A DNA stretch of 63,286 nt from Flavobacteriaceae bacterium PS02337. Lineage in GTDB: Bacteria > Bacteroidota > Bacteroidia > Flavobacteriales > Flavobacteriaceae. The notes beneath the pieces are model-generated. The model searched no databases and was not told the origin of the DNA. It was given only the letters and a program-made list of their open reading frames with translations. The stretch covers positions 1 to 63,286 of the forward strand of contig JASCOE010000021.1 in the NCBI GenBank assembly GCA_029959285.1, read 5' to 3'. Positions within the stretch are counted from its first letter, which is position 1, and every line of letters starts with the position of its first letter. Shown in pieces: positions 1 to 63,286 of this stretch. The translations under genes were made by a program, and so were the position numbers.

Positions 1-32
1 TGTCTTATTAGTGTCTTTTTAATAAAAATTTG

Positions 33-40
33 TATATTTG
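33..40 (+). promoter_or_regulatory. Candidate -7 promoter element
   Basis: The octamer TATATTTG matches the Bacteroidota -7 consensus TAnnTTTG and lies 24 bases before a short ORF. No clear -33 TTTG is visible at the right spacing, and the window starts only 32 bases upstream, so this is a weak call. Confidence 0.3.
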
Positions 41-63
41 GGAAATAATTTAAATTAAATACC

Positions 64-168
64 ATGAAAACAATTAAAATAAATACTATGGAAATATTAT
101 ATCACAAAACTAAAGGGCTCACTTATTCGTGTGCGGGTATACCAGTACCTTGGAGCGATATAAGCTGA
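64..168 (+). CDS. Possible 34-residue peptide
   Basis: An ATG with an A-rich upstream stretch opens a 34-codon frame ending in TGA. The peptide begins MKTIKINTME and ends GIPVPWSDIS. It has one cysteine, no membrane segment and no family I recognise. A promoter-like octamer lies just upstream. A frame this short can easily arise by chance, and I list it only because it has both a plausible start context and a promoter-like element. The remaining stretch from 169 to 416 contains no feature I can name. Confidence 0.25.
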   Translation: MKTIKINTMEILYHKTKGLTYSCAGIPVPWSDIS

Positions 169-416
169 GTTCCACGCCTTTTTTATGCCCAAAACTCTCT
201 TAAATTCTTAGCGCTTAAACTTCATATTTTTTTAAGTTTCGAATAACAAAGTCTGAACTTTTAAAATTAACATTGCCATTGTATTAAAAAAAATCCTTCA
301 TTATGATCATTAAGCCGTTTACTTAGTGCATAAAAAATGGCCCTCTGCAGCAGCGACTAACTAGAGCAGAGGACCGTAGCCAATCAAATCATATTTAACT
401 AACCAATCCCAATATT

Positions 417-3400
417 ATGAATTATTTTTCATTTTACAAGGATGGGAAAGCTCTTTATTGCCTATTTTTTATCTGGCTCTGTTTTTCTTTTTCATCCCTT
501 TTCGCTAAATCTTCTGAGCATCTTAAACTCACTTTTCCTCAACAACATAAAATTGAAGGAACTGTCACAGATGGCACCAACCCTCTCCCTGGTGTAACTA
601 TTGCTATCAAAAACAAAAAAAACATCTCCGTAATTTCAGATTATAGTGGACAGTTCTCCCTTACAACCTCTCCTTATGACACTCTGGTAGTAACTTATAT
701 CGGCTTTAAAACAGCAATTGTTCCTATACAGGGGCGTCCAATAATAAACATCATACTCTCCTATGACACAACCACCTTACAAGAGGTTAAGATCAATGCA
801 GGATACTATTCTGTAAAAGAAAGCGAACGAACTGGAAGTATTGCCCGAATAACTTCAAAAGATATCGAGACACAGCCTTTAACCAATGTATTGGCTGCGA
901 TGCAGGGCCGCATGGCGGGTGTTTCTATTACTCAGACCACTGGCGTTCCCGGAGGTGGTTTTGATATAAAAATTCGAGGACAGAACAGTCTTCGAACAGA
1001 CGCTAATGCTCCGTTGTATATTATTGATGGGGTGCCTTTTGCTTCTGATCCAATAGGATACAGCCAAACTTCCACCACCTTTCCTACTGCTACAAGCCCT
1101 TTAAACAGTATTAATCTCGATAATATCGAGAGTATTGAAATTCTTAAAGATGCTGATGCTACCTCAATTTATGGTTCAAGAGGAGCAAATGGCGTTGTTC
1201 TTATTACGACCAAAAAAGGGAAGTCTGGAAAAACTACATTTAATTTCAGTGCTTCTACAGGAGGGGGAACCGTGACAAAGTTTCTTAAACTCATGAACAC
1301 AGTGCAATATTTGGAAATGCGCAGACAGGCATTTGTAAATGACGGCCTGTCTTCCTATAATGCATGGGACTATGATATTAATGGCACATGGGATAAAAAC
1401 AGATATACCAACTGGCAGAAAAAACTCCTCGGGGGCACTTCGCTGATAAACAATTTACAAGGTTCTGTATCGGGCGGTTCTGAGACAACACAATTTTTAA
1501 TAGGTGGCAGTTATCATACAGAGTCCACCGTTTTCCCGGGTGATTATCTGTATAAAAAAGGCGGGGTAAACCTAAATATCAACCATCAGTCACAGGACAA
1601 TAAGTTCAAGATTACTTTCTCCGTAGGATATAATATCCAGAATAACGACCAGCCCGCATTTGATTTTACTTACGACGCCAGATCGCTTCCTCCTAATGCC
1701 CCAGAACTTTTTGATACACAGGGAAATCTTAATTGGGAAGATGGCACCTGGGATAATCCCCTTCGAAATCTTAATGCTGAGTTTAAATCAAACACAAAAG
1801 ATCTTGTTGCAAATTCTGTTCTCTCCTATGAACTATTCTCAGGGCTTACTCTAAAAAGTAGTTTTGGATATACTTCATTAGGCACTCTGGAGACAAGAAC
1901 AGCGCCTTCATCTGTCTATAATCCTGCATATAATCTAACAAGCGAAATTTCTTCGATCTATGTCAATAACACTGACCGCTTTTCATGGATTGCGGAGCCG
2001 CAGATAAATTGGGAAAAAGATTTTAGAAGCAGCAAAATCAGCGTCCTTTTGGGATCCACTTTTCAAAATCAAACGACACAGACATTATATCAGTCTGGGG
2101 ACGGATTTAGCTCCAACAGCCTTATCTATAATCTGGCTTCTTCAAATTTTACTGCTGTACTGCTTGATGATAAGACACAATACAAATATCAGGCTTTTTT
2201 CGGAAGATTAAACTATAATCTGCTTCAGCGTTACATTGTCAATATTACCGCAAGACGGGACGGATCAAGCCGATTTGGTTCAGGAAATCAATTTGCTGCT
2301 TTTGGGGCTCTGGGAACAGCATGGCTGTTTTCAAAAGAAAAGTTCCTAGAGAACAGTTCATGGATAAGTTTTGGAAAATTAAGAGCCAGCTATGGAACAA
2401 CGGGCAGCGATCAAATCGGTGATTATCAATTCTTAAACACATATTCGATAACCGGTGTAAAATATTATGGAACGTCGGGGCTTGAGCCCTCAAGATTATA
2501 CAATCCCGATTTTGGCTGGGAAACCAATAAAAAACTTGAAATAGGGTTAGAAATTGGTTTTTTAAAGGACCGTATTTTTCTAACAGCCGCCTGGTATCGC
2601 AATAGATCCTCAAACCAACTAATAGGCATTCCACTGCCCGGCACTACAGGTTTCAGTAGTTTGCAGTCCAATCTTGATGCTACTGTAGAAAATAGAGGAC
2701 TTGAACTCACACTTCGCACTATAAATTTCACTGCTGGAAAATTTAAATGGAGTACAAACTGTAATCTGACATTTGCAAAAAACAAACTGCTGCGATTTCC
2801 TGGATTGGAAGAATCTACCTATAGTCAGCAGTACAGAATTGGGCAGCCCCTGAATATAAAACTTCTGTACGAGTATAAAGGAATTAATTCTCAGACCGGC
2901 ATTTATGAATTTGAAGATTTCAATAAAGACGGAAATATATCTTTTCCAGATGACCAGCAGAAAGCTGTTGATCTTAATCCTGAATACTTTGGCGGTATTC
3001 AAAATCAGCTGAGTTATAAACAATGGAAACTTGATTTTCTTTTTCAGTTTGTGAAACAGAAAAATTACTTATATCCAATGGGATACTCTGGACTAATGTC
3101 CAATCAGCAAAGCAGAATTGCCGACAGCTGGTCGCAGCCGGGAGATAACAGTACCTATCAAATTCATACAACGGGATATAACAGTGATGCAGTAAATGCA
3201 AATTATTTTTATTCTCGCAGTGATGCCTCCATTGCTGATGCTTCGTTTATCCGCCTTAAAAACATTTCCATTACCTATGATGCACCTGTAAATATTAAAG
3301 ATATTCAATGTAAGATTTTTGTACAGGGTCAGAACCTGCTGACTTTCACCAATTATCAGGATGGTGATCCTGAATTTTCAAGCTATGGATACCTTCCTCC

Positions 3401-3440
3401 TCTTAAAGTTATAACTGCCGGAATTCAATTAACATTTTAA
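417..3440 (+). CDS. susC: SusC/RagA-family TonB-dependent outer-membrane receptor
   Basis: This is an outer-membrane, TonB-dependent importer that would form a lidded channel with the SusD lipoprotein encoded next. Residues 1-30 look like a signal peptide (hydrophobic FFIWLCFSFSS). Residues about 45-105 form the carboxypeptidase-D regulatory-like domain (KIEGTVTDG, PLPGVTI, YIGFKT). The plug follows at about 140-270, with the SusC signature IESIEILKDADATSIYGSRG. The rest is a beta-barrel ending in phenylalanine, as outer-membrane barrels do. At 1007 residues it is a normal SusC length. susD starts 10 bases downstream and a secreted-type peptidase follows, so the ligand is probably a peptide or protein fragment rather than a glycan. 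The substrate is inference; no glycoside hydrolase is nearby. Confidence 0.95.
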   Translation: MNYFSFYKDGKALYCLFFIWLCFSFSSLFAKSSEHLKLTFPQQHKIEGTVTDGTNPLPGVTIAIKNKKNISVISDYSGQFSLTTSPYDTLVVTYIGFKTAIVPIQGRPIINIILSYDTTTLQEVKINAGYYSVKESERTGSIARITSKDIETQPLTNVLAAMQGRMAGVSITQTTGVPGGGFDIKIRGQNSLRTDANAPLYIIDGVPFASDPIGYSQTSTTFPTATSPLNSINLDNIESIEILKDADATSIYGSRGANGVVLITTKKGKSGKTTFNFSASTGGGTVTKFLKLMNTVQYLEMRRQAFVNDGLSSYNAWDYDINGTWDKNRYTNWQKKLLGGTSLINNLQGSVSGGSETTQFLIGGSYHTESTVFPGDYLYKKGGVNLNINHQSQDNKFKITFSVGYNIQNNDQPAFDFTYDARSLPPNAPELFDTQGNLNWEDGTWDNPLRNLNAEFKSNTKDLVANSVLSYELFSGLTLKSSFGYTSLGTLETRTAPSSVYNPAYNLTSEISSIYVNNTDRFSWIAEPQINWEKDFRSSKISVLLGSTFQNQTTQTLYQSGDGFSSNSLIYNLASSNFTAVLLDDKTQYKYQAFFGRLNYNLLQRYIVNITARRDGSSRFGSGNQFAAFGALGTAWLFSKEKFLENSSWISFGKLRASYGTTGSDQIGDYQFLNTYSITGVKYYGTSGLEPSRLYNPDFGWETNKKLEIGLEIGFLKDRIFLTAAWYRNRSSNQLIGIPLPGTTGFSSLQSNLDATVENRGLELTLRTINFTAGKFKWSTNCNLTFAKNKLLRFPGLEESTYSQQYRIGQPLNIKLLYEYKGINSQTGIYEFEDFNKDGNISFPDDQQKAVDLNPEYFGGIQNQLSYKQWKLDFLFQFVKQKNYLYPMGYSGLMSNQQSRIADSWSQPGDNSTYQIHTTGYNSDAVNANYFYSRSDASIADASFIRLKNISITYDAPVNIKDIQCKIFVQGQNLLTFTNYQDGDPEFSSYGYLPPLKVITAGIQLTF

Positions 3441-3450
3441 CTTAAATACG

Positions 3451-4848
3451 ATGAAACCAATATTTATACAATTCAGACAGCATAAATCATTATTTGTTAT
3501 GTTAACGCTTTTAGTAATGAATTCCTGTGACTCATTTGTCGATGTCGATTTGCCTAAATCGCAGCTGACCAGTCAAACAGTATTTGAAGATTTTGCTACA
3601 GCTGATGCAGCACTTACTGATGTATATGCTAAGATAAGAGATAAGGGAATGCTTACTGGAACCAACTCAGGACTTTCTAATGAACTCGGAAATTATGCCG
3701 ATGAGCTGGAACCCTATGGGCCTGCTTCCAACCCTAGCGTCGTATTTTTTAAAAATATAATCCTTCCCTCAACACCTGATATAGCAGAATACTGGAATTC
3801 AGGTTATAATCAGATATATGCCGTTAATTCAATCATTGAAGGTGTAAATCAGAGTACCCATCTTTCCAGTACACAGAAAAAACAACTGCAGGGTGAAGCG
3901 CTGTTTATACGCGGCTTGATACATTTTTATCTCTTAAATCTCTATGGAGATATTCCTTATATTAAAGAAACCGATTACAGAAAGAACAGTATAGTGACAA
4001 GGATGCCCGATAATGAAGTGTATCAAGATATTATTACTGACGTAAAAAATGCTGCCGATATGCTACAAGAAAATTACAACAGTGAGCAGAGAGTCCGCCC
4101 GAACCGTTACACTGCCAAGGCATTACTGTCAAGAATATATTTGTACAGCGGAGATTATCAAGGGGCCGAGCAGGAAGCTTCTTCAATTTTGAACCAGTCC
4201 CAGCTTTATATTTTGACGGCAGATCTGGATCAGGTATTTCTAATCGGATCTCAAGAAACTATATGGCAGTTACAAGCAAACGCTGACGGGCAGAATTCAC
4301 AAGAAGGAGATCTTTTTATTTTTCTTTCCGGTCCACCTCCAATGGTAGCATTAAATAACATTTTAATTAATTCTTTCTCAATGCAGGATCTTCGAAGATC
4401 AAAGTGGATAAAAACTGTTACAAATAATAATGGTGTATGGTACCATTCCTTCAAATATAAGGAACAGAATTTCACACCGGTATCCAAAGAATATTCTATT
4501 ATTTTTCGCCTTGCGGAGCAATATTTAATCCGAGCAGAAGCAAGAGCCCAATTAGGTGATTACAACGGTGCAAAACAAGACTTGAATATAATACGTCACA
4601 GAGCAGGTTTAAGTGATACTATAGCATTGTCTAAAGAGGAAATTCTTCAAGCGATTCTTCAAGAAAGAAGATGGGAATTTTTCACAGAACTTGGACATCG
4701 TTTCTTTGACCTTAAACGCTCTGGTCAACTGGATAATGTACTAATGCCTTCAAAAAATGGATGGAACAGTACAGACCGTTTATTTCCAATTCCACAGAAT
4801 GAATTAAGTACAAATCCTAACCTGCGTCCACAAAATCCAGGATATTAA
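3451..4848 (+). CDS. susD: SusD/RagB-family nutrient-binding lipoprotein
   Basis: This is the surface lipoprotein that caps the SusC channel and binds the ligand. The N-terminus has a lipobox ending at Cys26 (LVMNSC). TPR-like helices follow, and the C-terminal region has the usual SusD motifs: YLIRAEARAQLG, LNIIRHRAGL and ERRWEFFTELGHRFFDLKR. The end, near FPIPQNELSTNPNL, is also typical. At 465 residues the length is normal. It starts 10 bases after susC and is followed 11 bases later by a peptidase gene, so the three genes are almost certainly one operon. Confidence 0.95.
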   Translation: MKPIFIQFRQHKSLFVMLTLLVMNSCDSFVDVDLPKSQLTSQTVFEDFATADAALTDVYAKIRDKGMLTGTNSGLSNELGNYADELEPYGPASNPSVVFFKNIILPSTPDIAEYWNSGYNQIYAVNSIIEGVNQSTHLSSTQKKQLQGEALFIRGLIHFYLLNLYGDIPYIKETDYRKNSIVTRMPDNEVYQDIITDVKNAADMLQENYNSEQRVRPNRYTAKALLSRIYLYSGDYQGAEQEASSILNQSQLYILTADLDQVFLIGSQETIWQLQANADGQNSQEGDLFIFLSGPPPMVALNNILINSFSMQDLRRSKWIKTVTNNNGVWYHSFKYKEQNFTPVSKEYSIIFRLAEQYLIRAEARAQLGDYNGAKQDLNIIRHRAGLSDTIALSKEEILQAILQERRWEFFTELGHRFFDLKRSGQLDNVLMPSKNGWNSTDRLFPIPQNELSTNPNLRPQNPGY

Positions 4849-4859
4849 TTCCAAAAATC

Positions 4860-7535
4860 ATGTTACTATTTAGTACTTCCAACAGCTGTTGCCTGCATTT
4901 AAAAGCTTCGGTTCCAAATGCAGTTTTATTTTTAGTTTTATTATTTATTTTGCCATTAGTAGCCTGTCCCCTTTGGGGGCAGGTGGTGCAAAAAAGAAAT
5001 TTGACACCTTCCGATTACAAACTTTGGAGTGAAATGCACCTTGAAAAGGTATCACCAAATGAGCAGTATATAAGTTACAGACTCACACAAAGCTACACAG
5101 ACAATATTGATACGCTATTTGTACGGGACAGCTACCAAGATAAAACATACCTAATCCCAAATGGAAAAAATTCTGTCTTTACTCAAAATAATATTTTTGT
5201 ATGCCTAAACTCTTCCGGGCTTAATATCTTAAATCCAAAGACGGGAAAGCATCAAATTATAAAGGATGCTATCACATACGAGTATTCAAAAATTAAAGAT
5301 TATCTGCTTATTCTGAATCATTCCCCTGAATTGAAAGATAAATTAATAATTCAAGCCCCCGAGGGTAACGTTTTAAAAGTAATTGCAGATGTATACAAAT
5401 TTTCGTTAAGTCCTGATCAGGAAAATCTTATCTGCTGCGTTTCAAAAAATAATGAATATTCAATCTTGCATATAAATCTCAAATCAATAGATAAGGAACA
5501 TTGGCTGTCATTTCATGGAAAAGACAGTTACGAAAATTTCACCTGGCAAAAACAGGGAAAGTCAGTTGCGTTTATTAGTAAGGCAGACCAGAAGATTGCC
5601 GGTTCTCTCTTTTATTACAATCTGGAAACTAAAAAAATATTTAATTTGAATCACTCGGTTTTCCCAAACGCTTTAAAAGAAGCATTAATTCCAGCCGATT
5701 CTAATTTAAAACTTACCATTTCCAATGATCTCAAAAGGGTTCTTTTTTCTGTAAAGTACAAAAATACAAGCATTAAAAATGAACCAGACTACTTAGTTGA
5801 AATTTGGAATGGAAATGATAAATGGGTTTACACTGATGAACTTATGAATGGACAATTCAGTGAGAGTAATAAAATTGCCGTTTGGGCTCCCCTTTCTCAA
5901 AAAGTTTATGCTCTTACTACAGCCGAACTGCCTAAAATTATTTTATCGGCAGATCAGCGTTATGCGCTTTTATCGAACCCAAAGCAGTATGAACCCCAAT
6001 TTGAAATGGACGGACCAAGAGATTATTACCTTGTAGATCTTCAGACAATGGAAAAAAAACTGCTTTTAAAAAAACAATCAGCACACTACACACACGTGGT
6101 TCCTTCTCCTCAGGGAAACTATATTGCCTATTTTAAAGATAATAATTGGTGGGTGTATGACATAACGCAGAAAACCCATTGCAATCTCACCGGTTCGATT
6201 GGAGTGAAGTTTACAGCGAAAGAGCAGTTATTAGAGCCACAATCTGTCTGCGGCAATCCAGGATGGAGTATGAATGATAAAAAAATCCTGCTTTACGATC
6301 AGTATGATATTTGGTCCCTTAGTCCAGATGGAAGCAGTTCAGAAAGACTTACCCGTGGAAGAGAATCAAAAATAATATACCGGATCGCCGCTGTGCCTGA
6401 AATAAGATCGCTGCAGACTATCTATGACGGGCTTAAAATTAGCAACTACAATTTAGATAAAGAATTAATACTACGTGGTGAAGGGGAAGAAGGTAAAACA
6501 GGTTATTTCATATGGAAAAACAACATTTCACTAGAATCTATAGTGTATAAAAATGCCTACATAGACGAATTGTCTTACGCAGGAAAGAAAAAAAATATGT
6601 TTTATCGAGAACAAAATTTTGATTATTCTCCTGCCATAATGGTAAACAAAAATAAGCTGCAGGAAGATTTAATCTACCAAAGTAATCCACAGCAGAAAAA
6701 GTTTTTTTGGGGAACTTCTGAACTGATTCGATATCAAAATTCAAAAGGAACAGCTTTGAAAGGAGTTTTATTATATCCAGCAAATTATGATCCAAAAGTA
6801 AAATATCCGATGATTGTTTCCATTTATGAGCTGCAGCATCGTTATCTTCACCGCTATACTATTCCTAGTCAGTATAACGAAACAGGTTTTAATGCTACAG
6901 TTGCAACTTTAAACGGTTATTTTGTACTTCTGCCAGATATCATCCATGAGTTTCAGAATCCTGGAATATCAGCTTTAGATTGTGTAACAGCTGCAACTAA
7001 AAAAGTAATAGATAAGGGAATTATAAATTCCGAAAAAGTAGGTCTTATTGGACATTCTTTTGGCGGATATGAAACCGCTTTTATTGCTTCCAATACAAAT
7101 TTATTCCAAACTGCCATAGCAAGCGGTGGAATTATGGATTTGACAAGTTTTTTTCTCACATTGGGTCAATCCTCTGGAAAGCCTGACATGTATAGATTTC
7201 AAGAAGAACAATGGGTAATGGGAGGAACTCCCTTTGATCTTCCTTCACAATACCAGAAAAATTCACCTTTATCCTATATTGAAAAATTAGATATCCCTTT
7301 ATTGCTATGGACAGGAAAACAAGATGAGCAGGTAGATCCTCATCAAAGCATGGAATACTATCTGGCAATGCGTCGTCTTGGAAAGAAAAATATTATGCTG
7401 CGATACGCAAATGAAGGACACGCCATTCTAGGTCAGGAAGCGCAGATAGATCTAACGAACCGAATTCAGGATTGGTTTGCCTATTATCTAAAAGACAATC
7501 AGTCTGTTTTCTGGATTAAAAATGGGACTATGTAA
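4860..7535 (+). CDS. S9-family prolyl oligopeptidase-like serine peptidase
   Basis: This is an alpha/beta-hydrolase peptidase of family S9, probably exported. A hydrophobic segment near residues 20-40 (AVLFLVLLFILPLVAC) may be a signal peptide or lipoprotein signal; the long N-terminus leaves the true start open. Residues about 60-600 are beta-propeller-like. The C-terminal catalytic domain has the nucleophile in GHSFGGY (Ser733), the acid in GKQDEQVDP (Asp822) and the histidine in NEGHAIL (His854). It starts 11 bases after susD, which fits trimming of peptides captured by the SusCD pair. At 891 residues it is somewhat longer than the typical 700-residue member. Confidence 0.88.
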   Translation: MLLFSTSNSCCLHLKASVPNAVLFLVLLFILPLVACPLWGQVVQKRNLTPSDYKLWSEMHLEKVSPNEQYISYRLTQSYTDNIDTLFVRDSYQDKTYLIPNGKNSVFTQNNIFVCLNSSGLNILNPKTGKHQIIKDAITYEYSKIKDYLLILNHSPELKDKLIIQAPEGNVLKVIADVYKFSLSPDQENLICCVSKNNEYSILHINLKSIDKEHWLSFHGKDSYENFTWQKQGKSVAFISKADQKIAGSLFYYNLETKKIFNLNHSVFPNALKEALIPADSNLKLTISNDLKRVLFSVKYKNTSIKNEPDYLVEIWNGNDKWVYTDELMNGQFSESNKIAVWAPLSQKVYALTTAELPKIILSADQRYALLSNPKQYEPQFEMDGPRDYYLVDLQTMEKKLLLKKQSAHYTHVVPSPQGNYIAYFKDNNWWVYDITQKTHCNLTGSIGVKFTAKEQLLEPQSVCGNPGWSMNDKKILLYDQYDIWSLSPDGSSSERLTRGRESKIIYRIAAVPEIRSLQTIYDGLKISNYNLDKELILRGEGEEGKTGYFIWKNNISLESIVYKNAYIDELSYAGKKKNMFYREQNFDYSPAIMVNKNKLQEDLIYQSNPQQKKFFWGTSELIRYQNSKGTALKGVLLYPANYDPKVKYPMIVSIYELQHRYLHRYTIPSQYNETGFNATVATLNGYFVLLPDIIHEFQNPGISALDCVTAATKKVIDKGIINSEKVGLIGHSFGGYETAFIASNTNLFQTAIASGGIMDLTSFFLTLGQSSGKPDMYRFQEEQWVMGGTPFDLPSQYQKNSPLSYIEKLDIPLLLWTGKQDEQVDPHQSMEYYLAMRRLGKKNIMLRYANEGHAILGQEAQIDLTNRIQDWFAYYLKDNQSVFWIKNGTM

Positions 7536-7555
7536 CAGTATAAAAATACAATAAA

Positions 7556-7588
7556 AACACTGCAGCTTTGATGAAAAACTGCAGTGTT
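7556..7588 (-). terminator. Terminator-like hairpin between convergent genes
   Basis: A perfect 10-base inverted repeat (AACACTGCAG / CTGCAGTGTT) has a 13-base loop. On the minus strand it is followed by a T-rich run, so it best fits the end of the minus-strand operon. It also lies 20 bases after the peptidase stop and may act in both directions. Confidence 0.7.
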
Positions 7589-7601
7589 CCTCTAAAACAA
7601 A

Positions 7602-7871
7602 TTACATTGGTTTATAAACAATCTGATTACAATTTCCAGCAGCATTTTTACCAAATGCCTGAGGTCCTGAATCACCATTAAGACGACAGATTGGATTTGG
7701 TGTTGTGTTACAGTTAACTTCAACATCACAAGCACCGGATGCATTAAGAGTATATCCTAATCTTGGCGCCGCGCTTTTTGAAACACTTTGCATTGACGTG
7801 GTAAAAAATGCACCTGAGATTCCCAGCGCCACTACAGCGGCAGGAACCATGTTTTTAAAAAACTTTTTCAT
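7602..7871 (-). CDS. Small exported peptide with four cysteines (DUF6520-like)
   Basis: This 89-residue protein has a classical signal peptide (MKKFFKNMVPAAVVALGISG) followed by a short mature part with four cysteines at residues 48, 54, 62 and 81. The overall pattern resembles the DUF6520 family of small flavobacterial proteins, whose function is unknown to me. It lies 87 bases downstream of a MauE-type gene on the same strand. MauE proteins are linked to disulfide redox in the periplasm, so the four cysteines may be oxidised with its help. Alternatives include a signalling or structural surface peptide. Confidence 0.72.
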   Translation of the reverse strand: MKKFFKNMVPAAVVALGISGAFFTTSMQSVSKSAAPRLGYTLNASGACDVEVNCNTTPNPICRLNGDSGPQAFGKNAAGNCNQIVYKPM

Positions 7872-7958
7872 AATTAATAAGTATTAAATTAAAAACTTTG
7901 ATCTACTTTTTTTTACAGGTTTTCGATCTTCTTTCCTGAAACTACCGGTAAGTATATT

Positions 7959-9500
7959 TTATCTATCAGATTTGTTTTCCAATGAGTTAATTTGCTTTTT
8001 TAAAATATTTCTTAATTCGTAACCTGCCAATTGATTTCCAATTATGGCATATAAATGTGTTTTTGTTACTAGAAAAGACTGGAGTTTTTTATCTTCAATT
8101 GAATATATTGGAAAACTAAAAAGATAAATCTGTTTGTGTAAATCGTATACATCAATTATAAAAGCTTCATCCCATAATTTATTATCTTCTAGCTGCCCTT
8201 TTATTTTTGAATGTATGAAAAGAAGATTACCCGAAACTCCTGCGTGTGCATTTACCATTAGTGGAGGAGCTGACATAGTCCTCTCGCTGTAATGCTTAAG
8301 ATAAGCAACCCTAACACGCGCCTTAGAAATGGAATCTATCGTATGGCTTTTCTGGAGCATATTTAAATTTTGATCGGCAGAAACAATTTCATTTCTATAA
8401 TAATATATATAGACTACTTTTTTCAGATCAACGGCAAAGAGCAAAATCCCATCAGTATCAAAAACACCGTCAATCTGCTGCTGTAAAAGCTTGCTATTAT
8501 ATTTTACTTTTGGAGAAGCCTTCGAATCAAAAAGTCCAATCAAATTTGAGGAATTTCTGCCGTTATTAGTTCTAACAATAAACTGAGTACTGTCAGTAGG
8601 TTCTGCTAATGTGAAGAAGGGCATGCCTTCTATCTCTTCTGTTACTTTCCAATCTTTTATTCTGCCTCTAAAAATCTTCGGTACCGTACCATCAATCAGA
8701 TAAAAATATTTTCCTCTAATCTTAATTGTAACCATCGTAAAAGGTATATTTTTCTGATCAAAAGATATTTTAAAAACCTTTTGATTCTCTAAATTGGAGT
8801 CCATTTCAATAATATGCAGCGGATCTGTATAATTTCCAAGATATAACTTATTTTCAGCAGTCCCTGCAAAATAATAAGAATTAAATTTTAAATCTATATT
8901 CTTACTAAAAAGTATTGGATGTTGTGGATAACGTCTTAAGAAAGGATTATTCTTATGCATAATTCTCTCGGAAGAAATAAATAAAATTATAATTATTAAA
9001 GTGCTAAAAATATTAACACCCAAAATTCCTTTTAAGGATCGAAGAGTATTTAAATTTCCTTCATATTTGCTTATTTTGTTCTCTGAAAGTAAAATTGCTA
9101 AAATAGCGAGAAATACAAATATTACATTAAAAATGAGATGAACATTCCAACTCATTTTCTCTAGAATTCCTCCGCAGGAGCATGGCACAAAATCACTGTA
9201 ATTCAACATAATAAAAATATAAGCACTGAACATAACCATAAGGCTCAAAGATGCATACAGAGCTACAAAACGAAATTTTGGAACTAATAATGCTGATGCC
9301 GTAATTAATTCCATTACTGGTACCATCCACGATAGCCAGGAAGCATATACACTTAACAAAGGAGACTGCCCTATTTGTACCTGAAAATTCTCAAAATCCA
9401 AAAATTTGCTTACAGCCGCATATATAAAGAGAAGTATATAAAGAAGACAGATAACTTCTACCGCATATTTCTTAATTTCATTATTTATATTAAGTTTCAT
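7959..9500 (-). CDS. MauE/DoxX-type redox-associated membrane protein with a large C-terminal domain
   Basis: Residues 1-140 form four membrane segments of the MauE/DoxX type, with the family motif PCSCGGILEKMSW (Cys107 and Cys109). A further membrane helix lies near 158-175 (FSTLIIIILFI). Residues 180-513 form a soluble, probably periplasmic region of repeated beta-rich units that looks like a propeller. MauE relatives support disulfide chemistry in exported proteins. The four-cysteine peptide encoded 87 bases downstream is a natural client. The C-terminal fold is my inference from the alternating beta pattern; no catalytic motif is visible in it. Confidence 0.75.
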   Translation of the reverse strand: MKLNINNEIKKYAVEVICLLYILLFIYAAVSKFLDFENFQVQIGQSPLLSVYASWLSWMVPVMELITASALLVPKFRFVALYASLSLMVMFSAYIFIMLNYSDFVPCSCGGILEKMSWNVHLIFNVIFVFLAILAILLSENKISKYEGNLNTLRSLKGILGVNIFSTLIIIILFISSERIMHKNNPFLRRYPQHPILFSKNIDLKFNSYYFAGTAENKLYLGNYTDPLHIIEMDSNLENQKVFKISFDQKNIPFTMVTIKIRGKYFYLIDGTVPKIFRGRIKDWKVTEEIEGMPFFTLAEPTDSTQFIVRTNNGRNSSNLIGLFDSKASPKVKYNSKLLQQQIDGVFDTDGILLFAVDLKKVVYIYYYRNEIVSADQNLNMLQKSHTIDSISKARVRVAYLKHYSERTMSAPPLMVNAHAGVSGNLLFIHSKIKGQLEDNKLWDEAFIIDVYDLHKQIYLFSFPIYSIEDKKLQSFLVTKTHLYAIIGNQLAGYELRNILKKQINSLENKSDR

Positions 9501-9597
9501 AATAGTGTCTATTTGAATTCAACACTGTAAAATTCTGAATTCAAAACTCATAACACTTGTATTATCGGGAGCAAAAGTTGTCGAAAAAGGATTAAAG

Positions 9598-10527
9598 TTA
9601 TTTAGTGATAAATAGATCGCTCCCCTGATTCCGGGTGAGCTCTTTGGGAGAACATCCAAACCTCTTTTTAAAAGACCTGGAAAAGTGCGGATAGTTGTTG
9701 AATCCATTCAAAAAAGAAATATTTTTTAAAGATATTTCAGTCTGTTCAATCATAAGATAGGCACTTTTAAGTCTCTGCTCGGTATAAAACTGATGAATAC
9801 TTGTGTGGAAAAAATGTCTGAATCCGTCCTTTAGCTTAAAATCATTTGTACCGAAGTGCCTTGCCAGTACCTTTACTGAAGGCAAAGGCTCGCTGAGATT
9901 TGCCAATATATAATCGTACACCTTCTGCATAAGACGAGCATCTGCTTTCCGGAAAGCGAGATGTTCGGAAAATTTTAACTCAAATGGTTCCTCATTATTT
10001 TCTGCAAATTTTAGAAATGGTGCTACAAAGCTCAATATTGTACACCTGTCTTGTGCTAATCTGGATACAGTACACTCAGCACTGACAATCAGTTTTTTAT
10101 GGGTAATAAAATGAAGTGTAATAATCTCACCTGCGAAAAGATTTGTTTCAAGCTCTTTTCTTTCTTTATCGGACATCTCACTAAAGTCATTCTTTAGGAA
10201 ATCCTGAATCGGTCTGGCCAGCATTTGCTTTGAATCATAACCCAGTATTTCCAAAGCGCCCTGATTAACATTTTTTATGCAATGCTTGTCATCTAAAATA
10301 AAAGTTGCAGGGGTTATCATTTTATATGAAACATGAGGATTGACAAACCCAGAATGAAAAACAGATTCCTTGAGTTCTTCCGCTACCATATTTACAAGCA
10401 CCACCAGGGTCTCTATTTCATCATCGTAAGTACTAAGAGGAATTTGGTTATTGAAATTTCCGCGTGCCATCTCCAATAACATCTTATGCATAAAGATCAT
10501 TCGCTGGCGGTTATGAGGTCTTTTCAT
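9598..10527 (-). CDS. PAS-AraC transcription regulator
   Basis: The C-terminal hundred or so residues are an AraC-type double helix-turn-helix (SLKNISFLNGFNNYPHFSRSFKKRFGCSPKEL). An upstream region around residues 75-170 looks like a PAS sensor (TFILDDKHCIKNVNQGALEILGYD). An N-terminal segment (MARGNFNNQIPLS) resembles the end of a HAMP-like linker, but there is no membrane helix. It lies 23 bases downstream of a STAS-like gene and 97 bases upstream of the MauE gene, all on the minus strand. It may control that operon or the opposing susCD operon. Confidence 0.82.
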   Translation of the reverse strand: MKRPHNRQRMIFMHKMLLEMARGNFNNQIPLSTYDDEIETLVVLVNMVAEELKESVFHSGFVNPHVSYKMITPATFILDDKHCIKNVNQGALEILGYDSKQMLARPIQDFLKNDFSEMSDKERKELETNLFAGEIITLHFITHKKLIVSAECTVSRLAQDRCTILSFVAPFLKFAENNEEPFELKFSEHLAFRKADARLMQKVYDYILANLSEPLPSVKVLARHFGTNDFKLKDGFRHFFHTSIHQFYTEQRLKSAYLMIEQTEISLKNISFLNGFNNYPHFSRSFKKRFGCSPKELTRNQGSDLFITK

Positions 10528-10550
10528 TTTTTTTTAATAAACATATATAA

Positions 10551-10934
10551 CTAGAGAAATTCTTTGAGGTAATCTAATGCTTCTTGTTCAAGAGAAAATA
10601 TCTGCGTAGGCACTGAAGGTCTGCTGATTTCCAGATAAAAGGTACTCATAGTCATGGAAAGATGCTCATTAACAATAAGTGCTACAGCTTTTGTAAATAC
10701 AGAACCTGATCTGGCAAGATAGTCTCTGCCTGCTTTATGTGTAGAAGTAATTCCCCTTATATCACAGAACACCGGAAAATATCTCTCATTTTGTAGTAAA
10801 ATCCTATCTGCCACAACACGCATAGCAACATCTAAATCAATTACAGTATTTGGTTTATATACAAAAAATAAAATTCCACCGTCAATCCAAAACTTTGCAT
10901 TTTGATTCTCAAAACATTCATAATCTGTACTCAT
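10551..10934 (-). CDS. STAS/SpoIIAA-like small protein
   Basis: This 127-residue cytosolic protein has no signal peptide. The alternation of strands and helices (FWIDGGILFFVYKPN, FPVFCDIRGI, LEQEALDYLKEFL) resembles STAS or SpoIIAA-like folds, which usually act in partner-switching regulation. It is the first gene of a minus-strand series leading into the PAS-AraC regulator only 23 bases away, so a role in signalling upstream of that regulator is plausible. No phosphorylatable serine motif is clear, and I cannot name a specific partner. Confidence 0.55.
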   Translation of the reverse strand: MSTDYECFENQNAKFWIDGGILFFVYKPNTVIDLDVAMRVVADRILLQNERYFPVFCDIRGITSTHKAGRDYLARSGSVFTKAVALIVNEHLSMTMSTFYLEISRPSVPTQIFSLEQEALDYLKEFL

Positions 10935-10989
10935 CTGTATGGGGTTTTAAATAAGGAGGCGTAATTTAACAAAAATATAAACATTTAGA

Positions 10990-11001
10990 AACACATGTGT
11001 T
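10990..11001. promoter_or_regulatory. Perfect 12-base palindrome in a divergent promoter region
   Basis: AACACATGTGTT is its own reverse complement and lies between the divergent STAS-like and aminotransferase-like genes. It is a candidate operator for a dimeric regulator. The partner protein is unknown. Confidence 0.4.
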
Positions 11002-11050
11002 GTTAATTATGGAGTATTTCTTGCAAAAAAGCGAAATTCGTTGATAAATC

Positions 11051-11081
11051 GGGAATAAAACTTGACATATTGGGAGTAAAA
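11051..11081 (+). promoter_or_regulatory. Direct repeat GGGARTAAAA, 21 bases apart
   Basis: GGGAATAAAA (11051-11060) and GGGAGTAAAA (11072-11081) are spaced two helical turns apart, about 100 bases before the next gene. That spacing is typical of activator sites such as AraC or LytTR half-sites. The PAS-AraC regulator encoded nearby is one candidate binder. Confidence 0.35.
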
Positions 11082-11183
11082 ATTCAATAAATAAAAATAC
11101 TTTCAATTTTTATAAAGAATTTTAGATGACTGTTTTTCAGATATTTAAAAAAACGCATTTAAAAACTTATAAAAAACAAACAA

Positions 11184-13610
11184 ATGGCAAGAATTAAGCA
11201 TAACAATTTCATAGATACAGTAGACCTAGTATTTTCAGATGCAAAAAAAGAGGGGATTCTGCACCTTTATGCAGAAGGTGATTTTCTTAATGGAAGGACC
11301 ATAAAAATTAAAGGCAGCGAACTGCTTCATTTTGGAACCACAGGATATCTTGGATTAGAACAGGATGAAAGGCTTAAGGCAGCAGCAATTAATGCAGTAA
11401 ATAAATATGGAACCCAGTTTCCTTTATCCAAATCCTATCTTTCACATCCTCTATATGCCGAACTTGAAAGTAAAATAGAAAAAATGTACGGCATTGAGCC
11501 TATCATAACCAAAAACAGTACGCTGGGGCATATGGCAGTAATACCAACAATTATTAGAGATGAAGATGCCGTAATACTGGACCATCAGGTGCACTGGAGT
11601 GTGCAGAATGCCTGCCAGCTGCTTAAACTGCGGGGAATTCCAGTTGAAATGATACGCCACAACAACCTGGAAATGCTGGAAGATAAAATACGGCAGCTTC
11701 GAGATATAGCAGGTAAAATTTGGTATATGGCTGACGGGGTGTATTCGATGTTTGGTGATTTTGCACCTGTAAAAGAACTTCTTGCTATTGCTGAGAAATA
11801 CCCACAGCTCTACTTTTATTTCGATGACGTGCACGGTATGAGCTGGAAAGGTAAAAACGGCACTGGTTTCATTTTTGACGCCATAGGTCATCTCCCCGGG
11901 AACGTAGCTATTGTAAGCACGCTGAGTAAAACATTTGGGGCAAGCGGCGCAACGTTTTTTACCAGTGATGAAAAACTGCGAGAAAAAATTAAAAACTTTG
12001 GAGGCCCCCTTACCTTCTCAGCCCAGTTAGAACCTGCATCAGTAGGCGCGGCAATTGCATCATGTGACATCCATCTATCTCCTGAAATAGAAACATTACA
12101 AACAGAACTTGCAAAGAAAATTTTACACTTTGGCAGCCAGTTATTTAAATCTGGCGTACCTGTAGTCTGCGAAAATGACTCCCCGGTTTTCTTTCTGCCT
12201 ATGGGCACACCGGCTACTGCTTTTAATTTCACCAAACGTCTTTACTCGGATGGTTTCTATCTGAATCTTGGCATTTATCCAGCCGTCCCAATTAAAAATA
12301 CGGGCATTCGCATCACAATTTCTGCGCACAATCAGCTGGAAGATATCACCTCGCTTTCTAATGCGATTAAAAATAATTTCAACGATGCTTTACAACAAAC
12401 TTCTACTGATGAAAATCGGATTAGAAGAGCATTTCGAATGGAAACTAAAATTTCAGAATCTGCTCAAAGATTAGAAACAAATCCCGCACATATTGAAATT
12501 CTTCGATCAATTACAGAAATAGACAAGAAAGAATGGGACAGTTCAATTGGCAGGCAGAATATACTGGATTGGGAAGGAATGCAATATCTGGAGAAGACTT
12601 TTTCTAATGAAAATGATCCAACGCAGAACTGGGAGTTTTTCTACTTTATTGCCCGCGACGACAAATCGAATGTTGTACTCATGACTTTCTTTACATTAGC
12701 ACTCTGGAAAGATGATATGCTCTCCACAGAATCAGTATCAAGACATCTTGAAGAAATCCGTAAAACCAATCCGCTTCATATGACTTCAAAAGTGCTGAGC
12801 ATGGGCTCCTTATTTACTGAGGGATCCCATTGCTATATTGACCATGATCATCCCTTAGCCGAAAATGTAATGCGTATCTTTTTAAACAAAATTGAAGATA
12901 TATATGAATCCACCTCCGCAGATATGCTTGTTTTACGAGATTTTGAAATTGGATTCCGATGGGATGAAATAATTAAAAAGCAAGGATATATTAGGATTGA
13001 TATGCCGGAATCATGCGTAATTGAACATCTAAATCTCAGTGCGATTCAGGATTACGGCAGCCTGCTTTCCTCCCGCTCCCGTAAACATTTCAATAAGGAT
13101 ATAATATCCTTTGAAAAATTCTATGATGTGGAAATTAAAGAAAAACTTAATGATACAGAATTGGAACGGGCCTATAGGCTGTACTGTAACGTAAAAGAGA
13201 AAAATCTTGCCATAAATAATTTTCTTTACACCAGGGAAGTATTTGAAAACATGAACGGGTACCCTAACTGGGAGTTTATAACAGTAAAACTTAAAGAAGC
13301 GCCCCAGCAGAATTTTACAGGAATAATGTTCTGCTACAAAAATTCAATTAATGCCTATGTTCCTGAACTAATTGGTATGGATTATACTGCTGGTGAAGGA
13401 TTCAATCTCTACAGACAGCTCTTATTTCAAACCATAAAAAGGGCTGGAGCACTTGAGATTCCAAGGATTGATTTTGGGATATCGGCCAGCTTTGAGAAGA
13501 AAAAACTTGGAGCCAGAGCTATTTCGAAAATTGCCTATGTACAGGCAAGAGATAACTATGCTATGGAACTCATGCAAACACTTCAGAATGAACACAAAGC
13601 GGTTCGCTGA
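11184..13610 (+). CDS. Two-domain enzyme: PLP-dependent alpha-oxoamine synthase-like plus acetyltransferase-like
   Basis: Residues about 1-400 form a fold-type I PLP enzyme of the alpha-oxoamine synthase group (8-amino-7-oxononanoate synthase, serine palmitoyltransferase). The motif DDVH is at 214-217 and the PLP lysine is Lys249 in STLSKTFGASG. Residues about 430-808 resemble a GNAT or FemAB/BioF2-like acyltransferase. The family condenses an amino acid with an acyl-CoA. A tethered acyltransferase could then modify the product, for example an amino lipid; this is inference. The gene lies alone, 58 bases upstream of rteC, with a repeat-bearing promoter region. At 808 residues it is about twice a normal synthase. 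Confidence 0.78.
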   Translation: MARIKHNNFIDTVDLVFSDAKKEGILHLYAEGDFLNGRTIKIKGSELLHFGTTGYLGLEQDERLKAAAINAVNKYGTQFPLSKSYLSHPLYAELESKIEKMYGIEPIITKNSTLGHMAVIPTIIRDEDAVILDHQVHWSVQNACQLLKLRGIPVEMIRHNNLEMLEDKIRQLRDIAGKIWYMADGVYSMFGDFAPVKELLAIAEKYPQLYFYFDDVHGMSWKGKNGTGFIFDAIGHLPGNVAIVSTLSKTFGASGATFFTSDEKLREKIKNFGGPLTFSAQLEPASVGAAIASCDIHLSPEIETLQTELAKKILHFGSQLFKSGVPVVCENDSPVFFLPMGTPATAFNFTKRLYSDGFYLNLGIYPAVPIKNTGIRITISAHNQLEDITSLSNAIKNNFNDALQQTSTDENRIRRAFRMETKISESAQRLETNPAHIEILRSITEIDKKEWDSSIGRQNILDWEGMQYLEKTFSNENDPTQNWEFFYFIARDDKSNVVLMTFFTLALWKDDMLSTESVSRHLEEIRKTNPLHMTSKVLSMGSLFTEGSHCYIDHDHPLAENVMRIFLNKIEDIYESTSADMLVLRDFEIGFRWDEIIKKQGYIRIDMPESCVIEHLNLSAIQDYGSLLSSRSRKHFNKDIISFEKFYDVEIKEKLNDTELERAYRLYCNVKEKNLAINNFLYTREVFENMNGYPNWEFITVKLKEAPQQNFTGIMFCYKNSINAYVPELIGMDYTAGEGFNLYRQLLFQTIKRAGALEIPRIDFGISASFEKKKLGARAISKIAYVQARDNYAMELMQTLQNEHKAVR

Positions 13611-13668
13611 GAAAATAATGCAATCTAAAATCTCCAATGAAAAGTGATGGTTTAACTCCCTTGGGCTA

Positions 13669-14565
13669 ATGCCCACGCTTTTCCTTGTTCATAAAAATCT
13701 AAATTCTGTTGCCATGATAAGAGCTACATGTGAGAACGCACTTCAGGTAATCCGCAAAGCGGAACAGGACTTCAGCTTAGATCCTGAACAAATCATTGAA
13801 AAATCATACCATATGACTACCGTGCTTCGCAACCTGCTTTCTACGGTCAAGAAAAATGTTATAGAAAAAGGATTCTCTGATGAAAATGAAGAAATTAATT
13901 TTTTTAAAACTATTAAACCTCAAATACTTGGAAAGCTGATCTTTTACAATAAAGTTTTCCGAATTGAGGCATCCAGTCCTGTTGTAAGCGGCAAGTTGCA
14001 TCACAAGCATTACTCAAATGAGCTTAACCTTTTAAAACAGGAATTCAAGGAGCAGTTTTACAACACTGATTTTTACCGCTACTATCGTACGGGAAGAACA
14101 GAATGGGACCATCATTTTTTTTGTCTTGGGAAAATTGACCTTCATGAAGGGGTCAATAGTTTTGTATTTGAAATTGATACAGAGTTTTCAACCTATTACG
14201 ATTACAAGGTTTCACGAATAATCGCCAATGAACTTCTTTACAAGTACCTTCTGTCCAAGATTGAACCTGATAAAGATGAAACCATACTTTTTGCTGAGGG
14301 TAATGGCAATTCCAGAGATTTTTTCTGGACAGATTCAAAAAGTGCACTAATAGAGCTGATATACGCCCTGCATGCTTCGGGCAGCATTTCCCACGGAAAA
14401 GCAGGCATTCGAAAAATCAGCATGGTTTTCCAGTTACTTTTCAGAATTCAGTTGGGTGACGTCCACCACGCCTTTCACAGAATGAAAGACAGAACAGAGA
14501 GTAAAAGTATTTTTCTGGATCAGCTTAAATCTTCACTTAAGCAACATATGGACAAGGAAATCTAA
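13669..14565 (+). CDS. rteC: RteC-like regulator of element excision
   Basis: This 298-residue protein resembles RteC of CTnDOT-type conjugative transposons, in sequence character (LKQEFKEQFYNTDFYRYYRTGRTEWD, then a helical C-terminus) and in position before a Xis-like gene. RteC activates the excision operon by binding inverted half-sites upstream of it. Repeats that could serve this purpose occur at 14588-14727. The frame opens at 13669, but an ATG at 13714 (Met-Ile-Arg) is an alternative start. No rteA/rteB two-component genes are in the window. Confidence 0.78.
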   Translation: MPTLFLVHKNLNSVAMIRATCENALQVIRKAEQDFSLDPEQIIEKSYHMTTVLRNLLSTVKKNVIEKGFSDENEEINFFKTIKPQILGKLIFYNKVFRIEASSPVVSGKLHHKHYSNELNLLKQEFKEQFYNTDFYRYYRTGRTEWDHHFFCLGKIDLHEGVNSFVFEIDTEFSTYYDYKVSRIIANELLYKYLLSKIEPDKDETILFAEGNGNSRDFFWTDSKSALIELIYALHASGSISHGKAGIRKISMVFQLLFRIQLGDVHHAFHRMKDRTESKSIFLDQLKSSLKQHMDKEI

Positions 14566-14587
14566 CTTCATATAATGAGCCAGTTAG

Positions 14588-14727
14588 TGCCAATGGGCAG
14601 GCAATTGGCAAATGCTATTTTTAAGCTCCTATTACTCCAGCTAAAGATTTCAAGCCCTTTAAAATCAATAATTTCAAAATTGTTAAAATAATCATAAAAC
14701 ACAACTTTACATTGGCAGGCATTGGCA
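14588..14727. promoter_or_regulatory. Cluster of four ATTGGCA heptamers upstream of the Xis-like gene
   Basis: ATTGGCA occurs at 14604-14610, 14711-14717 and 14721-14727, and inverted (TGCCAAT) at 14588-14594. Two copies share a longer context, GGCAGGCA(A)TTGGCA. The cluster sits in the 244-base gap between rteC and the HTH gene. It is a candidate RteC operator or Xis/integrase arm-type site. Confidence 0.5.
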
Positions 14728-14809
14728 GTGAAAATTTTGGAGTCTTCCCAACTTTGCATATGATACTGCATGAAGCAGCATAAACAGTATTAATGCAAAA
14801 CAATTCATC

Positions 14810-15106
14810 ATGAACTTAGACCGAATTGAATTCCTATCATGGATGGAACGGATTATCGAACGTTTTGACCTCCTCTCTGAACATGTTACCAACATTGATA
14901 AAAAACGTGCAAGTGTTGATGGAGAAGAACTTTTAGATAATCAGGATATTTTACAAATGCTTAAGATAAGCGGTCGCTCGCTGCAGCGATACCGATCATC
15001 GGGCAGACTACCTTATTACACAATTAGCGGTAAAATATATTATAAACTTTCTGATGTTCACCAATTCATCAGGGATAGTTTTACCACTCGTACGGCTAAG
15101 ACATAA
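14810..15106 (+). CDS. Xis-like helix-turn-helix protein
   Basis: This 98-residue protein has a helix-turn-helix in its C-terminal half: DNQDILQMLKISGRSLQRYR, then GRLPYYTISGKIYYKLSDVHQFI. This is the MerR/excisionase-like form found in small proteins of CTnDOT excision operons such as Xis2d. It follows rteC and precedes a DUF3945 gene and topoisomerase III, the same order as the xis-orf3-exc block of CTnDOT. It probably bends DNA for excision and may regulate transfer genes. Confidence 0.8.
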   Translation: MNLDRIEFLSWMERIIERFDLLSEHVTNIDKKRASVDGEELLDNQDILQMLKISGRSLQRYRSSGRLPYYTISGKIYYKLSDVHQFIRDSFTTRTAKT

Positions 15107-15201
15107 CGACAGCGAGCGAAGAACAGTGCCATAGAAAGCCGCATACTATTCAGTAGTACCGGCAGCATTTAATTTCGAGATACAATTTAAAACCGATCCT
15201 T

Positions 15202-16653
15202 ATGAGCGAAGAAGTAATAGATAAAATAAAATCTGCTGAACAATTATCGGACATCCTTCTGGTATTTGATAAAGAAAAAAAGAAAATTCAGGCAGTATCG
15301 GGAGTGGATCAAAATGGAAATCTAGAAACCGTGGATCCTGCCAAAAAAAATCATAATCAATTTATGAGGGTAGACAGACAGGGTGATCTGTTCTCAAACT
15401 TCTTTTCTAATTTTTTCAGCCAGCTCAGAAACCCCTCCAATTTCATGTTCTTCAAAGTTCCCGCACCACTGGCTGTTGATGCAGCGAAAGAATTAGAAAA
15501 ACAACTTATTAATCCAACCCCTGAGTTTGAAAAGCTGCTGAAGCAGCACGAGGTTAAGATCGAAGAAATAATAAATAATAAAAACGAAAATAAAAATAGT
15601 ATGGAAACAACACAGACAAATCCGGAAACAAGTGAATACAAATACAAACCGGAACAGATTGATTGGGAAACATTAAACCATCTGGGACTCAGTAAAGAAA
15701 AACTTCAAAAAATGAACCTACTGGATCCATTATTAAGAGGGTACAAAACAAATGAACTTGTACCTGTCACCCTTAACCTTGGCACTGCAGTTACGCGCAT
15801 GGATGCCCGTTTATCCCTTAGATCAAATGATGAAGGAGAAGTTGTGGCTATGATTCACGGCATTCGAAAAGCACCGAACCTAAACTATCCCTTCTTTGGG
15901 CATGAGTTTACCAAGGAAGATAAAGATAATCTTCTTCAGAGCGGTAACATGGGCCGTGTGGTTAATTTGGTTAATCCAAGAACTGATGAGATAATGCCTT
16001 CTTTGATTAGTGTAGACAGACTAACCAATGAGATAGTCGCACTAAAAACCGATTTCATTAAAATTCCTGAGGAAATTAAAGGAGCAAAACTAAGCGATGA
16101 GCAAAAACAGAACTTACAGGAAGGAAAAACGATTCATTTAGAAGGAATGGTTTCCAAGAAAGGAACCTTGTTTGATGGAACGGTGCAATTCAATGCTGAC
16201 AAACGTTTTGTAGAGTTTCTTTTTGACAGAAATGAGCCTAATAAACAGTCACAAGGCACTGGGCAGCACCAATCTGGGGAAGCGCCTAAAATCTTCAGGG
16301 ATAAAGAACTGGATAGCGACCAATATCAAAAACTCAAAGATGGACAAACTGTTTATATAAGCGGACTAGTGGATAAAAAAGGAAAAGAATACAATGGTTA
16401 CATCACCTTCGATAAGCAAACTAATAAAACAGATTTTTCTTTCCAAAATCCAGACAAACTAAAAGAACAGGTAAAACCTGCCGAGGCTTATAAAACACAG
16501 ACTGCCGTCAATTCAGAAGGAAAAACCAATGAATCCACCAAAAATAGCACTGAACCTTTGAAATCAGGACAGACAAATGCCGATAACAAAAAACAGCAGG
16601 AACAGCAGGAAGATTTCCAGTCACCGGCCAAGTCCAAAGGACGTAAAATGTAA
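15202..16653 (+). CDS. DUF3945/DUF4099-type element protein
   Basis: This 483-residue cytosolic protein is typical of Bacteroidota conjugative elements. The N-terminal part (residues 1-130) is charged. The middle part (about 150-250) has the DUF4099 look (IDWETLNHLGLSKEKLQKMN). The C-terminal half carries two DUF3945-like repeats, around 295-345 (LSDEQKQNLQEGKTIHLEGMV) and 370-415 (YQKLKDGQTVYISGLV). The tail is Gln/Lys-rich and ends KSKGRKM. The function is unknown. It lies five bases before topB, where CTnDOT has orf3, so a role in excision or transfer is likely. Confidence 0.75.
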   Translation: MSEEVIDKIKSAEQLSDILLVFDKEKKKIQAVSGVDQNGNLETVDPAKKNHNQFMRVDRQGDLFSNFFSNFFSQLRNPSNFMFFKVPAPLAVDAAKELEKQLINPTPEFEKLLKQHEVKIEEIINNKNENKNSMETTQTNPETSEYKYKPEQIDWETLNHLGLSKEKLQKMNLLDPLLRGYKTNELVPVTLNLGTAVTRMDARLSLRSNDEGEVVAMIHGIRKAPNLNYPFFGHEFTKEDKDNLLQSGNMGRVVNLVNPRTDEIMPSLISVDRLTNEIVALKTDFIKIPEEIKGAKLSDEQKQNLQEGKTIHLEGMVSKKGTLFDGTVQFNADKRFVEFLFDRNEPNKQSQGTGQHQSGEAPKIFRDKELDSDQYQKLKDGQTVYISGLVDKKGKEYNGYITFDKQTNKTDFSFQNPDKLKEQVKPAEAYKTQTAVNSEGKTNESTKNSTEPLKSGQTNADNKKQQEQQEDFQSPAKSKGRKM

Positions 16654-16658
16654 CGTAA

Positions 16659-18746
16659 ATGAAAACAGTTATTGCAGAAAAACCCAGTGTAGCAAGGGAA
16701 ATAGCCGTCCTTTTGGGAGCCCTCGAAAAAAAAGAGGGCTACCTGACAGGCAACGGTTATTTTGTTACATGGGCTTTTGGGCATTTAGTAGAACTGGCGA
16801 TGCCGGAGGATTATGGAATCAGCTTATTTGAGAAAAAATCGCTGCCCATACTGCCCGATCCTTTTTTACTGACTCCCCGCAGAGAAAAAAAAGGCAGTAC
16901 CTACTCTGCTGATGCAGGCGCGCTGAAGCAGTTAAAAATAATTGGGCAGCTCATTGCAAAAAGTAAAAAAATCATTGCCGCCACCGATGCCGGACGCGAA
17001 GGGGAATTGATATTCCGTTACATTTATCAATATCTAAACTGCAGCATACCCTTTGAAAGGTTATGGATCAGCTCCCTTACTCAAAAAGCTATTAAACAGG
17101 GCTTTGAAAACCTGAAACCAGGAATTGATTTTGACTGCATATATCAGGCCGCACAAGCCAGAAGCCGTGCTGACTGGCTTATAGGCATTAATGCTTCCCA
17201 GGCACTTTCTATTGCAGCAGGCGGAGGCAATTATTCACTTGGAAGAGTACAGACACCCACCCTGGCCTTAATATGCAAGCGCTATCTGGAAAACAAAGAA
17301 TTTTCAGTACAGAAATATTGGCAGCTGCAGTTATTGCACACCAAGGAATTCATCGACTTTAAAAGTCTTTCAAAAAACAAATGGGTAGATAAAAAGTCTG
17401 CAGAACATGCCTTGAAATGTATTGAAAGAAATGGAAATACTGCTATTGTCACATCGATTGAAATCAAAAAACGAACAGAGAAGCCGCCTTTGCTCTTTGA
17501 CCTGACAGGCCTGCAGAAAGAAGCCAATAAAAAACTGAACTTTTCAGCTGCAGAAACCCTGAGCATTGCACAGGGCCTGTATGAAAAGAAATTTATTACC
17601 TACCCGCGCACTGCCAGTAAATACATTCCAGAAGATATGTGGGAAGAAATATCGGGCATCCTGAGAGCTATGCAGAAAACAGGAAAGTGGAACCAGGCTT
17701 TAATCGGGGTTAAATGGGGCCATTTAAATAAAAGTATCGTTAACGACCTGCGTATCACCGACCACCATGGTCTGCTCATTACAGAAAAAATGCCTTTTGC
17801 ATTATCTTCAAAAGAAAATGCCCTTTACAATATGATTGCCCTTAGAATAATTGAAGCAGTATCACAGGAGTGTATCAAAGAAATTACCACTGTTTCATTA
17901 CAGACTCTGCATTATGAATTTGACCTGAAAGGCTCTAAAATTATAGAAACAGGCTGGCGTTTGGTCAAAGGCAGTTTTTCTGATGATGAAACTGAAGCTA
18001 TGCAGGTACTGCCGGAACTTAAAGAGGGTACTGAATTTAAAATTAAAAATACCATCAGTCTTGAAAAAACAACCTTACCACCCACGCTCTATATAGAGGC
18101 GGGGCTTTTATCAGCAATGGAAACTGCCACAAAGCAGGCTGAGGATCAGCAGGAGTGCAAAGCATTACAAAATACAGGCATCGGTACCCCTTCTACAAGA
18201 GCCGCTGTTATAGAAACACTCTTTGCCCGTAATTATATAGAAAGGCAAAAGAAATATCTAGTCCCAACACAAAAAGGATTGCAGGTGTACGAGCTGGTAA
18301 AAGACAAAAAGATTTCCGATGTCTCGATGACCGCTGAGTGGGAAGCAGCGCTGCTAAAAATTGAAAACAGCAAAGCTGATGCCGGGGATTTCCAAAAAGA
18401 AATGGAAAACTATGCGGTTTCTATTACAGACGAACTGCTTCAAACTTCCCTCGAAAGAATCAATCTTCCTGACCTTTTGTGTCCTAAATGCAATAAGGAA
18501 CAGTTAATAATCACAAGCAAGATCGTCAAGTGCCCGAATGAGATCTGCAGCTGGTTTCAATTCCGCAACGTATGCGGTGTACAGCTCAGCATATCCGATA
18601 TTGAAAGTCTTGTGAGCACCGGTAAAACTCCTCTTATCAAAGCGATGCAAAGTAAAGCTGGTAAAAAGTTTGAGGCCTATATAACACTTAATAATAAGGC
18701 CGAAAGTTCTTTTGAATTTGAAAAATTCAAACTAAAAAATAAATAA
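16659..18746 (+). CDS. topB: DNA topoisomerase III (type IA), element-borne
   Basis: This type IA topoisomerase cuts one strand through a tyrosine and relaxes or decatenates DNA. The Toprim domain is at the N-terminus (AEKPSVAREIA, then DAGREGELIFRYI). The catalytic tyrosine is Tyr315 in ITYPRTASKYI. Near residues 608-640 there are paired cysteines (LCPKCNKEQ, CPNEICSW) typical of a C-terminal zinc ribbon. At 695 residues the length is normal. Its place after the Xis-like and DUF3945 genes matches Exc of CTnDOT, which is also a topoisomerase III and takes part in excision. Confidence 0.95.
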   Translation: MKTVIAEKPSVAREIAVLLGALEKKEGYLTGNGYFVTWAFGHLVELAMPEDYGISLFEKKSLPILPDPFLLTPRREKKGSTYSADAGALKQLKIIGQLIAKSKKIIAATDAGREGELIFRYIYQYLNCSIPFERLWISSLTQKAIKQGFENLKPGIDFDCIYQAAQARSRADWLIGINASQALSIAAGGGNYSLGRVQTPTLALICKRYLENKEFSVQKYWQLQLLHTKEFIDFKSLSKNKWVDKKSAEHALKCIERNGNTAIVTSIEIKKRTEKPPLLFDLTGLQKEANKKLNFSAAETLSIAQGLYEKKFITYPRTASKYIPEDMWEEISGILRAMQKTGKWNQALIGVKWGHLNKSIVNDLRITDHHGLLITEKMPFALSSKENALYNMIALRIIEAVSQECIKEITTVSLQTLHYEFDLKGSKIIETGWRLVKGSFSDDETEAMQVLPELKEGTEFKIKNTISLEKTTLPPTLYIEAGLLSAMETATKQAEDQQECKALQNTGIGTPSTRAAVIETLFARNYIERQKKYLVPTQKGLQVYELVKDKKISDVSMTAEWEAALLKIENSKADAGDFQKEMENYAVSITDELLQTSLERINLPDLLCPKCNKEQLIITSKIVKCPNEICSWFQFRNVCGVQLSISDIESLVSTGKTPLIKAMQSKAGKKFEAYITLNNKAESSFEFEKFKLKNK

Positions 18747-18801
18747 CCCGCATAAATACACTATCAAAATTGAGATAACAGTGAATATATCTTAGTACAA
18801 C

Positions 18802-18838
18802 AGCAAAAAACTTTGTCTAAAAGATTTTTGCTTTTTCC
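18802..18838 (+). terminator. Weak terminator after topB
   Basis: AGCAAAAA (18802-18809) pairs with TTTTTGCT (18825-18832), with a 15-base loop and a T-rich tail. The stem is mostly A-T, so it may be inefficient or leaky. Confidence 0.4.
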
Positions 18839-18906
18839 TGAACTATTATAAACGCTGGCAGGACACTATAAATTCAATTGTTTAATAACCATATAAATCA
18901 AGTAAA

Positions 18907-19296
18907 ATGGATCTACAAAATAAAGACCTCTCCTATTACAGGCTGAGGCTTCAAGAATTATTAAATACAAGCTTTCCAGAAAAAGCGCACGATGTTCAAT
19001 TTATTGAACAGCGTTCTTCTTGGGCAGCTAATGCCTATGAAGGCGCTTTCATGGCAGGAAATCCTGCGTTACAATGCGATCAAATTGCGCAGCAAATTCT
19101 ATTTGAAGGGCTGCACTTCTCAAGGTTTGATACCATCTTTCAGGTAGTCTGCAATGAATTCGACAGCAGAATGGCTGATGAGGAATTACGTCCGTTTTCC
19201 CTGAAGATGCTAAATGTCTGCTCAGCAGTTTTTACCAACTACAAATTAACAGATGACTTTGCCTACAGCACTGACTTTGACCACCTCTATACCTAG
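18907..19296 (+). CDS. DUF1896-family protein
   Basis: This 129-residue soluble protein resembles the DUF1896 family found beside the large methylase-helicase in Bacteroidota conjugative elements (YYRLRLQELLNTSFPE, AYEGAFMAGNPALQCDQIAQQILFEGLHFS). There is no signal peptide and no catalytic motif I can identify. It lies 34 bases before the giant methylase-helicase gene, and the two are probably co-transcribed. A structural or adaptor role for that protein is possible but unproven. Confidence 0.75.
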   Translation: MDLQNKDLSYYRLRLQELLNTSFPEKAHDVQFIEQRSSWAANAYEGAFMAGNPALQCDQIAQQILFEGLHFSRFDTIFQVVCNEFDSRMADEELRPFSLKMLNVCSAVFTNYKLTDDFAYSTDFDHLYT

Positions 19297-19330
19297 CTGA
19301 CCGGAACCATAGCCATCTGGATAGAAGAAC

Positions 19331-22300
19331 ATGGCCTTCAATAAAAGACTGCATCTCCAAGGTAATATTGAGGCCCTGAGAATTGCTTTTAAACTGGAAA
19401 AAGAGAACAGAAAAGCCTCAGCACATGAAAGACTGCTAATGATGCAATACAGCGGATTTGGCGGTCTTAAATTTGTTTTGTACCCCGCTGAAAACCCTCT
19501 GGACGTGGGGAATTGGAGAAAAACAGAACAGGAACTTTTCCCCCTTACCCGTAAACTTCACGAGCTGTTGAAAGAAAACGCTGCTGATCAAAAGCAGTAC
19601 CAAAGTTATGTGCAGAGCATGCGGAGTTCTGTACTCACTGCGTTCTATACTCCTCCTATGATCATAGATGCCATAGCATCTTCATTGCAACAAAGCGCAC
19701 TAGAGATTAAGAAATTCCTGGAACCCTCTGCCGGAATCGGCTCTTTTATCGAATCTTTTGCTAATAAAAACGAATTAGAGGCTGCAGCTTATGAAAAAGA
19801 TCTGCTTACCGGCAGGATCTTACAGCAGCTTTATCCCGATAGTGCAACTCGAATAAAAGGTTTTGAAGAGATACCCGAAAAAGAAAAAAACAGCTATGAT
19901 GTGATCGCGAGCAATATCCCATTCGGAGACAACTCCGTTTTTGACCTTTCCTATTCGAGAAGCAAAAACCAGGCAAGGGTGCAGGCTTCAAGAAGCGTAC
20001 ACAATTACTTTTTCCTCAAGGGAAGCGATATGATCCGTGATGGCGGCATACTGGCTTTTATAACTTCACAAGGAGTCTTGAACAGCTCGAAAAATGAGAT
20101 TATCCGAAAGGCCCTCATGGAGGATAACAATTTAGTTTCAGCCATCAGGCTGCCTAACAACTTGTTTATTGAGTATGCCGGCACACAAGTCGGCAGTGAT
20201 TTGATCATACTGCAAAAGAATGTCCAAAAGAAAAACCTGACTAGAGCTGAAGAACTGTTTTGTCAAAGTCTGATTCATGACAATACCGCCGGAAATGCTT
20301 TGTTTAAAGACACCTCAAGGATTGTGCATACCAGCAGTGCGCTGGGCACAGATCCCTATGGACGGCCGGCAATCATCTATAAACATCAGGATGGCTTGCA
20401 GGGTATTGCTAAGGACTTAAAAAGAATGCTCTTGGAAGACCTGTCAAATCATCTGGATTTAGAATTATACAGAGAAAAGCGCAATGACAAGCTTTCAATT
20501 TCGAAAAATCCGCAGCCTGATTCTCAGAAATTACTGCATACTGAACCAAACAAACCCTTATTCACAAAAGAAACTACAGACATTACTACTGTTGGAAAAG
20601 AAGAAAAACAATTGAGCATTTTTGATTTGTTTGAAGACCTTGGAGAATCAATTACAGTGGCTGGATCTAATAAAACTAAAAAGCAGTCCACTAAAAAAAG
20701 TAGAAACATCAATAAAAATCAACCGGATCTATTCAGTGGCTTGAAACAAGATGATACTTATAAAATAGAGCACACAAAAAGTAATAAAAACAAACAGGTC
20801 ATGATCGGTGACCTGTTTTCCGGATTGACAGCAGACAAACCAGCTGAAACAATTCCCCAAAACGGCACTATCCAAGAGCCTGCAATTTATTCCAAAACAA
20901 TGCAGTCTTTTTACCGAAACGGCTGCCTAGCTGTGGATAATGGATGGGTAGGTTATCTCAAAGATTCTGATGATAACAAAATCCATATGATGTTCCATCC
21001 TTTACAGCTACCAGCATTGCAGAAAACAAAAACCGAGCAATATATTAATCTCAGGGATACTTACCTGGATCTCTACCAGAAAGAAGCACAGCTGCAGACA
21101 CGGCATACCGAGGAAAGGGAAAACCTTAACAGACTATACGATGCTTTTGTAAAAAAATACGGCAGACTCAACAGCTCAGAAAATATCAAACTAATTAAAA
21201 CCGACAGTTCAGGAAGGGAAATCCCTTATCTGGAGCGCATTATAGGCGGTGTGGTACATAAGGCCGATATATTCGAGCATCCCGTTAGTTTCTCAATTAC
21301 TGAACTCACAGCAGGTAGTCCCACTGAAGCGCTGGCTGCATCACTGAACAAATACGGCAATGTGGATTTGGATTATATGTCTCGGATCAGTAGTATGAAC
21401 GAACACGATTTGAAAGATGCGCTCATTGGACAAATTTTTTATAATCCCATTGAAAAGCAGTACGAAATAGCCGAAAGGTGGATAGCAGGAAATGTAGTGG
21501 AAAAAGCCCAGCAGGTAAAATCTTATTTTGAAAGTAATCCTATTACCGCCGAATCCAAGGCAAGTCTTACAGTACTGGAAGAGGCACAGCCTCGACGCAT
21601 CGAATTTGAAGAACTTGACTTTAACCTTGGCGAGCGCTGGATTCCCACTAGTATTTATGCTGATTTCGCTTCCAATTTATTTGATACAGAAGTACGCGTT
21701 CACTTCTCTGAGAGCAGCGACGATTTTAATATTAACTGCAGTGATAAAAACGTACACATACGCGATAAGTACGCAGTCAAATCCGATAGCCGCACCTATG
21801 ATGGAATAGCACTGCTCAAGCACGCGCTGGTCAACACCACACCAGAGATAACTAAGAAAGTTAAAATTGATGATAAGGAAATAAAAGTTCGTGATATGGA
21901 GTCCATACAGATGACAAATACCAAAATTGATGAGATCCGTACTGCTTTTAGCGATTGGCTCCATGCGCAGGATAAAGAGTTTAAAGAAGAGCTGACAGAT
22001 CAGTACAACAGCACTTTTAACTGCTTTGTCCGCCCCAAATATGATGGCAGTCATCAGGATTTCCCGGGACTTAACAGAAAAGCCTTAGGCATCGAAGATC
22101 TATATTCCAGTCAAAAAGACGCAGTATGGATGATAAAACTTAATGGCGGCGCGATCTGCGATCATGAAGTAGGCGCTGGTAAAACGCTCATTATGTGTAG
22201 TGCGGCGCAGGAAATGAAACGGCTGGGAATAGTGCATAAGCCCATGATTATAGGGCTTAAGGCCAATGTGCATGAAATTGCAGAAACCTACAGGACCGCT

Positions 22301-24676
22301 TATCCTCATGCAAAAATACTATATCCTGGAAAAGAAGATTTTACACCGCAAAAGCGCCAAAGAATTTTTGGAGACATTAAAAATAACGATTGGGACTGTG
22401 TAATACTCACCCATGACCAGTTTGGAATGATACCTCAGTCAACTGAAATACAGAAGCAGATACTGCAGGCTGAGCTCGATTCTGTGCAGGACAACCTTTC
22501 GGCCTTAGAGGCGCAAGGCAGTGAAATATCAAGAGGAATGCTTAAAGGTGTGATTCTGCGAAAACAAAACCTTGAAGTTAAGCTCAAGACCCTGGAGCAT
22601 GATATTGAAAACCGCAAGGATGATATTGTGGACTTTAAGATGATGGGCATTGATCATTTACTGGTAGATGAAAGTCATCGTTTTAAAAACCTGATGTTTA
22701 ACACACGTCATGAGCGGGTCGCAGGCCTGGGCAATATGTCAGGAAGCCAGAAAGCAATAAACCTGCTTTTTGCCATTCGTACCATTCAGGAGCGCACGGG
22801 AAAGGATCTGGGCGCAACTTTTCTATCGGGCACTACCATAAGCAACTCGCTCACTGAACTCTATCTGCTCTTCAAATACCTGCGCCCTCAGGCTCTGGAA
22901 AAACAAGGAATCAATTGTTTTGATGCCTGGGCGGCCATTTATGCTAGAAAAACAACGGACTATGAATTTTCGGTAGCCAATAATATAGTGCAAAAAGAAC
23001 GTTTCCGTTACTTTATAAAAGTGCCGGAGCTGGCGCAGTTTTATTCGGAAATCACAGACTATCGTACTGCCAGAGATATCGGTATTGACCGCCCGGAAAA
23101 AAATGAAATCCTTTACAACATCCCGCCTACACCTCAGCAAGAAACCTTTATTAAGAACCTAATGGAATTCGCCAGAACAGGCAATGCGGTCTTACTGGGC
23201 CGGGCTCCCTTATCGCAGAGTGAAGAAAAAGCCAAAATGCTCATTGCCACAGATTATGCCCGTAAAATGTCATTGGATCTTCGGATGGTAAGCAGTAAAT
23301 ATGATGACCATCCTGATAACAAAGCATCACACTGCGCGGCCAATATAGCCAAATACCACAGCAGGTTTAAGGCCCAAAAAGGAACACAGTTTGTGTTTTC
23401 GGACTTAGGGACTTATAAACCCGATGCGTGGAATGTGTATTCGGAAATCAAACGTAAACTAGTGCAGGACCACGGCATCCCAGCTCTCGAAATAAGGTTT
23501 ATACAGGAAGCGAAAAATGACAAACAGCGCCGGGAGCTTATCAGCGGCATGAATGATGGCAGGATCCGGGTATTGTTCGGCTCTACTGATATGCTCGGCA
23601 CGGGTGTAAATGCACAGAAACGAGCAGTTGCCGTGCATCACCTCGATACGCCGTGGCGGCCGAGTGATCTTGCCCAGCGCGATGGCAGGGCTATCCGTAA
23701 AGGCAATGAAATAGCCAAGTTTTTTGCAGAGAACAGCGTTGATGTGATTATCTACGCCGTAGAAAAATCATTGGACAGCTATAAATTCAACCTGCTTTAC
23801 AACAAACAGCTTTTTATAGACCAACTCAAAAAAAACAGCCTGGGTAAACGCACCATTGATGAAGGCAGTATGGATGAGAAATCGGGGATGAATTTCTCAG
23901 AGTATGTAGCCATACTATCCGGCAATACGGATCTTTTGGAAAAGGCAAAGCTCGAAAAGCAGGTTGCTGGACTCGAAAGCGAGAAACAGGCGTTCAACCG
24001 TTCCAAGTACAGCTCTAAATATAAATTGGAAGATATTAAGGCATCACTGGACTCGTCCCAATCCCGTTTGCAGCGTATGAGCCTTGACTGGCAAAACTTG
24101 CAGCAGCGGATCGAGAAGCTTGCCGACGGCACTATTGCAAATCAGCTCAATCTTGACGGGCTTCCTATAAACTCCGATAGTAAACAAATGGGAACCAAAC
24201 TGAACCAGCTTGCCGATTTATCTCGAACAGCCGGCAGATATCAAGAAATCGGAACCCTGTATGGTTTTATCATACTGGTAAAAACTGAAATATCAGAAAA
24301 AGAGGGTATTGATTTGAAATTTAACCGCTTTTTTGTCCAGGGCGAAGGCAATATCAAGTACACTTACAATAATGGTGTAATAGCTAAAGATCCCCAAACC
24401 GCGGCAGTTAATTTTCTTAATGCACTGGAGAAGCTTCCAGGCTATATCAAACAGGAAGAAAAGAAAATTACAGAACTGCAGAAGGATCTTCCCGTGCTTC
24501 AGGAACTGGTCAGAGCCAGCTGGACTAAAGAGGGCAGGCTGAACGAATTGAAGAGAGAATTGGCTGCCATTGAAAGGAAGATACAGCTGTCAATTACTCT
24601 AGAAAATAAAGAGCCGGATCAAAGTACGGATCTGGACGTTAAGCTGACAGCTCCTTCGCAATTTAAGGTGAAGTAA
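19331..24676 (+). CDS. Giant N6-methylase-like / SNF2-like helicase protein
   Basis: This 1781-residue protein is typical of CTnDOT-like elements. The N-terminal part has SAM-methylase features: a glycine-rich loop ([13 protein letters not shown]) and NIPF at residues 195-198, in the place of NPPY. A low-complexity linker lies around 380-520. The helicase half has Walker A GAGKT near 949-953, DESH at 1113-1116, and motifs V/VI in [13 protein letters not shown] and [13 protein letters not shown] long coiled-coil region follows. It could protect or remodel the element's DNA during transfer. NIPF departs from the usual NPP(Y/F), so methylase activity is uncertain. Confidence 0.85.
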
Positions 24677-24689
24677 AAGGTATGTTTTA

Positions 24690-24732
24690 AAAGCCGCGCT
24701 TTTTTAATTTAAAAGAATAAAAAGCGGTGCTT
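24690..24732. terminator. Bidirectional terminator-like hairpin
   Basis: AAGCCGCGCTTTTTT pairs imperfectly with AAAAGCGGTGCTT across a 14-base loop. It lies between the convergent methylase-helicase and mobC genes and has T-rich runs in both directions. Confidence 0.6.
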
Positions 24733-24774
24733 CTGCAAAATAGAAACGGCATAACTTTAACAGCTCTTTGAGTT

Positions 24775-26793
24775 TTATTTATCTTCTTTACGATTATCCC
24801 TCGGTACTAAATGCTGTAAATTTGGATCGGACTTTATACGTTCCAGTTCGCTTTGGATAACATCAATAATATCGAGTTTTATCTGCCGGTAATTGGCCTC
24901 TATTTCCTGTTTCATATTGTCTTGTCCATTTTTATCCACAAAGGATAAAATTTCGGGTATCTCATCATAGGCTTTGGTTTCCGCAGCCACTTTTTCATTA
25001 TCCACAACAATTTCAGCGTGGAAGATTTTCTGTTCGATTCGCTCATCAAAATTATCCGATACCGCCCCTACAAAAACTCCTTGTGTTAATGTCGAGATTT
25101 TAGAAGCAGGAATCAGGCTATCCAACTGCGTAGAAATGGATGTGGATGTGTCATTGCGGTTGATGGACAAACTTTGCCTTTTCTGCAGCACTTTCCCGAA
25201 GCGCTCCGAAAGGTTTTTAGCGGTCTCTCCCACAACCTGGCCGCTGAAGATATTACCTACTGTATTTTGGATCACTTTACTTTCCTTGTCCCCGTAATCC
25301 CGGTTCAACTGGGAGAAGTCCTGAAAACCCAGACATACAGCTACTTTATTACTACGGGCAGTAGCAATTAGATTATCCAGTCCCCTAAAGTATATAGTGG
25401 GAAGCTCATCTATAATAACAGAACTCTTTAACTGCCCTTTTTTATTGATCAGCTTTACAATCCGGGAATTGTACAAACCCAGTGCAGCAGAATAAATGTT
25501 CTGGCGGTCGGGATTATTCCCTACGCAAAGTATCTTAGGCTCTTTGGGATTATTGATGTCCAATGAAAAATCATCACCTGTCATTACCCAGTACAGACTA
25601 GGGGAGATCATGCGGGACAGTGGTATTTTGGCCGATGCAATCTGTCCCTGCAGCTGATCCTGGGCTCCTCCCTGCCACGCATCCATAAAAGGCGATAAAT
25701 AATTTTCCAGTTCTGGATAAGAAGTCAGGATGGTAAACACATCAGCGTACTTCTTATTAAGCAGCTCAATGGCATGGGGAAACGTGCAATGTTTTCCGGA
25801 ATCATAGATTTTGAGAAACCAGATAATCGCTGCTAAAAGAATTATCGGACTTTCTACAAAAAAATCCCCCTGCTTCTGTATCCAGCTTCGATTCAAGTTG
25901 AGCATAATGGTATAGGCCGCTTCATAGGCATCCGAGATATCGGTCATGAATTCAGGGTTAAGCGGGTTGCACCGATGGCTTTTTCTTGGGTCGTCAAAGT
26001 TGATGACGTAGAATTTTGGTCTCACTTTGTATTTATCATAATGCTTTAATAAATGATTGTAGGCAATGGTAGAAAGATCATCAAACTTAAAATCGTAGAT
26101 GTACATGGAAAACCCTTTTTCAATCTGCTGTTTGATATAATTGTTAATTATGGCATAGGATTTACCCGATCCTGGAGTCCCCAGCACAATGGTTGCCCGG
26201 AACGGATTAACAATATTTATCCAGCCATTGTTCCATTTGTTTTTATAGTAAAATCGGGTTGGAAGATTAACGGAGTATTCATTTTCCATCAGATGGGTTT
26301 CCTGCTGGAAACTCTCGTTCTCATTATTAAATACATCCTCCATCAGGTTGGTGCGTAAAAGACGGCTTATCCACACACCGGCCATCATAAGTGCGATATA
26401 ACCCAATCCCATGGTAAGGATATAAAAGAAAGCTGCTGTTTCCTGTGAAAGCCTGAGTAATGGAGTATTGAAAAAGAAGAGGACAAAACCGATCCCTAAA
26501 GCGCTGTAGATCTTTGTCCATGTAATTTTTTCATTCTTGACACCTTTAGTTCCAAGACAGCTTAAGGAAAGTAAAATTAAGGCAAAAACTTTGGTGTATA
26601 TTACGTTCGAAAATAAATCGGCTTTTTGGTCGAATCCCCGTAAAATTTTATTGATCGTCTGCAGAGTCCACCTTCTTTCAAGAAAAAAACCGTAACAGTA
26701 CCAGTATAAATGCATTAGAACTATTAGAATACTTACTGCTCTCATAAATGCCATAATCTTGGCAAGTCCCCTTAAATCGTCATCTCCCTGCAT
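24775..26793 (-). CDS. mobC: Conjugative coupling protein (VirD4/TraG-type), MobC
   Basis: This hexameric ATPase of the inner membrane brings the relaxase-DNA complex to the transfer channel. I start it at 26793 (MQGDDDLRGLAKIMAFMRAV), the usual N-terminus of this family; the open frame reaches 26922 but has an atypical leader. Four membrane segments lie at about 13-36, 66-82, 95-110 and 118-142. Walker A GTPGSGKS is at 205-212, and the VirD4 motifs YDFKFDDL and VIIDELPTIYFRG follow. It is 672 residues long. Its gene is convergent with the methylase-helicase gene and lies before the relaxase genes on the same strand. Confidence 0.92.
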   Translation of the reverse strand: MQGDDDLRGLAKIMAFMRAVSILIVLMHLYWYCYGFFLERRWTLQTINKILRGFDQKADLFSNVIYTKVFALILLSLSCLGTKGVKNEKITWTKIYSALGIGFVLFFFNTPLLRLSQETAAFFYILTMGLGYIALMMAGVWISRLLRTNLMEDVFNNENESFQQETHLMENEYSVNLPTRFYYKNKWNNGWINIVNPFRATIVLGTPGSGKSYAIINNYIKQQIEKGFSMYIYDFKFDDLSTIAYNHLLKHYDKYKVRPKFYVINFDDPRKSHRCNPLNPEFMTDISDAYEAAYTIMLNLNRSWIQKQGDFFVESPIILLAAIIWFLKIYDSGKHCTFPHAIELLNKKYADVFTILTSYPELENYLSPFMDAWQGGAQDQLQGQIASAKIPLSRMISPSLYWVMTGDDFSLDINNPKEPKILCVGNNPDRQNIYSAALGLYNSRIVKLINKKGQLKSSVIIDELPTIYFRGLDNLIATARSNKVAVCLGFQDFSQLNRDYGDKESKVIQNTVGNIFSGQVVGETAKNLSERFGKVLQKRQSLSINRNDTSTSISTQLDSLIPASKISTLTQGVFVGAVSDNFDERIEQKIFHAEIVVDNEKVAAETKAYDEIPEILSFVDKNGQDNMKQEIEANYRQIKLDIIDVIQSELERIKSDPNLQHLVPRDNRKEDK

Positions 26794-26969
26794 TTTAATA
26801 AATTTAATGTTTATAGATAAATTTAAGTGCTCTTGAACAAGCGTAAAAAAAAAGGCAGTTTGTGGCAGTATTTGTCTTTTTCTGAAAAAATAAATTACAC
26901 GCTTACGGAAAACCGTAATCACTGGATCCTGAAAACCTATAATTTTAGTAAAATTTTAATTTATTTATT

Positions 26970-27251
26970 ATGGTAGAATTTGATGAAAACGACTTAATCA
27001 ATCAAGATTATGAAGACTCAACAACCCCTGGCGACGATCCTGATTATATAGGAATTCGAGATCGTGAACGTGTAAATAAAAAGGAAAAGTATGAAGTAGT
27101 AGACTTCTGTAATGCCTTTTTACAGGATCGCAAGCTAAAAAACAAAGCTAGTTTTCAACACGTTGAAAAGTTAATCCGACTCCCTGAGGCCAGCGGAATT
27201 GTAATGCGCGATAAACTAAATGAGTTTGTTGTTAAAAATTGGGATAAATAA
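26970..27251 (+). CDS. Small acidic protein of unknown function
   Basis: This 93-residue protein is rich in Asp and Glu at its N-terminus (FDENDLINQDYEDSTTPGDDPDYIG) and basic further on. It has no signal peptide, membrane segment or motif that I recognise. It is divergent from mobC, with an A/T-rich 176-base gap, and a terminator-like hairpin follows its stop. The good start context and terminator support a real gene. Its position between mobC and mobB hints at a transfer or regulation role. Confidence 0.55.
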   Translation: MVEFDENDLINQDYEDSTTPGDDPDYIGIRDRERVNKKEKYEVVDFCNAFLQDRKLKNKASFQHVEKLIRLPEASGIVMRDKLNEFVVKNWDK

Positions 27252-27266
27252 CATAACCCATTTATT

Positions 27267-27318
27267 AAAACCGCAGCTATCTGAGTTAGCTTAATGCTTT
27301 TCAGAATGCTGCGATTTT
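27267..27318. terminator. Terminator-like inverted repeat
   Basis: AAAACCGCAGC (27267-27277) pairs with GCTGCGATTTT (27308-27318) with one mismatch and a 30-base loop. It separates the plus-strand small gene from the convergent relaxase gene and has T/A runs for both directions. Confidence 0.5.
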
Positions 27319-27400
27319 ACCTTTAAAGACCTTGTATTTTTCTCTCACAAATCTATGATAAATTAATCTATTTTTTTTGCGGAAATACTAATGCTCAGAC

Positions 27401-28366
27401 TTATATCCCTGGCGGGCGTCGTTTTTTCTTTTTTTTCTTCTTGAAATCCGAAATCTGATCTTCCCTATTATCATCGCTCAAAGAATCCGAAGATGAAAGA
27501 ATATCTAACAGACCTGTACCGGAGAAATCAACTTCACCAATCAACTGCTGCAGTTCGGGGGTATTATGCTTATAAATAACCTCTGTTATATCATCAAAGG
27601 TTTGTTTGTGCTGGCTGGTTATTCGGTCATCCTGCCGGCTGATTTCTTTTTTTTGCTCCGGGCTGCCATTTTTCATAGTCAGCGCATAATTCATTGTGTC
27701 TGTTATTGGTCGGTCAAATCCGAACATTTGGTCAAAAATAAGCTCCGCCGAACCTTTAAAAGCTACGCGGTCAAACTGGCCCAGCTTTTGGGAATGCTCT
27801 ATGTTCAGGCCCCGTGAATTATTCAAAGGACTTAGTTTTATTTTGTTGGAGATGTCTTTTCTGCTGACAATGATCTGTACATGCAGCTGTTCCCCTTCCT
27901 TTCGGTCTCCTGCCTTTACGTTTCCCTTCGCTACGTCAGGATCCTTAAAACTGTAATAACGGAAACGCTCTAACTTGCCGTACCATAGGAGATCATTACT
28001 GTCATGAACTGCGGGGCGTTTAAAATTAGCGGCATAGGCGTCCATAACCCGCACAGCATACTGTTTTAGTTTCTCCTCAGCGACCTTCTCTCCAAAACAT
28101 TCTTTTAAAAAGGCAGTCTCTTTTTGGCTCGGACTGATATTGATAAGAAAAAACTTTGCATCATTCCTGCCCAGTTTAGAAATATTATTGTCTATTCTTA
28201 CCCTGACTTCCTGCGGAATGATCTCCCTGCCGGCAGTATTGAACCACAATTCCCTTTCCACAGCGTGTTCAGATGCGGCCCGATTCTCTTTTTCCAGATA
28301 GTTTACCAACTGCATAGAACCTGCTTTGTTGCTGCCGGTCTCAGAATCAGTAATGCTGATATACAT
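27401..28366 (-). CDS. mobB: Relaxase MobB (DUF5712-like)
   Basis: This 321-residue protein matches the MobB relaxase type of Bacteroidota conjugative elements. It begins MYISITDSETGSNKAGS, and the likely metal/active-site region is GEQLHVQIIVSRKD (around residues 161-174), a divergent form of the HxH relaxase motif with only one histidine visible. The C-terminus is Lys/Arg-rich. The protein would nick oriT and lead the strand. It starts three bases after the mobA stop codon on the same strand, so the two are one operon. The candidate oriT lies upstream of mobA. Confidence 0.85.
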   Translation of the reverse strand: MYISITDSETGSNKAGSMQLVNYLEKENRAASEHAVERELWFNTAGREIIPQEVRVRIDNNISKLGRNDAKFFLINISPSQKETAFLKECFGEKVAEEKLKQYAVRVMDAYAANFKRPAVHDSNDLLWYGKLERFRYYSFKDPDVAKGNVKAGDRKEGEQLHVQIIVSRKDISNKIKLSPLNNSRGLNIEHSQKLGQFDRVAFKGSAELIFDQMFGFDRPITDTMNYALTMKNGSPEQKKEISRQDDRITSQHKQTFDDITEVIYKHNTPELQQLIGEVDFSGTGLLDILSSSDSLSDDNREDQISDFKKKKKKKRRPPGI

Positions 28367-28369
28367 GAC

Positions 28370-28951
28370 CTAGAGGTTTTTAAGTGACTCTTTTACCCGG
28401 GACATCAGTTCTTCTTTCTTTGCGGCTGCTTTGCCCCAGCCCATTTCTTCACGCTGGGTTATGTAATAATCCAGCAGCTGGCTGAACTGATCTTTAAGTA
28501 TTTCTCTCTCTTTCTGTTTTGAAATTAAGTGTTTAATACCATTTATAAGCTGCTGGCTGCGGCTGTTAAGAACAGCATTTTTCTCACTTTCAGCTAAAAG
28601 ATGCCTGCCTATACCTTCAAGCATTTCCATCTGCCGCGAAAAAATGGACTTCAAATTAGCTGTGTCGCTGAGCAGCGGCAGCAGAAAATCTTTCTCCTGC
28701 TGGCGTATAAAAGACACTATACGGCTGATGCCTGAAGACAGCTCACGTTTGAGCATTTCATCACCTGGGTCTGCAGGATCTTTTTTGCTTCTGTAAAAAT
28801 AATCCACCATCTGGCAGAAGAGCTCTTTCTTGCTTCTTCTCAAGCTCTTAGACAGCTTCTGCATCTTATCATCTGTTTCTTTCGGATAGCGGATACTGTT
28901 GGTTTCTCTCTCTTTCATAACATCCTGTTTTTTTAAATCCTTATCATTCAT
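28370..28951 (-). CDS. mobA: Mobilization protein MobA (BfmA/BtgA-like)
   Basis: This relaxosome accessory protein begins with a ribbon-helix-helix-like segment (SIRYPKETDDKMQKLSKSLRRSKKELFCQMVDYF), followed by long helices. It probably binds DNA at oriT and recruits the relaxase. I prefer the ATG at 28951 (MNDKDLKKQDVM); a GTG at 28972 would add seven residues. It is 193 residues from the ATG. The stop is three bases before mobB. Two GTATAC palindromes lie just upstream and may be its operator. Confidence 0.8.
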   Translation of the reverse strand: MNDKDLKKQDVMKERETNSIRYPKETDDKMQKLSKSLRRSKKELFCQMVDYFYRSKKDPADPGDEMLKRELSSGISRIVSFIRQQEKDFLLPLLSDTANLKSIFSRQMEMLEGIGRHLLAESEKNAVLNSRSQQLINGIKHLISKQKEREILKDQFSQLLDYYITQREEMGWGKAAAKKEELMSRVKESLKNL

Positions 28952-28961
28952 TGTATATGGC

Positions 28962-28980
28962 AGTATACCCACTTGTATAC
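28962..28980. promoter_or_regulatory. Paired GTATAC hexamers upstream of mobA
   Basis: GTATAC occurs at 28963-28968 and 28975-28980, six bases apart, immediately before the mobA start. A related TATACC..GTATA pair lies near 29019-29034. This is a plausible autoregulatory site for a ribbon-helix-helix protein. Confidence 0.4.
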
Positions 28981-29062
28981 ATTATCGCTTTACATAAATA
29001 CCCTTTCAAGTCCCTGAATATACCCAGAGTATAACTAAAATCCCCGCAGCCCCAGCAAAGGG

Positions 29063-29097
29063 GCAAGCGAGTAGGGCTCTGCCCAACTCCCGCTTGC
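29063..29097 (-). other. oriT: Candidate origin of transfer (oriT) hairpin
   Basis: GCAAGCG (29063-29069) pairs with CGCTTGC (29091-29097), and inside it AGTaGGGC pairs with GCCCaACT around a TCT loop. The region lies 110 bases upstream of mobA, the usual place for oriT in Bacteroidota elements. A T-run follows on the plus strand, so a terminator is the alternative, but no plus-strand gene lies upstream. Confidence 0.5.
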
Positions 29098-29553
29098 TTT
29101 TTTCAAAAAATATAATAGAGTGGAAAAAACCTTTTACAAAGTAAAGGCATGAGAGTCAAAAGAGTGTAATGTGCAGTATTGCCAAAGCGAGGCAGCAAAT
29201 GCCATATGGGGCCAAGGCCTTAACAAAATTTTCGATGCAGGGTTACATAATCAAAAACAAATCAGGTCTTTAAAATAGCATTAACTCATTTATTGCGTGC
29301 TCAAAAGTGTGCTGTTTATGATGCATCAAAGCAGCCCAGAAATATTTGAGAAGTTCTTACCTCCTATCAAATATCATTAAATGTCCGGAACACCTGCTTG
29401 ATAATCAGGACATATATAAAACACAAATACCTTGGGCATTTAATTATAGAATACTGCCAAGGAATGCCTTAAATCGCCAATATAGACCGTTGAAGAAAAT
29501 TAAAATACATATGTACATTTCTTTGTCCCTGCATCCAGATGTAAACACGCTGT

Positions 29554-29737
29554 TAAGCACTTATGGAAATTCAAAAGCATGTATAGGCCCGTTTATATAA
29601 AGATGAATATAAGCATTTCAATACAAGCACATAAGCAGACAAATTTATTTACCTGCATAAGCCAGCATTCACAGATTTAGATTCATGTCTATTTAGGTCT
29701 GGTTATACAAACTTAAGCAAGCAGCTATCTGTAAGCA
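29554..29737. repeat. Iterated TAAGCA motifs before traA
   Basis: TAAGCA occurs at 29554, 29610, 29632, 29714 and 29732, with variants TAAGCC at 29658 and ACAAGCA near 29623. The cluster lies 150-330 bases upstream of the ParA-like gene and could be a partition (parS-like) or regulator site. Confidence 0.4.
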
Positions 29738-29886
29738 GATAACCACAGGTAAACATTTAAGTGTAGTAATACCTACTTAAGGATCTGCATGTTCTTTTAT
29801 ATAAGTCCATACATACAGAAGCTTGTAAACAGCTGTGCAGCTACCCACAGATATCAGTAAATAATTAAAGACCAATAAAAATAAAA

Positions 29887-30654
29887 ATGAAAACAAAACA
29901 CAAACCTGTATTTATTGCCTTTTCTTCCCAGAAGGGAGGCGTAGGCAAATCCACTTTTACCGCTCTTGCCGCCAGTACTCTTCATTATCGAATGGGTTAC
30001 AATGTGGCGGTATTTGATGCCGACTTTCCGCAATACAGCCTTATGAAAATGAAGGCACGCGACCTGGCAATGGTAATGGAAAATGATTTTTTAAAAAGGG
30101 CGGCATTCAGGCAGTTTACAGCCATTAACAAAAAAGCGTATCCCGTCATCCAGCATAAAGCCGAAGGGGTGCTGCAGGCGGCGCATGATTTTTTAGAAGC
30201 CGTGCCAGTTCCGGTCGATTTTATCTTTTTTGACCTTCCGGGAACCGTAAACACTCCCGGGATTTTAAAAGCCCTTGCCGGGATGCACCATATCTTCACT
30301 CCCATTACCGCTGACCGCGTGGTTATGGAAAGTACGCTTATTTTCACCCAGCTCATGCGGGATGTCATTATGAAAAAAGGAGAAACGGCAATCAAATCCA
30401 TTAATCTGTTTTGGAATCAGGTAGACGGGCGCGAACGCTCCCCGCTGTACGAAGTTTATACTTCACTTATTGATGAGCTTGGACTTCCATTAATGCAGTG
30501 TCAGATCATGAACAGCACCCGTTTTCGCAAAGAGAGCGAAGCCGGCGCCAAGACAGTTTTCCGCTCCACTTTAATGCCACCCGATGAGCGCCTGATGAAA
30601 GCATGCCGCCTGGACCAGTTTATGAGCGAATTTTTAAGAATTGTTCAAATCTAA
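29887..30654 (+). CDS. traA: ParA-like ATPase TraA
   Basis: This 255-residue ParA/MinD-type ATPase has the deviant Walker A motif KGGVGKST at residues 16-23 and the Asp-containing segment AVFDADFPQYS. The later motif IFFDLPGTVNTPG is consistent with the family. It is the first gene of the transfer cluster, as in CTnDOT. It may segregate the excised element or help position the transfer machinery. The next gene starts four bases after its stop. No ParB gene is adjacent. Confidence 0.88.
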   Translation: MKTKHKPVFIAFSSQKGGVGKSTFTALAASTLHYRMGYNVAVFDADFPQYSLMKMKARDLAMVMENDFLKRAAFRQFTAINKKAYPVIQHKAEGVLQAAHDFLEAVPVPVDFIFFDLPGTVNTPGILKALAGMHHIFTPITADRVVMESTLIFTQLMRDVIMKKGETAIKSINLFWNQVDGRERSPLYEVYTSLIDELGLPLMQCQIMNSTRFRKESEAGAKTVFRSTLMPPDERLMKACRLDQFMSEFLRIVQI

Positions 30655-30658
30655 TGAT

Positions 30659-31075
30659 ATGGAAAACGATAACAAGAAAAAGGTCCCAGATGAAATCAAC
30701 GAGGAGCTGATGATGAGCCTGATGGTGGACGGGGTGAAAAAAGAAGGGCTGCAGCTTCCAAAAGAAGAACCTGAAGATTCGATAAAAGCTTTAACTGAAA
30801 AGACTGCTACTAAGGAACCCCACAAGGTAAAAAAGGTAAACGAACAGGATTATGAAACTGTGTTTTTCAAAAGACCCGAAACCAATGCGAGAGATGGCAA
30901 GACGGTATATATCCGGCCGGATTTTCATGAGAAACTCACGCGGATCGTGCAGGTAATCGGCGCAGATAAAATAACCATCTATGCCTACCTGGACAATCTT
31001 CTTGAACATCATTTCCAGCAATTCGGGGAGCAGATTACAACAAGTTTCAACGATAAATACAAACCTATTTTATAA
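30659..31075 (+). CDS. traB: TraB-like DUF3408 protein
   Basis: This 138-residue protein has a charged N-terminus and a C-terminal ribbon-helix-helix-like segment (DGKTVYIRPDFHEKLTRIVQ, then IYAYLDNLLEHHF). DUF3408 proteins are a regular partner of the ParA-like TraA in these elements. I start at ATG 30659; the frame is open 18 bases further upstream but begins with TTG inside traA. It probably binds DNA with TraA, in a ParB-like role. That role is inferred from order and fold. Confidence 0.8.
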   Translation: MENDNKKKVPDEINEELMMSLMVDGVKKEGLQLPKEEPEDSIKALTEKTATKEPHKVKKVNEQDYETVFFKRPETNARDGKTVYIRPDFHEKLTRIVQVIGADKITIYAYLDNLLEHHFQQFGEQITTSFNDKYKPIL

Positions 31076-31077
31076 TT

Positions 31078-31707
31078 ATGGAAACCCTGATCATTATATG
31101 TCTGCTGTTAGTTATCACCCTGCTACTTCATGATAAAATCGTGACCGGTAAAAACAGGCAGCAAAAAAAAGCGCATAAAAAAAACAGCGCCAAACTGCCT
31201 AACATAATGGGGCAGTCCAAACCTTTAAAAAGCCGTTTGACGCCAAAACCAGCAGCTGGAAGTCAACATGCAAATGGGAAAGCAGAAAAAAATAATTTTG
31301 ATATTGAAATCAACGAAGATCCCCAGATGCAGAATCAGTCTGAAGAGCTGGACGATGTTTTCAAAAATGAGGCTGACTTGAAACAAGAGCAGCAGGAATG
31401 GAACAGTTATGGAATTTCCATCGGCGATGACGTTCTGGCCCAAGGGGTTACCTTAGAAGAACTAAGCACTGTTGAGATGCTGCTTCAAAAAAGCAAACTG
31501 GAGCCTTCTGAAAAGCAAACAGCGATAACCTTAGTTCATAAAATACAGGGAACCGGATTATTCAGCCTGCTGGAGAATTCCATTGAAAGTGCCTCACGCA
31601 CAATAACAGCGCTGCTGGACGAAAGCCTTTCTACTGAAAAGCGAGCCAGCCTTATGGATCTGCAAAAGGAAGATTTGAATGATTTTAATATTGGGGATTT
31701 TGTCTAA
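31078..31707 (+). CDS. TraC/TraD-like conjugal transfer accessory protein
   Basis: This 209-residue protein has an N-terminal membrane anchor (METLIIICLLLVITLLLHD) followed by a basic then acidic linker. A compact helical C-terminal domain runs from about 110 to 209 (VTLEELSTVEMLLQKSKLEPSEK). It occupies the traC/traD position after traB. The stop codon lies inside a strong terminator stem, so transcription of traA-traB-this gene ends here. The exact function is unknown. Confidence 0.65.
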   Translation: METLIIICLLLVITLLLHDKIVTGKNRQQKKAHKKNSAKLPNIMGQSKPLKSRLTPKPAAGSQHANGKAEKNNFDIEINEDPQMQNQSEELDDVFKNEADLKQEQQEWNSYGISIGDDVLAQGVTLEELSTVEMLLQKSKLEPSEKQTAITLVHKIQGTGLFSLLENSIESASRTITALLDESLSTEKRASLMDLQKEDLNDFNIGDFV

Positions 31708-31732
31708 GGATAAAAATCCCCAATGTTTTTTT
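31690..31732 (+). terminator. Strong Rho-independent terminator overlapping a stop codon
   Basis: A perfect 12-base stem (ATTGGGGATTTT / AAAATCCCCAAT) with an 11-base loop is followed by G and seven T residues. The left arm lies within the last codons of the upstream gene and the stop codon is in the loop. It ends the traA-B-C transcript. Confidence 0.85.
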
Positions 31733-31746
31733 AATAACACTGTATC

Positions 31747-32595
31747 ATGGAAAAGATAATCCCCATAATAAACATTGAAGGAACAGAATTTATCATTGAT
31801 TCCCTGAATGAGCAATTGATAGAAAAAGCAGATCCTTTAAATCGTATGAATATCAAAAACATGCTTTATACAGGCTCTGGTTATGATTTTCATTATGACA
31901 TAAACACGAAGAACCTGGCTGCTTTTGAATCATTTACTGATTTAACCAATAACAGACACATAAAAAACATAAGCATTCCCAATCTTACCGTTCTTGATCC
32001 TGAAGGGACAGCCAAAAGATACAATCAGACGGTAGAATATATAAAAGGAAAAAACGATTTTGAGCTGACTCTAACGCCGGGAAGCCCAATGGAATTAAGA
32101 TGGAACAAAAAAATACTGCCGAAATTAAGTATCGCGGGGCATTCCTTTTTTGTTGATATAGCCGCCGGAAAACTGCGCCCAAAAGATGATTTTAAATCCA
32201 AAGGTATTTCTCTGGAACAGATCAGCGAGTACTACGACCGCTTTGCTCATGCTTATATTATTCCCTACAATCCAAAAACGCACGAATTCCAGGAAATTGA
32301 CCATCTCAAAATTACAGAACTGCCCAAAGACATAATAGTGGTAAAGTTTCCCCATCTTCAGGAGCTGGACCGGGTTGGGTGGAATGTAAAATATGGCTTT
32401 GGACCTGCCCACTGTATCACGCAAGACCAATATCAGCTGCATTTTAAAGCCCAGACCCTTCCTTGGGAAAAGACCAATATTCCCAACAGCATTAAGCTGA
32501 ATCTGGAGGAAAAAAGAATACAGAACCAGAATAAACCCTCAGATGAAATAAAACCCGACAATCCTTTAACACTTAAAAAGGGACGTAAATTATAA
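31747..32595 (+). CDS. Element protein of unknown function with DUF3945-like tail
   Basis: This 282-residue soluble protein begins MEKIIPIINIEGTEFIIDSL. It has no signal peptide or membrane segment. It shares with the DUF3945-type protein at 15202 the overall style and a C-terminus ending KKGRKL (compare KSKGRKM). It lies alone between two strong terminators, 39 bases after the first, so it probably has its own promoter or depends on read-through. I recognise no enzyme motif. It may be a conserved accessory protein of this element type. Confidence 0.65.
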   Translation: MEKIIPIINIEGTEFIIDSLNEQLIEKADPLNRMNIKNMLYTGSGYDFHYDINTKNLAAFESFTDLTNNRHIKNISIPNLTVLDPEGTAKRYNQTVEYIKGKNDFELTLTPGSPMELRWNKKILPKLSIAGHSFFVDIAAGKLRPKDDFKSKGISLEQISEYYDRFAHAYIIPYNPKTHEFQEIDHLKITELPKDIIVVKFPHLQELDRVGWNVKYGFGPAHCITQDQYQLHFKAQTLPWEKTNIPNSIKLNLEEKRIQNQNKPSDEIKPDNPLTLKKGRKL

Positions 32596-32629
32596 ACATG
32601 CTCAATGCTTATCCCATTAAAAATACAAA

Positions 32630-32660
32630 CGCCCAAATTATTTGATTTGGGCGTTTTTTT
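32630..32660 (+). terminator. Rho-independent terminator
   Basis: CGCCCAAAT (32630-32638) pairs perfectly with ATTTGGGCG (32645-32653) around a six-base loop, followed by seven T residues. It ends the transcript of the preceding gene and isolates the traE-traN operon. Confidence 0.88.
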
Positions 32661-32762
32661 ATATCCGTTTTTCTGCTTTTACAGCCACTGACTGCCAAGT
32701 AGTCCTGCTGGGTTCCAATTTGTTATACACTGCTGATTTTCAAATCACTTTTGCTTGAGAAG

Positions 32763-32777
32763 CCCGCATCCTGCGGG
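32763..32777 (+). promoter_or_regulatory. Short hairpin in the traE leader
   Basis: CCCGCA pairs with TGCGGG around a TCC loop, 29 bases before the traE ATG. It has no T-tract. It could stabilise the leader or bind a regulator of the transfer operon. Confidence 0.35.
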
Positions 32778-32806
32778 ATAACAACAACAATTTAAAGTGA
32801 TTAATC

Positions 32807-33112
32807 ATGAAAAAACAAAGAAAAAAAATCCTGCCGGCAGCAGTAGCACTGCTTGCAGGTTTGGGCGCTGAGGCGCAGGGAAACGGTACAGCGGGCATCA
32901 CTGAAGCCACGCAGATGGTGACCTCCTATTTTGATCCCGCCACCCAGCTCATCTATGCTATTGGAGCTGTGGTAGGACTGATTGGAGGGGTTAAGGTATA
33001 TAACAAATTCAGCAGCGGGGATCCAGACACCAGCAAAACCGCAGCAAGCTGGTTCGGCGCCTGTATCTTCCTTATTGTAGCGGCTACCATTCTTCGCTCC
33101 TTCTTTCTATAA
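32807..33112 (+). CDS. traE: TraE (DUF4134), VirB2-like pilin-type subunit
   Basis: This 101-residue protein has a cleavable signal peptide (MKKQRKKILPAAVALLAGLGAEAQ) and two hydrophobic segments (LIYAIGAVVGLIGGVKVY and FGACIFLIVAATILRSFF). That is the VirB2-like pattern of DUF4134. It would form the extracellular filament or channel subunit of the conjugation machine. It opens the main transfer operon, ten bases before traF. Confidence 0.88.
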   Translation: MKKQRKKILPAAVALLAGLGAEAQGNGTAGITEATQMVTSYFDPATQLIYAIGAVVGLIGGVKVYNKFSSGDPDTSKTAASWFGACIFLIVAATILRSFFL

Positions 33113-33122
33113 TGCAAACGCT

Positions 33123-33455
33123 ATGAGCAGTTACAGCATCAATAAAGGAATTGGAAGAACAGTGGAATTTAAGGGGCTCAAAGCCCAGTACCTGTTCATA
33201 TTCTCAGGCGGGCTTCTCGGAATCCTTATTCTGGTCATGATTCTTTATATGGCCGGGGCCGGTTCCTACGCCTGTCTTTTTTTGGGAGCGGGCAGCGCTT
33301 CGCTTCTTGTCTGGCAGACCTTCGCATTGAACAAAAAATACGGGCAGCATGGACTGATGAAAATGGGCGCAAAAAAAAGGCATCCCAGATATATGATCTC
33401 CCGCAGGGCTGCAGGACGGCTGGTAAGAGTGAATACTAAAACAGGAACAGTATGA
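33123..33455 (+). CDS. traF: TraF (DUF4133), VirB3-like membrane protein
   Basis: This 110-residue inner-membrane protein has two membrane segments (LFIFSGGLLGILILVMILYMA, YACLFLGAGSASLLVW) and a basic C-terminus. That is the VirB3-like form of DUF4133. VirB3-like proteins dock with the VirB4 ATPase. Its stop overlaps the traG start by four bases (ATGA), consistent with translational coupling to the ATPase. Confidence 0.88.
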   Translation: MSSYSINKGIGRTVEFKGLKAQYLFIFSGGLLGILILVMILYMAGAGSYACLFLGAGSASLLVWQTFALNKKYGQHGLMKMGAKKRHPRYMISRRAAGRLVRVNTKTGTV

Positions 33456-35956
33456 GAAATTCAGCAAAGACCACGACCCTTGAGAGCAGGTTTCCCCTGC
33501 TGGCAGTGGAGAACAACTGCATCGTATCCAAAAATGCCGATATAACAGCCTGCTATAAAGTACAGCTCCCTGAGCTCTTTACCGCCGGCGCCCCGGAATA
33601 TGAAGCCATACATGCCGCCTGGCATAAAGCCATTAAGACCCTGCCCGATTATACGGTGGTGCACAAACAGGACTGGTATATCAAAGAAAGCTACGAGCCT
33701 GAAATGGAAAACAAGGACCTGAGTTTTTTAGCGAAGTCCTACGAGCGCCACTTCAACGAGCGGCCGTTCCTGAACCATTACTGCTACCTGTTCCTGACCA
33801 AAACCACTAAAGAGCGGATGGCGGCCCAAAGCAATTTCTCTTCGCTCTGCAGAGGTTCTCTGCTGCCGAAAGAAATCAGGGATAAAGAAACGATACATCG
33901 TTTTATGGAAGCAGTGGCGCAGTTCGAGCGCATCATCAATGACAGCGGATTTATTAAGCTGGACCGACTGAGCGAAAAGGATATTATCGGTACGAAAGAA
34001 AAACAGGGAATAATTGATCAATACCTGACCCTTTCAAGGGAAGCCGCATCGCCCCTGCAGGACATAGCACTGGGCAGCGAACAGGTGCGCATAGGCAGTA
34101 AAAGGCTGTGTTTCCACACCCTTTCCGATACGGACGATCTGCCCGGCACGGTTTCATCGGACACCCGTTATGAAAAGCTTTCAACCGACCGCAGCGACTG
34201 CAGGTTATCCTTTGCCGCCCCAGTAGGGCTCCTGCTGGGCTGCAACCATATCTACAATCAGTATTTATTTTTGGACAACAGTGAGGACAGCCTTCGTAGG
34301 TTTGAAAAATCTGCAAGAAATATGCACTCACTGGCCCGCTACAGCCGCTCCAACCAGATCAACAAAGAATGGATAGAACGTTATTTGAATGAGGCGCATT
34401 CCTTTGGGCTGTCATCCATCAGGGCGCACTTCAGCGTTATGGCATGGTCGGAAGAACCATCCGAAATGAAACAGATCAAAAATGACTGCGGAAGCGCACT
34501 GGTGCTGATGGAATGCAGGCCGAGGCACAACACTGTGGATGCCGCCACACTGTACTGGGCAGGAATCCCCGGCAATGCCGGTGATTTCCCAAGTGAGGAA
34601 AGTTTTTACACCTTCATAACCCCTGCACTGTGCTTTTTCACCCAGGAAACCAATTACCATAATTCTCCCTCGCCCTTTGGGATTAAAATGGCTGACAGGC
34701 TCACGGGCAAGCCGGTTCATTTGGACATTTCAGATCTGCCCATGAAACGAGGCATTATTACCAACCGCAACAAATTTATACTGGGGCCCTCGGGAAGCGG
34801 GAAGTCTTTTTTTACCAACCACATGGTCCGTCAGTATTATGAGCAGGGGGCGCACGTGCTGCTGGTCGATACCGGTAATTCCTACCAGGGGCTTTGTGAA
34901 CTAATAAGGGCCAAGACCAAAGGCGAAGACGGGGTTTATTTTACCTACACCGAAGAGAATCCAATTTCCTTTAATCCTTTCTATACCGATGACGGTGTAT
35001 TTGACATCGAGAAAAGGGAAAGCATAAAAACCCTTATCCTTACGCTCTGGAAGCGAGATGATGAGCCTCCAACCCGCTCAGAAGAAGTGGCCTTGTCCAA
35101 CGCAGTGAGCGGGTACATCGATTTTGTCAAAAGCTGTGATGCCTATCCTTCTTTTAATGGTTTCTACCGTTATGTGCAGGACGATTACCGAAAAGTGCTT
35201 GAGGAAAAACAGGTCAGGGAAAAAGATTTTGATATTGCCAATTTCCTTAATGTGCTGGAGCCCTATTATAAGGGCGGCGAGTATGATTACCTGCTGAATT
35301 CAGACAAGCAGCTGGACATTCTCTCCAAACGTTTTATCGTTTTTGAGATTGATGCCATCAAGGAACATAAAATTTTGTTTCCTATTGTCACTATCATCAT
35401 CATGGAGGTGTTCATCAATAAGATGCGAAGGCTTAAAGGCATACGCAAACTGATTCTCATTGAAGAGGCATGGAAAGCCATTGCCAAGGAAGGAATGGCG
35501 GAATATCTGAAGTACCTTTTTAAAACTGTTCGAAAATTCTTTGGCGAAGCCATTGTGGTTACTCAGGAGGTCGATGATATCATCCAGTCCCCTATTGTCA
35601 AGGAAAGCATCATCAACAATTCGGATTGCAAAATCCTTCTGGACCAGCGCAAGTACATGAACAAATTTGATGAGATCCAAAAAATGCTCGGACTTACCGA
35701 TAAGGAAAAAGCTCAGGTGCTGTCCATTAACATGAACAATGATCCTTCGCGCCTTTACAAGGAAGTCTGGATCGGACTGGGAGGCACGCACTCTGCGGTA
35801 TATGCCACAGAAGTAAGCCTTGAGGAATATATGGCCTACACCACCGAAGAAACCGAAAAACTTGAAGTAATGCAGCTTGCCCAGGCGCTGGACGGTAATG
35901 TGGAGCTCGCCATCAAGCAGCTTGCCGCTGCCCGGCGCGATAGAGAAAATCAATAG
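33452..35956 (+). CDS. traG: TraG, VirB4-like conjugation ATPase
   Basis: This 834-residue ATPase powers pilus assembly and substrate transfer. Walker A is GPSGSGKSFF with Lys451. The Walker B-like segment is LILIEEAWKAIAK, and the later VVTQEVDDIIQSP is typical of VirB4. An N-terminal domain of about 400 residues precedes the motor. It starts inside traF, and traI follows 25 bases later. A 217-codon antisense frame over 35300-35953 is a shadow of its codon use. Confidence 0.93.
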   Translation: MRNSAKTTTLESRFPLLAVENNCIVSKNADITACYKVQLPELFTAGAPEYEAIHAAWHKAIKTLPDYTVVHKQDWYIKESYEPEMENKDLSFLAKSYERHFNERPFLNHYCYLFLTKTTKERMAAQSNFSSLCRGSLLPKEIRDKETIHRFMEAVAQFERIINDSGFIKLDRLSEKDIIGTKEKQGIIDQYLTLSREAASPLQDIALGSEQVRIGSKRLCFHTLSDTDDLPGTVSSDTRYEKLSTDRSDCRLSFAAPVGLLLGCNHIYNQYLFLDNSEDSLRRFEKSARNMHSLARYSRSNQINKEWIERYLNEAHSFGLSSIRAHFSVMAWSEEPSEMKQIKNDCGSALVLMECRPRHNTVDAATLYWAGIPGNAGDFPSEESFYTFITPALCFFTQETNYHNSPSPFGIKMADRLTGKPVHLDISDLPMKRGIITNRNKFILGPSGSGKSFFTNHMVRQYYEQGAHVLLVDTGNSYQGLCELIRAKTKGEDGVYFTYTEENPISFNPFYTDDGVFDIEKRESIKTLILTLWKRDDEPPTRSEEVALSNAVSGYIDFVKSCDAYPSFNGFYRYVQDDYRKVLEEKQVREKDFDIANFLNVLEPYYKGGEYDYLLNSDKQLDILSKRFIVFEIDAIKEHKILFPIVTIIIMEVFINKMRRLKGIRKLILIEEAWKAIAKEGMAEYLKYLFKTVRKFFGEAIVVTQEVDDIIQSPIVKESIINNSDCKILLDQRKYMNKFDEIQKMLGLTDKEKAQVLSINMNNDPSRLYKEVWIGLGGTHSAVYATEVSLEEYMAYTTEETEKLEVMQLAQALDGNVELAIKQLAAARRDRENQ

Positions 35957-35981
35957 TCAATTAATTTAAAATCGAAGAAAA

Positions 35982-36614
35982 ATGAAAAAATTATTATTTA
36001 TGGTGTCCGCGGCAATCCTGATTGGCGGGGCACCTTCGGCACAAGCCCAATTTGTGGTTACCGATCCGGCCAATCTGGCTTCGGGGATCCTTAATAGCGC
36101 CAATGAAATCATACAGACCTCCTCTACGGTGAGCAATGTGGTGAAAAATTTCAAGGAAGTGGAAAAAGTCTACAAGCAGGGCAAGGAATATTACGACAAG
36201 CTTCAGGCCATTAACAATCTGGTCAAAGATGCCAGAAAGGTACAGCAGACAGTCCTTTTAGTGGGCGATGTATCGCAGATGTATGTCCAGAATTTTGGAA
36301 AGATGATAAACGATCCGAACTTTTCGGCCCAAGAGCTGGCAGCTATTGCCAACGGATACTCGGTGCTGCTGGAAGAAAGCACTGAACTGCTCAAAGAGCT
36401 CAAACAGATTGTAAACTCTTCAAGCCTTTCGCTCAATGACAAAGAGCGTATGGATATCATTGACCGCGTGTACAAAGAAGTGAAAGAATATCACAGCCTT
36501 GTCCGTTATTATACCAACAAGAATATATCGGTGAGCATCCTGAGGGCAAAAAAGCAGAACAATACCAAAAGAGTGCTGGACCTTTATGGAACACCCAGCC
36601 AAAAATACTGGTAA
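35982..36614 (+). CDS. traI: TraI-like (DUF4141) exported protein
   Basis: This 210-residue protein has a signal peptide (MKKLLFMVSAAILIGGAPSAQAQ). A mature, mostly helical and coiled domain follows (FKEVEKVYKQGKEYYDKLQ and others), as in DUF4141. It occupies the VirB5-like position between the VirB4-like and VirB6-like genes and probably acts in the periplasm or at the pilus tip. The next gene starts three bases after its stop. Confidence 0.83.
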   Translation: MKKLLFMVSAAILIGGAPSAQAQFVVTDPANLASGILNSANEIIQTSSTVSNVVKNFKEVEKVYKQGKEYYDKLQAINNLVKDARKVQQTVLLVGDVSQMYVQNFGKMINDPNFSAQELAAIANGYSVLLEESTELLKELKQIVNSSSLSLNDKERMDIIDRVYKEVKEYHSLVRYYTNKNISVSILRAKKQNNTKRVLDLYGTPSQKYW

Positions 36615-36617
36615 GCT

Positions 36618-37613
36618 ATGGAATTCAATAACCTGCATGAAGTCCTGCGCTCGCTGTATGATGAAATGCTCCCGCTGTCCGCCGATATGGCGGCAGTGGC
36701 CAAGGGACTGGCCGGTCTGGGTGCCCTGTTTTTTGTGGCAATAAAAGTCTGGCAGGCGCTAAGCCGGGCGGAACCTATTGATGTCTATCCGATGCTGAGG
36801 CCATTTGCCCTTGGGCTCTGCATCATGTTTTTTCCAACTATGGTGCTGGGCACCATCAATGCCATTCTAAGCCCTATTGTACAGGGAACCCACAGCATCC
36901 TGGAGCATCAGGTGCTGGACCTGAATGAGCTTCAGTCCAAAAAAGACCTGCTGGAACACGAAGCGATGATCCGCAATCCGGAAACCGCTTACATGGTATC
37001 GGATGCCGAGTTTGACAAGAAACTCGATGAACTGGGATGGTCACCCTCGGACATTGGAACAATGGCAGGAATGTACATGGACAGGCAGACCTATCAGATC
37101 GAGAAAATAATAAAGGAATGGTTCCGCAATCTGCTGGAAATACTTTTTCAGGCGGCGGCATTAGTTGTCGATACTATCAGGACTTTCTTTCTCATTGTGC
37201 TTTCCATCCTGGGGCCTATAGCCTTTGCCATATCGGTATGGAATGGCTTTGAGTCCACACTTACCCAGTGGATCACAAGATATGTCAGCGTGTACCTCTG
37301 GCTTCCCGTTGCGGATCTTTTCAGCTCGATGCTTGCACGCATCCAGTCCCTTATTATTGAAAGGGATATTGAAATGCTCACCGACCCGTCTTTTATTCCC
37401 GATACCTCCAACACAGTGTACATTATCTTCATGATTATAGGCATCGTGGGCTATTTTACCATCCCCACCGTTACAGGCTGGATCATTCAGGCAGGAGGCG
37501 CCGGAAACTTTACCCGCAATGTGAACCAGACCGCTATGAAATCCGGAAATATAGCCGGGGCGGCAGCGGGTTCAACTACGGGCAATATCGGGGGCAGACT
37601 CATGAGCAGGTAA
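36618..37613 (+). CDS. traJ: TraJ, VirB6-like inner-membrane protein
   Basis: This 331-residue polytopic protein has several hydrophobic segments: near the N-terminus (ADMAAVAKGLAGLGALFFVA), at FALGLCIMFFPTMVLG, at ALVVDTIRTFFLIVLSILGPIAFAI, and near the C-terminus (VYIIFMIIGIVGYFTIPTVTGW). This is the VirB6-like pattern. It ends in a Gly/Ala-rich tail. It would form the inner-membrane part of the transfer channel. traK follows 19 bases later. Confidence 0.88.
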   Translation: MEFNNLHEVLRSLYDEMLPLSADMAAVAKGLAGLGALFFVAIKVWQALSRAEPIDVYPMLRPFALGLCIMFFPTMVLGTINAILSPIVQGTHSILEHQVLDLNELQSKKDLLEHEAMIRNPETAYMVSDAEFDKKLDELGWSPSDIGTMAGMYMDRQTYQIEKIIKEWFRNLLEILFQAAALVVDTIRTFFLIVLSILGPIAFAISVWNGFESTLTQWITRYVSVYLWLPVADLFSSMLARIQSLIIERDIEMLTDPSFIPDTSNTVYIIFMIIGIVGYFTIPTVTGWIIQAGGAGNFTRNVNQTAMKSGNIAGAAAGSTTGNIGGRLMSR

Positions 37614-37632
37614 TCTTTAAACACGAAAAAAC

Positions 37633-38256
37633 ATGGAATTTAAAACACTCAGAAATATTGAAAACAGTTTCAGGCAGATCAGGCTTTTCTGCTTTGTATT
37701 TGCCCTTCTTTGCGCAGGCATTACAGCATACGCGCTGTGGCAGTCCTATCGTTTTGCCGAGCAGCAACGCCAAAAAATCTATGTGCTGGACAACGGGAAA
37801 TCACTCATGCTGGCCCTTGCCCAGGATGCCTCAATTAACCGCCCTGTGGAAGCGCGCGAACACGTAAGGCGCTTTCACGAACTCTTCTTTACCCTGGCCC
37901 CTGACAAAAACGCCATTGAAAGCAATATGAAACGCGCGTTTAATCTGGCCGATAAAAGTGCCTTTGATTATTACAAAGACCTTTCGGAAAAAGGGTATTT
38001 CAACCGCATCATATCGGGCAACGTGCAGCAGCGTGTGGAGATAGACAGCGTGGTGTGCAATTTTGAGACCTACCCTTATGCCGTGCGCACCTATGCCAGG
38101 GAATTCATTATCCGCTCAAGCAATGTAACGCGTCGAAGCCTTCTTACCAGCTGTTTTCTGGTCAACTCGGTGCGTTCGGACAATAACCCGCAGGGCTTTA
38201 ATATCGAAAAGTTTGCCGTAACCCAAAATAAGGATTTAGAGGTCATCGAACGTTAA
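37633..38256 (+). CDS. traK: TraK, VirB8-like protein
   Basis: This 207-residue protein has one N-terminal membrane helix (LFCFVFALLCAGITAYALW, about residues 18-36) followed by a periplasmic NTF2-like domain, as in VirB8/TraK. It would nucleate the channel core. It follows traJ closely and precedes a 141-residue protein that is not part of the classical CTnDOT order. Confidence 0.88.
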   Translation: MEFKTLRNIENSFRQIRLFCFVFALLCAGITAYALWQSYRFAEQQRQKIYVLDNGKSLMLALAQDASINRPVEAREHVRRFHELFFTLAPDKNAIESNMKRAFNLADKSAFDYYKDLSEKGYFNRIISGNVQQRVEIDSVVCNFETYPYAVRTYAREFIIRSSNVTRRSLLTSCFLVNSVRSDNNPQGFNIEKFAVTQNKDLEVIER

Positions 38257-38266
38257 AAAATAAGTT

Positions 38267-38692
38267 ATGAAACAGTCACTTGATTTAAACGCCTTCAGCA
38301 GGGTGCTCTGTGATAAAGGCTACGACGGCTATTTCACTACACAGGCTGCTTATCCGGGCAAGTTAAAGGACAGCCTCAGGGAATACCTTGAGGCCTGCGT
38401 TAAGGGAATAGAAACCTTAAAAACTGAACTACTGCTTACAGGATACCTGCAATGGTCAGGAGATGATAAGCCAAGTGTTGAATGCCTTTTATGGGTAAAA
38501 CACGAAAGAGGAAACTTCGAGCTTCAAAAAATGGACATCGTAAGAAAAGATCAGTTCGGGCTTCCGCTCAAGCGCTGCTCTCTAACGGGTCTTTCTGCTG
38601 AATCGGTACCCAAAGCCAGTGAAGCAGCAGCTCTTGTCAAAGAAGCTGCAGCCCAGAAAACGATTCAATCCGGCAGGCGCTTCAAATTTTAA
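38267..38692 (+). CDS. Unrecognised small protein between traK and traL
   Basis: This 141-residue soluble protein (KGYDGYFTTQAAYPGKLKDSLREYLE, then LWVKHERGNFELQKMDIVRKD) has no signal peptide or membrane helix. It is inserted between traK and the traL-like gene, ten bases after traK, and so is probably translated with them. Its tail ends SGRRFKF. I do not recognise the family. A cytosolic accessory or regulatory role in transfer is possible. Confidence 0.7.
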   Translation: MKQSLDLNAFSRVLCDKGYDGYFTTQAAYPGKLKDSLREYLEACVKGIETLKTELLLTGYLQWSGDDKPSVECLLWVKHERGNFELQKMDIVRKDQFGLPLKRCSLTGLSAESVPKASEAAALVKEAAAQKTIQSGRRFKF

Positions 38693-38706
38693 AAACAGTC
38701 AAGCTT

Positions 38707-38928
38707 ATGAGAAAATTAAAAGAAGATCTGGAGAAACGGCTGGAGTCCCTTGATAAGCGCTGGCGGGCATTGGAGCTTCGCAGGCAGCAGCAATACATCC
38801 TTTATTTCTTTATGTTTTATGTACTTGTGACCGCCGCGGTCCTTTTTAAAATCTGCCTGGACACAGTACAATCTGATGCCAAGATGGAGATTAACCACAT
38901 TGAAAATCCTGCCCGTATAAAGAAATAA
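38707..38928 (+). CDS. traL: TraL-like (DUF3989) small membrane protein
   Basis: This 73-residue protein starts with a charged helix (LKEDLEKRLESLDKRWRALELRRQQQ), then has one membrane segment (YILYFFMFYVLVTAAVLFKICL) and a short tail. This fits DUF3989/TraL, an accessory of the channel. It lies 14 bases after the preceding gene and 49 bases before traM. Confidence 0.75.
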   Translation: MRKLKEDLEKRLESLDKRWRALELRRQQQYILYFFMFYVLVTAAVLFKICLDTVQSDAKMEINHIENPARIKK

Positions 38929-38977
38929 AGTACTGCCAATAAAGGAAACTTAATAATAATCCAATAAAAGAAATTTT

Positions 38978-40276
38978 ATGAAAGAAAATAACAAAAAGAC
39001 CGGAATTCTGGTAGACGAAGACGGTCACAGCACTGAATCCCTCGGGTATGAGGAAAAAAAAAACAGCAGTGAGCGCTTTATAAAGCCGCTCATCTTTGCG
39101 CTTATGGGTGTTGTCTTTGTAGGCTGTATGCTGCTGATTTTTAAGCCTTCCACCCAAAAGGAGAAAACCCAGGAGATGGGGCTGAACGATTCGGTACCCC
39201 AGCCCAGCGAAGAAGCGCTTCAGGCAGACAAGCAAAAGGCCTATGAACAGGAAATGCTCGAAGAGAAACAGCAGCAGAAACGCAATGCCATGGCAACCCT
39301 GGCCGATTATTGGAACCAGGACAGCGAGCAGGAGGATCAAAATGCAGTCCCAGATGAAGGACAGGAAGAAAGCCATGATCCGCAAAAATCAGCGAATCCG
39401 GCTCTGAGCAGCTACCGAAATGCCCAAAATACGCTGGGGTCTTTTTATCAGAATGATAACAGCGAAACGCTGCAGCTTCGAAAACAGCTTGAGCAGACCA
39501 AGCAGAAACTTGCTGAAAAAGAAGTGCCTGCAGGGGTAACTGCAGCGGATCAGCTGGCCCTGATGGAGAAATCCTATCAGATGGCCGCCAAATATCTTCC
39601 TTCGGGAGCCGCTAAAAGTGATGCGGAAAACAGCAGTGGCGCCGCTTCGAGCACAGCGCCAAAAAAGGAAGAATTCTCAGCTCTGGCACCAGCAGCAAAA
39701 GGCATTGTTTCAGCGCTGGTGCGTGAGTCTTCACAGAGTATTATTTTAGACTCCGGCCGCGGATTTTATACAGCAGGTGATGAAAAGCTTCATACGGTAC
39801 TGAAAAACAGCATTAAGGCCAGTGTTGAGCAGAAACAAACCATTATTACTGAAGGTTTGGTAAGACTGCGTTTACTGGAGCCGGCGCAGCTGCAAAACCG
39901 CATTATACCAACCGGCACCATCTTAACAGCCACTGCTAAGATTCAGACAGGGCGCCTGCAGCTAAAGATCACTTCTATAGAACTGCAGGGCAGTATTATC
40001 CCAGTGGAAATTATCATTTATGATCTTGACGGCCAGCAGGGCCTGTATATCCCTTATTCTGCCGAGACCAGCGCCCTGAAGGAAATAGCAGGCAATATGG
40101 GACAGAGTGCAGGGACAAGCGTGATGCTGACCCAGTCTGCCGGACAACAGGCGGCGGCGGATCTTAGCCGCGGCGTGGTTCAGGGAACCTCAGGTTACTT
40201 TTCCAAAAAAGTAAAAACCTCCAAAGTGACGCTAAAAGCAGGACATCAGCTTTTGCTGGTATCTAAAAAACAGTAA
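38978..40276 (+). CDS. traM: TraM, VirB10-like channel protein
   Basis: This 432-residue protein has a short cytoplasmic N-terminus and a membrane helix at about 34-53 (LIFALMGVVFVGCMLLIF). A Gln/Glu-rich coiled linker follows (EKQQQKRNAMATLADYWNQD). The C-terminal VirB10-like beta domain includes AQLQNRIIPTGTILTATAKI and GSIIPVEIIIYDLDGQQGLYIP. It bridges the inner membrane and the outer core of the conjugation channel. traN begins 18 bases later. Confidence 0.88.
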   Translation: MKENNKKTGILVDEDGHSTESLGYEEKKNSSERFIKPLIFALMGVVFVGCMLLIFKPSTQKEKTQEMGLNDSVPQPSEEALQADKQKAYEQEMLEEKQQQKRNAMATLADYWNQDSEQEDQNAVPDEGQEESHDPQKSANPALSSYRNAQNTLGSFYQNDNSETLQLRKQLEQTKQKLAEKEVPAGVTAADQLALMEKSYQMAAKYLPSGAAKSDAENSSGAASSTAPKKEEFSALAPAAKGIVSALVRESSQSIILDSGRGFYTAGDEKLHTVLKNSIKASVEQKQTIITEGLVRLRLLEPAQLQNRIIPTGTILTATAKIQTGRLQLKITSIELQGSIIPVEIIIYDLDGQQGLYIPYSAETSALKEIAGNMGQSAGTSVMLTQSAGQQAAADLSRGVVQGTSGYFSKKVKTSKVTLKAGHQLLLVSKKQ

Positions 40277-40294
40277 TTCTAAATCAAGTACATC

Positions 40295-41185
40295 ATGAAA
40301 AATCAATTTAAAATACTTTGGGTCTGCGCTGTTCTGCTGACAGCTTTACAGCCTTGTTTTTCTCAGCAGAATAAAACCGCGCCGGCTGTTTTGGAAAAAA
40401 TAGGCCCCTATCAGATGCAGGTAACCTACGATAAAACTTCGCATTTAATTTTCCCGGCACCTATTTTGTACGTGGATCTGGGAAGTGAGTACCTGATGGC
40501 TTCAAAGGCTCAGGACGCCCGTAATGTGCTGCGCGTCAAAGCGGCAGTAAAAGACTTCGAACCCGAAACCAACTTTTCGGTCATCACCGACGACGGCAGT
40601 TTTTACAGTTTCAATGTGCGTTACAGCTCCAGCCCGGAAATAGTGAGTTATGATTTGAAAACGATACAAAACAAGACAGGCAGCGCTGGGAGAAACGATG
40701 CGCTTTTTGAAGCGTTAGGAAACATTTCCCCCTCGTCTGCCGCACTGATAATGCAGTGCATTTACAGCAGCGGCAGGCACACTGTAAAGCATATCAAATC
40801 AAAAAGTTTCGGCATTGCCTTTAGTTTAAAAGGCCTGTACATAAACAAGGGAAAATACCTTTTCCATACCCAGGCTGTGAACCGCACTCATGTTCCATTT
40901 AACATCGAGCGCGTGAATTTCAATATTGTGGACAAAAAAACAGCCAGACGCACTGCGCTGCAGCAAAGAGAGCTGCTGCCTTTATCAGTCTATAAGGCTC
41001 AGGAGGTGATTGAAGGGGACTCATCGGATCAGAATGTCTTTCTTCTGGATCAGTTTACCCTTGAAGACAGCAAGATACTGCTCATTGAGATCTTTGAGAA
41101 AAACGGCGGGCGCCACCAGACGCTTCGCGTGAAAAATTCAGATCTTGTAAAAGCCCGATTGACAAGCAATCTGCAGCCGCAGTAA
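40295..41185 (+). CDS. traN: TraN, VirB9-like (DUF4138) exported protein
   Basis: This 296-residue protein has a signal peptide (MKNQFKILWVCAVLLTALQPCFSQQ) and a beta-rich mature domain of the DUF4138/VirB9-like type (LIFPAPILYVDLGSEYLMASKA, FSVITDDGSFYSFNVRY). It forms the outer part of the channel with TraM. A strong terminator follows, so the operon ends here. traO, traP and traQ, present in CTnDOT, are not found downstream. Confidence 0.88.
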   Translation: MKNQFKILWVCAVLLTALQPCFSQQNKTAPAVLEKIGPYQMQVTYDKTSHLIFPAPILYVDLGSEYLMASKAQDARNVLRVKAAVKDFEPETNFSVITDDGSFYSFNVRYSSSPEIVSYDLKTIQNKTGSAGRNDALFEALGNISPSSAALIMQCIYSSGRHTVKHIKSKSFGIAFSLKGLYINKGKYLFHTQAVNRTHVPFNIERVNFNIVDKKTARRTALQQRELLPLSVYKAQEVIEGDSSDQNVFLLDQFTLEDSKILLIEIFEKNGGRHQTLRVKNSDLVKARLTSNLQPQ

Positions 41186-41249
41186 AAACTGGAGCATGGA
41201 CTGGGACGTTTTTTATTTTAATTCCTGCTCCAAAATTACTCGTTCCCCG

Positions 41250-41282
41250 CAGCCCGAAGATGATCTTCGGGCTGTTTTGTTT
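41250..41282 (+). terminator. Strong terminator of the tra operon
   Basis: CAGCCCGAAGA (41250-41260) pairs perfectly with TCTTCGGGCTG (41264-41274) around a TGA loop, followed by TTTTGTTT. It ends the traE-traN transcript. Confidence 0.88.
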
Positions 41283-41376
41283 ACAGTTACTGCTGCTCAA
41301 GGCAATATTAGAATTAAGCAACAAACTAAAAATCAGTACATTTATATCTTTTTATAAGCTGTAAAACTGTACTGCT

Positions 41377-41934
41377 ATGAAAGATATTATCGACCGCACC
41401 AATAGATTTTACCTTGAAATGTCCAGAAATATACTTTCTGAAATGCAGTATGATGTGCTTCACAAACTCCTTATAGAAAAAATGCCATTAGAAGAAGCAG
41501 CCCAGCAATGCGAAATGACATCCCAAGACGTCAATGAGCTTTACCAGAGTACTTTCAGCACAGTAAAAGCGGTAAGCGAACTGTTTTCAGAAATCGACGA
41601 GTACGAGAAAAAACTCCGCGGATTAAAGCGTCAACTAAACCCAAACCCCAGCCCGGCTCAAATCAGAAAAGAAAAAAAGGAAAAAGACCGGCAGAAACTG
41701 ATTTACGATAGCCAGTTTCCTTTCAGCAGAAGAATGTACAGCATGTTTGGTGTTTTAGATGTGAGAACCTTTGGAGATCTGGCCGATATTCCGCTAAAGG
41801 ATTTTCAGCATTTCAGGGGATTTAAAATAAAGTGCAAAGAAGAACTCATAGCCTTTATCGAGTTTGAAAACATAGCGTATCTTTTCAAAGGCTTTTCCCG
41901 CTGGAAAAAAGAGCCTATTATACAATTAAAATAA
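41377..41934 (+). CDS. Possible regulator with sigma-like HTH and RNAP alpha-CTD-like end
   Basis: This 185-residue protein has a predicted helix-turn-helix near residues 20-60 (MQYDVLHKLLIEKMPLEEAAQQCEMTSQDV), like sigma region 4. A basic linker follows (IRKEKKEKDRQK). The C-terminal part (DVRTFGDLADIPLKDFQHFRGFKIKCKEELIAFI) resembles the helix-hairpin-helix of the RNA polymerase alpha C-terminal domain. It may contact promoters and regulate the neighbouring tra or PRTRC operons. It is flanked by terminators on both sides, so it is a single-gene unit. The function is inference. Confidence 0.6.
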   Translation: MKDIIDRTNRFYLEMSRNILSEMQYDVLHKLLIEKMPLEEAAQQCEMTSQDVNELYQSTFSTVKAVSELFSEIDEYEKKLRGLKRQLNPNPSPAQIRKEKKEKDRQKLIYDSQFPFSRRMYSMFGVLDVRTFGDLADIPLKDFQHFRGFKIKCKEELIAFIEFENIAYLFKGFSRWKKEPIIQLK

Positions 41935-41949
41935 AAGCCATAAAAAAAA

Positions 41950-42149
41950 GGCGGTCTTCTTTTGCTTCTTTTCTTTGGCCGGCGCGGAAAGAAAAGAAGT
42001 CCGCCTAAAACAAAAAAAAGGGATGCTGGACATCCCTTAAAAAAACCGCAGCGGGTCTGGTAAAATAGCGGGCACTGCATTTTGGCAGAGGCGCTCTACC
42101 GCTTAAACGCAAAAAGACTGTCCCGACCAGCGGAAGGGAGTGTCTTTTT
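41950..42149. terminator. Three stem-loops between convergent operons
   Basis: An imperfect inverted repeat (GGCGG...TTCTTTT / AAAAGAAG...CCGCC, 41950-42005) is followed by a perfect hairpin (AAGGGATG ctgga CATCCCTT, 42018-42038). A third stem (AAAAAGACTGTCCC / GGGAGTGTCTTTTT, 42111-42149) has two mismatches. Together they separate the plus-strand regulator from the minus-strand PRTRC operon and probably terminate both ways. Confidence 0.6.
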
Positions 42150-42166
42150 GCCGCCCGGGATCGGGC

Positions 42167-42970
42167 TTATCCAACCGCAATGGGCTGTGAGCGGAAATCT
42201 TTCAAATTCAGAAAAAATCCCCTGTTTGCGGTCATTCCGTTTCGGAACAAGTTCCACAAAAGCGAGCATCCCATCTGTGCCAAAGCAGAATTGATAAACA
42301 AGTCCTGCTTTTCAAGCGCTTCTGCCAGTGAACAGCTCGGGGTGTCGTCAGCGGTTTGCGATTGCTTTAACAGCTCTCCAAATTCCTCGGTCACAAAGGG
42401 AAGGCTCTCCACTGTTTCAAACTTTTCGGACTTGGGCTGTTTGATTTCCCCAATAGTCGATAATACAACCTGTCCTGTATACTGGCTGTTGCCAAAATCC
42501 ATCCAGTATCTGGGGTCGTCCCTGTGGTGTGCGCGTCTGCTGTTTTTTAAAATATCGGCTATGTCAAAACGGGATTTTGCAGTGTCCGTACAAGTAATAT
42601 AAATAGTAGCTTTCGCATTAGTCGGCAGTTTTCCAAAACTGTCCCTTTGAAATTTTTGGGTTTCCGCTTTCCAGTTTGTTCCCATAAAACGATTTGCACG
42701 GTTTATGAGTGCCACAGATTTGTACAGCCCCACTTCGCTTTGGGCAAAACGCTGTCTTCCGAGATTGGCGGTTGTGATACTATCATCATCCCATAGGCGC
42801 ACCGCAAGACCTGCGTGTCCGAGCGCTGTGAGGCTGTGGTTCATTTCCATCAGGGCAGTAAGCACTTTTGAGCCTGTACCGCCTGCCCCTATAAGGTTTA
42901 CCGTTATTGGATTTGTGGGACTAATCAGATACGGGTCTGTAAAATGCATTTTGGTTTTCTCAGTTTTCAT
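42167..42970 (-). CDS. PRTRC-system ThiF-family protein
   Basis: This 267-residue E1-like adenylation domain has the nucleotide-binding loop LIGAGGTGSKV and the later segment LWDDDSITTANLGRQRF. ThiF-like enzymes adenylate a C-terminal glycine of a ubiquitin-like partner, but the substrate in the PRTRC cluster is unknown. Its start overlaps the PRTRC B stop by four bases (ATGA). It is the last gene of the minus-strand operon, followed by a terminator-like stem. Confidence 0.88.
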   Translation of the reverse strand: MKTEKTKMHFTDPYLISPTNPITVNLIGAGGTGSKVLTALMEMNHSLTALGHAGLAVRLWDDDSITTANLGRQRFAQSEVGLYKSVALINRANRFMGTNWKAETQKFQRDSFGKLPTNAKATIYITCTDTAKSRFDIADILKNSRRAHHRDDPRYWMDFGNSQYTGQVVLSTIGEIKQPKSEKFETVESLPFVTEEFGELLKQSQTADDTPSCSLAEALEKQDLFINSALAQMGCSLLWNLFRNGMTANRGFFLNLKDFRSQPIAVG

Positions 42971-43695
42971 GACAATAGGTTTTTAAGTGTTTTAGTATTG
43001 GTTTTCAATACTTCCTTTGGAAAGTTTCTGCCTGTAGCGACAAGGTCTTTCCACAGGCTTAAGCAGTTACCTTTTACAGGGCTGTGCTCTCCCATCAGGT
43101 GGCTGAAATAGCTGTTGAAAAAATAATCCTCCCACGCCTTTGTAAATTCCTCCACCGATGCGGAATTTTTAATATCGATACTCACTGATCCCATACATAC
43201 CCTGCCGTCCTGGTAGATATTGAAAAATGGCGCATAATAAAGCGGTGTTTTCTCGGTTGGTCTCCTGTCACTTGAAAGCGCAAACACCCTAAGGCTGTTT
43301 TTTGTCGCCTGCCAGACCATGGGCGGTACAAATGCCTGATCGTTCGCAATGCCAAGACCCTCTATAAAATAAAGGTTTCTTTTTTGGGATTTGGTGTACC
43401 ACAGCACAGCGCCTTTGTCTCTGCTCGGATTAACATGCAGGATACTGGCGGGCAGAATCCCGACGGATTTCAAAAAAGCAGACTGCTTCTGTTTTTCGGT
43501 TGTAAGCGCCTTGGCGAGCTTCTCCGCTTCACGCTCTGTCAGCGGATGCGCATTGATTGGCGTGCCGTTTGCATCCATATCAAAGTGCTCCACATATACC
43601 TCTTTATCCAAGGCATTGCTTTCATAGAAAACAAGTGCGGATTTCGGGTGGTAAAGCGTCCCGAAATCCCCTGTTATGTCAATTGCATTATTCAT
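42967..43695 (-). CDS. PRTRC-system protein B
   Basis: This 242-residue protein of the PRTRC cluster begins MNNAIDITGDFGTLYHPKSALVFY. I chose the ATG at 43695 because the open frame further upstream lies within the preceding gene. Its sequence (HVNPSRDKGAVLWYTKSQKRNLYF, ASVEEFTKAWEDYFFNSYFSHL) fits PRTRC protein B. The role is unknown. It overlaps the F-like gene at its start and the ThiF gene at its end, so the three are translationally coupled. Confidence 0.82.
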   Translation of the reverse strand: MNNAIDITGDFGTLYHPKSALVFYESNALDKEVYVEHFDMDANGTPINAHPLTEREAEKLAKALTTEKQKQSAFLKSVGILPASILHVNPSRDKGAVLWYTKSQKRNLYFIEGLGIANDQAFVPPMVWQATKNSLRVFALSSDRRPTEKTPLYYAPFFNIYQDGRVCMGSVSIDIKNSASVEEFTKAWEDYFFNSYFSHLMGEHSPVKGNCLSLWKDLVATGRNFPKEVLKTNTKTLKNLLS

Positions 43696-44860
43696 TTTCG
43701 TTTTGTTTATAGTTATACAATATAGCGCACAGGTCATCCAAAAGGGAAAACAATCGGTTTTCAAAATCAAGGCTGTTTTGTGTCGGCTCATTTCCGTCAA
43801 AGCATTTTAAAATAGTCGGCTCATCCATTGCACCGTACTCATTAAACTCGCTGTTGATGCTCTGCTCTATGCTTTCATACAGCCATCCTTTGGTGTCCGA
43901 GACAAAGGAAATGTACTTTTCCATCCCGATGCTCTCGTCTTCCGTATCGTCTTCATCCTGTTCATATATGGGCGCATTTCTAAAAATACTCTGCTCGGGG
44001 TACTCGCTGTATAAGTCAAAGGCTTTTTTCGCCATAACCATACACTGCTTATCAAAGGCATCACGGCTCTTAAAGCCGTTAAAACGCTTTTCGAACACGG
44101 CTAAATTCATACGGTTGAAAATCTTCTGTTCCATAAAGTCGCCAATCAGTTCCGCCTTGTCAAACTCCCGCACATACCTCTCGTTTTCTTCCCTGTCCTC
44201 GTCCTGTTCTGTCCATTCCCTGTGCATTTCATAAAGCCAGTACAGGTAGCTTCCCTGCTGTCTGAAATACGGCACATCGGCGCTATGATAGAGATAAGAG
44301 CAGACCGATAAAAGCAGGTGTGCATTCTCTTTGCGCTTTGGGTCTCTCAGCATCTGATAAATCGGTTCCACAGGGATATAATACAGCGTTGTGCCTGTGC
44401 TGTATTTTTCTTCGCTGACTAAACAAGTTTTCGTACTGTCCTGCAATACCTGCAGTTCGGAAAAGTTCCGCACACTTTTTTTAAGCTTCTCTTCCAAATC
44501 CCACAAAGCGAGCGCCGTATTATAGGGATATTCAAAATGACGGGTCGGCATAGGCACAATATTATAATGCCCCGCAAGACTGTCAAGGGAGGCATAAAAA
44601 TCGCTTTCCATTTTGGAAATATCCTGAACAGCCAGTACCGTTTTGTTTTCTTGCAGTATGGGCAGAAATGAAACCTTTAGAAAACCATCGGAAGCATCCC
44701 CGCAGGCACTGCCCTTGGTTTGTCTTTCTGAACTTCGCTCGCATCTTTTGGTCTCTGCATCCAAGCCATAAACCCTACGAGCTGTCCGTGCAGTTGTTTT
44801 TGTCTTTTTCGCTCGGGCAGTTGTACTGTTCCCGATATAATTGTCTGTCGCATAATTCAT
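43688..44860 (-). CDS. Probable PRTRC-system protein F-like
   Basis: This 390-residue acidic protein lies between PRTRC C and B, where protein F sits in the clusters I know. The N-terminus is basic and low in complexity (RAKKTKTTARTARRVYG). The rest is mainly helical (LWDLEEKLKKSVRNF, VREFDKAELIGDFMEQKIF). There is no membrane segment. It overlaps the start of the next gene. The F assignment rests on position and length more than on motifs. Confidence 0.6.
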   Translation of the reverse strand: MNYATDNYIGNSTTARAKKTKTTARTARRVYGLDAETKRCERSSERQTKGSACGDASDGFLKVSFLPILQENKTVLAVQDISKMESDFYASLDSLAGHYNIVPMPTRHFEYPYNTALALWDLEEKLKKSVRNFSELQVLQDSTKTCLVSEEKYSTGTTLYYIPVEPIYQMLRDPKRKENAHLLLSVCSYLYHSADVPYFRQQGSYLYWLYEMHREWTEQDEDREENERYVREFDKAELIGDFMEQKIFNRMNLAVFEKRFNGFKSRDAFDKQCMVMAKKAFDLYSEYPEQSIFRNAPIYEQDEDDTEDESIGMEKYISFVSDTKGWLYESIEQSINSEFNEYGAMDEPTILKCFDGNEPTQNSLDFENRLFSLLDDLCAILYNYKQNENE

Positions 44861-44876
44861 GGCTTTAAAATTTTGG

Positions 44877-45095
44877 TTATCCTTTTGTTCCCATTACCGT
44901 TTCAAACCTATACTCGACCGCATCGTCCCTGATAACAGGGGCAGATATTTTAGAGGTGGTCAGTATTGGGTAAGTGGGGGCGTAAAAATTCAGTACCGCC
45001 TCGGTGCTCCATCTGGGTTCAGGGTCGGAAAGTCTTATTTCCTGCCCCTTGTCTTTGAGTATAAAAACCCGCTGTAATTGTGTCGCTAATAACAT
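44877..45095 (-). CDS. PRTRC-system protein C
   Basis: This 72-residue protein starts MLLATQLQRVFILKDKGQEI and ends FETVMGTKG, a typical PRTRC C end. It looks like a small ubiquitin-like beta fold ending in Lys-Gly, which would suit the ThiF-like enzyme in the same operon as adenylating partner; that link is inference. The frame extends upstream to 45299, but that part overlaps PRTRC E in another frame and has biased composition, so I start at 45095. Confidence 0.85.
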   Translation of the reverse strand: MLLATQLQRVFILKDKGQEIRLSDPEPRWSTEAVLNFYAPTYPILTTSKISAPVIRDDAVEYRFETVMGTKG

Positions 45096-45111
45096 GATTG
45101 CTGTATTTAGA

Positions 45112-45798
45112 TTAATATTTCTGCTCTTCGGGTTCGTCTTCGGGCTCTTCTTCCCAGTATTCACTTTCGGGCTCTTCGATTTCCTGCTCATCCGTTTCAT
45201 GCTCCTGCTTCTCATCATTGCCATAGTCGGGAAAAAGCGCATCTTTGGGCGGTTCGGGCTTTGCGGACTCTGTGGAACTGCCGAACAGATCGGGCGCAAA
45301 CTGGGCTGACAGTTCGGATTTACGTTTTCGTATCTGCTCCGCTTTTAGGGGGAACTCATGCATTTCAGGCACTTTTATCCATGCCTCGCGGAATTTCCCT
45401 TCTTTTTCAAGTTCGTCTGCTTTCGCCATGGCATCACTGAATTTTTTGTCTTTCGCTTCAGCTTCTTTCTTTTGGCTGTCAGCTTTTTCCTTTTCCTTTG
45501 CCGACTGCTTTTTGGTATCTTCAAGCTGTTTCATATAGCCATCCATATCCACCATAAGACCTGAAGCAGACTGAATAGGCATTTTTATATTCTCAAAAAA
45601 ACCGCTGTCCAGTTCCTCGGCTGTCCCCCTGAGGTTCAATGGCGGTATGCTGTGTTTGGCGTTGTCCCCGCACGCCTCGTTTTTGAGCATGACAAGGACA
45701 ATAAGCCTGTCCTCTGCCCCTTTGGCAATGGTAATGTGCAGGTCTCCTATAATCTGCAATTGTGCTATCTGATTGAAAAAATTAGTTGTCGTTTCCAT
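45112..45798 (-). CDS. PRTRC-system protein E
   Basis: This 228-residue protein begins METTTNFFNQIAQLQIIGDL and contains the typical PRTRC E segment LIVLVMLKNEACGDNA. The middle region is a Lys/Glu-rich coil (KKQSAKEKEKADSQKKEAEAK), and the C-terminus is very acidic (EEPEDEPEEQ). The function is unknown. It is the first clearly PRTRC gene of the operon; DUF932 and Ssb genes precede it on the same strand. Confidence 0.85.
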   Translation of the reverse strand: METTTNFFNQIAQLQIIGDLHITIAKGAEDRLIVLVMLKNEACGDNAKHSIPPLNLRGTAEELDSGFFENIKMPIQSASGLMVDMDGYMKQLEDTKKQSAKEKEKADSQKKEAEAKDKKFSDAMAKADELEKEGKFREAWIKVPEMHEFPLKAEQIRKRKSELSAQFAPDLFGSSTESAKPEPPKDALFPDYGNDEKQEHETDEQEIEEPESEYWEEEPEDEPEEQKY

Positions 45799-45950
45799 AG
45801 TTTAATTTTAATTTTTTAATAACGAGTTCTATTACGCTCTGCTCATCATGCCCTATTTTGTAAAGGCGGTCGATATAGCTGCGTCAGGTAAAAACTGATT
45901 TAATAAGGCTGTTACCATATCAGAAAATAGCCCTTATTTTATCTGATTGT

Positions 45951-47024
45951 CTAATTAAGACGCAGGATTTCAGCCCCCTCCGCCTTAAAAGCTGTGCAGA
46001 GTTCAAACGCCTTTTGTGCCTTTGCCTGCGCTGTGCCTCCCATCACAATGGACTGCAGTTTTGCCTCACTGTCCTTGTATTTTCGCACGTTCTGACAATA
46101 GCCCGTCACGGCATTGTAAGCCCCGAAAAGTGTCCCTTTGGTGGTTTCCATCTGCTGTGATTCGCTTGCCATGGCATAGGCAAAGGCATCATCGATGGTA
46201 TTTTTAAACACGGCTGAAACCTCATCTTCCGCCCCTTTTTTAAGTAAAGCCAGTGTTTCATTATTGGGGCACAGCGCTAATTGAATCAATTTCTTCACTT
46301 CTCGGTCTGTTACTTTTACCTGCGCCCATTCATTAAAGATGCCTTCAAGCTGACGGCTGAGTGTGTCCGCCAGTCCCATAACCTTGTGCGCATCGTCAAG
46401 GCGCTGTTTTGCCCCTGAGGTGTGGCGGATGCGCACCACGTTGCTCATCGAGCGGAGCGAAGCATTAAGGGTGTTTTGGCATACGATTCGGATGGGCGTA
46501 AAAGCCGCTGTGATGCTTCCGCTCCCATCGTGGGAGGTGGTCAGGAAAATATATTTTTCGGTTACATCATCCCCTTTTCCTACCCTTATATAATCAGGGA
46601 GTTTGGCTGTGATAAAGATTCGCTCCCCCTTTCCGAGCGCCCCTGCGGTTTCGTATAATATTCCCTCACCCCCGCCTACAATGGCATCAAAAAAGCTGAA
46701 CGCCTCACGGTTCTGAACGATATGGTAATCCTTCCCCACCACACCCAATACGGCATTGTTATCGGTGCGCAGGGTGGCAAAGGCGTCAGGGACTGAAAGT
46801 TCAGTGCTTCCTATTTCGATGCCCTCGGCAGTCTGGATAATGCCTGAGCCTTTAGTGTATAAAGGACTTTTAGCAACCTCATAGTCAAGCCCCGCATGTC
46901 TGATGGCTTCGGAGCTTGTCGGGTACTGCTCCACAATCTGCCCGAGCCCGTGCCATGCTTTCTGCTTTACGCTGAAAAATGAATACTTTGCTGTTTCTTG
47001 GTTGTAATTGATATTATGTGCCAT
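45951..47024 (-). CDS. DUF932-family protein
   Basis: This 357-residue protein belongs to the DUF932 phage/plasmid family. It begins MAHNINYNQETAKYSFFSVK and has the family motifs AWHGLG, VVGKDYHIVQNREAFSFFDAI and FTPIRIVCQNTLNASL. Relatives occur with Ssb and PRTRC genes on plasmids and conjugative elements. The function is unproven, though links to DNA metabolism have been suggested by context. I chose the ATG at 47024; the frame extends to 47078 but with weak composition. Confidence 0.85.
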   Translation of the reverse strand: MAHNINYNQETAKYSFFSVKQKAWHGLGQIVEQYPTSSEAIRHAGLDYEVAKSPLYTKGSGIIQTAEGIEIGSTELSVPDAFATLRTDNNAVLGVVGKDYHIVQNREAFSFFDAIVGGGEGILYETAGALGKGERIFITAKLPDYIRVGKGDDVTEKYIFLTTSHDGSGSITAAFTPIRIVCQNTLNASLRSMSNVVRIRHTSGAKQRLDDAHKVMGLADTLSRQLEGIFNEWAQVKVTDREVKKLIQLALCPNNETLALLKKGAEDEVSAVFKNTIDDAFAYAMASESQQMETTKGTLFGAYNAVTGYCQNVRKYKDSEAKLQSIVMGGTAQAKAQKAFELCTAFKAEGAEILRLN

Positions 47025-47074
47025 GATATTTGATTTTAAAAGTTTGAAATTGTTTAGAATCCTTAACTGCCTGC

Positions 47075-47494
47075 TCAAAAAGGCATGTCGTCCTCAGGCT
47101 CTTTTACGATAACCTTTTTGCTTTCTCCCTGACGGGCAGGCTCTGCGCTATGGGCCTCAGGCGCTGTGTGCACTGTACCTGATTTCTGACCGCCCCCGTG
47201 CAGTTTGATATTCGAGGTGTTGAAATTCAGCCCTGCGCGGGGCTCTCCGTCACTGCCCGTCCACGCCCTTGCGCTTACCCTGCCTGTGAGTTCCACCACC
47301 GTGCCTTTGGTCAGCCACTCGGCTACCCTTGGGCTGATCCAGTAGGCGCACTCTAAAAACGTGGTCTGCTCCACCCTGTCGCCTTTTTTGTTTTTGTAGC
47401 TCTCATTGATGGCTACTGAAAAATTTACCACCTGTCTGCTGTCTGGCAATGTGCGCACCTGCGCATCTCTTGTCAATCTCCCTGTAATGTTCAT
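47075..47494 (-). CDS. ssb: Single-stranded DNA-binding protein
   Basis: This 139-residue OB-fold protein begins MNITGRLTRDAQVRTLPDSR and has the family segments VNFSVAINES and FLECAYWISPRVAEWL. The flexible tail ends in the acidic tip EDDMPF, which binds partner proteins. It would coat the single strand made during conjugative transfer or protect incoming DNA. It is the first gene of the PRTRC-side operon, with a 51-base gap to DUF932. Confidence 0.93.
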   Translation of the reverse strand: MNITGRLTRDAQVRTLPDSRQVVNFSVAINESYKNKKGDRVEQTTFLECAYWISPRVAEWLTKGTVVELTGRVSARAWTGSDGEPRAGLNFNTSNIKLHGGGQKSGTVHTAPEAHSAEPARQGESKKVIVKEPEDDMPF

Positions 47495-47722
47495 GATTTC
47501 TGATTTTTAAATTGTTGCTTTCTTTATCCCGCCCTGCATTGTTGCTTTTTATTTTTTTTACTTTTTTTCTGAAATTTATTCGGCAATGAGAGCTGGCGCT
47601 GTTTTGTTTCATCATTGCTTTATCCAATATTTTAATTTCCATTTCTGACATTTTTTTTTATTCGTCTAAAGAGCCGCAGTATGCTATGTTTTGTTTCATG
47701 AGCATAAAAAGGTTAGTGTCCT

Positions 47723-47805
47723 GCAGAAGCAAGGCTTTGAAAAAAATACAACCCGCATGGGTGGAGATTTTTTATCAAATCCGAAGGGCATGGCCTTGCT
47801 TCTGC
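47723..47805. repeat. 13-base inverted repeat with 57-base spacer
   Basis: GCAGAAGCAAGGC (47723-47735) and GCCTTGCTTCTGC (47793-47805) are exact reverse complements. Possible meanings include a structured RNA, a replication or transfer site, or a remnant of a mobile-element end. Confidence 0.5.
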
Positions 47806-48161
47806 CAAAGGGCACGGAGTTACCTTTGCTCGTGGAATAAGACAAAAGCATACAGGGGTTTTGATAAAAGTTAAAGGGGAAGTAATTGGGATACCATGGA
47901 TTAACAGCAGTCAGGAAGAAAAGCTAAGCACCGGATGAATTCTAAAAAGAATTATCAAATTAATTCATTACAATAAATTTAAAACTTAGTTTTTTTAGCG
48001 AAAATCACGTATATCTACTTGCCCCATTTATATAACAAAATTGATATTTTTGAGAAAATTATGCAGAGGGATATGGTTTTCCGTAAAATAAGTACAAATC
48101 ATTCCCGGACCTTTGTTCCAGAATTTGTGTTGCAGTTATAATTTTTCACATTTATAAAAAC

Positions 48162-48193
48162 ATTTGCAACTGAGCAGATATAATGTTGCAAAT
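48162..48193. promoter_or_regulatory. 9-base inverted repeat upstream of the methyltransferase
   Basis: ATTTGCAAC (48162-48170) and GTTGCAAAT (48185-48193) are perfect reverse complements 14 bases apart. They lie 104 bases before the next start codon and could be an operator. Confidence 0.4.
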
Positions 48194-48296
48194 CAGCAAA
48201 TGATTGATAAACCCATAACTTTCGTCTTCAAAGTCTAAACATTTACAAGCGAGAGAAAGTTAATGACAATTCTAGACAACGCCTAAAAATATAACT

Positions 48297-49031
48297 ATGG
48301 ACGATTCAATGAAATTATATTGGGATTTGGTTTTTAATAGACAATCCAATAATGAACTTTTACGAGAACTGAACAATCCAATCCGTCAATATGAGAAAGA
48401 AATGATAGACGGGGCAATTTTAGATATCGGATGCGGACAGTCGCCGTTCCTTCTTGATTTCCTTTCAACTGACCGGGAAATTATAGCAATTGACAACGAG
48501 CAGATACAATTGGATTTCTTAAAAAAAAGAGTTGAAAGCGAAAAATCAGCTACGCTGAAAAACTGGAGTTACTTAAATCTAAATTTTCCCAAAGACGATT
48601 TGCCAGACTTAAAATATTCCTTAATTATTTTTTCCAATTTATTGCATTTTTTTACGCTCAAAGAATGTGTCGAGATTGGTAAAATTGCAGCAAATAAGTC
48701 AACTAAAGGAACATTAATATACGTTGGTGTACATTCAGTTAAATTCTACGCCAACAATCCGTCAAATTCAAATAACAATGATTATTTTAAACATTATTTT
48801 GACATCAGAGATTTAGACAAAGTTTTTCCAAATCACTTGTTTGAAAGAATATATTATGCGGATGTTGATAAAAGCGATTCACAAAGTGAAAGAGATTTAG
48901 CAGAAGAATGGCTGGACAGAGATATAGAAGCAGATGAGATTACTGATCCAATTCAAAGGGATTTAATCAAGAAAAATTATTTAAAAAACAAGAGACAATC
49001 AGACGTTATAGCTGTTTATAGAAAAAAATGA
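48297..49031 (+). CDS. Class I SAM-dependent methyltransferase
   Basis: This 244-residue methyltransferase has motif I ILDIGCGQSP, the acidic residue in IIAIDNEQIQ, and a motif-IV-like segment LIIFSNLLHFF. No DNA-methylase NPPY-type motif is present, so the substrate is more likely a small molecule or protein. The C-terminus is charged and helical (ERDLAEEWLDRDIEADE). It is the first gene of the accessory island. The start ATG follows an A-rich stretch. Confidence 0.8.
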   Translation: MDDSMKLYWDLVFNRQSNNELLRELNNPIRQYEKEMIDGAILDIGCGQSPFLLDFLSTDREIIAIDNEQIQLDFLKKRVESEKSATLKNWSYLNLNFPKDDLPDLKYSLIIFSNLLHFFTLKECVEIGKIAANKSTKGTLIYVGVHSVKFYANNPSNSNNNDYFKHYFDIRDLDKVFPNHLFERIYYADVDKSDSQSERDLAEEWLDRDIEADEITDPIQRDLIKKNYLKNKRQSDVIAVYRKK

Positions 49032-49208
49032 AATGCCACTACAAGCCGTTTAGCACAATAACTCGTTTCCTTATTTAACTTGACGTTTTTTCTTCACGAA
49101 AACTTCTATTTTTATCAGGCATTAACTAATTTGCACGTCGATACTACAGCTAACGACCTACTATAGGTAGCAAACATTTTGCAATTCGAAATTCTAACAA
49201 CCACTCTC
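49032..49208. repeat. Cassette-like spacer with inverted, attC-resembling ends
   Basis: The spacer between two plus-strand genes contains AGCCGTTTAGCAC near its left end and GCACGTC...GCTAACGAC near its right end, plus CTACTATAGGTAG. The segment GACGTTTTTTC...TTATC resembles part of the spacers at 61.1 and 63.1 kb. It fits a cassette junction, but the similarity is partial. Confidence 0.35.
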
Positions 49209-50075
49209 ATGACAATTGATTTTAAAGTAGGCACACCTAAAGAATTCAGCAGCCAAGAAATTGAAGATTTTCTTCGACTTCTTATCCAACAAAATCAGAT
49301 TAAAAATCCTTCAATCGAAAAGGTAAAAAACTGCATTATACTTTGCTCTGCTTATTTTCAGGAGGAACTTATTGGAATCGGTGCAATAAAACAAGTTTAT
49401 AAAACTCCATTTGACAAAGCAGGTGTTTCGGAATTAAAAGACAAGTACAATCATGAATTAGGATATTTATTTATAAAAGAAAATAAAGAAATAAGAGGAA
49501 AAGGAATTGCTAAGGCAATTTGTAATTACTTAATTTCTCAAGTTCCTGAAGAAAACATATTCGCAACAACCGAACAAAGCGAAGAGAATTCTATGGTATA
49601 TATACTTCAAGGTTTAAATTTTGAAAAAGTCGGAGAAACATATTCTGGAGCAAAAACAAAAAAGAAAATAGGTTTATATTTACTTGAAGGTACTAAAAGA
49701 ATTGATTTAATATTTGATGATTTACTGACACAGATAATCAAAGGAAATTTATCTCATGATGATTTAGAGAAAGGAATTCGATACGAAGAATTTCAGCAGG
49801 TTTCTGAATGGAAATTAAAATACGGCTATAAATTTAACGTCTATTCAAACGATCATCTTATTGACGGAAAAAAACATTTTCATTTTGATAATAAATCGGA
49901 AAATGTTTTTGCAAAATTAGATTTTCAATGTAATTTACTTGAAGTAAAAGGCGGTAAAAAAATCCCTGCGAACGTTTTTAAAGAACTGAAATATTTTGTA
50001 GCGAAAGAAAGCATTCAAAGTGCTTTACACAAACTTTGGAATGATCAAAATCCAAATCTAACTCATGAAAAATAA
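49209..50075 (+). CDS. GNAT acetyltransferase fused to a DUF4160-like domain
   Basis: Residues about 1-160 form a GNAT acetyltransferase with the acetyl-CoA loop EIRGKGIAKAICNYL. Residues about 170-288 form a second domain with HFHFDNKSENVFAKLDF and VKGGKKIPANVFKELKYF, reminiscent of DUF4160, a family often found in toxin-antitoxin-like pairs. I start at ATG 49209 (MTIDFKVGTP); the frame also opens with TTG at 49179. The protein could be a GNAT toxin with an in-cis control domain. That is inference. Confidence 0.65.
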   Translation: MTIDFKVGTPKEFSSQEIEDFLRLLIQQNQIKNPSIEKVKNCIILCSAYFQEELIGIGAIKQVYKTPFDKAGVSELKDKYNHELGYLFIKENKEIRGKGIAKAICNYLISQVPEENIFATTEQSEENSMVYILQGLNFEKVGETYSGAKTKKKIGLYLLEGTKRIDLIFDDLLTQIIKGNLSHDDLEKGIRYEEFQQVSEWKLKYGYKFNVYSNDHLIDGKKHFHFDNKSENVFAKLDFQCNLLEVKGGKKIPANVFKELKYFVAKESIQSALHKLWNDQNPNLTHEK

Positions 50076-50118
50076 TTTTAAACTTAATGGATTTTACGTT
50101 GAAGGTAATTTTCAAAAA

Positions 50119-50152
50119 TTTTTCAGCTATTGCATATCTTAAAGCTGAAAAA
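50119..50152. promoter_or_regulatory. 10-base inverted repeat in the hamA leader region
   Basis: TTTTTCAGCT (50119-50128) and AGCTGAAAAA (50143-50152) are exact reverse complements with a 14-base loop, 62 bases before hamA. No T-tract follows on the plus strand, so a regulatory site is more likely than a terminator. Confidence 0.45.
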
Positions 50153-50214
50153 GCATAAAAACACTTGTATCACTTTACAATCAATAAATTGATTAACCAA
50201 TTACCACACAAGCT

Positions 50215-51054
50215 ATGTCGTTACATGAAGATTTAATAGGGGCGCATCCATCTGCTCCCAATGAGTTCGCACGATGGCTGGACTGTTCTGATGTTGAGCC
50301 TACAGATCAAAGGTGCCATCGCTCCCTAACTGGTAAGATTCCTTCCAATAATGCACAGCTGGTCCAATGGCTGGCAGAGCGACTGGTCCATCACCACTAT
50401 GATCAGGTCAGGATTGACAGGTTAAAAAGGAAATACAGAGAAGCGGGATTTCCGCAATATGCAGAACAAAACAGAAACCTTCCGAGGGCAGATAGGACAA
50501 AAAAAGGAAACGCTACTGAAATACTATTGATCGAATACATAAAAAGCTGTCAGGGAAAACCTTTGTTACATGCCTTCAAACTTCGTTACAATCCCAATGT
50601 CGATCAAGCTGTAAAAGGTGACGATACCCTGCTGGTGGACATACTTACAAATAAAGCAGGAACGCAAAGTCTGAAAATATTCCTCGGAGAGGCAAAATTC
50701 AGAGGGCTGCCGGCTAAACAAGTAATAACCGATATTACTCAGTCTTTGGGAAAAGACAAACTTCCTTTGTCATTTTCCTACATGATCAGCGAACTCAGCC
50801 GAGATGCGGCCACAAAACCGACCGCAGACTTACTGGACAACTTTTTGATCAGCGAGATAAAATCAAAAGGCGATATAATCTATACAGGCCTTCTTCTGAG
50901 CAACACCGATACCCATACTACTGTGGAAAAACACCTGACCACCGATAATCCAGAACTGATATTCATATCAGCCGGCATTGACAATCCACAGGCGCTAATT
51001 GATGCGGCCTTTTTAATGGCCGAAGCAATGATTGATAATCCAGAAGCGCTATGA
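50215..51054 (+). CDS. hamA: Hachiman anti-phage protein HamA (DUF1837 nuclease)
   Basis: This 279-residue protein is the nuclease subunit of a Hachiman defence system. The DUF1837 core has a PD-(D/E)xK-type site: Asp142 in LLVDIL, then Glu159 and Lys161 in GEAKFRG. The preceding helix (GNATEILLIEYI) is also typical. HamA associates with the HamB helicase and degrades DNA when activated. Its stop overlaps the hamB start (ATGA), so the two are coupled. A 10-base inverted repeat precedes it. Confidence 0.85.
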   Translation: MSLHEDLIGAHPSAPNEFARWLDCSDVEPTDQRCHRSLTGKIPSNNAQLVQWLAERLVHHHYDQVRIDRLKRKYREAGFPQYAEQNRNLPRADRTKKGNATEILLIEYIKSCQGKPLLHAFKLRYNPNVDQAVKGDDTLLVDILTNKAGTQSLKIFLGEAKFRGLPAKQVITDITQSLGKDKLPLSFSYMISELSRDAATKPTADLLDNFLISEIKSKGDIIYTGLLLSNTDTHTTVEKHLTTDNPELIFISAGIDNPQALIDAAFLMAEAMIDNPEAL

Positions 51055-54000
51055 CAAACGAAATAATCAGGGAGAAGCTTTCCAAAATTGAAAGGGATGA
51101 AACCATTCAGAATCTTATCGCGCAAGCCAATGCGCGCTATATTTTATTAAATACCTCGGAAGACAGGGAAAACTTTCCACCCTATACCATTAACGATGAT
51201 AGCCTGAACATACTGGCGCTGTATTATCTTAATTTTGGGTGCTCATTTGCAGAAAATGAAAACTTCGCGGAAGCTATAGAACCTCTGGAAAAAGGCGCCT
51301 CACTACTAGAATTCGTACACAGTTCGGATTCTAATAAAGCCGGGACCAGTAATTATTACGGGCTGATTGCTGCACTCTCCTATTATGTAAGTTTTCAATA
51401 CTCGAAATCCTTTATACTTATCAAAAAATTTAGATCGGATTCTGTTATTGCAGGATTGATACATTTATTCCTTATGAGGGATTTTACTTCCTTGAGAAGA
51501 GAAATAAGCACCATGCTCATTGACGAGACGTACCAGGACTCCTATATTGCCGAAAACTTTGAGGAAGTTCAGGCACAACAGAAAATATATGAAATAATTA
51601 TAGCAAAAGCCCTGGATGCTTTTCTTAATTATTTTTATACTGGCAACCATGAAATGCTTCAGAAAGCAAAATTAATGCTGCGTAACCTTAAAGAAATAAC
51701 GGAACTCGAATCTGATCCTGGGATATGGTGGGTGGTGCGGTTACTGCTTCTCATCTCAGAAGGTTTCGGCCAAGCATCCCTATGGAATTGCCTTCATCCC
51801 TACTTTGATGTGGATGATGTACAGGTCAAGGGTTATATAAAATCCCTTGTCTACATGCAACCACGGGGAATTTATGAACTTTTTGTCACCCAGCGAAGAT
51901 CCATGGACAAGGTGCTACGCAATGAGAGCGGATGCATTGTCAGCATTCCTACCAGCAGCGGTAAAACCAGAATTGCCGAACTCTCTATATTAGACTGCCT
52001 TATAAAAGATCCAGACAATAAGGTCTTATACATTGCTCCTTTTCGTTCACTTGCTTTTGAGGTAGAAAATTCACTTGCACCCATTCTGGAGAATGCAGAC
52101 ATCTCGGTCTCGCACCTTTATGGCGGAAGCCTCTACAGCAAACTTGATGAAAAGGTAATCGAGGATTCCGATGTCATGATTGCCACCCCCGAAAAAGCAA
52201 AGGCTATACTTCGCGGAAACCAGGAACTCGTTGACTGCATAGCGCTTATAATCATTGATGAAGGCCATTTACTGGGACCGGAAAAAAGAAATGTCATAAA
52301 CGAAATGTTCTACGAAGAGCTTCGCTTTTATATGACCCAGAACGGCGGAAAGTTCCTGCTACTCTCAGCAGTCCTCCCTAATTCAGAAGAGCTTGCCCTA
52401 TGGCTTACAAAATCGGATCAGACCGTTTACAAGGACAAGTGGCGACCCTCTGATGAAAGGCTAGGTATACTGGAATGGAGTGGCCGTCTTGTCAATCTGA
52501 ACTGGATCAGCACAGATGAGGAAAGGGCATCATTTAACAGGCGCTTTATTGTAGCCGAGGAGTTGCCGCTTAAAAAACGGGAAAAGGTAGTTAAGACCAA
52601 TCCTGCAAATAAGAACGAAGCTGTAGCCGCTACAGCATATAAATTCAGAACATTTGGCTCCGTACTTATATTTGTCGGGCGCAAAGATTCTGTATTTGTA
52701 ATGGCAAGAGCTTACTTAAAAAGCCTAGGAAGCGGGCCAGCCGATCATGCCTGGAAAAATACGGCTGATTGGAGGGCATTTGAACTGGCATGTATGGAAA
52801 CCTACGGAGATGCCGGTAACTCCTGGCTCAATTTTGCACGTAAGGGAATACTCTGCCACAATGCCGATCTGCACTCCGATGTAAGGCTTCCTTTAGAAAG
52901 ACTTATGAGGGCAGATAAGCCTCTAGTAATAATAGCAACTTCAACCCTTGGACAGGGAGTAAATCTAGGTGTATCAACGGTTATCTTTTCAACTTTACGC
53001 CAAGCACGGTCAGAGATCTCTTCCAGAGATTTCTGGAATATCGCCGGAAGGGCCGGAAGGGCTTTTGTAGATCATGAAGGGAAAATACTTGTTGCTATGG
53101 AAACTGCCGGCAAATCACAGAGAACGGTTGCGGCTGAAGCAAGAGCCATTAGGAGAAAATATTTTGATAAGGAAAAAATCGACCACGCCAAGAGCGGCAT
53201 TATGCTGCTTATAAAGGAACTCATAGACGTTGCTGATGATAATGATATTGATTTTGACCTGCTACTGGAGCTCATTGCGGAGAACAGGACAGAGGAAATT
53301 GGCGAGCAAGCGCATGAAATTGACGCAAAATTGGATTGGATAGATGATACGCTCCTTACCCTGCAGACCCTGAATAATCCCACTGGAGAGATCGATCTTT
53401 CGTGGTCTGAATCTTTTTTTGCCGGATCCCTGGCCAGTATACAGGCTGAAAATGAAAGATCAATTTCTGCCGATCAGGTTTCAGAATTTTTAGGGGCCCG
53501 CATTAAGGGAATCATTGGAAAAGTAGGTGAAGATCGGGATACATGGAATATGATAGCCCGCTCGGGGCTGCCCTTAAATACGGACCTTATAATAGAAGAA
53601 AGACTCGATACCATTATTGGTCTGGTCCAAGGAACTTTCTTACGTGATTTTTCCAATGTTCAAACTAAAATTGATCTGCTGGCAGCCTTGGAAACTCTTC
53701 TCCAGGACCTGCCTGTACTGGTAGAAAATGGCAGTATCGTACAAAGCGCCTCAAAAGATGAGATAAGAAGCAAATGGCTCGTAGGGATTCCCCTGTCTGA
53801 AATTCTCCCATTGGAGAATGCCACTACAATTATCACCAAATTATACACTTTCAACCTTCCATGGATTTTAAACGGTATTGCTAAAAAAATGAGGGTATTG
53901 GAACTGGACGAGGAAGCGGAAAGAATAGAGGAGCTTTCCATACTTGTCGAGGCTGGACTTCCCTCACTTAAGAAGGTAAAAATATACCAGGCCGGAATAC

Positions 54001-54428
54001 GCTCACGTTCTGCCGCCGATGAACTTGGTGAACAGTTTGAAGATGATGATTGGGACAAAAGCGTCTATAGCTACAAGAGGGATCTTATTACAGGTGCCGA
54101 TGGTTACAAATTGATGGCTACTGCACATACTATAGAATGGCTTGAATTACTGGTAAGGGCTACTACCCGCAGGGACATTAAGGTTAAAAAAGTGCCGTCT
54201 TTTACTTTTGATGAAGTAAATTTGAATACTTCCACTTTAATAGCCCGACAGATAAACGGGGTCCAGTACCTGATGAGTCTGGATCTTCAGGTCATTGAAG
54301 ATGTTTCTAATAGCACAATTGATTTTACACCGGCGAACGACATACCTGGGATTGAATTTATATACAATGATTTTGATGAACTTTGGGAAATGCATGTTCA
54401 TAATCCCTATGTCCACCTAATTGACTAA
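51051..54428 (+). CDS. hamB: Hachiman anti-phage helicase HamB
   Basis: This 1125-residue superfamily 2 helicase is the sensor subunit of Hachiman. An N-terminal helical region of about 270 residues precedes Walker A PTSSGKT (Lys305). DEGH is at 403-406, motif III is LLLSAVLPNSEELA, motif V is TSTLGQGVNLG, and motif VI NIAGRAGRAF is at 663-672. A long C-terminal region of about 450 residues follows. HamB is thought to restrain HamA until it senses altered DNA. It starts inside hamA and its end touches the next gene, making a three-gene unit. Confidence 0.9.
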   Translation: MTNEIIREKLSKIERDETIQNLIAQANARYILLNTSEDRENFPPYTINDDSLNILALYYLNFGCSFAENENFAEAIEPLEKGASLLEFVHSSDSNKAGTSNYYGLIAALSYYVSFQYSKSFILIKKFRSDSVIAGLIHLFLMRDFTSLRREISTMLIDETYQDSYIAENFEEVQAQQKIYEIIIAKALDAFLNYFYTGNHEMLQKAKLMLRNLKEITELESDPGIWWVVRLLLLISEGFGQASLWNCLHPYFDVDDVQVKGYIKSLVYMQPRGIYELFVTQRRSMDKVLRNESGCIVSIPTSSGKTRIAELSILDCLIKDPDNKVLYIAPFRSLAFEVENSLAPILENADISVSHLYGGSLYSKLDEKVIEDSDVMIATPEKAKAILRGNQELVDCIALIIIDEGHLLGPEKRNVINEMFYEELRFYMTQNGGKFLLLSAVLPNSEELALWLTKSDQTVYKDKWRPSDERLGILEWSGRLVNLNWISTDEERASFNRRFIVAEELPLKKREKVVKTNPANKNEAVAATAYKFRTFGSVLIFVGRKDSVFVMARAYLKSLGSGPADHAWKNTADWRAFELACMETYGDAGNSWLNFARKGILCHNADLHSDVRLPLERLMRADKPLVIIATSTLGQGVNLGVSTVIFSTLRQARSEISSRDFWNIAGRAGRAFVDHEGKILVAMETAGKSQRTVAAEARAIRRKYFDKEKIDHAKSGIMLLIKELIDVADDNDIDFDLLLELIAENRTEEIGEQAHEIDAKLDWIDDTLLTLQTLNNPTGEIDLSWSESFFAGSLASIQAENERSISADQVSEFLGARIKGIIGKVGEDRDTWNMIARSGLPLNTDLIIEERLDTIIGLVQGTFLRDFSNVQTKIDLLAALETLLQDLPVLVENGSIVQSASKDEIRSKWLVGIPLSEILPLENATTIITKLYTFNLPWILNGIAKKMRVLELDEEAERIEELSILVEAGLPSLKKVKIYQAGIRSRSAADELGEQFEDDDWDKSVYSYKRDLITGADGYKLMATAHTIEWLELLVRATTRRDIKVKKVPSFTFDEVNLNTSTLIARQINGVQYLMSLDLQVIEDVSNSTIDFTPANDIPGIEFIYNDFDELWEMHVHNPYVHLID

Positions 54429-54447
54429 CAATTATTATAGCGTCCAA

Positions 54448-55572
54448 ATGAAAAATAGCAGCCCAGAAAAAGCAATGAAAAGCTTTAATTTTTTATTAAA
54501 AGACATTATCCCTGACGAAAATTATACTGAGCCATGGCAAGACGATGGCAATGGGACCAGATCCCTTAAAAGATTTAATATTGAACTGCCCGAGCATCTG
54601 AAAGTAAAACATCCTTTTATTATATACCTTCTATTTGTAGAGATTAAAAAATATCCGATCCTGCCCTTATTTGAAAAGGTCAAATGGGAAATTCCGATCT
54701 CCTATAAGAATCGGAGTTTTATATTAGCCCATAGAAAATTTGGATTTTCCATTTCAACCTATATCGAAAAGGACGACGACAAAAAGCTTGCCGCAGAAGT
54801 AATTACACTTATCCAAAAGGCGACACCGCTGACAGAAGGATTTGTACAGGAACTTATGAGCAAAAAAGTAAGCGTCGGAATGATTACAATTGATAATGAC
54901 TTTGTCAATATTTTGGGAAGATACTTTTTTTTCAGGCGCAAAGCATCCCAGGAGATTAAAGTAAACACCAAGAACAGGGAGGGCTTTTATTATATGCTTT
55001 CCATGATCGATGCCTACTTCAGCCTGCTTGAGCATTTGTTAGTGCTGCTTCTCCCCTTTATGAAACACGTGGATATGAAATCGATAGATCTTGAAAACTT
55101 TATTGGGTCAAACTGGAAAGTAAAATTCAATATAGTATTCGATACAAAGAATAACAGTACTTCTTTGAAACATCTGGCTAAACTCAACGAGATCAAAGAA
55201 CAGATCAGAAACCCTGCCTCACACGGAAATTTCCTAAAGAAGGGAAGCTCGTTTTATGTCCACATGGATAATCTAGGTGCAATTCCATTTACGCTTACCA
55301 AATCAAAAACAGATGCTAAATACAGTTTCGAGGATAATTCAGAAATAGCATTTAAAAATATAATTGATGAATTTGGTTCATTTGATTCCTATCTGCGGAC
55401 TGATCCCAGGACCATATATGCAATGCAATATATATTGCGGGGACTTCCTGTTTTCTATGATAAAAAGTCTGTTTCAACTTACAGTAGAAGAATGGTAAGC
55501 CAGCAATCTACTGAAAGATATATCAATGAAACAATTAGGGAGATAGAAAACCATATGAATATGGACTGGTAG
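54448..55572 (+). CDS. HEPN-motif protein in the Hachiman operon
   Basis: This protein of 374 residues carries a HEPN signature: RNPASHG with Arg254 and His259 (R-x4-H), preceded by a helix LEHLLVLLLPF. HEPN domains with this motif are often RNases in defence and toxin-antitoxin systems. The rest is unfamiliar; no membrane segment is present. I start at ATG 54448, 20 bases after the hamB stop. A TTG at 54421 would overlap hamB and add nine residues. Close coupling suggests a third Hachiman component or an added effector. Confidence 0.75.
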   Translation: MKNSSPEKAMKSFNFLLKDIIPDENYTEPWQDDGNGTRSLKRFNIELPEHLKVKHPFIIYLLFVEIKKYPILPLFEKVKWEIPISYKNRSFILAHRKFGFSISTYIEKDDDKKLAAEVITLIQKATPLTEGFVQELMSKKVSVGMITIDNDFVNILGRYFFFRRKASQEIKVNTKNREGFYYMLSMIDAYFSLLEHLLVLLLPFMKHVDMKSIDLENFIGSNWKVKFNIVFDTKNNSTSLKHLAKLNEIKEQIRNPASHGNFLKKGSSFYVHMDNLGAIPFTLTKSKTDAKYSFEDNSEIAFKNIIDEFGSFDSYLRTDPRTIYAMQYILRGLPVFYDKKSVSTYSRRMVSQQSTERYINETIREIENHMNMDW

Positions 55573-55819
55573 ACTAAAATCAACAACATAAATAATCTTT
55601 GATAAACTGTAAAACATATCTGATAAACTAAGACTGAAAAGTCATATTTAAATTTACCTATTCTCCGTCTTGTCAAAATAAAATAACCTCCAATTTATCC
55701 TGTTTCAAAAATGAAAAATTCCGACAAAACGTTATAAATAGAAAGTAGAAAAACTCTATTTTTACCGTTTGTTGTCCAAAACGGACCTAATTTACCAGAT
55801 TGAACATTAATAGAAGATT
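55573..55819. other. Spacer with CCGTTT/AAACGG inverted repeat
   Basis: This 247-base gap has no gene. It holds ACAAAACGTTAT, which resembles a cassette end, and the imperfect inverted repeat CCGTTTGTTGTCCAAAACGG (55765-55784), 36 bases before the next start. The latter is a candidate operator. Confidence 0.4.
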
Positions 55820-57061
55820 ATGCACAGTAAATACATTTTTTTAGATACGAATAACTGGATATATCTGTCAAATGGATTTGATATTTACGCTCGAAAACAC
55901 AGCGATCTTTCATTTAAGATATTTGAAATTATTAAAAAACGAGTAGAGGAAAATAGTCTTAATTTTTTGACAAACAATATTGTTCTGGATGAATGGGAAC
56001 GAAATAAATCGCAGGCATCCCTGCAAATTAAAGAACTCGAAAAAAAAATCAACGGACACAGAGGAAACCTCAAATCTATGCGTGAATTTATTTCTGATAA
56101 AAATGATTGTGTAGAATTAGAAAATTTAAGCAAGTTACTTGAGGAAAAGTATAATGAGAAAGTAAAAAAACATAAAAATCACATAGAAAATGTAGATCAT
56201 TTCTTAAAGAACAGTACAGTAATAATCCCTATTTCTGATCTCTCAAAAATAGAAGCCTCCGATTTAGCTCTTAAGAAAAAGGCCCCTTTCATTGGAGATA
56301 AGCAGAACAGCATGGCTGATGCTTTGATATTACTCAGCTCAATAGAATATATTTACGAAAATTACAGATATTCATATACTGATCTAGGAAGCATCGAAGA
56401 TACTGCTTATTTTCCTGAAACATTTTTTGTATCAAGCAATAATGGTGATTTCTGTTCTCCCAACGACCGCGAGATTATTCATCCGGATCTAGAAGTATAC
56501 TTAATGAAAACAAATACTAAATTTTTCTTTTCCTTAGGCAAGCTGATAAATTCATTAGAAGAAGAATTCTTGACTGTTGAAGAGCAGTTTGAGCTTGATC
56601 ACATTATTTATATAATGCAATGTGAGAACTGCTATCTCAATGCTCTTGAGTTCTCAGATTACTTCGAAATCTTTAATCCAAATAAGTTCTACGCAGATAA
56701 AAATCAGTATTTAATGGATTTTGACGGGCATCTCGATGATCCGCAACTTTCAGAAGCAAAATCACCTATGATAAATCTTCGGGCAGCAGAATGTACAAAT
56801 TGCTTTACGCAGTATATCGAGTGCGAGTGTGGTGAAATGACTGAAGTTACTGAAGAAAATATTATTTTTGAATGCCAAGGTAATTGTGGTCTTCATTTTA
56901 GGGCTAATGCAGATTGTAATCCAAAAGGTATAACAGTTGATGTAAATTATGAAATTGTCAAATTATATCGGTGTATAACATGCCTATTTGACTTTGAATT
57001 CATCGACAGTTCAGGAAGTTGTAATGAATGCACTGAATATAACAGCAAAATTGATGACTAG
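55820..57061 (+). CDS. PIN-like nuclease with multiple cysteine pairs
   Basis: This 413-residue protein starts with a PIN-like domain: Asp9 in FLDTNNWIYL, acidic residues in NIVLDEWE (about 56-60), Asp160 and Asp167 in GDKQNSMADALIL, and SSNNGDF (204-211). A helical coil lies between. The C-terminal region (about 265-405) holds at least 13 cysteines, mostly in pairs (CENC, CTNC, CEC, CQGNC, CITC, CNEC), suggesting zinc ribbons for RNA or protein binding. PIN domains are usually RNases. It stands alone after the Hachiman operon, with an inverted repeat upstream and two hairpins downstream. Confidence 0.72.
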   Translation: MHSKYIFLDTNNWIYLSNGFDIYARKHSDLSFKIFEIIKKRVEENSLNFLTNNIVLDEWERNKSQASLQIKELEKKINGHRGNLKSMREFISDKNDCVELENLSKLLEEKYNEKVKKHKNHIENVDHFLKNSTVIIPISDLSKIEASDLALKKKAPFIGDKQNSMADALILLSSIEYIYENYRYSYTDLGSIEDTAYFPETFFVSSNNGDFCSPNDREIIHPDLEVYLMKTNTKFFFSLGKLINSLEEEFLTVEEQFELDHIIYIMQCENCYLNALEFSDYFEIFNPNKFYADKNQYLMDFDGHLDDPQLSEAKSPMINLRAAECTNCFTQYIECECGEMTEVTEENIIFECQGNCGLHFRANADCNPKGITVDVNYEIVKLYRCITCLFDFEFIDSSGSCNECTEYNSKIDD

Positions 57062-57085
57062 AAAAGTGCTTAGATGGTTAATAAC

Positions 57086-57134
57086 TGTTCCGGATTACGG
57101 AACATTTTATGGCAGCTATAAATTAATTAGCTGC
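57086..57134 (+). terminator. Two tandem hairpins after the PIN gene
   Basis: TGTTCCG gatta CGGAACA (57086-57104) is followed by a short T-run, and GCAGCTA (57112-57118) pairs with TAGCTGC (57128-57134). The first may terminate the upstream transcript; the second may be structural. Confidence 0.5.
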
Positions 57135-57201
57135 AATTTAACCGACGAATCCAATAACTAATTAAATTTAAGTACAAAAAATAATTTAAAATAATAAACT
57201 T

Positions 57202-57453
57202 ATGACAGGAATTACACAGCCAATTAGTTTTAATGATATTGAAGCAATGAATCAATTTTACTCCGAATTTGAAAAAAAAGCTATTAACATATGTGAAAAA
57301 TATGCCGTGACTGAAATATGGGATAATGCAAAGATATATAAAAATGATGAATCTCTTGAACTATCAATTACCTCATTAGGATCGTATATAAAAGGTTCGA
57401 ATGACGAAAAAGCAATTAAAGAAATAATTAAAGCATTTAATGATTTATTTTAG
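57202..57453 (+). CDS. Small protein of unknown function
   Basis: This 83-residue soluble protein begins MTGITQPISFNDIEAMNQFY and ends IIKAFNDLF. It has no signal peptide or membrane segment, and its composition is gene-like. A 140-base spacer with two hairpins separates it from the PIN gene, and 263 bases follow before the next gene. I recognise no family. It could be an antitoxin-like or accessory protein of the island. Confidence 0.5.
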   Translation: MTGITQPISFNDIEAMNQFYSEFEKKAINICEKYAVTEIWDNAKIYKNDESLELSITSLGSYIKGSNDEKAIKEIIKAFNDLF

Positions 57454-57716
57454 TCAATACACCAAAATAACAATTCAAATTTCGGTAATGCTATTATCGA
57501 CTCGAAAATAATTAAAAGATTTATTAAGCTCTAAGCTGCCCTCATCTAAATTGCGGCTAACCGCAGTTTCATGATATTGCCGAGATTTCGTCAGCCGGAA
57601 ATTTCAAATTCATAAATTAACATTATCTTGACAGAGATAACTCAGTCAGCTTTTTAGGCAACAACGTCAAGCGGTCTTGCCTTACATCACTATGACCCTA
57701 AAATAAGATTTCCCAA
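57454..57716. other. Structured spacer before the DUF4365 gene
   Basis: This 263-base gap holds no gene. It contains TGCGGCTAACCGCA, a short perfect hairpin with a TAAC core, and ACGTCAAGCGGTCTTGCC near its right end, which resembles the end of the 63.1 kb spacer. It could be a cassette junction or a short structured RNA. Confidence 0.35.
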
Positions 57717-58574
57717 ATGAGAACAATTCAACATATTATTGATACAAAAGCAGTTAAACAGGTTTTTAATTCTATTCCTGAACATTGTGTAATTAGGGAA
57801 TTAACAGAACGTGATTATGGAATTGACTTAATGTTAGAACTTTTTGAAGAAGATGGATTTGATGACAAGAAGAACCCGATTTATACATCTTCTGGTCACG
57901 TCTGCTATCTTCAGCTAAAAGGAACTGATTCTAAAAAAAAAGTTAATAAAAAGGATGGAACAATAAGCTATTCAATTGATAAGAAAAGTTTATTAAATGT
58001 TGAAAAGTACGCAACACCATTTATTCTTACCAGGGTTTATACTAATTCTTTAAATAATGAAATATATTTCCTGTGGCTTCAAAGATATATAAGTGAAGTT
58101 TTAGATGTGATGAATCCGAATTGGAGAACCGAAAAACCTAATTCTGTCACACTTTATATTCCTTTGAAGAATGATTTTAATATATATTTTAAAAAAATTG
58201 AAGTAATTGCATCCAGAATAAAATACATTGAAGAGTTATCTGAATATTGTGAAAAGTATATAGACATCACAATGGGCTTAAAAACTATTATTTTAGCAAA
58301 GGGAAAAGTAGATTTTTACGCACACATATTGACTGAGTTGAATCGTTTGTCCAAGTTAAATACTTTGCTTAAAAGGAATAATTGTTGCATTGACAAAAGT
58401 TGTATAATTGATTTAATTAATTATATTAACCAGATAGAAAAAGGCTTAGTTGTACCGAAAGTTATGGAAGATTATCCACACAACTATAATTTGGATTTAC
58501 TTAGTACTTCAAATCAATCTTCAATATCAATAGAGAATTTTATTGCAGAAAATGAAGATGATACAGTTTATTAA
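57717..58574 (+). CDS. DUF4365-family nuclease-like protein
   Basis: This 285-residue protein has the DUF4365 pattern of a PD-(D/E)xK-like fold: ERDYGIDLMLELF (Asp37, Glu41) followed by a strand with YLQLKGT (Gln66, Lys68). DUF4365 domains occur in defence islands and are thought to be DNA-acting nucleases. The C-terminal half is helical and unfamiliar. It is a single-gene unit with 263 bases upstream and 151 downstream. The catalytic claim is inferred from motif spacing. Confidence 0.72.
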   Translation: MRTIQHIIDTKAVKQVFNSIPEHCVIRELTERDYGIDLMLELFEEDGFDDKKNPIYTSSGHVCYLQLKGTDSKKKVNKKDGTISYSIDKKSLLNVEKYATPFILTRVYTNSLNNEIYFLWLQRYISEVLDVMNPNWRTEKPNSVTLYIPLKNDFNIYFKKIEVIASRIKYIEELSEYCEKYIDITMGLKTIILAKGKVDFYAHILTELNRLSKLNTLLKRNNCCIDKSCIIDLINYINQIEKGLVVPKVMEDYPHNYNLDLLSTSNQSSISIENFIAENEDDTVY

Positions 58575-58725
58575 ATAACATGCTACTGCTACAGCGGAAT
58601 CGGGCATTTAGGTTCTTATATTCGCTAAAAAAGCTTAATAATAGCACAATGCCAAATGCAAGAAGTTTGCGTTTAACGCGTGAACGTAAACAGTAAGCTT
58701 AAAAAAATGGAGAATATCATAAATT

Positions 58726-59088
58726 ATGACAGATCTAGAAATAAGAACTTATAAATTTGCATTATCCTTACAAAGGAAAAAAGACCACCCAGCTGCCGTC
58801 ATTGGTGCTGGGAAATCATACTTTAAAAAAGTTAATAGATCTGGTCCAATTTCTCCTCATATAATTTCTAGTAAGCTAAGAATAAAATTATTAACTATTT
58901 GCGAAATGTACGCGCCTGTTAACGGTAATTTCTTAGGTTGCTGTGCAGAAGTAAATGCAGCGAATAGCGTGCTTGACAAATTATCGCATTTAAAATTATA
59001 CGAAATTGATTTTGCAAATGCACGAAGACCACGTACTATGCAGATAATCCCACCTTGTTTAAATTGTAAAATAACTTTTTCATTATAA
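58726..59088 (+). CDS. Small cytidine-deaminase-fold protein
   Basis: This 120-residue protein has the two zinc-site signatures of the deaminase superfamily: Cys73-Ala74-Glu75 in GCCAEVNAAN, and PPCLNC (Cys111, Cys114). The Glu would be the proton shuttle. Toxin-type deaminases of Bacteroidota look similar and act on bases in nucleic acid or nucleotides. It has no signal peptide. Its stop (TAA) overlaps the next start by one base (TAATG), so the two products are made together. It ends only six residues after the second motif, which is short for an enzyme of this fold. Confidence 0.72.
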   Translation: MTDLEIRTYKFALSLQRKKDHPAAVIGAGKSYFKKVNRSGPISPHIISSKLRIKLLTICEMYAPVNGNFLGCCAEVNAANSVLDKLSHLKLYEIDFANARRPRTMQIIPPCLNCKITFSL

Positions 59089-59555
59089 TGGCCTATTCCT
59101 TACTAGAGCAACATTCACGAGATTTAGATATTTTTCTATCAGATGGAAGTAAAGTAATACATATTGCTTCAGCAGGAGGCAGTTTACCAAAAACAGTTTT
59201 AGATTCAGATGTTTACAATGATAATATTTTGACGTCTCTATCTCAAATTGATTCAAACTTGAGTTTTGAGGTAGATATAAATCCAAATTTGGTTGAAATC
59301 TTAGATTTAAATGAAAATGAAATAGAAAATTACATAAAAAGTTTTGTAGAAATGGCTAGTAAAGGCTTTTATAGTTATGATAAAACTAGAATTTGTAACT
59401 TTGAAGATCAGACCTTTCACTTAGTTGCGAAACCAAGTTCACCAACTAATCCAAATATTCTTTTTGAGAATTATGAATTGAACGAAAATTTGATAATATC
59501 CATTCTGAGCTTTCCAAACGACTACCAGCTTTTTAATTTGTCAGAGTATGTATAA
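59088..59555 (+). CDS. Partner of the deaminase-fold protein, possible immunity/antitoxin
   Basis: This 155-residue acidic soluble protein is coupled to the deaminase-like gene by a TAATG overlap. Its sequence (HSRDLDIFLSDGSKVIHIAS, DLNENEIENYIKSFVEMASKG) matches no family I can name. Small acidic proteins coupled to toxin-like enzymes are often immunity proteins, so that is the leading guess. An alternative is that both are subunits of one enzyme. Confidence 0.6.
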   Translation: MAYSLLEQHSRDLDIFLSDGSKVIHIASAGGSLPKTVLDSDVYNDNILTSLSQIDSNLSFEVDINPNLVEILDLNENEIENYIKSFVEMASKGFYSYDKTRICNFEDQTFHLVAKPSSPTNPNILFENYELNENLIISILSFPNDYQLFNLSEYV

Positions 59556-59707
59556 AGCCTGCCGATAACACACGTTTTAGCCTTTTGCAAATTTAGGCGA
59601 AACACCCTTTTTTATCTTATTTTCGTTTAGCGTAAAATATTCGTTTTAATAACTTGCAAACGGTTATAAGCACAAGAACGTTGCGCGTAATGTTAAAAAC
59701 CTAGAAC
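59556..59707. repeat. Cassette-like spacer
   Basis: The spacer has ACACGTTTTAGCC near the left end and AACGTTGCGCGTAATGTT near the right end, plus TTTTTATCTTATTTTCGTTTAG in the middle, which resembles ATTTTATCTTAGC of the 63.1 kb spacer. It is likely a degenerate member of the same repeat family. Confidence 0.4.
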
Positions 59708-61081
59708 ATGAATAAAAGTAAATCAAAATATTCAACAATACGTAAAATCGGTCCAATCTTTAAAATTGAAGGTGGAATTATTTTTTTACATCCATTTAAA
59801 TCTATTCCGCTACAAGGATTTAATTCAGATAATTCATTTCAAAACTCTGAATTATTTTTAAATTCAATTGGTGAAAGTGCCAATAAATGGTTTGAAAAAT
59901 TTCCTGATTGTTGTGACAATCACAAACAATTATCAGAAATTGGAAATTTTGACAAGAAAAAATTTGATTTCATTCCTGACCAAATTTTAAACAATATTAA
60001 ATATTTTGGATATGCATTAGAAACTTTTATTGATAAAGACGGAGGAATGAATGAAATTAAGGATTATTTAGATTATTTAATCCAAAGTTTTGGAAGTCCA
60101 AATATAGGGGGGCATATTTTTGAAAGTAATGTTAAGCACTTTATAGAAAACGGTTCATTAACAGACAAAGATTTCACTGATGACCAAAGAATAGAATTAT
60201 TACAACATTTCGAACATGAAAAACCACCAGTTGATTTAGATGAAAGAGATCTCGAATCTCTGTATGTCATTTTCCAAAAATGGATCGATGCTATTCCTAA
60301 TATTGGAAAATTTAAGGAAATGAAAAGTCAATTTACAGGAAAAGTACCTCTTAATATTTTTGCTCTTGAATCAAAAACAAACAGATATACAGGTACAACG
60401 TTATTAAAAACAAGAAGTAAAAGTGAACTTTTAGAATTTCTAATGAATCTTACAAGTGATATTTTAAAAATATCAAAAAATGAAGTTTCAAAAGAAAATT
60501 ACAATAAAAAAGAATTTATAATTATTGCAGAAGAAAGACTAAGAATAAAACAAAATATTCTCTTAAGTAAAACTACAAACGAATTAGAATCAAATTATCT
60601 TAAATTGATTGAACAATGGCTATCGATGGTTATTGAATTTTATCAAATTATAAATCAAGTACTTCAAGAGTCCAAAAGTGAAGTTTTATCTAACAATTTA
60701 AATAATGCTATAACAAAAATAGATGAAATTAATATTGAACTATCTTCATTTTGCAATTCTGAAAATGTTTTAAATTGGCTTGACAGCGAATATCCAAAAA
60801 AATCTGTAGATACTTTAATAAATGATTTTAAAAACCTCGATCCAAATGACGAAATTATGGTTTTAAATGGTATGTTAAATCTGATGAAATCGAAAGAAAA
60901 TCCAGATGTAAATTTAAAGAAAGTAGAAGAGAAAATCAATGACCCTGAAATATCAATTAAACATAAAATAAAAATCTCAATACCGATATTTTTATTCACA
61001 AAATATGAAAGTGAATTAGAATTAAGTGCTAAACAAAAAATGCCCAAGTCATTTAAAGAACTAAAAGAATTATTTATGTGA
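59708..61081 (+). CDS. Unrecognised 457-residue protein
   Basis: This soluble, Lys/Glu/Asn-rich protein begins MNKSKSKYSTIRKIGPIFKI and has no signal peptide, membrane helix or enzyme motif that I can identify. The C-terminal two thirds is predicted helical, with possible coiled coils (ISKNEVSKENYNKKEFIIIA and onwards). It is a single-gene unit between two cassette-like spacers. Its placement among nucleases and HEPN proteins suggests a defence role, but nothing in the sequence proves it. Confidence 0.6.
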   Translation: MNKSKSKYSTIRKIGPIFKIEGGIIFLHPFKSIPLQGFNSDNSFQNSELFLNSIGESANKWFEKFPDCCDNHKQLSEIGNFDKKKFDFIPDQILNNIKYFGYALETFIDKDGGMNEIKDYLDYLIQSFGSPNIGGHIFESNVKHFIENGSLTDKDFTDDQRIELLQHFEHEKPPVDLDERDLESLYVIFQKWIDAIPNIGKFKEMKSQFTGKVPLNIFALESKTNRYTGTTLLKTRSKSELLEFLMNLTSDILKISKNEVSKENYNKKEFIIIAEERLRIKQNILLSKTTNELESNYLKLIEQWLSMVIEFYQIINQVLQESKSEVLSNNLNNAITKIDEINIELSSFCNSENVLNWLDSEYPKKSVDTLINDFKNLDPNDEIMVLNGMLNLMKSKENPDVNLKKVEEKINDPEISIKHKIKISIPIFLFTKYESELELSAKQKMPKSFKELKELFM

Positions 61082-61094
61082 CAATACACTGCGC

Positions 61095-61222
61095 ACAGCA
61101 GTGGTTTTGCAAGATTGCAAATTTTGTGGTTAAATCACATTTACGTTTCGCAAGATATTTTATCTTTAGGGGAAAATAATCGGTTACGAAGTTCGCAACC
61201 TCGCAAAGCCGCAAAACGTTAA
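61095..61222. repeat. Cassette-boundary repeat, copy A
   Basis: This spacer has inverted ends: GGTTTTGCAAGATTGC at the left and GCAACCTCGCAAAGCCGCAAAACG at the right pair imperfectly, like an attC site. It is clearly homologous to the spacer at 63049-63166, sharing GCAAGATTGC, TTTACGTTTC, ATTTTATCT and CGCAACCTCG in the same order. I take it as a cassette-type recombination site or a dispersed Bacteroidota repeat. Confidence 0.6.
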
Positions 61223-61243
61223 AACATATTATAAAAAAAAGTA

Positions 61244-61966
61244 ATGAAACATTATTCAATTTGTTTTGAATGTTCAGATTTAAAGCCGGACAATTTTGTA
61301 TATTCAATTGGAGAAGTCGAATCGGATCTTGTAGTCCTTTGCACTTGTCCTTTTGGACATAAAACTGTGGTGAGAATTACGCATAATTTATGTGATGTTT
61401 TATATTCATCTGCCGTCTATGCGTTTACGCAAGATTGTTTATCAGAAAGTGTAATGAGTTTCGCTGCAGCGTTAGAAAGAGCATATGAAATGTTTACTAA
61501 AGTTACATTGTATGCTGAAGGGTTAAAATACGACCAAATAGATGAATTTTGGAAGGAACTTTCCAGTCAATCAGAAAGGCAATATGGGGCGTTCTGTACA
61601 CAGTATTTAAAAACTAAAAAGGAACCTTGGAAAATAGATTCTAAAATGATTCAATTTAGAAATAAGGTCGTCCATAAAGGTCATATCGCTTCTACAGATG
61701 AAGTTACAAAATATGCCAACTACATCACCAATGTATTATACAAAATACTTAAAAATCTACACGAAAATTACCAAAATGAGAGTACGGAATATTATTTTCA
61801 CGAAACGGCAAAAACTAAAGTAAAAGTAAAGGAATTAAGAATAAAGCATAATGCTAAACTTGGTGGTTCATCAATAATTTCACTTTTAAATTGGAATGTA
61901 ATGGATATGCCACAAGTGACATTTTCAGAAGCATTAAGAATCATGACCCAAATGCAAAGAATCTAA
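61244..61966 (+). CDS. HEPN-motif protein with cysteine-rich N-terminus
   Basis: This 240-residue protein has cysteine/histidine pairs near the N-terminus (CFEC at 7-10, CTCPFGH at 33-39), suggesting a small zinc site. The middle helices (FAAALERAYEMFTKV) lead to the HEPN motif RNKVVHKG (Arg139, His144). This R-x4-H signature is typical of HEPN RNases. The tail is charged. It is a single-gene unit, directly before an Mrr-like nuclease. Target and trigger are unknown. Confidence 0.7.
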   Translation: MKHYSICFECSDLKPDNFVYSIGEVESDLVVLCTCPFGHKTVVRITHNLCDVLYSSAVYAFTQDCLSESVMSFAAALERAYEMFTKVTLYAEGLKYDQIDEFWKELSSQSERQYGAFCTQYLKTKKEPWKIDSKMIQFRNKVVHKGHIASTDEVTKYANYITNVLYKILKNLHENYQNESTEYYFHETAKTKVKVKELRIKHNAKLGGSSIISLLNWNVMDMPQVTFSEALRIMTQMQRI

Positions 61967-62124
61967 AAAAATAACATCTGCTAATACTTTCTACAATTGA
62001 TCTGAGCAATTGGCTTGATTTAAAAATAATGTTGTATTAGGGAAGTTCTAGCAAATCCAAGAGAAGTTCTAAATTAACATCAAACCTCTTGTAACAAACG
62101 AACGTTACCAGTAATTTATAGAAA

Positions 62125-63030
62125 ATGATTGACTTTAAAGAGATTGACCAAGATGGAGAAGTATGGGAATTTTTTGCGCGCGATTTTTTGCAAGAAATCG
62201 GCTATTATGTTGAGACAACGGTAGATCGTGGACCCGACGGAAAAAAGGATTTAATTGTCTCCGAGCACTTAAAAGGAAACTTAGGAAATTACAAATTTAA
62301 ATGGCTTGTCAGCTGCAAACATTTTGCAAATCGCGCTAGTAGTAATTCAGTTAAAGAAGTAGATGAACCAAATATTCTTGAAAGAATTGAAGCCTTTAAT
62401 TGTGATGGTTTTATTGGTTTTTATTCAACTATTTCCTCTTCTGGGTTAAATACCAGACTTACTCAGTTAAAGGACAACCAAAAAATAAAAGATTACAGAA
62501 TATTTGATCACAAGTTAATTGAAAATTATTTGATACGAATTGGGTATTCTGACTTGCTTATGCGCTACTTTCCAGAGAGCTACAAAAACATAAAACCTTT
62601 ACATCTAATTACAGACAACTATATTCCTTTAAATTGTAAAACTTGCGGTATAGATATACTTCAAGAAATGTATAAAAACCAATATCATGCAAATTATGTT
62701 CAGGTTTACAGCAATGGTCTAAATGGTTCAGAACACATACAAGACGTTTTTTCTGTTTGCAAAGGGCCATGTGATGACGTTAGGAGTAGAAATTTACAGA
62801 CAGGATTTTATACAAACTGGCAAGACATCGGCGATATAATTATTCCTAGTAAATTTATCCAATGGACTATGACTACTTTGAACTTAATCCGATCTCGGCA
62901 AAACACTTATGACGATGCAGCATTCAAAAAAGAAAAGGAATTTATTATAGCCATTTCGCAAAAAGTAGTGCGAGAAATGACTCAAGAAGAAAGAAACAGA
63001 GTTGGAACATTAAGAGATTATGGATTGTAA
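62125..63030 (+). CDS. Mrr-like restriction endonuclease
   Basis: This 301-residue protein has an N-terminal Mrr-type PD-(D/E)xK domain: GEVWEFFARDFLQEIGYYV (helix), GPDGKKDLIV (Asp38 or Asp42) and WLVSCKHF (Lys65). The position usually held by Glu or Gln two residues before the lysine is Ser63 here, as seen in some family members. The later segment NILERIEAFNCDGFIGFYST is also family-like. The C-terminal part has CKTC and CKGPC. It probably cuts modified or foreign DNA. Confidence 0.78.
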   Translation: MIDFKEIDQDGEVWEFFARDFLQEIGYYVETTVDRGPDGKKDLIVSEHLKGNLGNYKFKWLVSCKHFANRASSNSVKEVDEPNILERIEAFNCDGFIGFYSTISSSGLNTRLTQLKDNQKIKDYRIFDHKLIENYLIRIGYSDLLMRYFPESYKNIKPLHLITDNYIPLNCKTCGIDILQEMYKNQYHANYVQVYSNGLNGSEHIQDVFSVCKGPCDDVRSRNLQTGFYTNWQDIGDIIIPSKFIQWTMTTLNLIRSRQNTYDDAAFKKEKEFIIAISQKVVREMTQEERNRVGTLRDYGL

Positions 63031-63048
63031 AAAGTACTGGTAAAAGCC

Positions 63049-63166
63049 GTTCGGCAAGATTGCTAATTTTATAGGAAAATCACGTTTACGTTTCATGAGA
63101 AATTTTATCTTAGCCGAAAGAACGCAGTTAGAAGATCGCAACCTCGTCAAGCTCCAAAACGTCAGG
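63049..63166. repeat. Cassette-boundary repeat, copy B
   Basis: This spacer is homologous to 61095-61222, with the same order of shared blocks and a left end CGTTCGGCAAGATTGC facing a right end GCAACCTCGTCAAGCTCCAAAACG. It follows the Mrr-like gene and marks the end of that unit. Confidence 0.6.
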
Positions 63167-63184
63167 CTGTGAAAAAACTCCATT

Positions 63185-63286
63185 TCATTTCCATTTTGTA
63201 AGGATTTGCTGTTCCCAGACTTTCATGAATACCTTTTTAGCGATGCTGTTTTTTAGTTTGCGAATACAAATTGATTTCCAAAAGAG
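63185..63286 (-). CDS. Possible C-terminal fragment of a gene crossing the window end
   Basis: A minus-strand frame enters from the window edge and stops at 63185. Its 33 residues are basic (for example KLKNSIAKKVFMKVWEQ) and end TKWK. If real, it is convergent with the Mrr-like gene and would mark a change of strand. The stretch is too short for a family assignment. Confidence 0.25.
   Translation of the reverse strand, partial: LFWKSICIRKLKNSIAKKVFMKVWEQQILTKWK

Follow-up and report, generated by a model that had tools for sequence, protein, structure and literature searches.

Does the HEPN-type gene that follows hamA and hamB in the window analysed here (63,286 nt, one contig of a 5.7-Mb genome) belong to the Hachiman system as one of its parts, or has it been added to a system that is complete without it? 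The original prediction was of a Hachiman variant in which a second effector, possibly an RNase, is triggered by the same sensor. As far as sequence can tell, hamA and hamB clearly form a complete, canonical Hachiman pair, for which phage protection and damage-triggered DNA cleavage are predicted. In Hachiman, HamB is the DNA-damage sensor and HamA the nuclease (PMC12278908, accessible text). Both proteins are full-length here, the two adjacent genes overlap by four bases (ATGA) as originally read, and HamB matched Pfam Helicase_C besides DEAD, as expected of an SF2 helicase. The HamA nuclease motif, named D-GEXK in the accessible text of PMC12799240, is intact, the upstream D and the GEAK being aligned in all eight HamA sequences compared. 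What sets the locus apart from ordinary Hachiman is the third gene on the same strand, 19 nt past hamB, which most of the relatives checked do not have. The features are collected in Table 1.

Table 1. Features of the hamA-hamB-HEPN locus (window coordinates).
Feature	Position	Strand	Description	Evidence
Block common to the window and Flavobacterium potami (L019 4696-10134)	50149-55579	+		76% DNA identity, 5461 columns
hamA	50215-51054	+	279 aa, Hachiman effector nuclease	PADLOC PDLC00155 1.4e-84; Pfam HamA PF08878 7.2e-16
GEAK of HamA D-GEXK nuclease motif	50686-50697	+	Intact	GE[AS]KFR in 8/8 aligned HamA
hamB	51051-54428	+	1125 aa, Ski2-like sensor helicase of Hachiman	PADLOC PDLC00192 E=0, 1346.8 bits; Pfam DEAD 3.6e-24
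Putative recombination breakpoint interval	53853-54005	+	hamB codons 935-985, best 957	Synonymous-identity change point vs F. potami
hamB-HEPN gap	54429-54447	+	19 nt, equal length in F. potami	No + strand promoter-like/terminator-like match
Third gene, HEPN-family protein	54448-55572	+	374 aa, probable endoRNase	ORF, motif conservation, structure matches
N-terminal alpha/beta domain of third protein	54448-54882	+	Residues 1-145	
Helical region of third protein with HEPN-like matches	54886-55446	+	Residues 147-333	Structure matches
RNPASHG motif	55207-55227	+	Residues 254-260	R254, H259, G260 invariant in 38/38

The third gene was read correctly from the start: a 374-residue protein with the motif RNPASHG, beginning within 20 bases of the hamB stop. 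The in-frame TTG that had been left open as an alternative start does exist (position 54421, giving 383 aa), but it is not kept in F. potami, which has GTC at this position and the identical 19-nt gap to the ATG, so that the ATG is the likelier start. The spacing is operon-like, and the three genes may well be co-transcribed. The protein matched no known sequence family in PADLOC, Pfam, NCBIfam or PHROGs (RED_N, at 0.03, was the sole Pfam entry at E <= 1), and a profile search of the PDB returned no chain at E <= 1. As for the HEPN fold that had been proposed for it, HEPN proteins make up most of the best structure matches of its C-terminal half, with modest Z scores. In an alignment of 38 sequences (the window's protein, one from a viral contig and 36 from the genome scan, the remaining eight of its 44 loci having been dropped as near-duplicates or broken frames), S192, E195, R254, H259 and G260 are invariant and N255 nearly so, in keeping with the HEPN rule of R-x4-6H with a polar residue after the R, as given in the accessible text of PMC3710099. 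A bare R-x4-H match would mean little; it is the invariance across the alignment that gives the motif its weight. The third protein is thus a probable HEPN-family endoRNase.

Hachiman systems of three genes are already known, and it is the HEPN nature of the third gene that differs here; the accessible text of the papers searched describes no Hachiman with such a gene. By the accessible text of PMC8565338, type II Hachiman carries HamC, a DUF3223 protein, whose gene likewise adjoins hamAB. Our protein is larger and has no DUF3223 match in the Pfam scan at E <= 1, which rules out HamC. In HamMAB, a nuclease-protease Hachiman described in the accessible text of PMC12799240, HamM is an MBL-fold DNase encoded upstream and activated by a protease-bearing HamA that has lost D-GEXK, and the extra nuclease is mobile and has been recurrently acquired by unrelated systems. 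The likeness lies in a mobile extra nuclease joined to HamAB; in the window, however, a canonical HamA is combined with a HEPN-type extra gene on the downstream side, and no protease was found. HamM itself could be ruled out, HamA having 279 aa with one Pfam domain and the gene upstream of hamA being GNAT-like. RNase LS and LsoA (RnlA family) are among the best structure matches and share the arrangement of an N-terminal alpha/beta part and a C-terminal HEPN-like half. Whereas the structure is suggestive, a close relation to RnlA was rejected on sequence: hhalign against the single K-12 RnlA sequence gave a probability of 0.1 and E 0.39 with the motif out of register, and no RnlB-type antitoxin gene lies beside the third gene. 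The K-12 genome of E. coli offers a further parallel in AbpAB, a Hachiman variant (PMC12278908, accessible text) encoded about 0.8 kb from the HEPN toxin pair rnlAB (L080 3352-9356), but there rnlA is on the opposite strand and has its own antitoxin.

One test of the original prediction is conserved co-occurrence with hamAB, and on this point support was limited. Nine related loci have at least 1.4 kb of sequence after hamB; the HEPN gene is present in the window and in F. potami and absent from the other seven (L015, L064, L069, L081, L008, L016 and L017, with HamB 32-66% identical to the window's). Since the F. potami locus was found through its HEPN gene, the unbiased count is 0/7. L010-L014 and L066-L068, eight hamB loci that are more distant, had no HEPN match either, though the sequence past hamB is short in these; among plasmid records with hamB matches, the best 3 of 82 were examined. 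One of the seven, L064, whose hamAB is 57% identical to the window's, carries a gene for an RlaP-type (RNA repair) nucleotidyltransferase (384-1496) that has an 11-nt overlap with the end of hamB, and the slot behind hamB therefore seems to vary. The genus appears to be Flavobacterium, as several hits in a sample of 399 of its genomes have match figures identical to those of named Flavobacterium loci. In this sample, hamB (E <= 1e-50) and the HEPN family (E <= 1e-5) were each found in six; they occur together only in the window's genome, and the five other HEPN-carrying genomes have no HamA or HamB within 1.5 kb. From the HEPN side, 50 homologue loci were available (44 from the genome scan, five from plasmids and one viral). 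Only two of the 44, F. potami and the Mesorhizobium locus L043, have hamAB nearby. In F. potami the pair is directly upstream of the HEPN gene; in L043, hamA and hamB are of other subfamilies, each broken into two frames, and lie about 0.9 kb upstream with an HTH gene between, a proximity that could be due to chance within a defence island. No HamA or HamB match was obtained for the other 42 genome-scan loci, the five plasmid loci or the viral locus; the sequence before the gene extends over at least 6.9 kb in 36 of the 44 genome-scan loci and over less in eight. Phage records gave no match; viral contigs gave none with the third protein as a single query, one with the alignment query, and none for HamB. 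On these counts the third gene is rejected as a conserved Hachiman component.

What the family does accompany is varied. Neighbours were scanned at 19 of the 50 loci, picked for close or large neighbours, and 13 of these have a defence-type neighbour. Gabija genes lie about 220 nt downstream of the HEPN-family gene in L004 and upstream on the opposite strand in L055, and L029 has a GajB-like helicase. Other neighbours are a SduA-domain (Shedu-like) protein 99 nt downstream (L050), OLD-like (L003) and AriA-like (L018) proteins, PDC-S06 16 nt upstream (L044), GmrSD domains (L020), a RES-domain gene (L037), a Fic gene (L046), PDC-S31 (L059) and, in F. potami (L019), Hypoth_Ymh/PD-Lambda-3_B 48 nt downstream. 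The remaining six scanned loci (L021, L027, L039, L051, L057 and L058) gave no defence-type match. The family is widespread and scattered and often keeps company with other defence genes; it gives the impression of a movable add-on, not of a fixed Hachiman part.

Nevertheless, there is one recurrence of the trio, in F. potami, where it forms a separate block set between different genes. The shared block extends from 66 nt upstream of hamA to 7 nt past the HEPN stop. A conjugative-type backbone near the trio (window 41.7-47.9 kb) is also common to both, at 69-72%, but relative to it the block is inverted, and the flanking genes differ. Among sites coding for the same amino acid, codons are identical in 51% (hamA), 52% (hamB) and 72% (third gene) of cases; dS is 3.7, 2.4 and 0.74, respectively, the first two being saturated, and dN/dS is 0.04, 0.06 and 0.12. 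A change-point test that excluded Met and Trp codons placed the step within hamB, at codon 957: synonymous identity is 0.482 before this point and 0.690 after it, the high level continuing through the HEPN gene. This step was reached by 0/1000 permutations, and by 7/1000 within hamB alone. The 3′ end of hamB and the third gene thus have a more recent common ancestor than the remainder of hamAB, a crossover in hamB having carried the third gene along. This joint exchange shows linkage kept through recombination, and does not by itself imply interaction. In F. potami a fourth gene follows on the same strand (L019 10174-10977), the Hypoth_Ymh/PD-Lambda-3_B neighbour listed above, with an RNPKAH motif of its own.

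In the window, the HEPN gene is followed after 247 nt by a PIN_12-domain protein (55820-57061), another possible RNase. Further on are a DUF4365 domain (57717-58574) and a Mrr-type restriction nuclease domain (62125-63030), which make this cargo region look rich in defence-type genes. A second HEPN-like gene is present at 61244-61966 (Pfam HEPN_RiboL-PSP 2.3e-4 and HEPN_MAE_28990 4e-4, both under the curated cut-off).

The reading that we favour, with about an even chance of being right, is a canonical Hachiman pair joined by a mobile HEPN RNase as a co-expressed extra effector, a plug-in and not a required part. Carried by a mobile element of Flavobacterium, the Hachiman genes would have recruited a HEPN-family gene into their transcription unit. 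HamB would watch DNA and then release HamA for DNA cutting, as in other Hachiman systems, and the third protein, made together with HamAB, would act beside them as a second, RNA-directed, growth-stopping effector. It is most likely a metal-independent endoRNase with its R-x4-H site in the C-terminal HEPN half, the N-terminal alpha/beta domain may bind nucleic acid, and its trigger would be either its own or the damage caused by HamAB. Given an intact HamA, the third protein counts as an addition, and because the family is scattered, a self-sufficient module, independent of HamAB, is favoured over control by HamB. The original prediction is partly supported: the trio recurs in F. potami, and the 3′ end of hamB has its younger history in common with the HEPN gene, but the gene is missing from the other related loci (0/7) and hamAB is near only 2/44 of its homologues.

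Control by HamB is the core of a rather doubtful alternative, the true three-component variant originally predicted; HamB would sense DNA ends or damage and directly activate both HamA and the HEPN RNase, through contact with its C-terminal part. The tight operon, the presence of the same block between different neighbours in two genomes, the joint movement of the last ~170 hamB codons with the HEPN gene, and the distant Mesorhizobium HamAB with a family member nearby are consistent with it, as is the rewiring of HamAB to switch on the separately encoded nuclease HamM (PMC12799240, accessible text), to which HamB control of the third protein would be a possible parallel. Yet the gene is missing from all seven other related hamAB loci, most family members are without hamAB, the joint exchange may reflect physical linkage alone, since a crossover anywhere in hamB takes the following gene along, and the Mesorhizobium pair is split into frames and separated by the HTH gene. 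A wider form of the idea, which we regard as unlikely, is that the family serves as a general plug-in RNase of unrelated DNA-sensing defence systems (Hachiman, Gabija, Shedu-like, OLD/AriA-like), wired in Hachiman to the HamB C-terminal part; the 3′ end of hamB would then have been exchanged as a unit with the HEPN gene because the two work together, giving DNase and RNase arms under one sensor. It is quite unlikely that the gene is an independent defence or toxin gene merely sharing a transcript with hamAB, sensing infection itself or answering to distant or host-encoded control. Its homologues are mostly found without hamAB, beside unrelated systems or alone, and no antitoxin-sized companion adjoins it, its neighbours being hamB and the PIN_12 gene; the 19-nt spacing and the exact three-gene block in two genomes, however, make pure accident less likely. 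That the protein is a catalytically idle HEPN, binding RNA or a partner and tuning HamAB as an inhibitor or adaptor, seems very improbable: some HEPN domains are indeed non-catalytic, but by the accessible text of PMC3710099 these usually lose R-x4-6H, and here both residues are kept in every aligned sequence.

Should the RNase be under HamB control after all, a single DNA-damage sensor would drive DNase and RNase arms, and the hamB breakpoint would mark the HamB region of interest. If it is not, the locus still contributes a HEPN family that as yet has no name, is broadly distributed and accompanies several unrelated defence systems, and which would be a lead toward a shared suicide effector.
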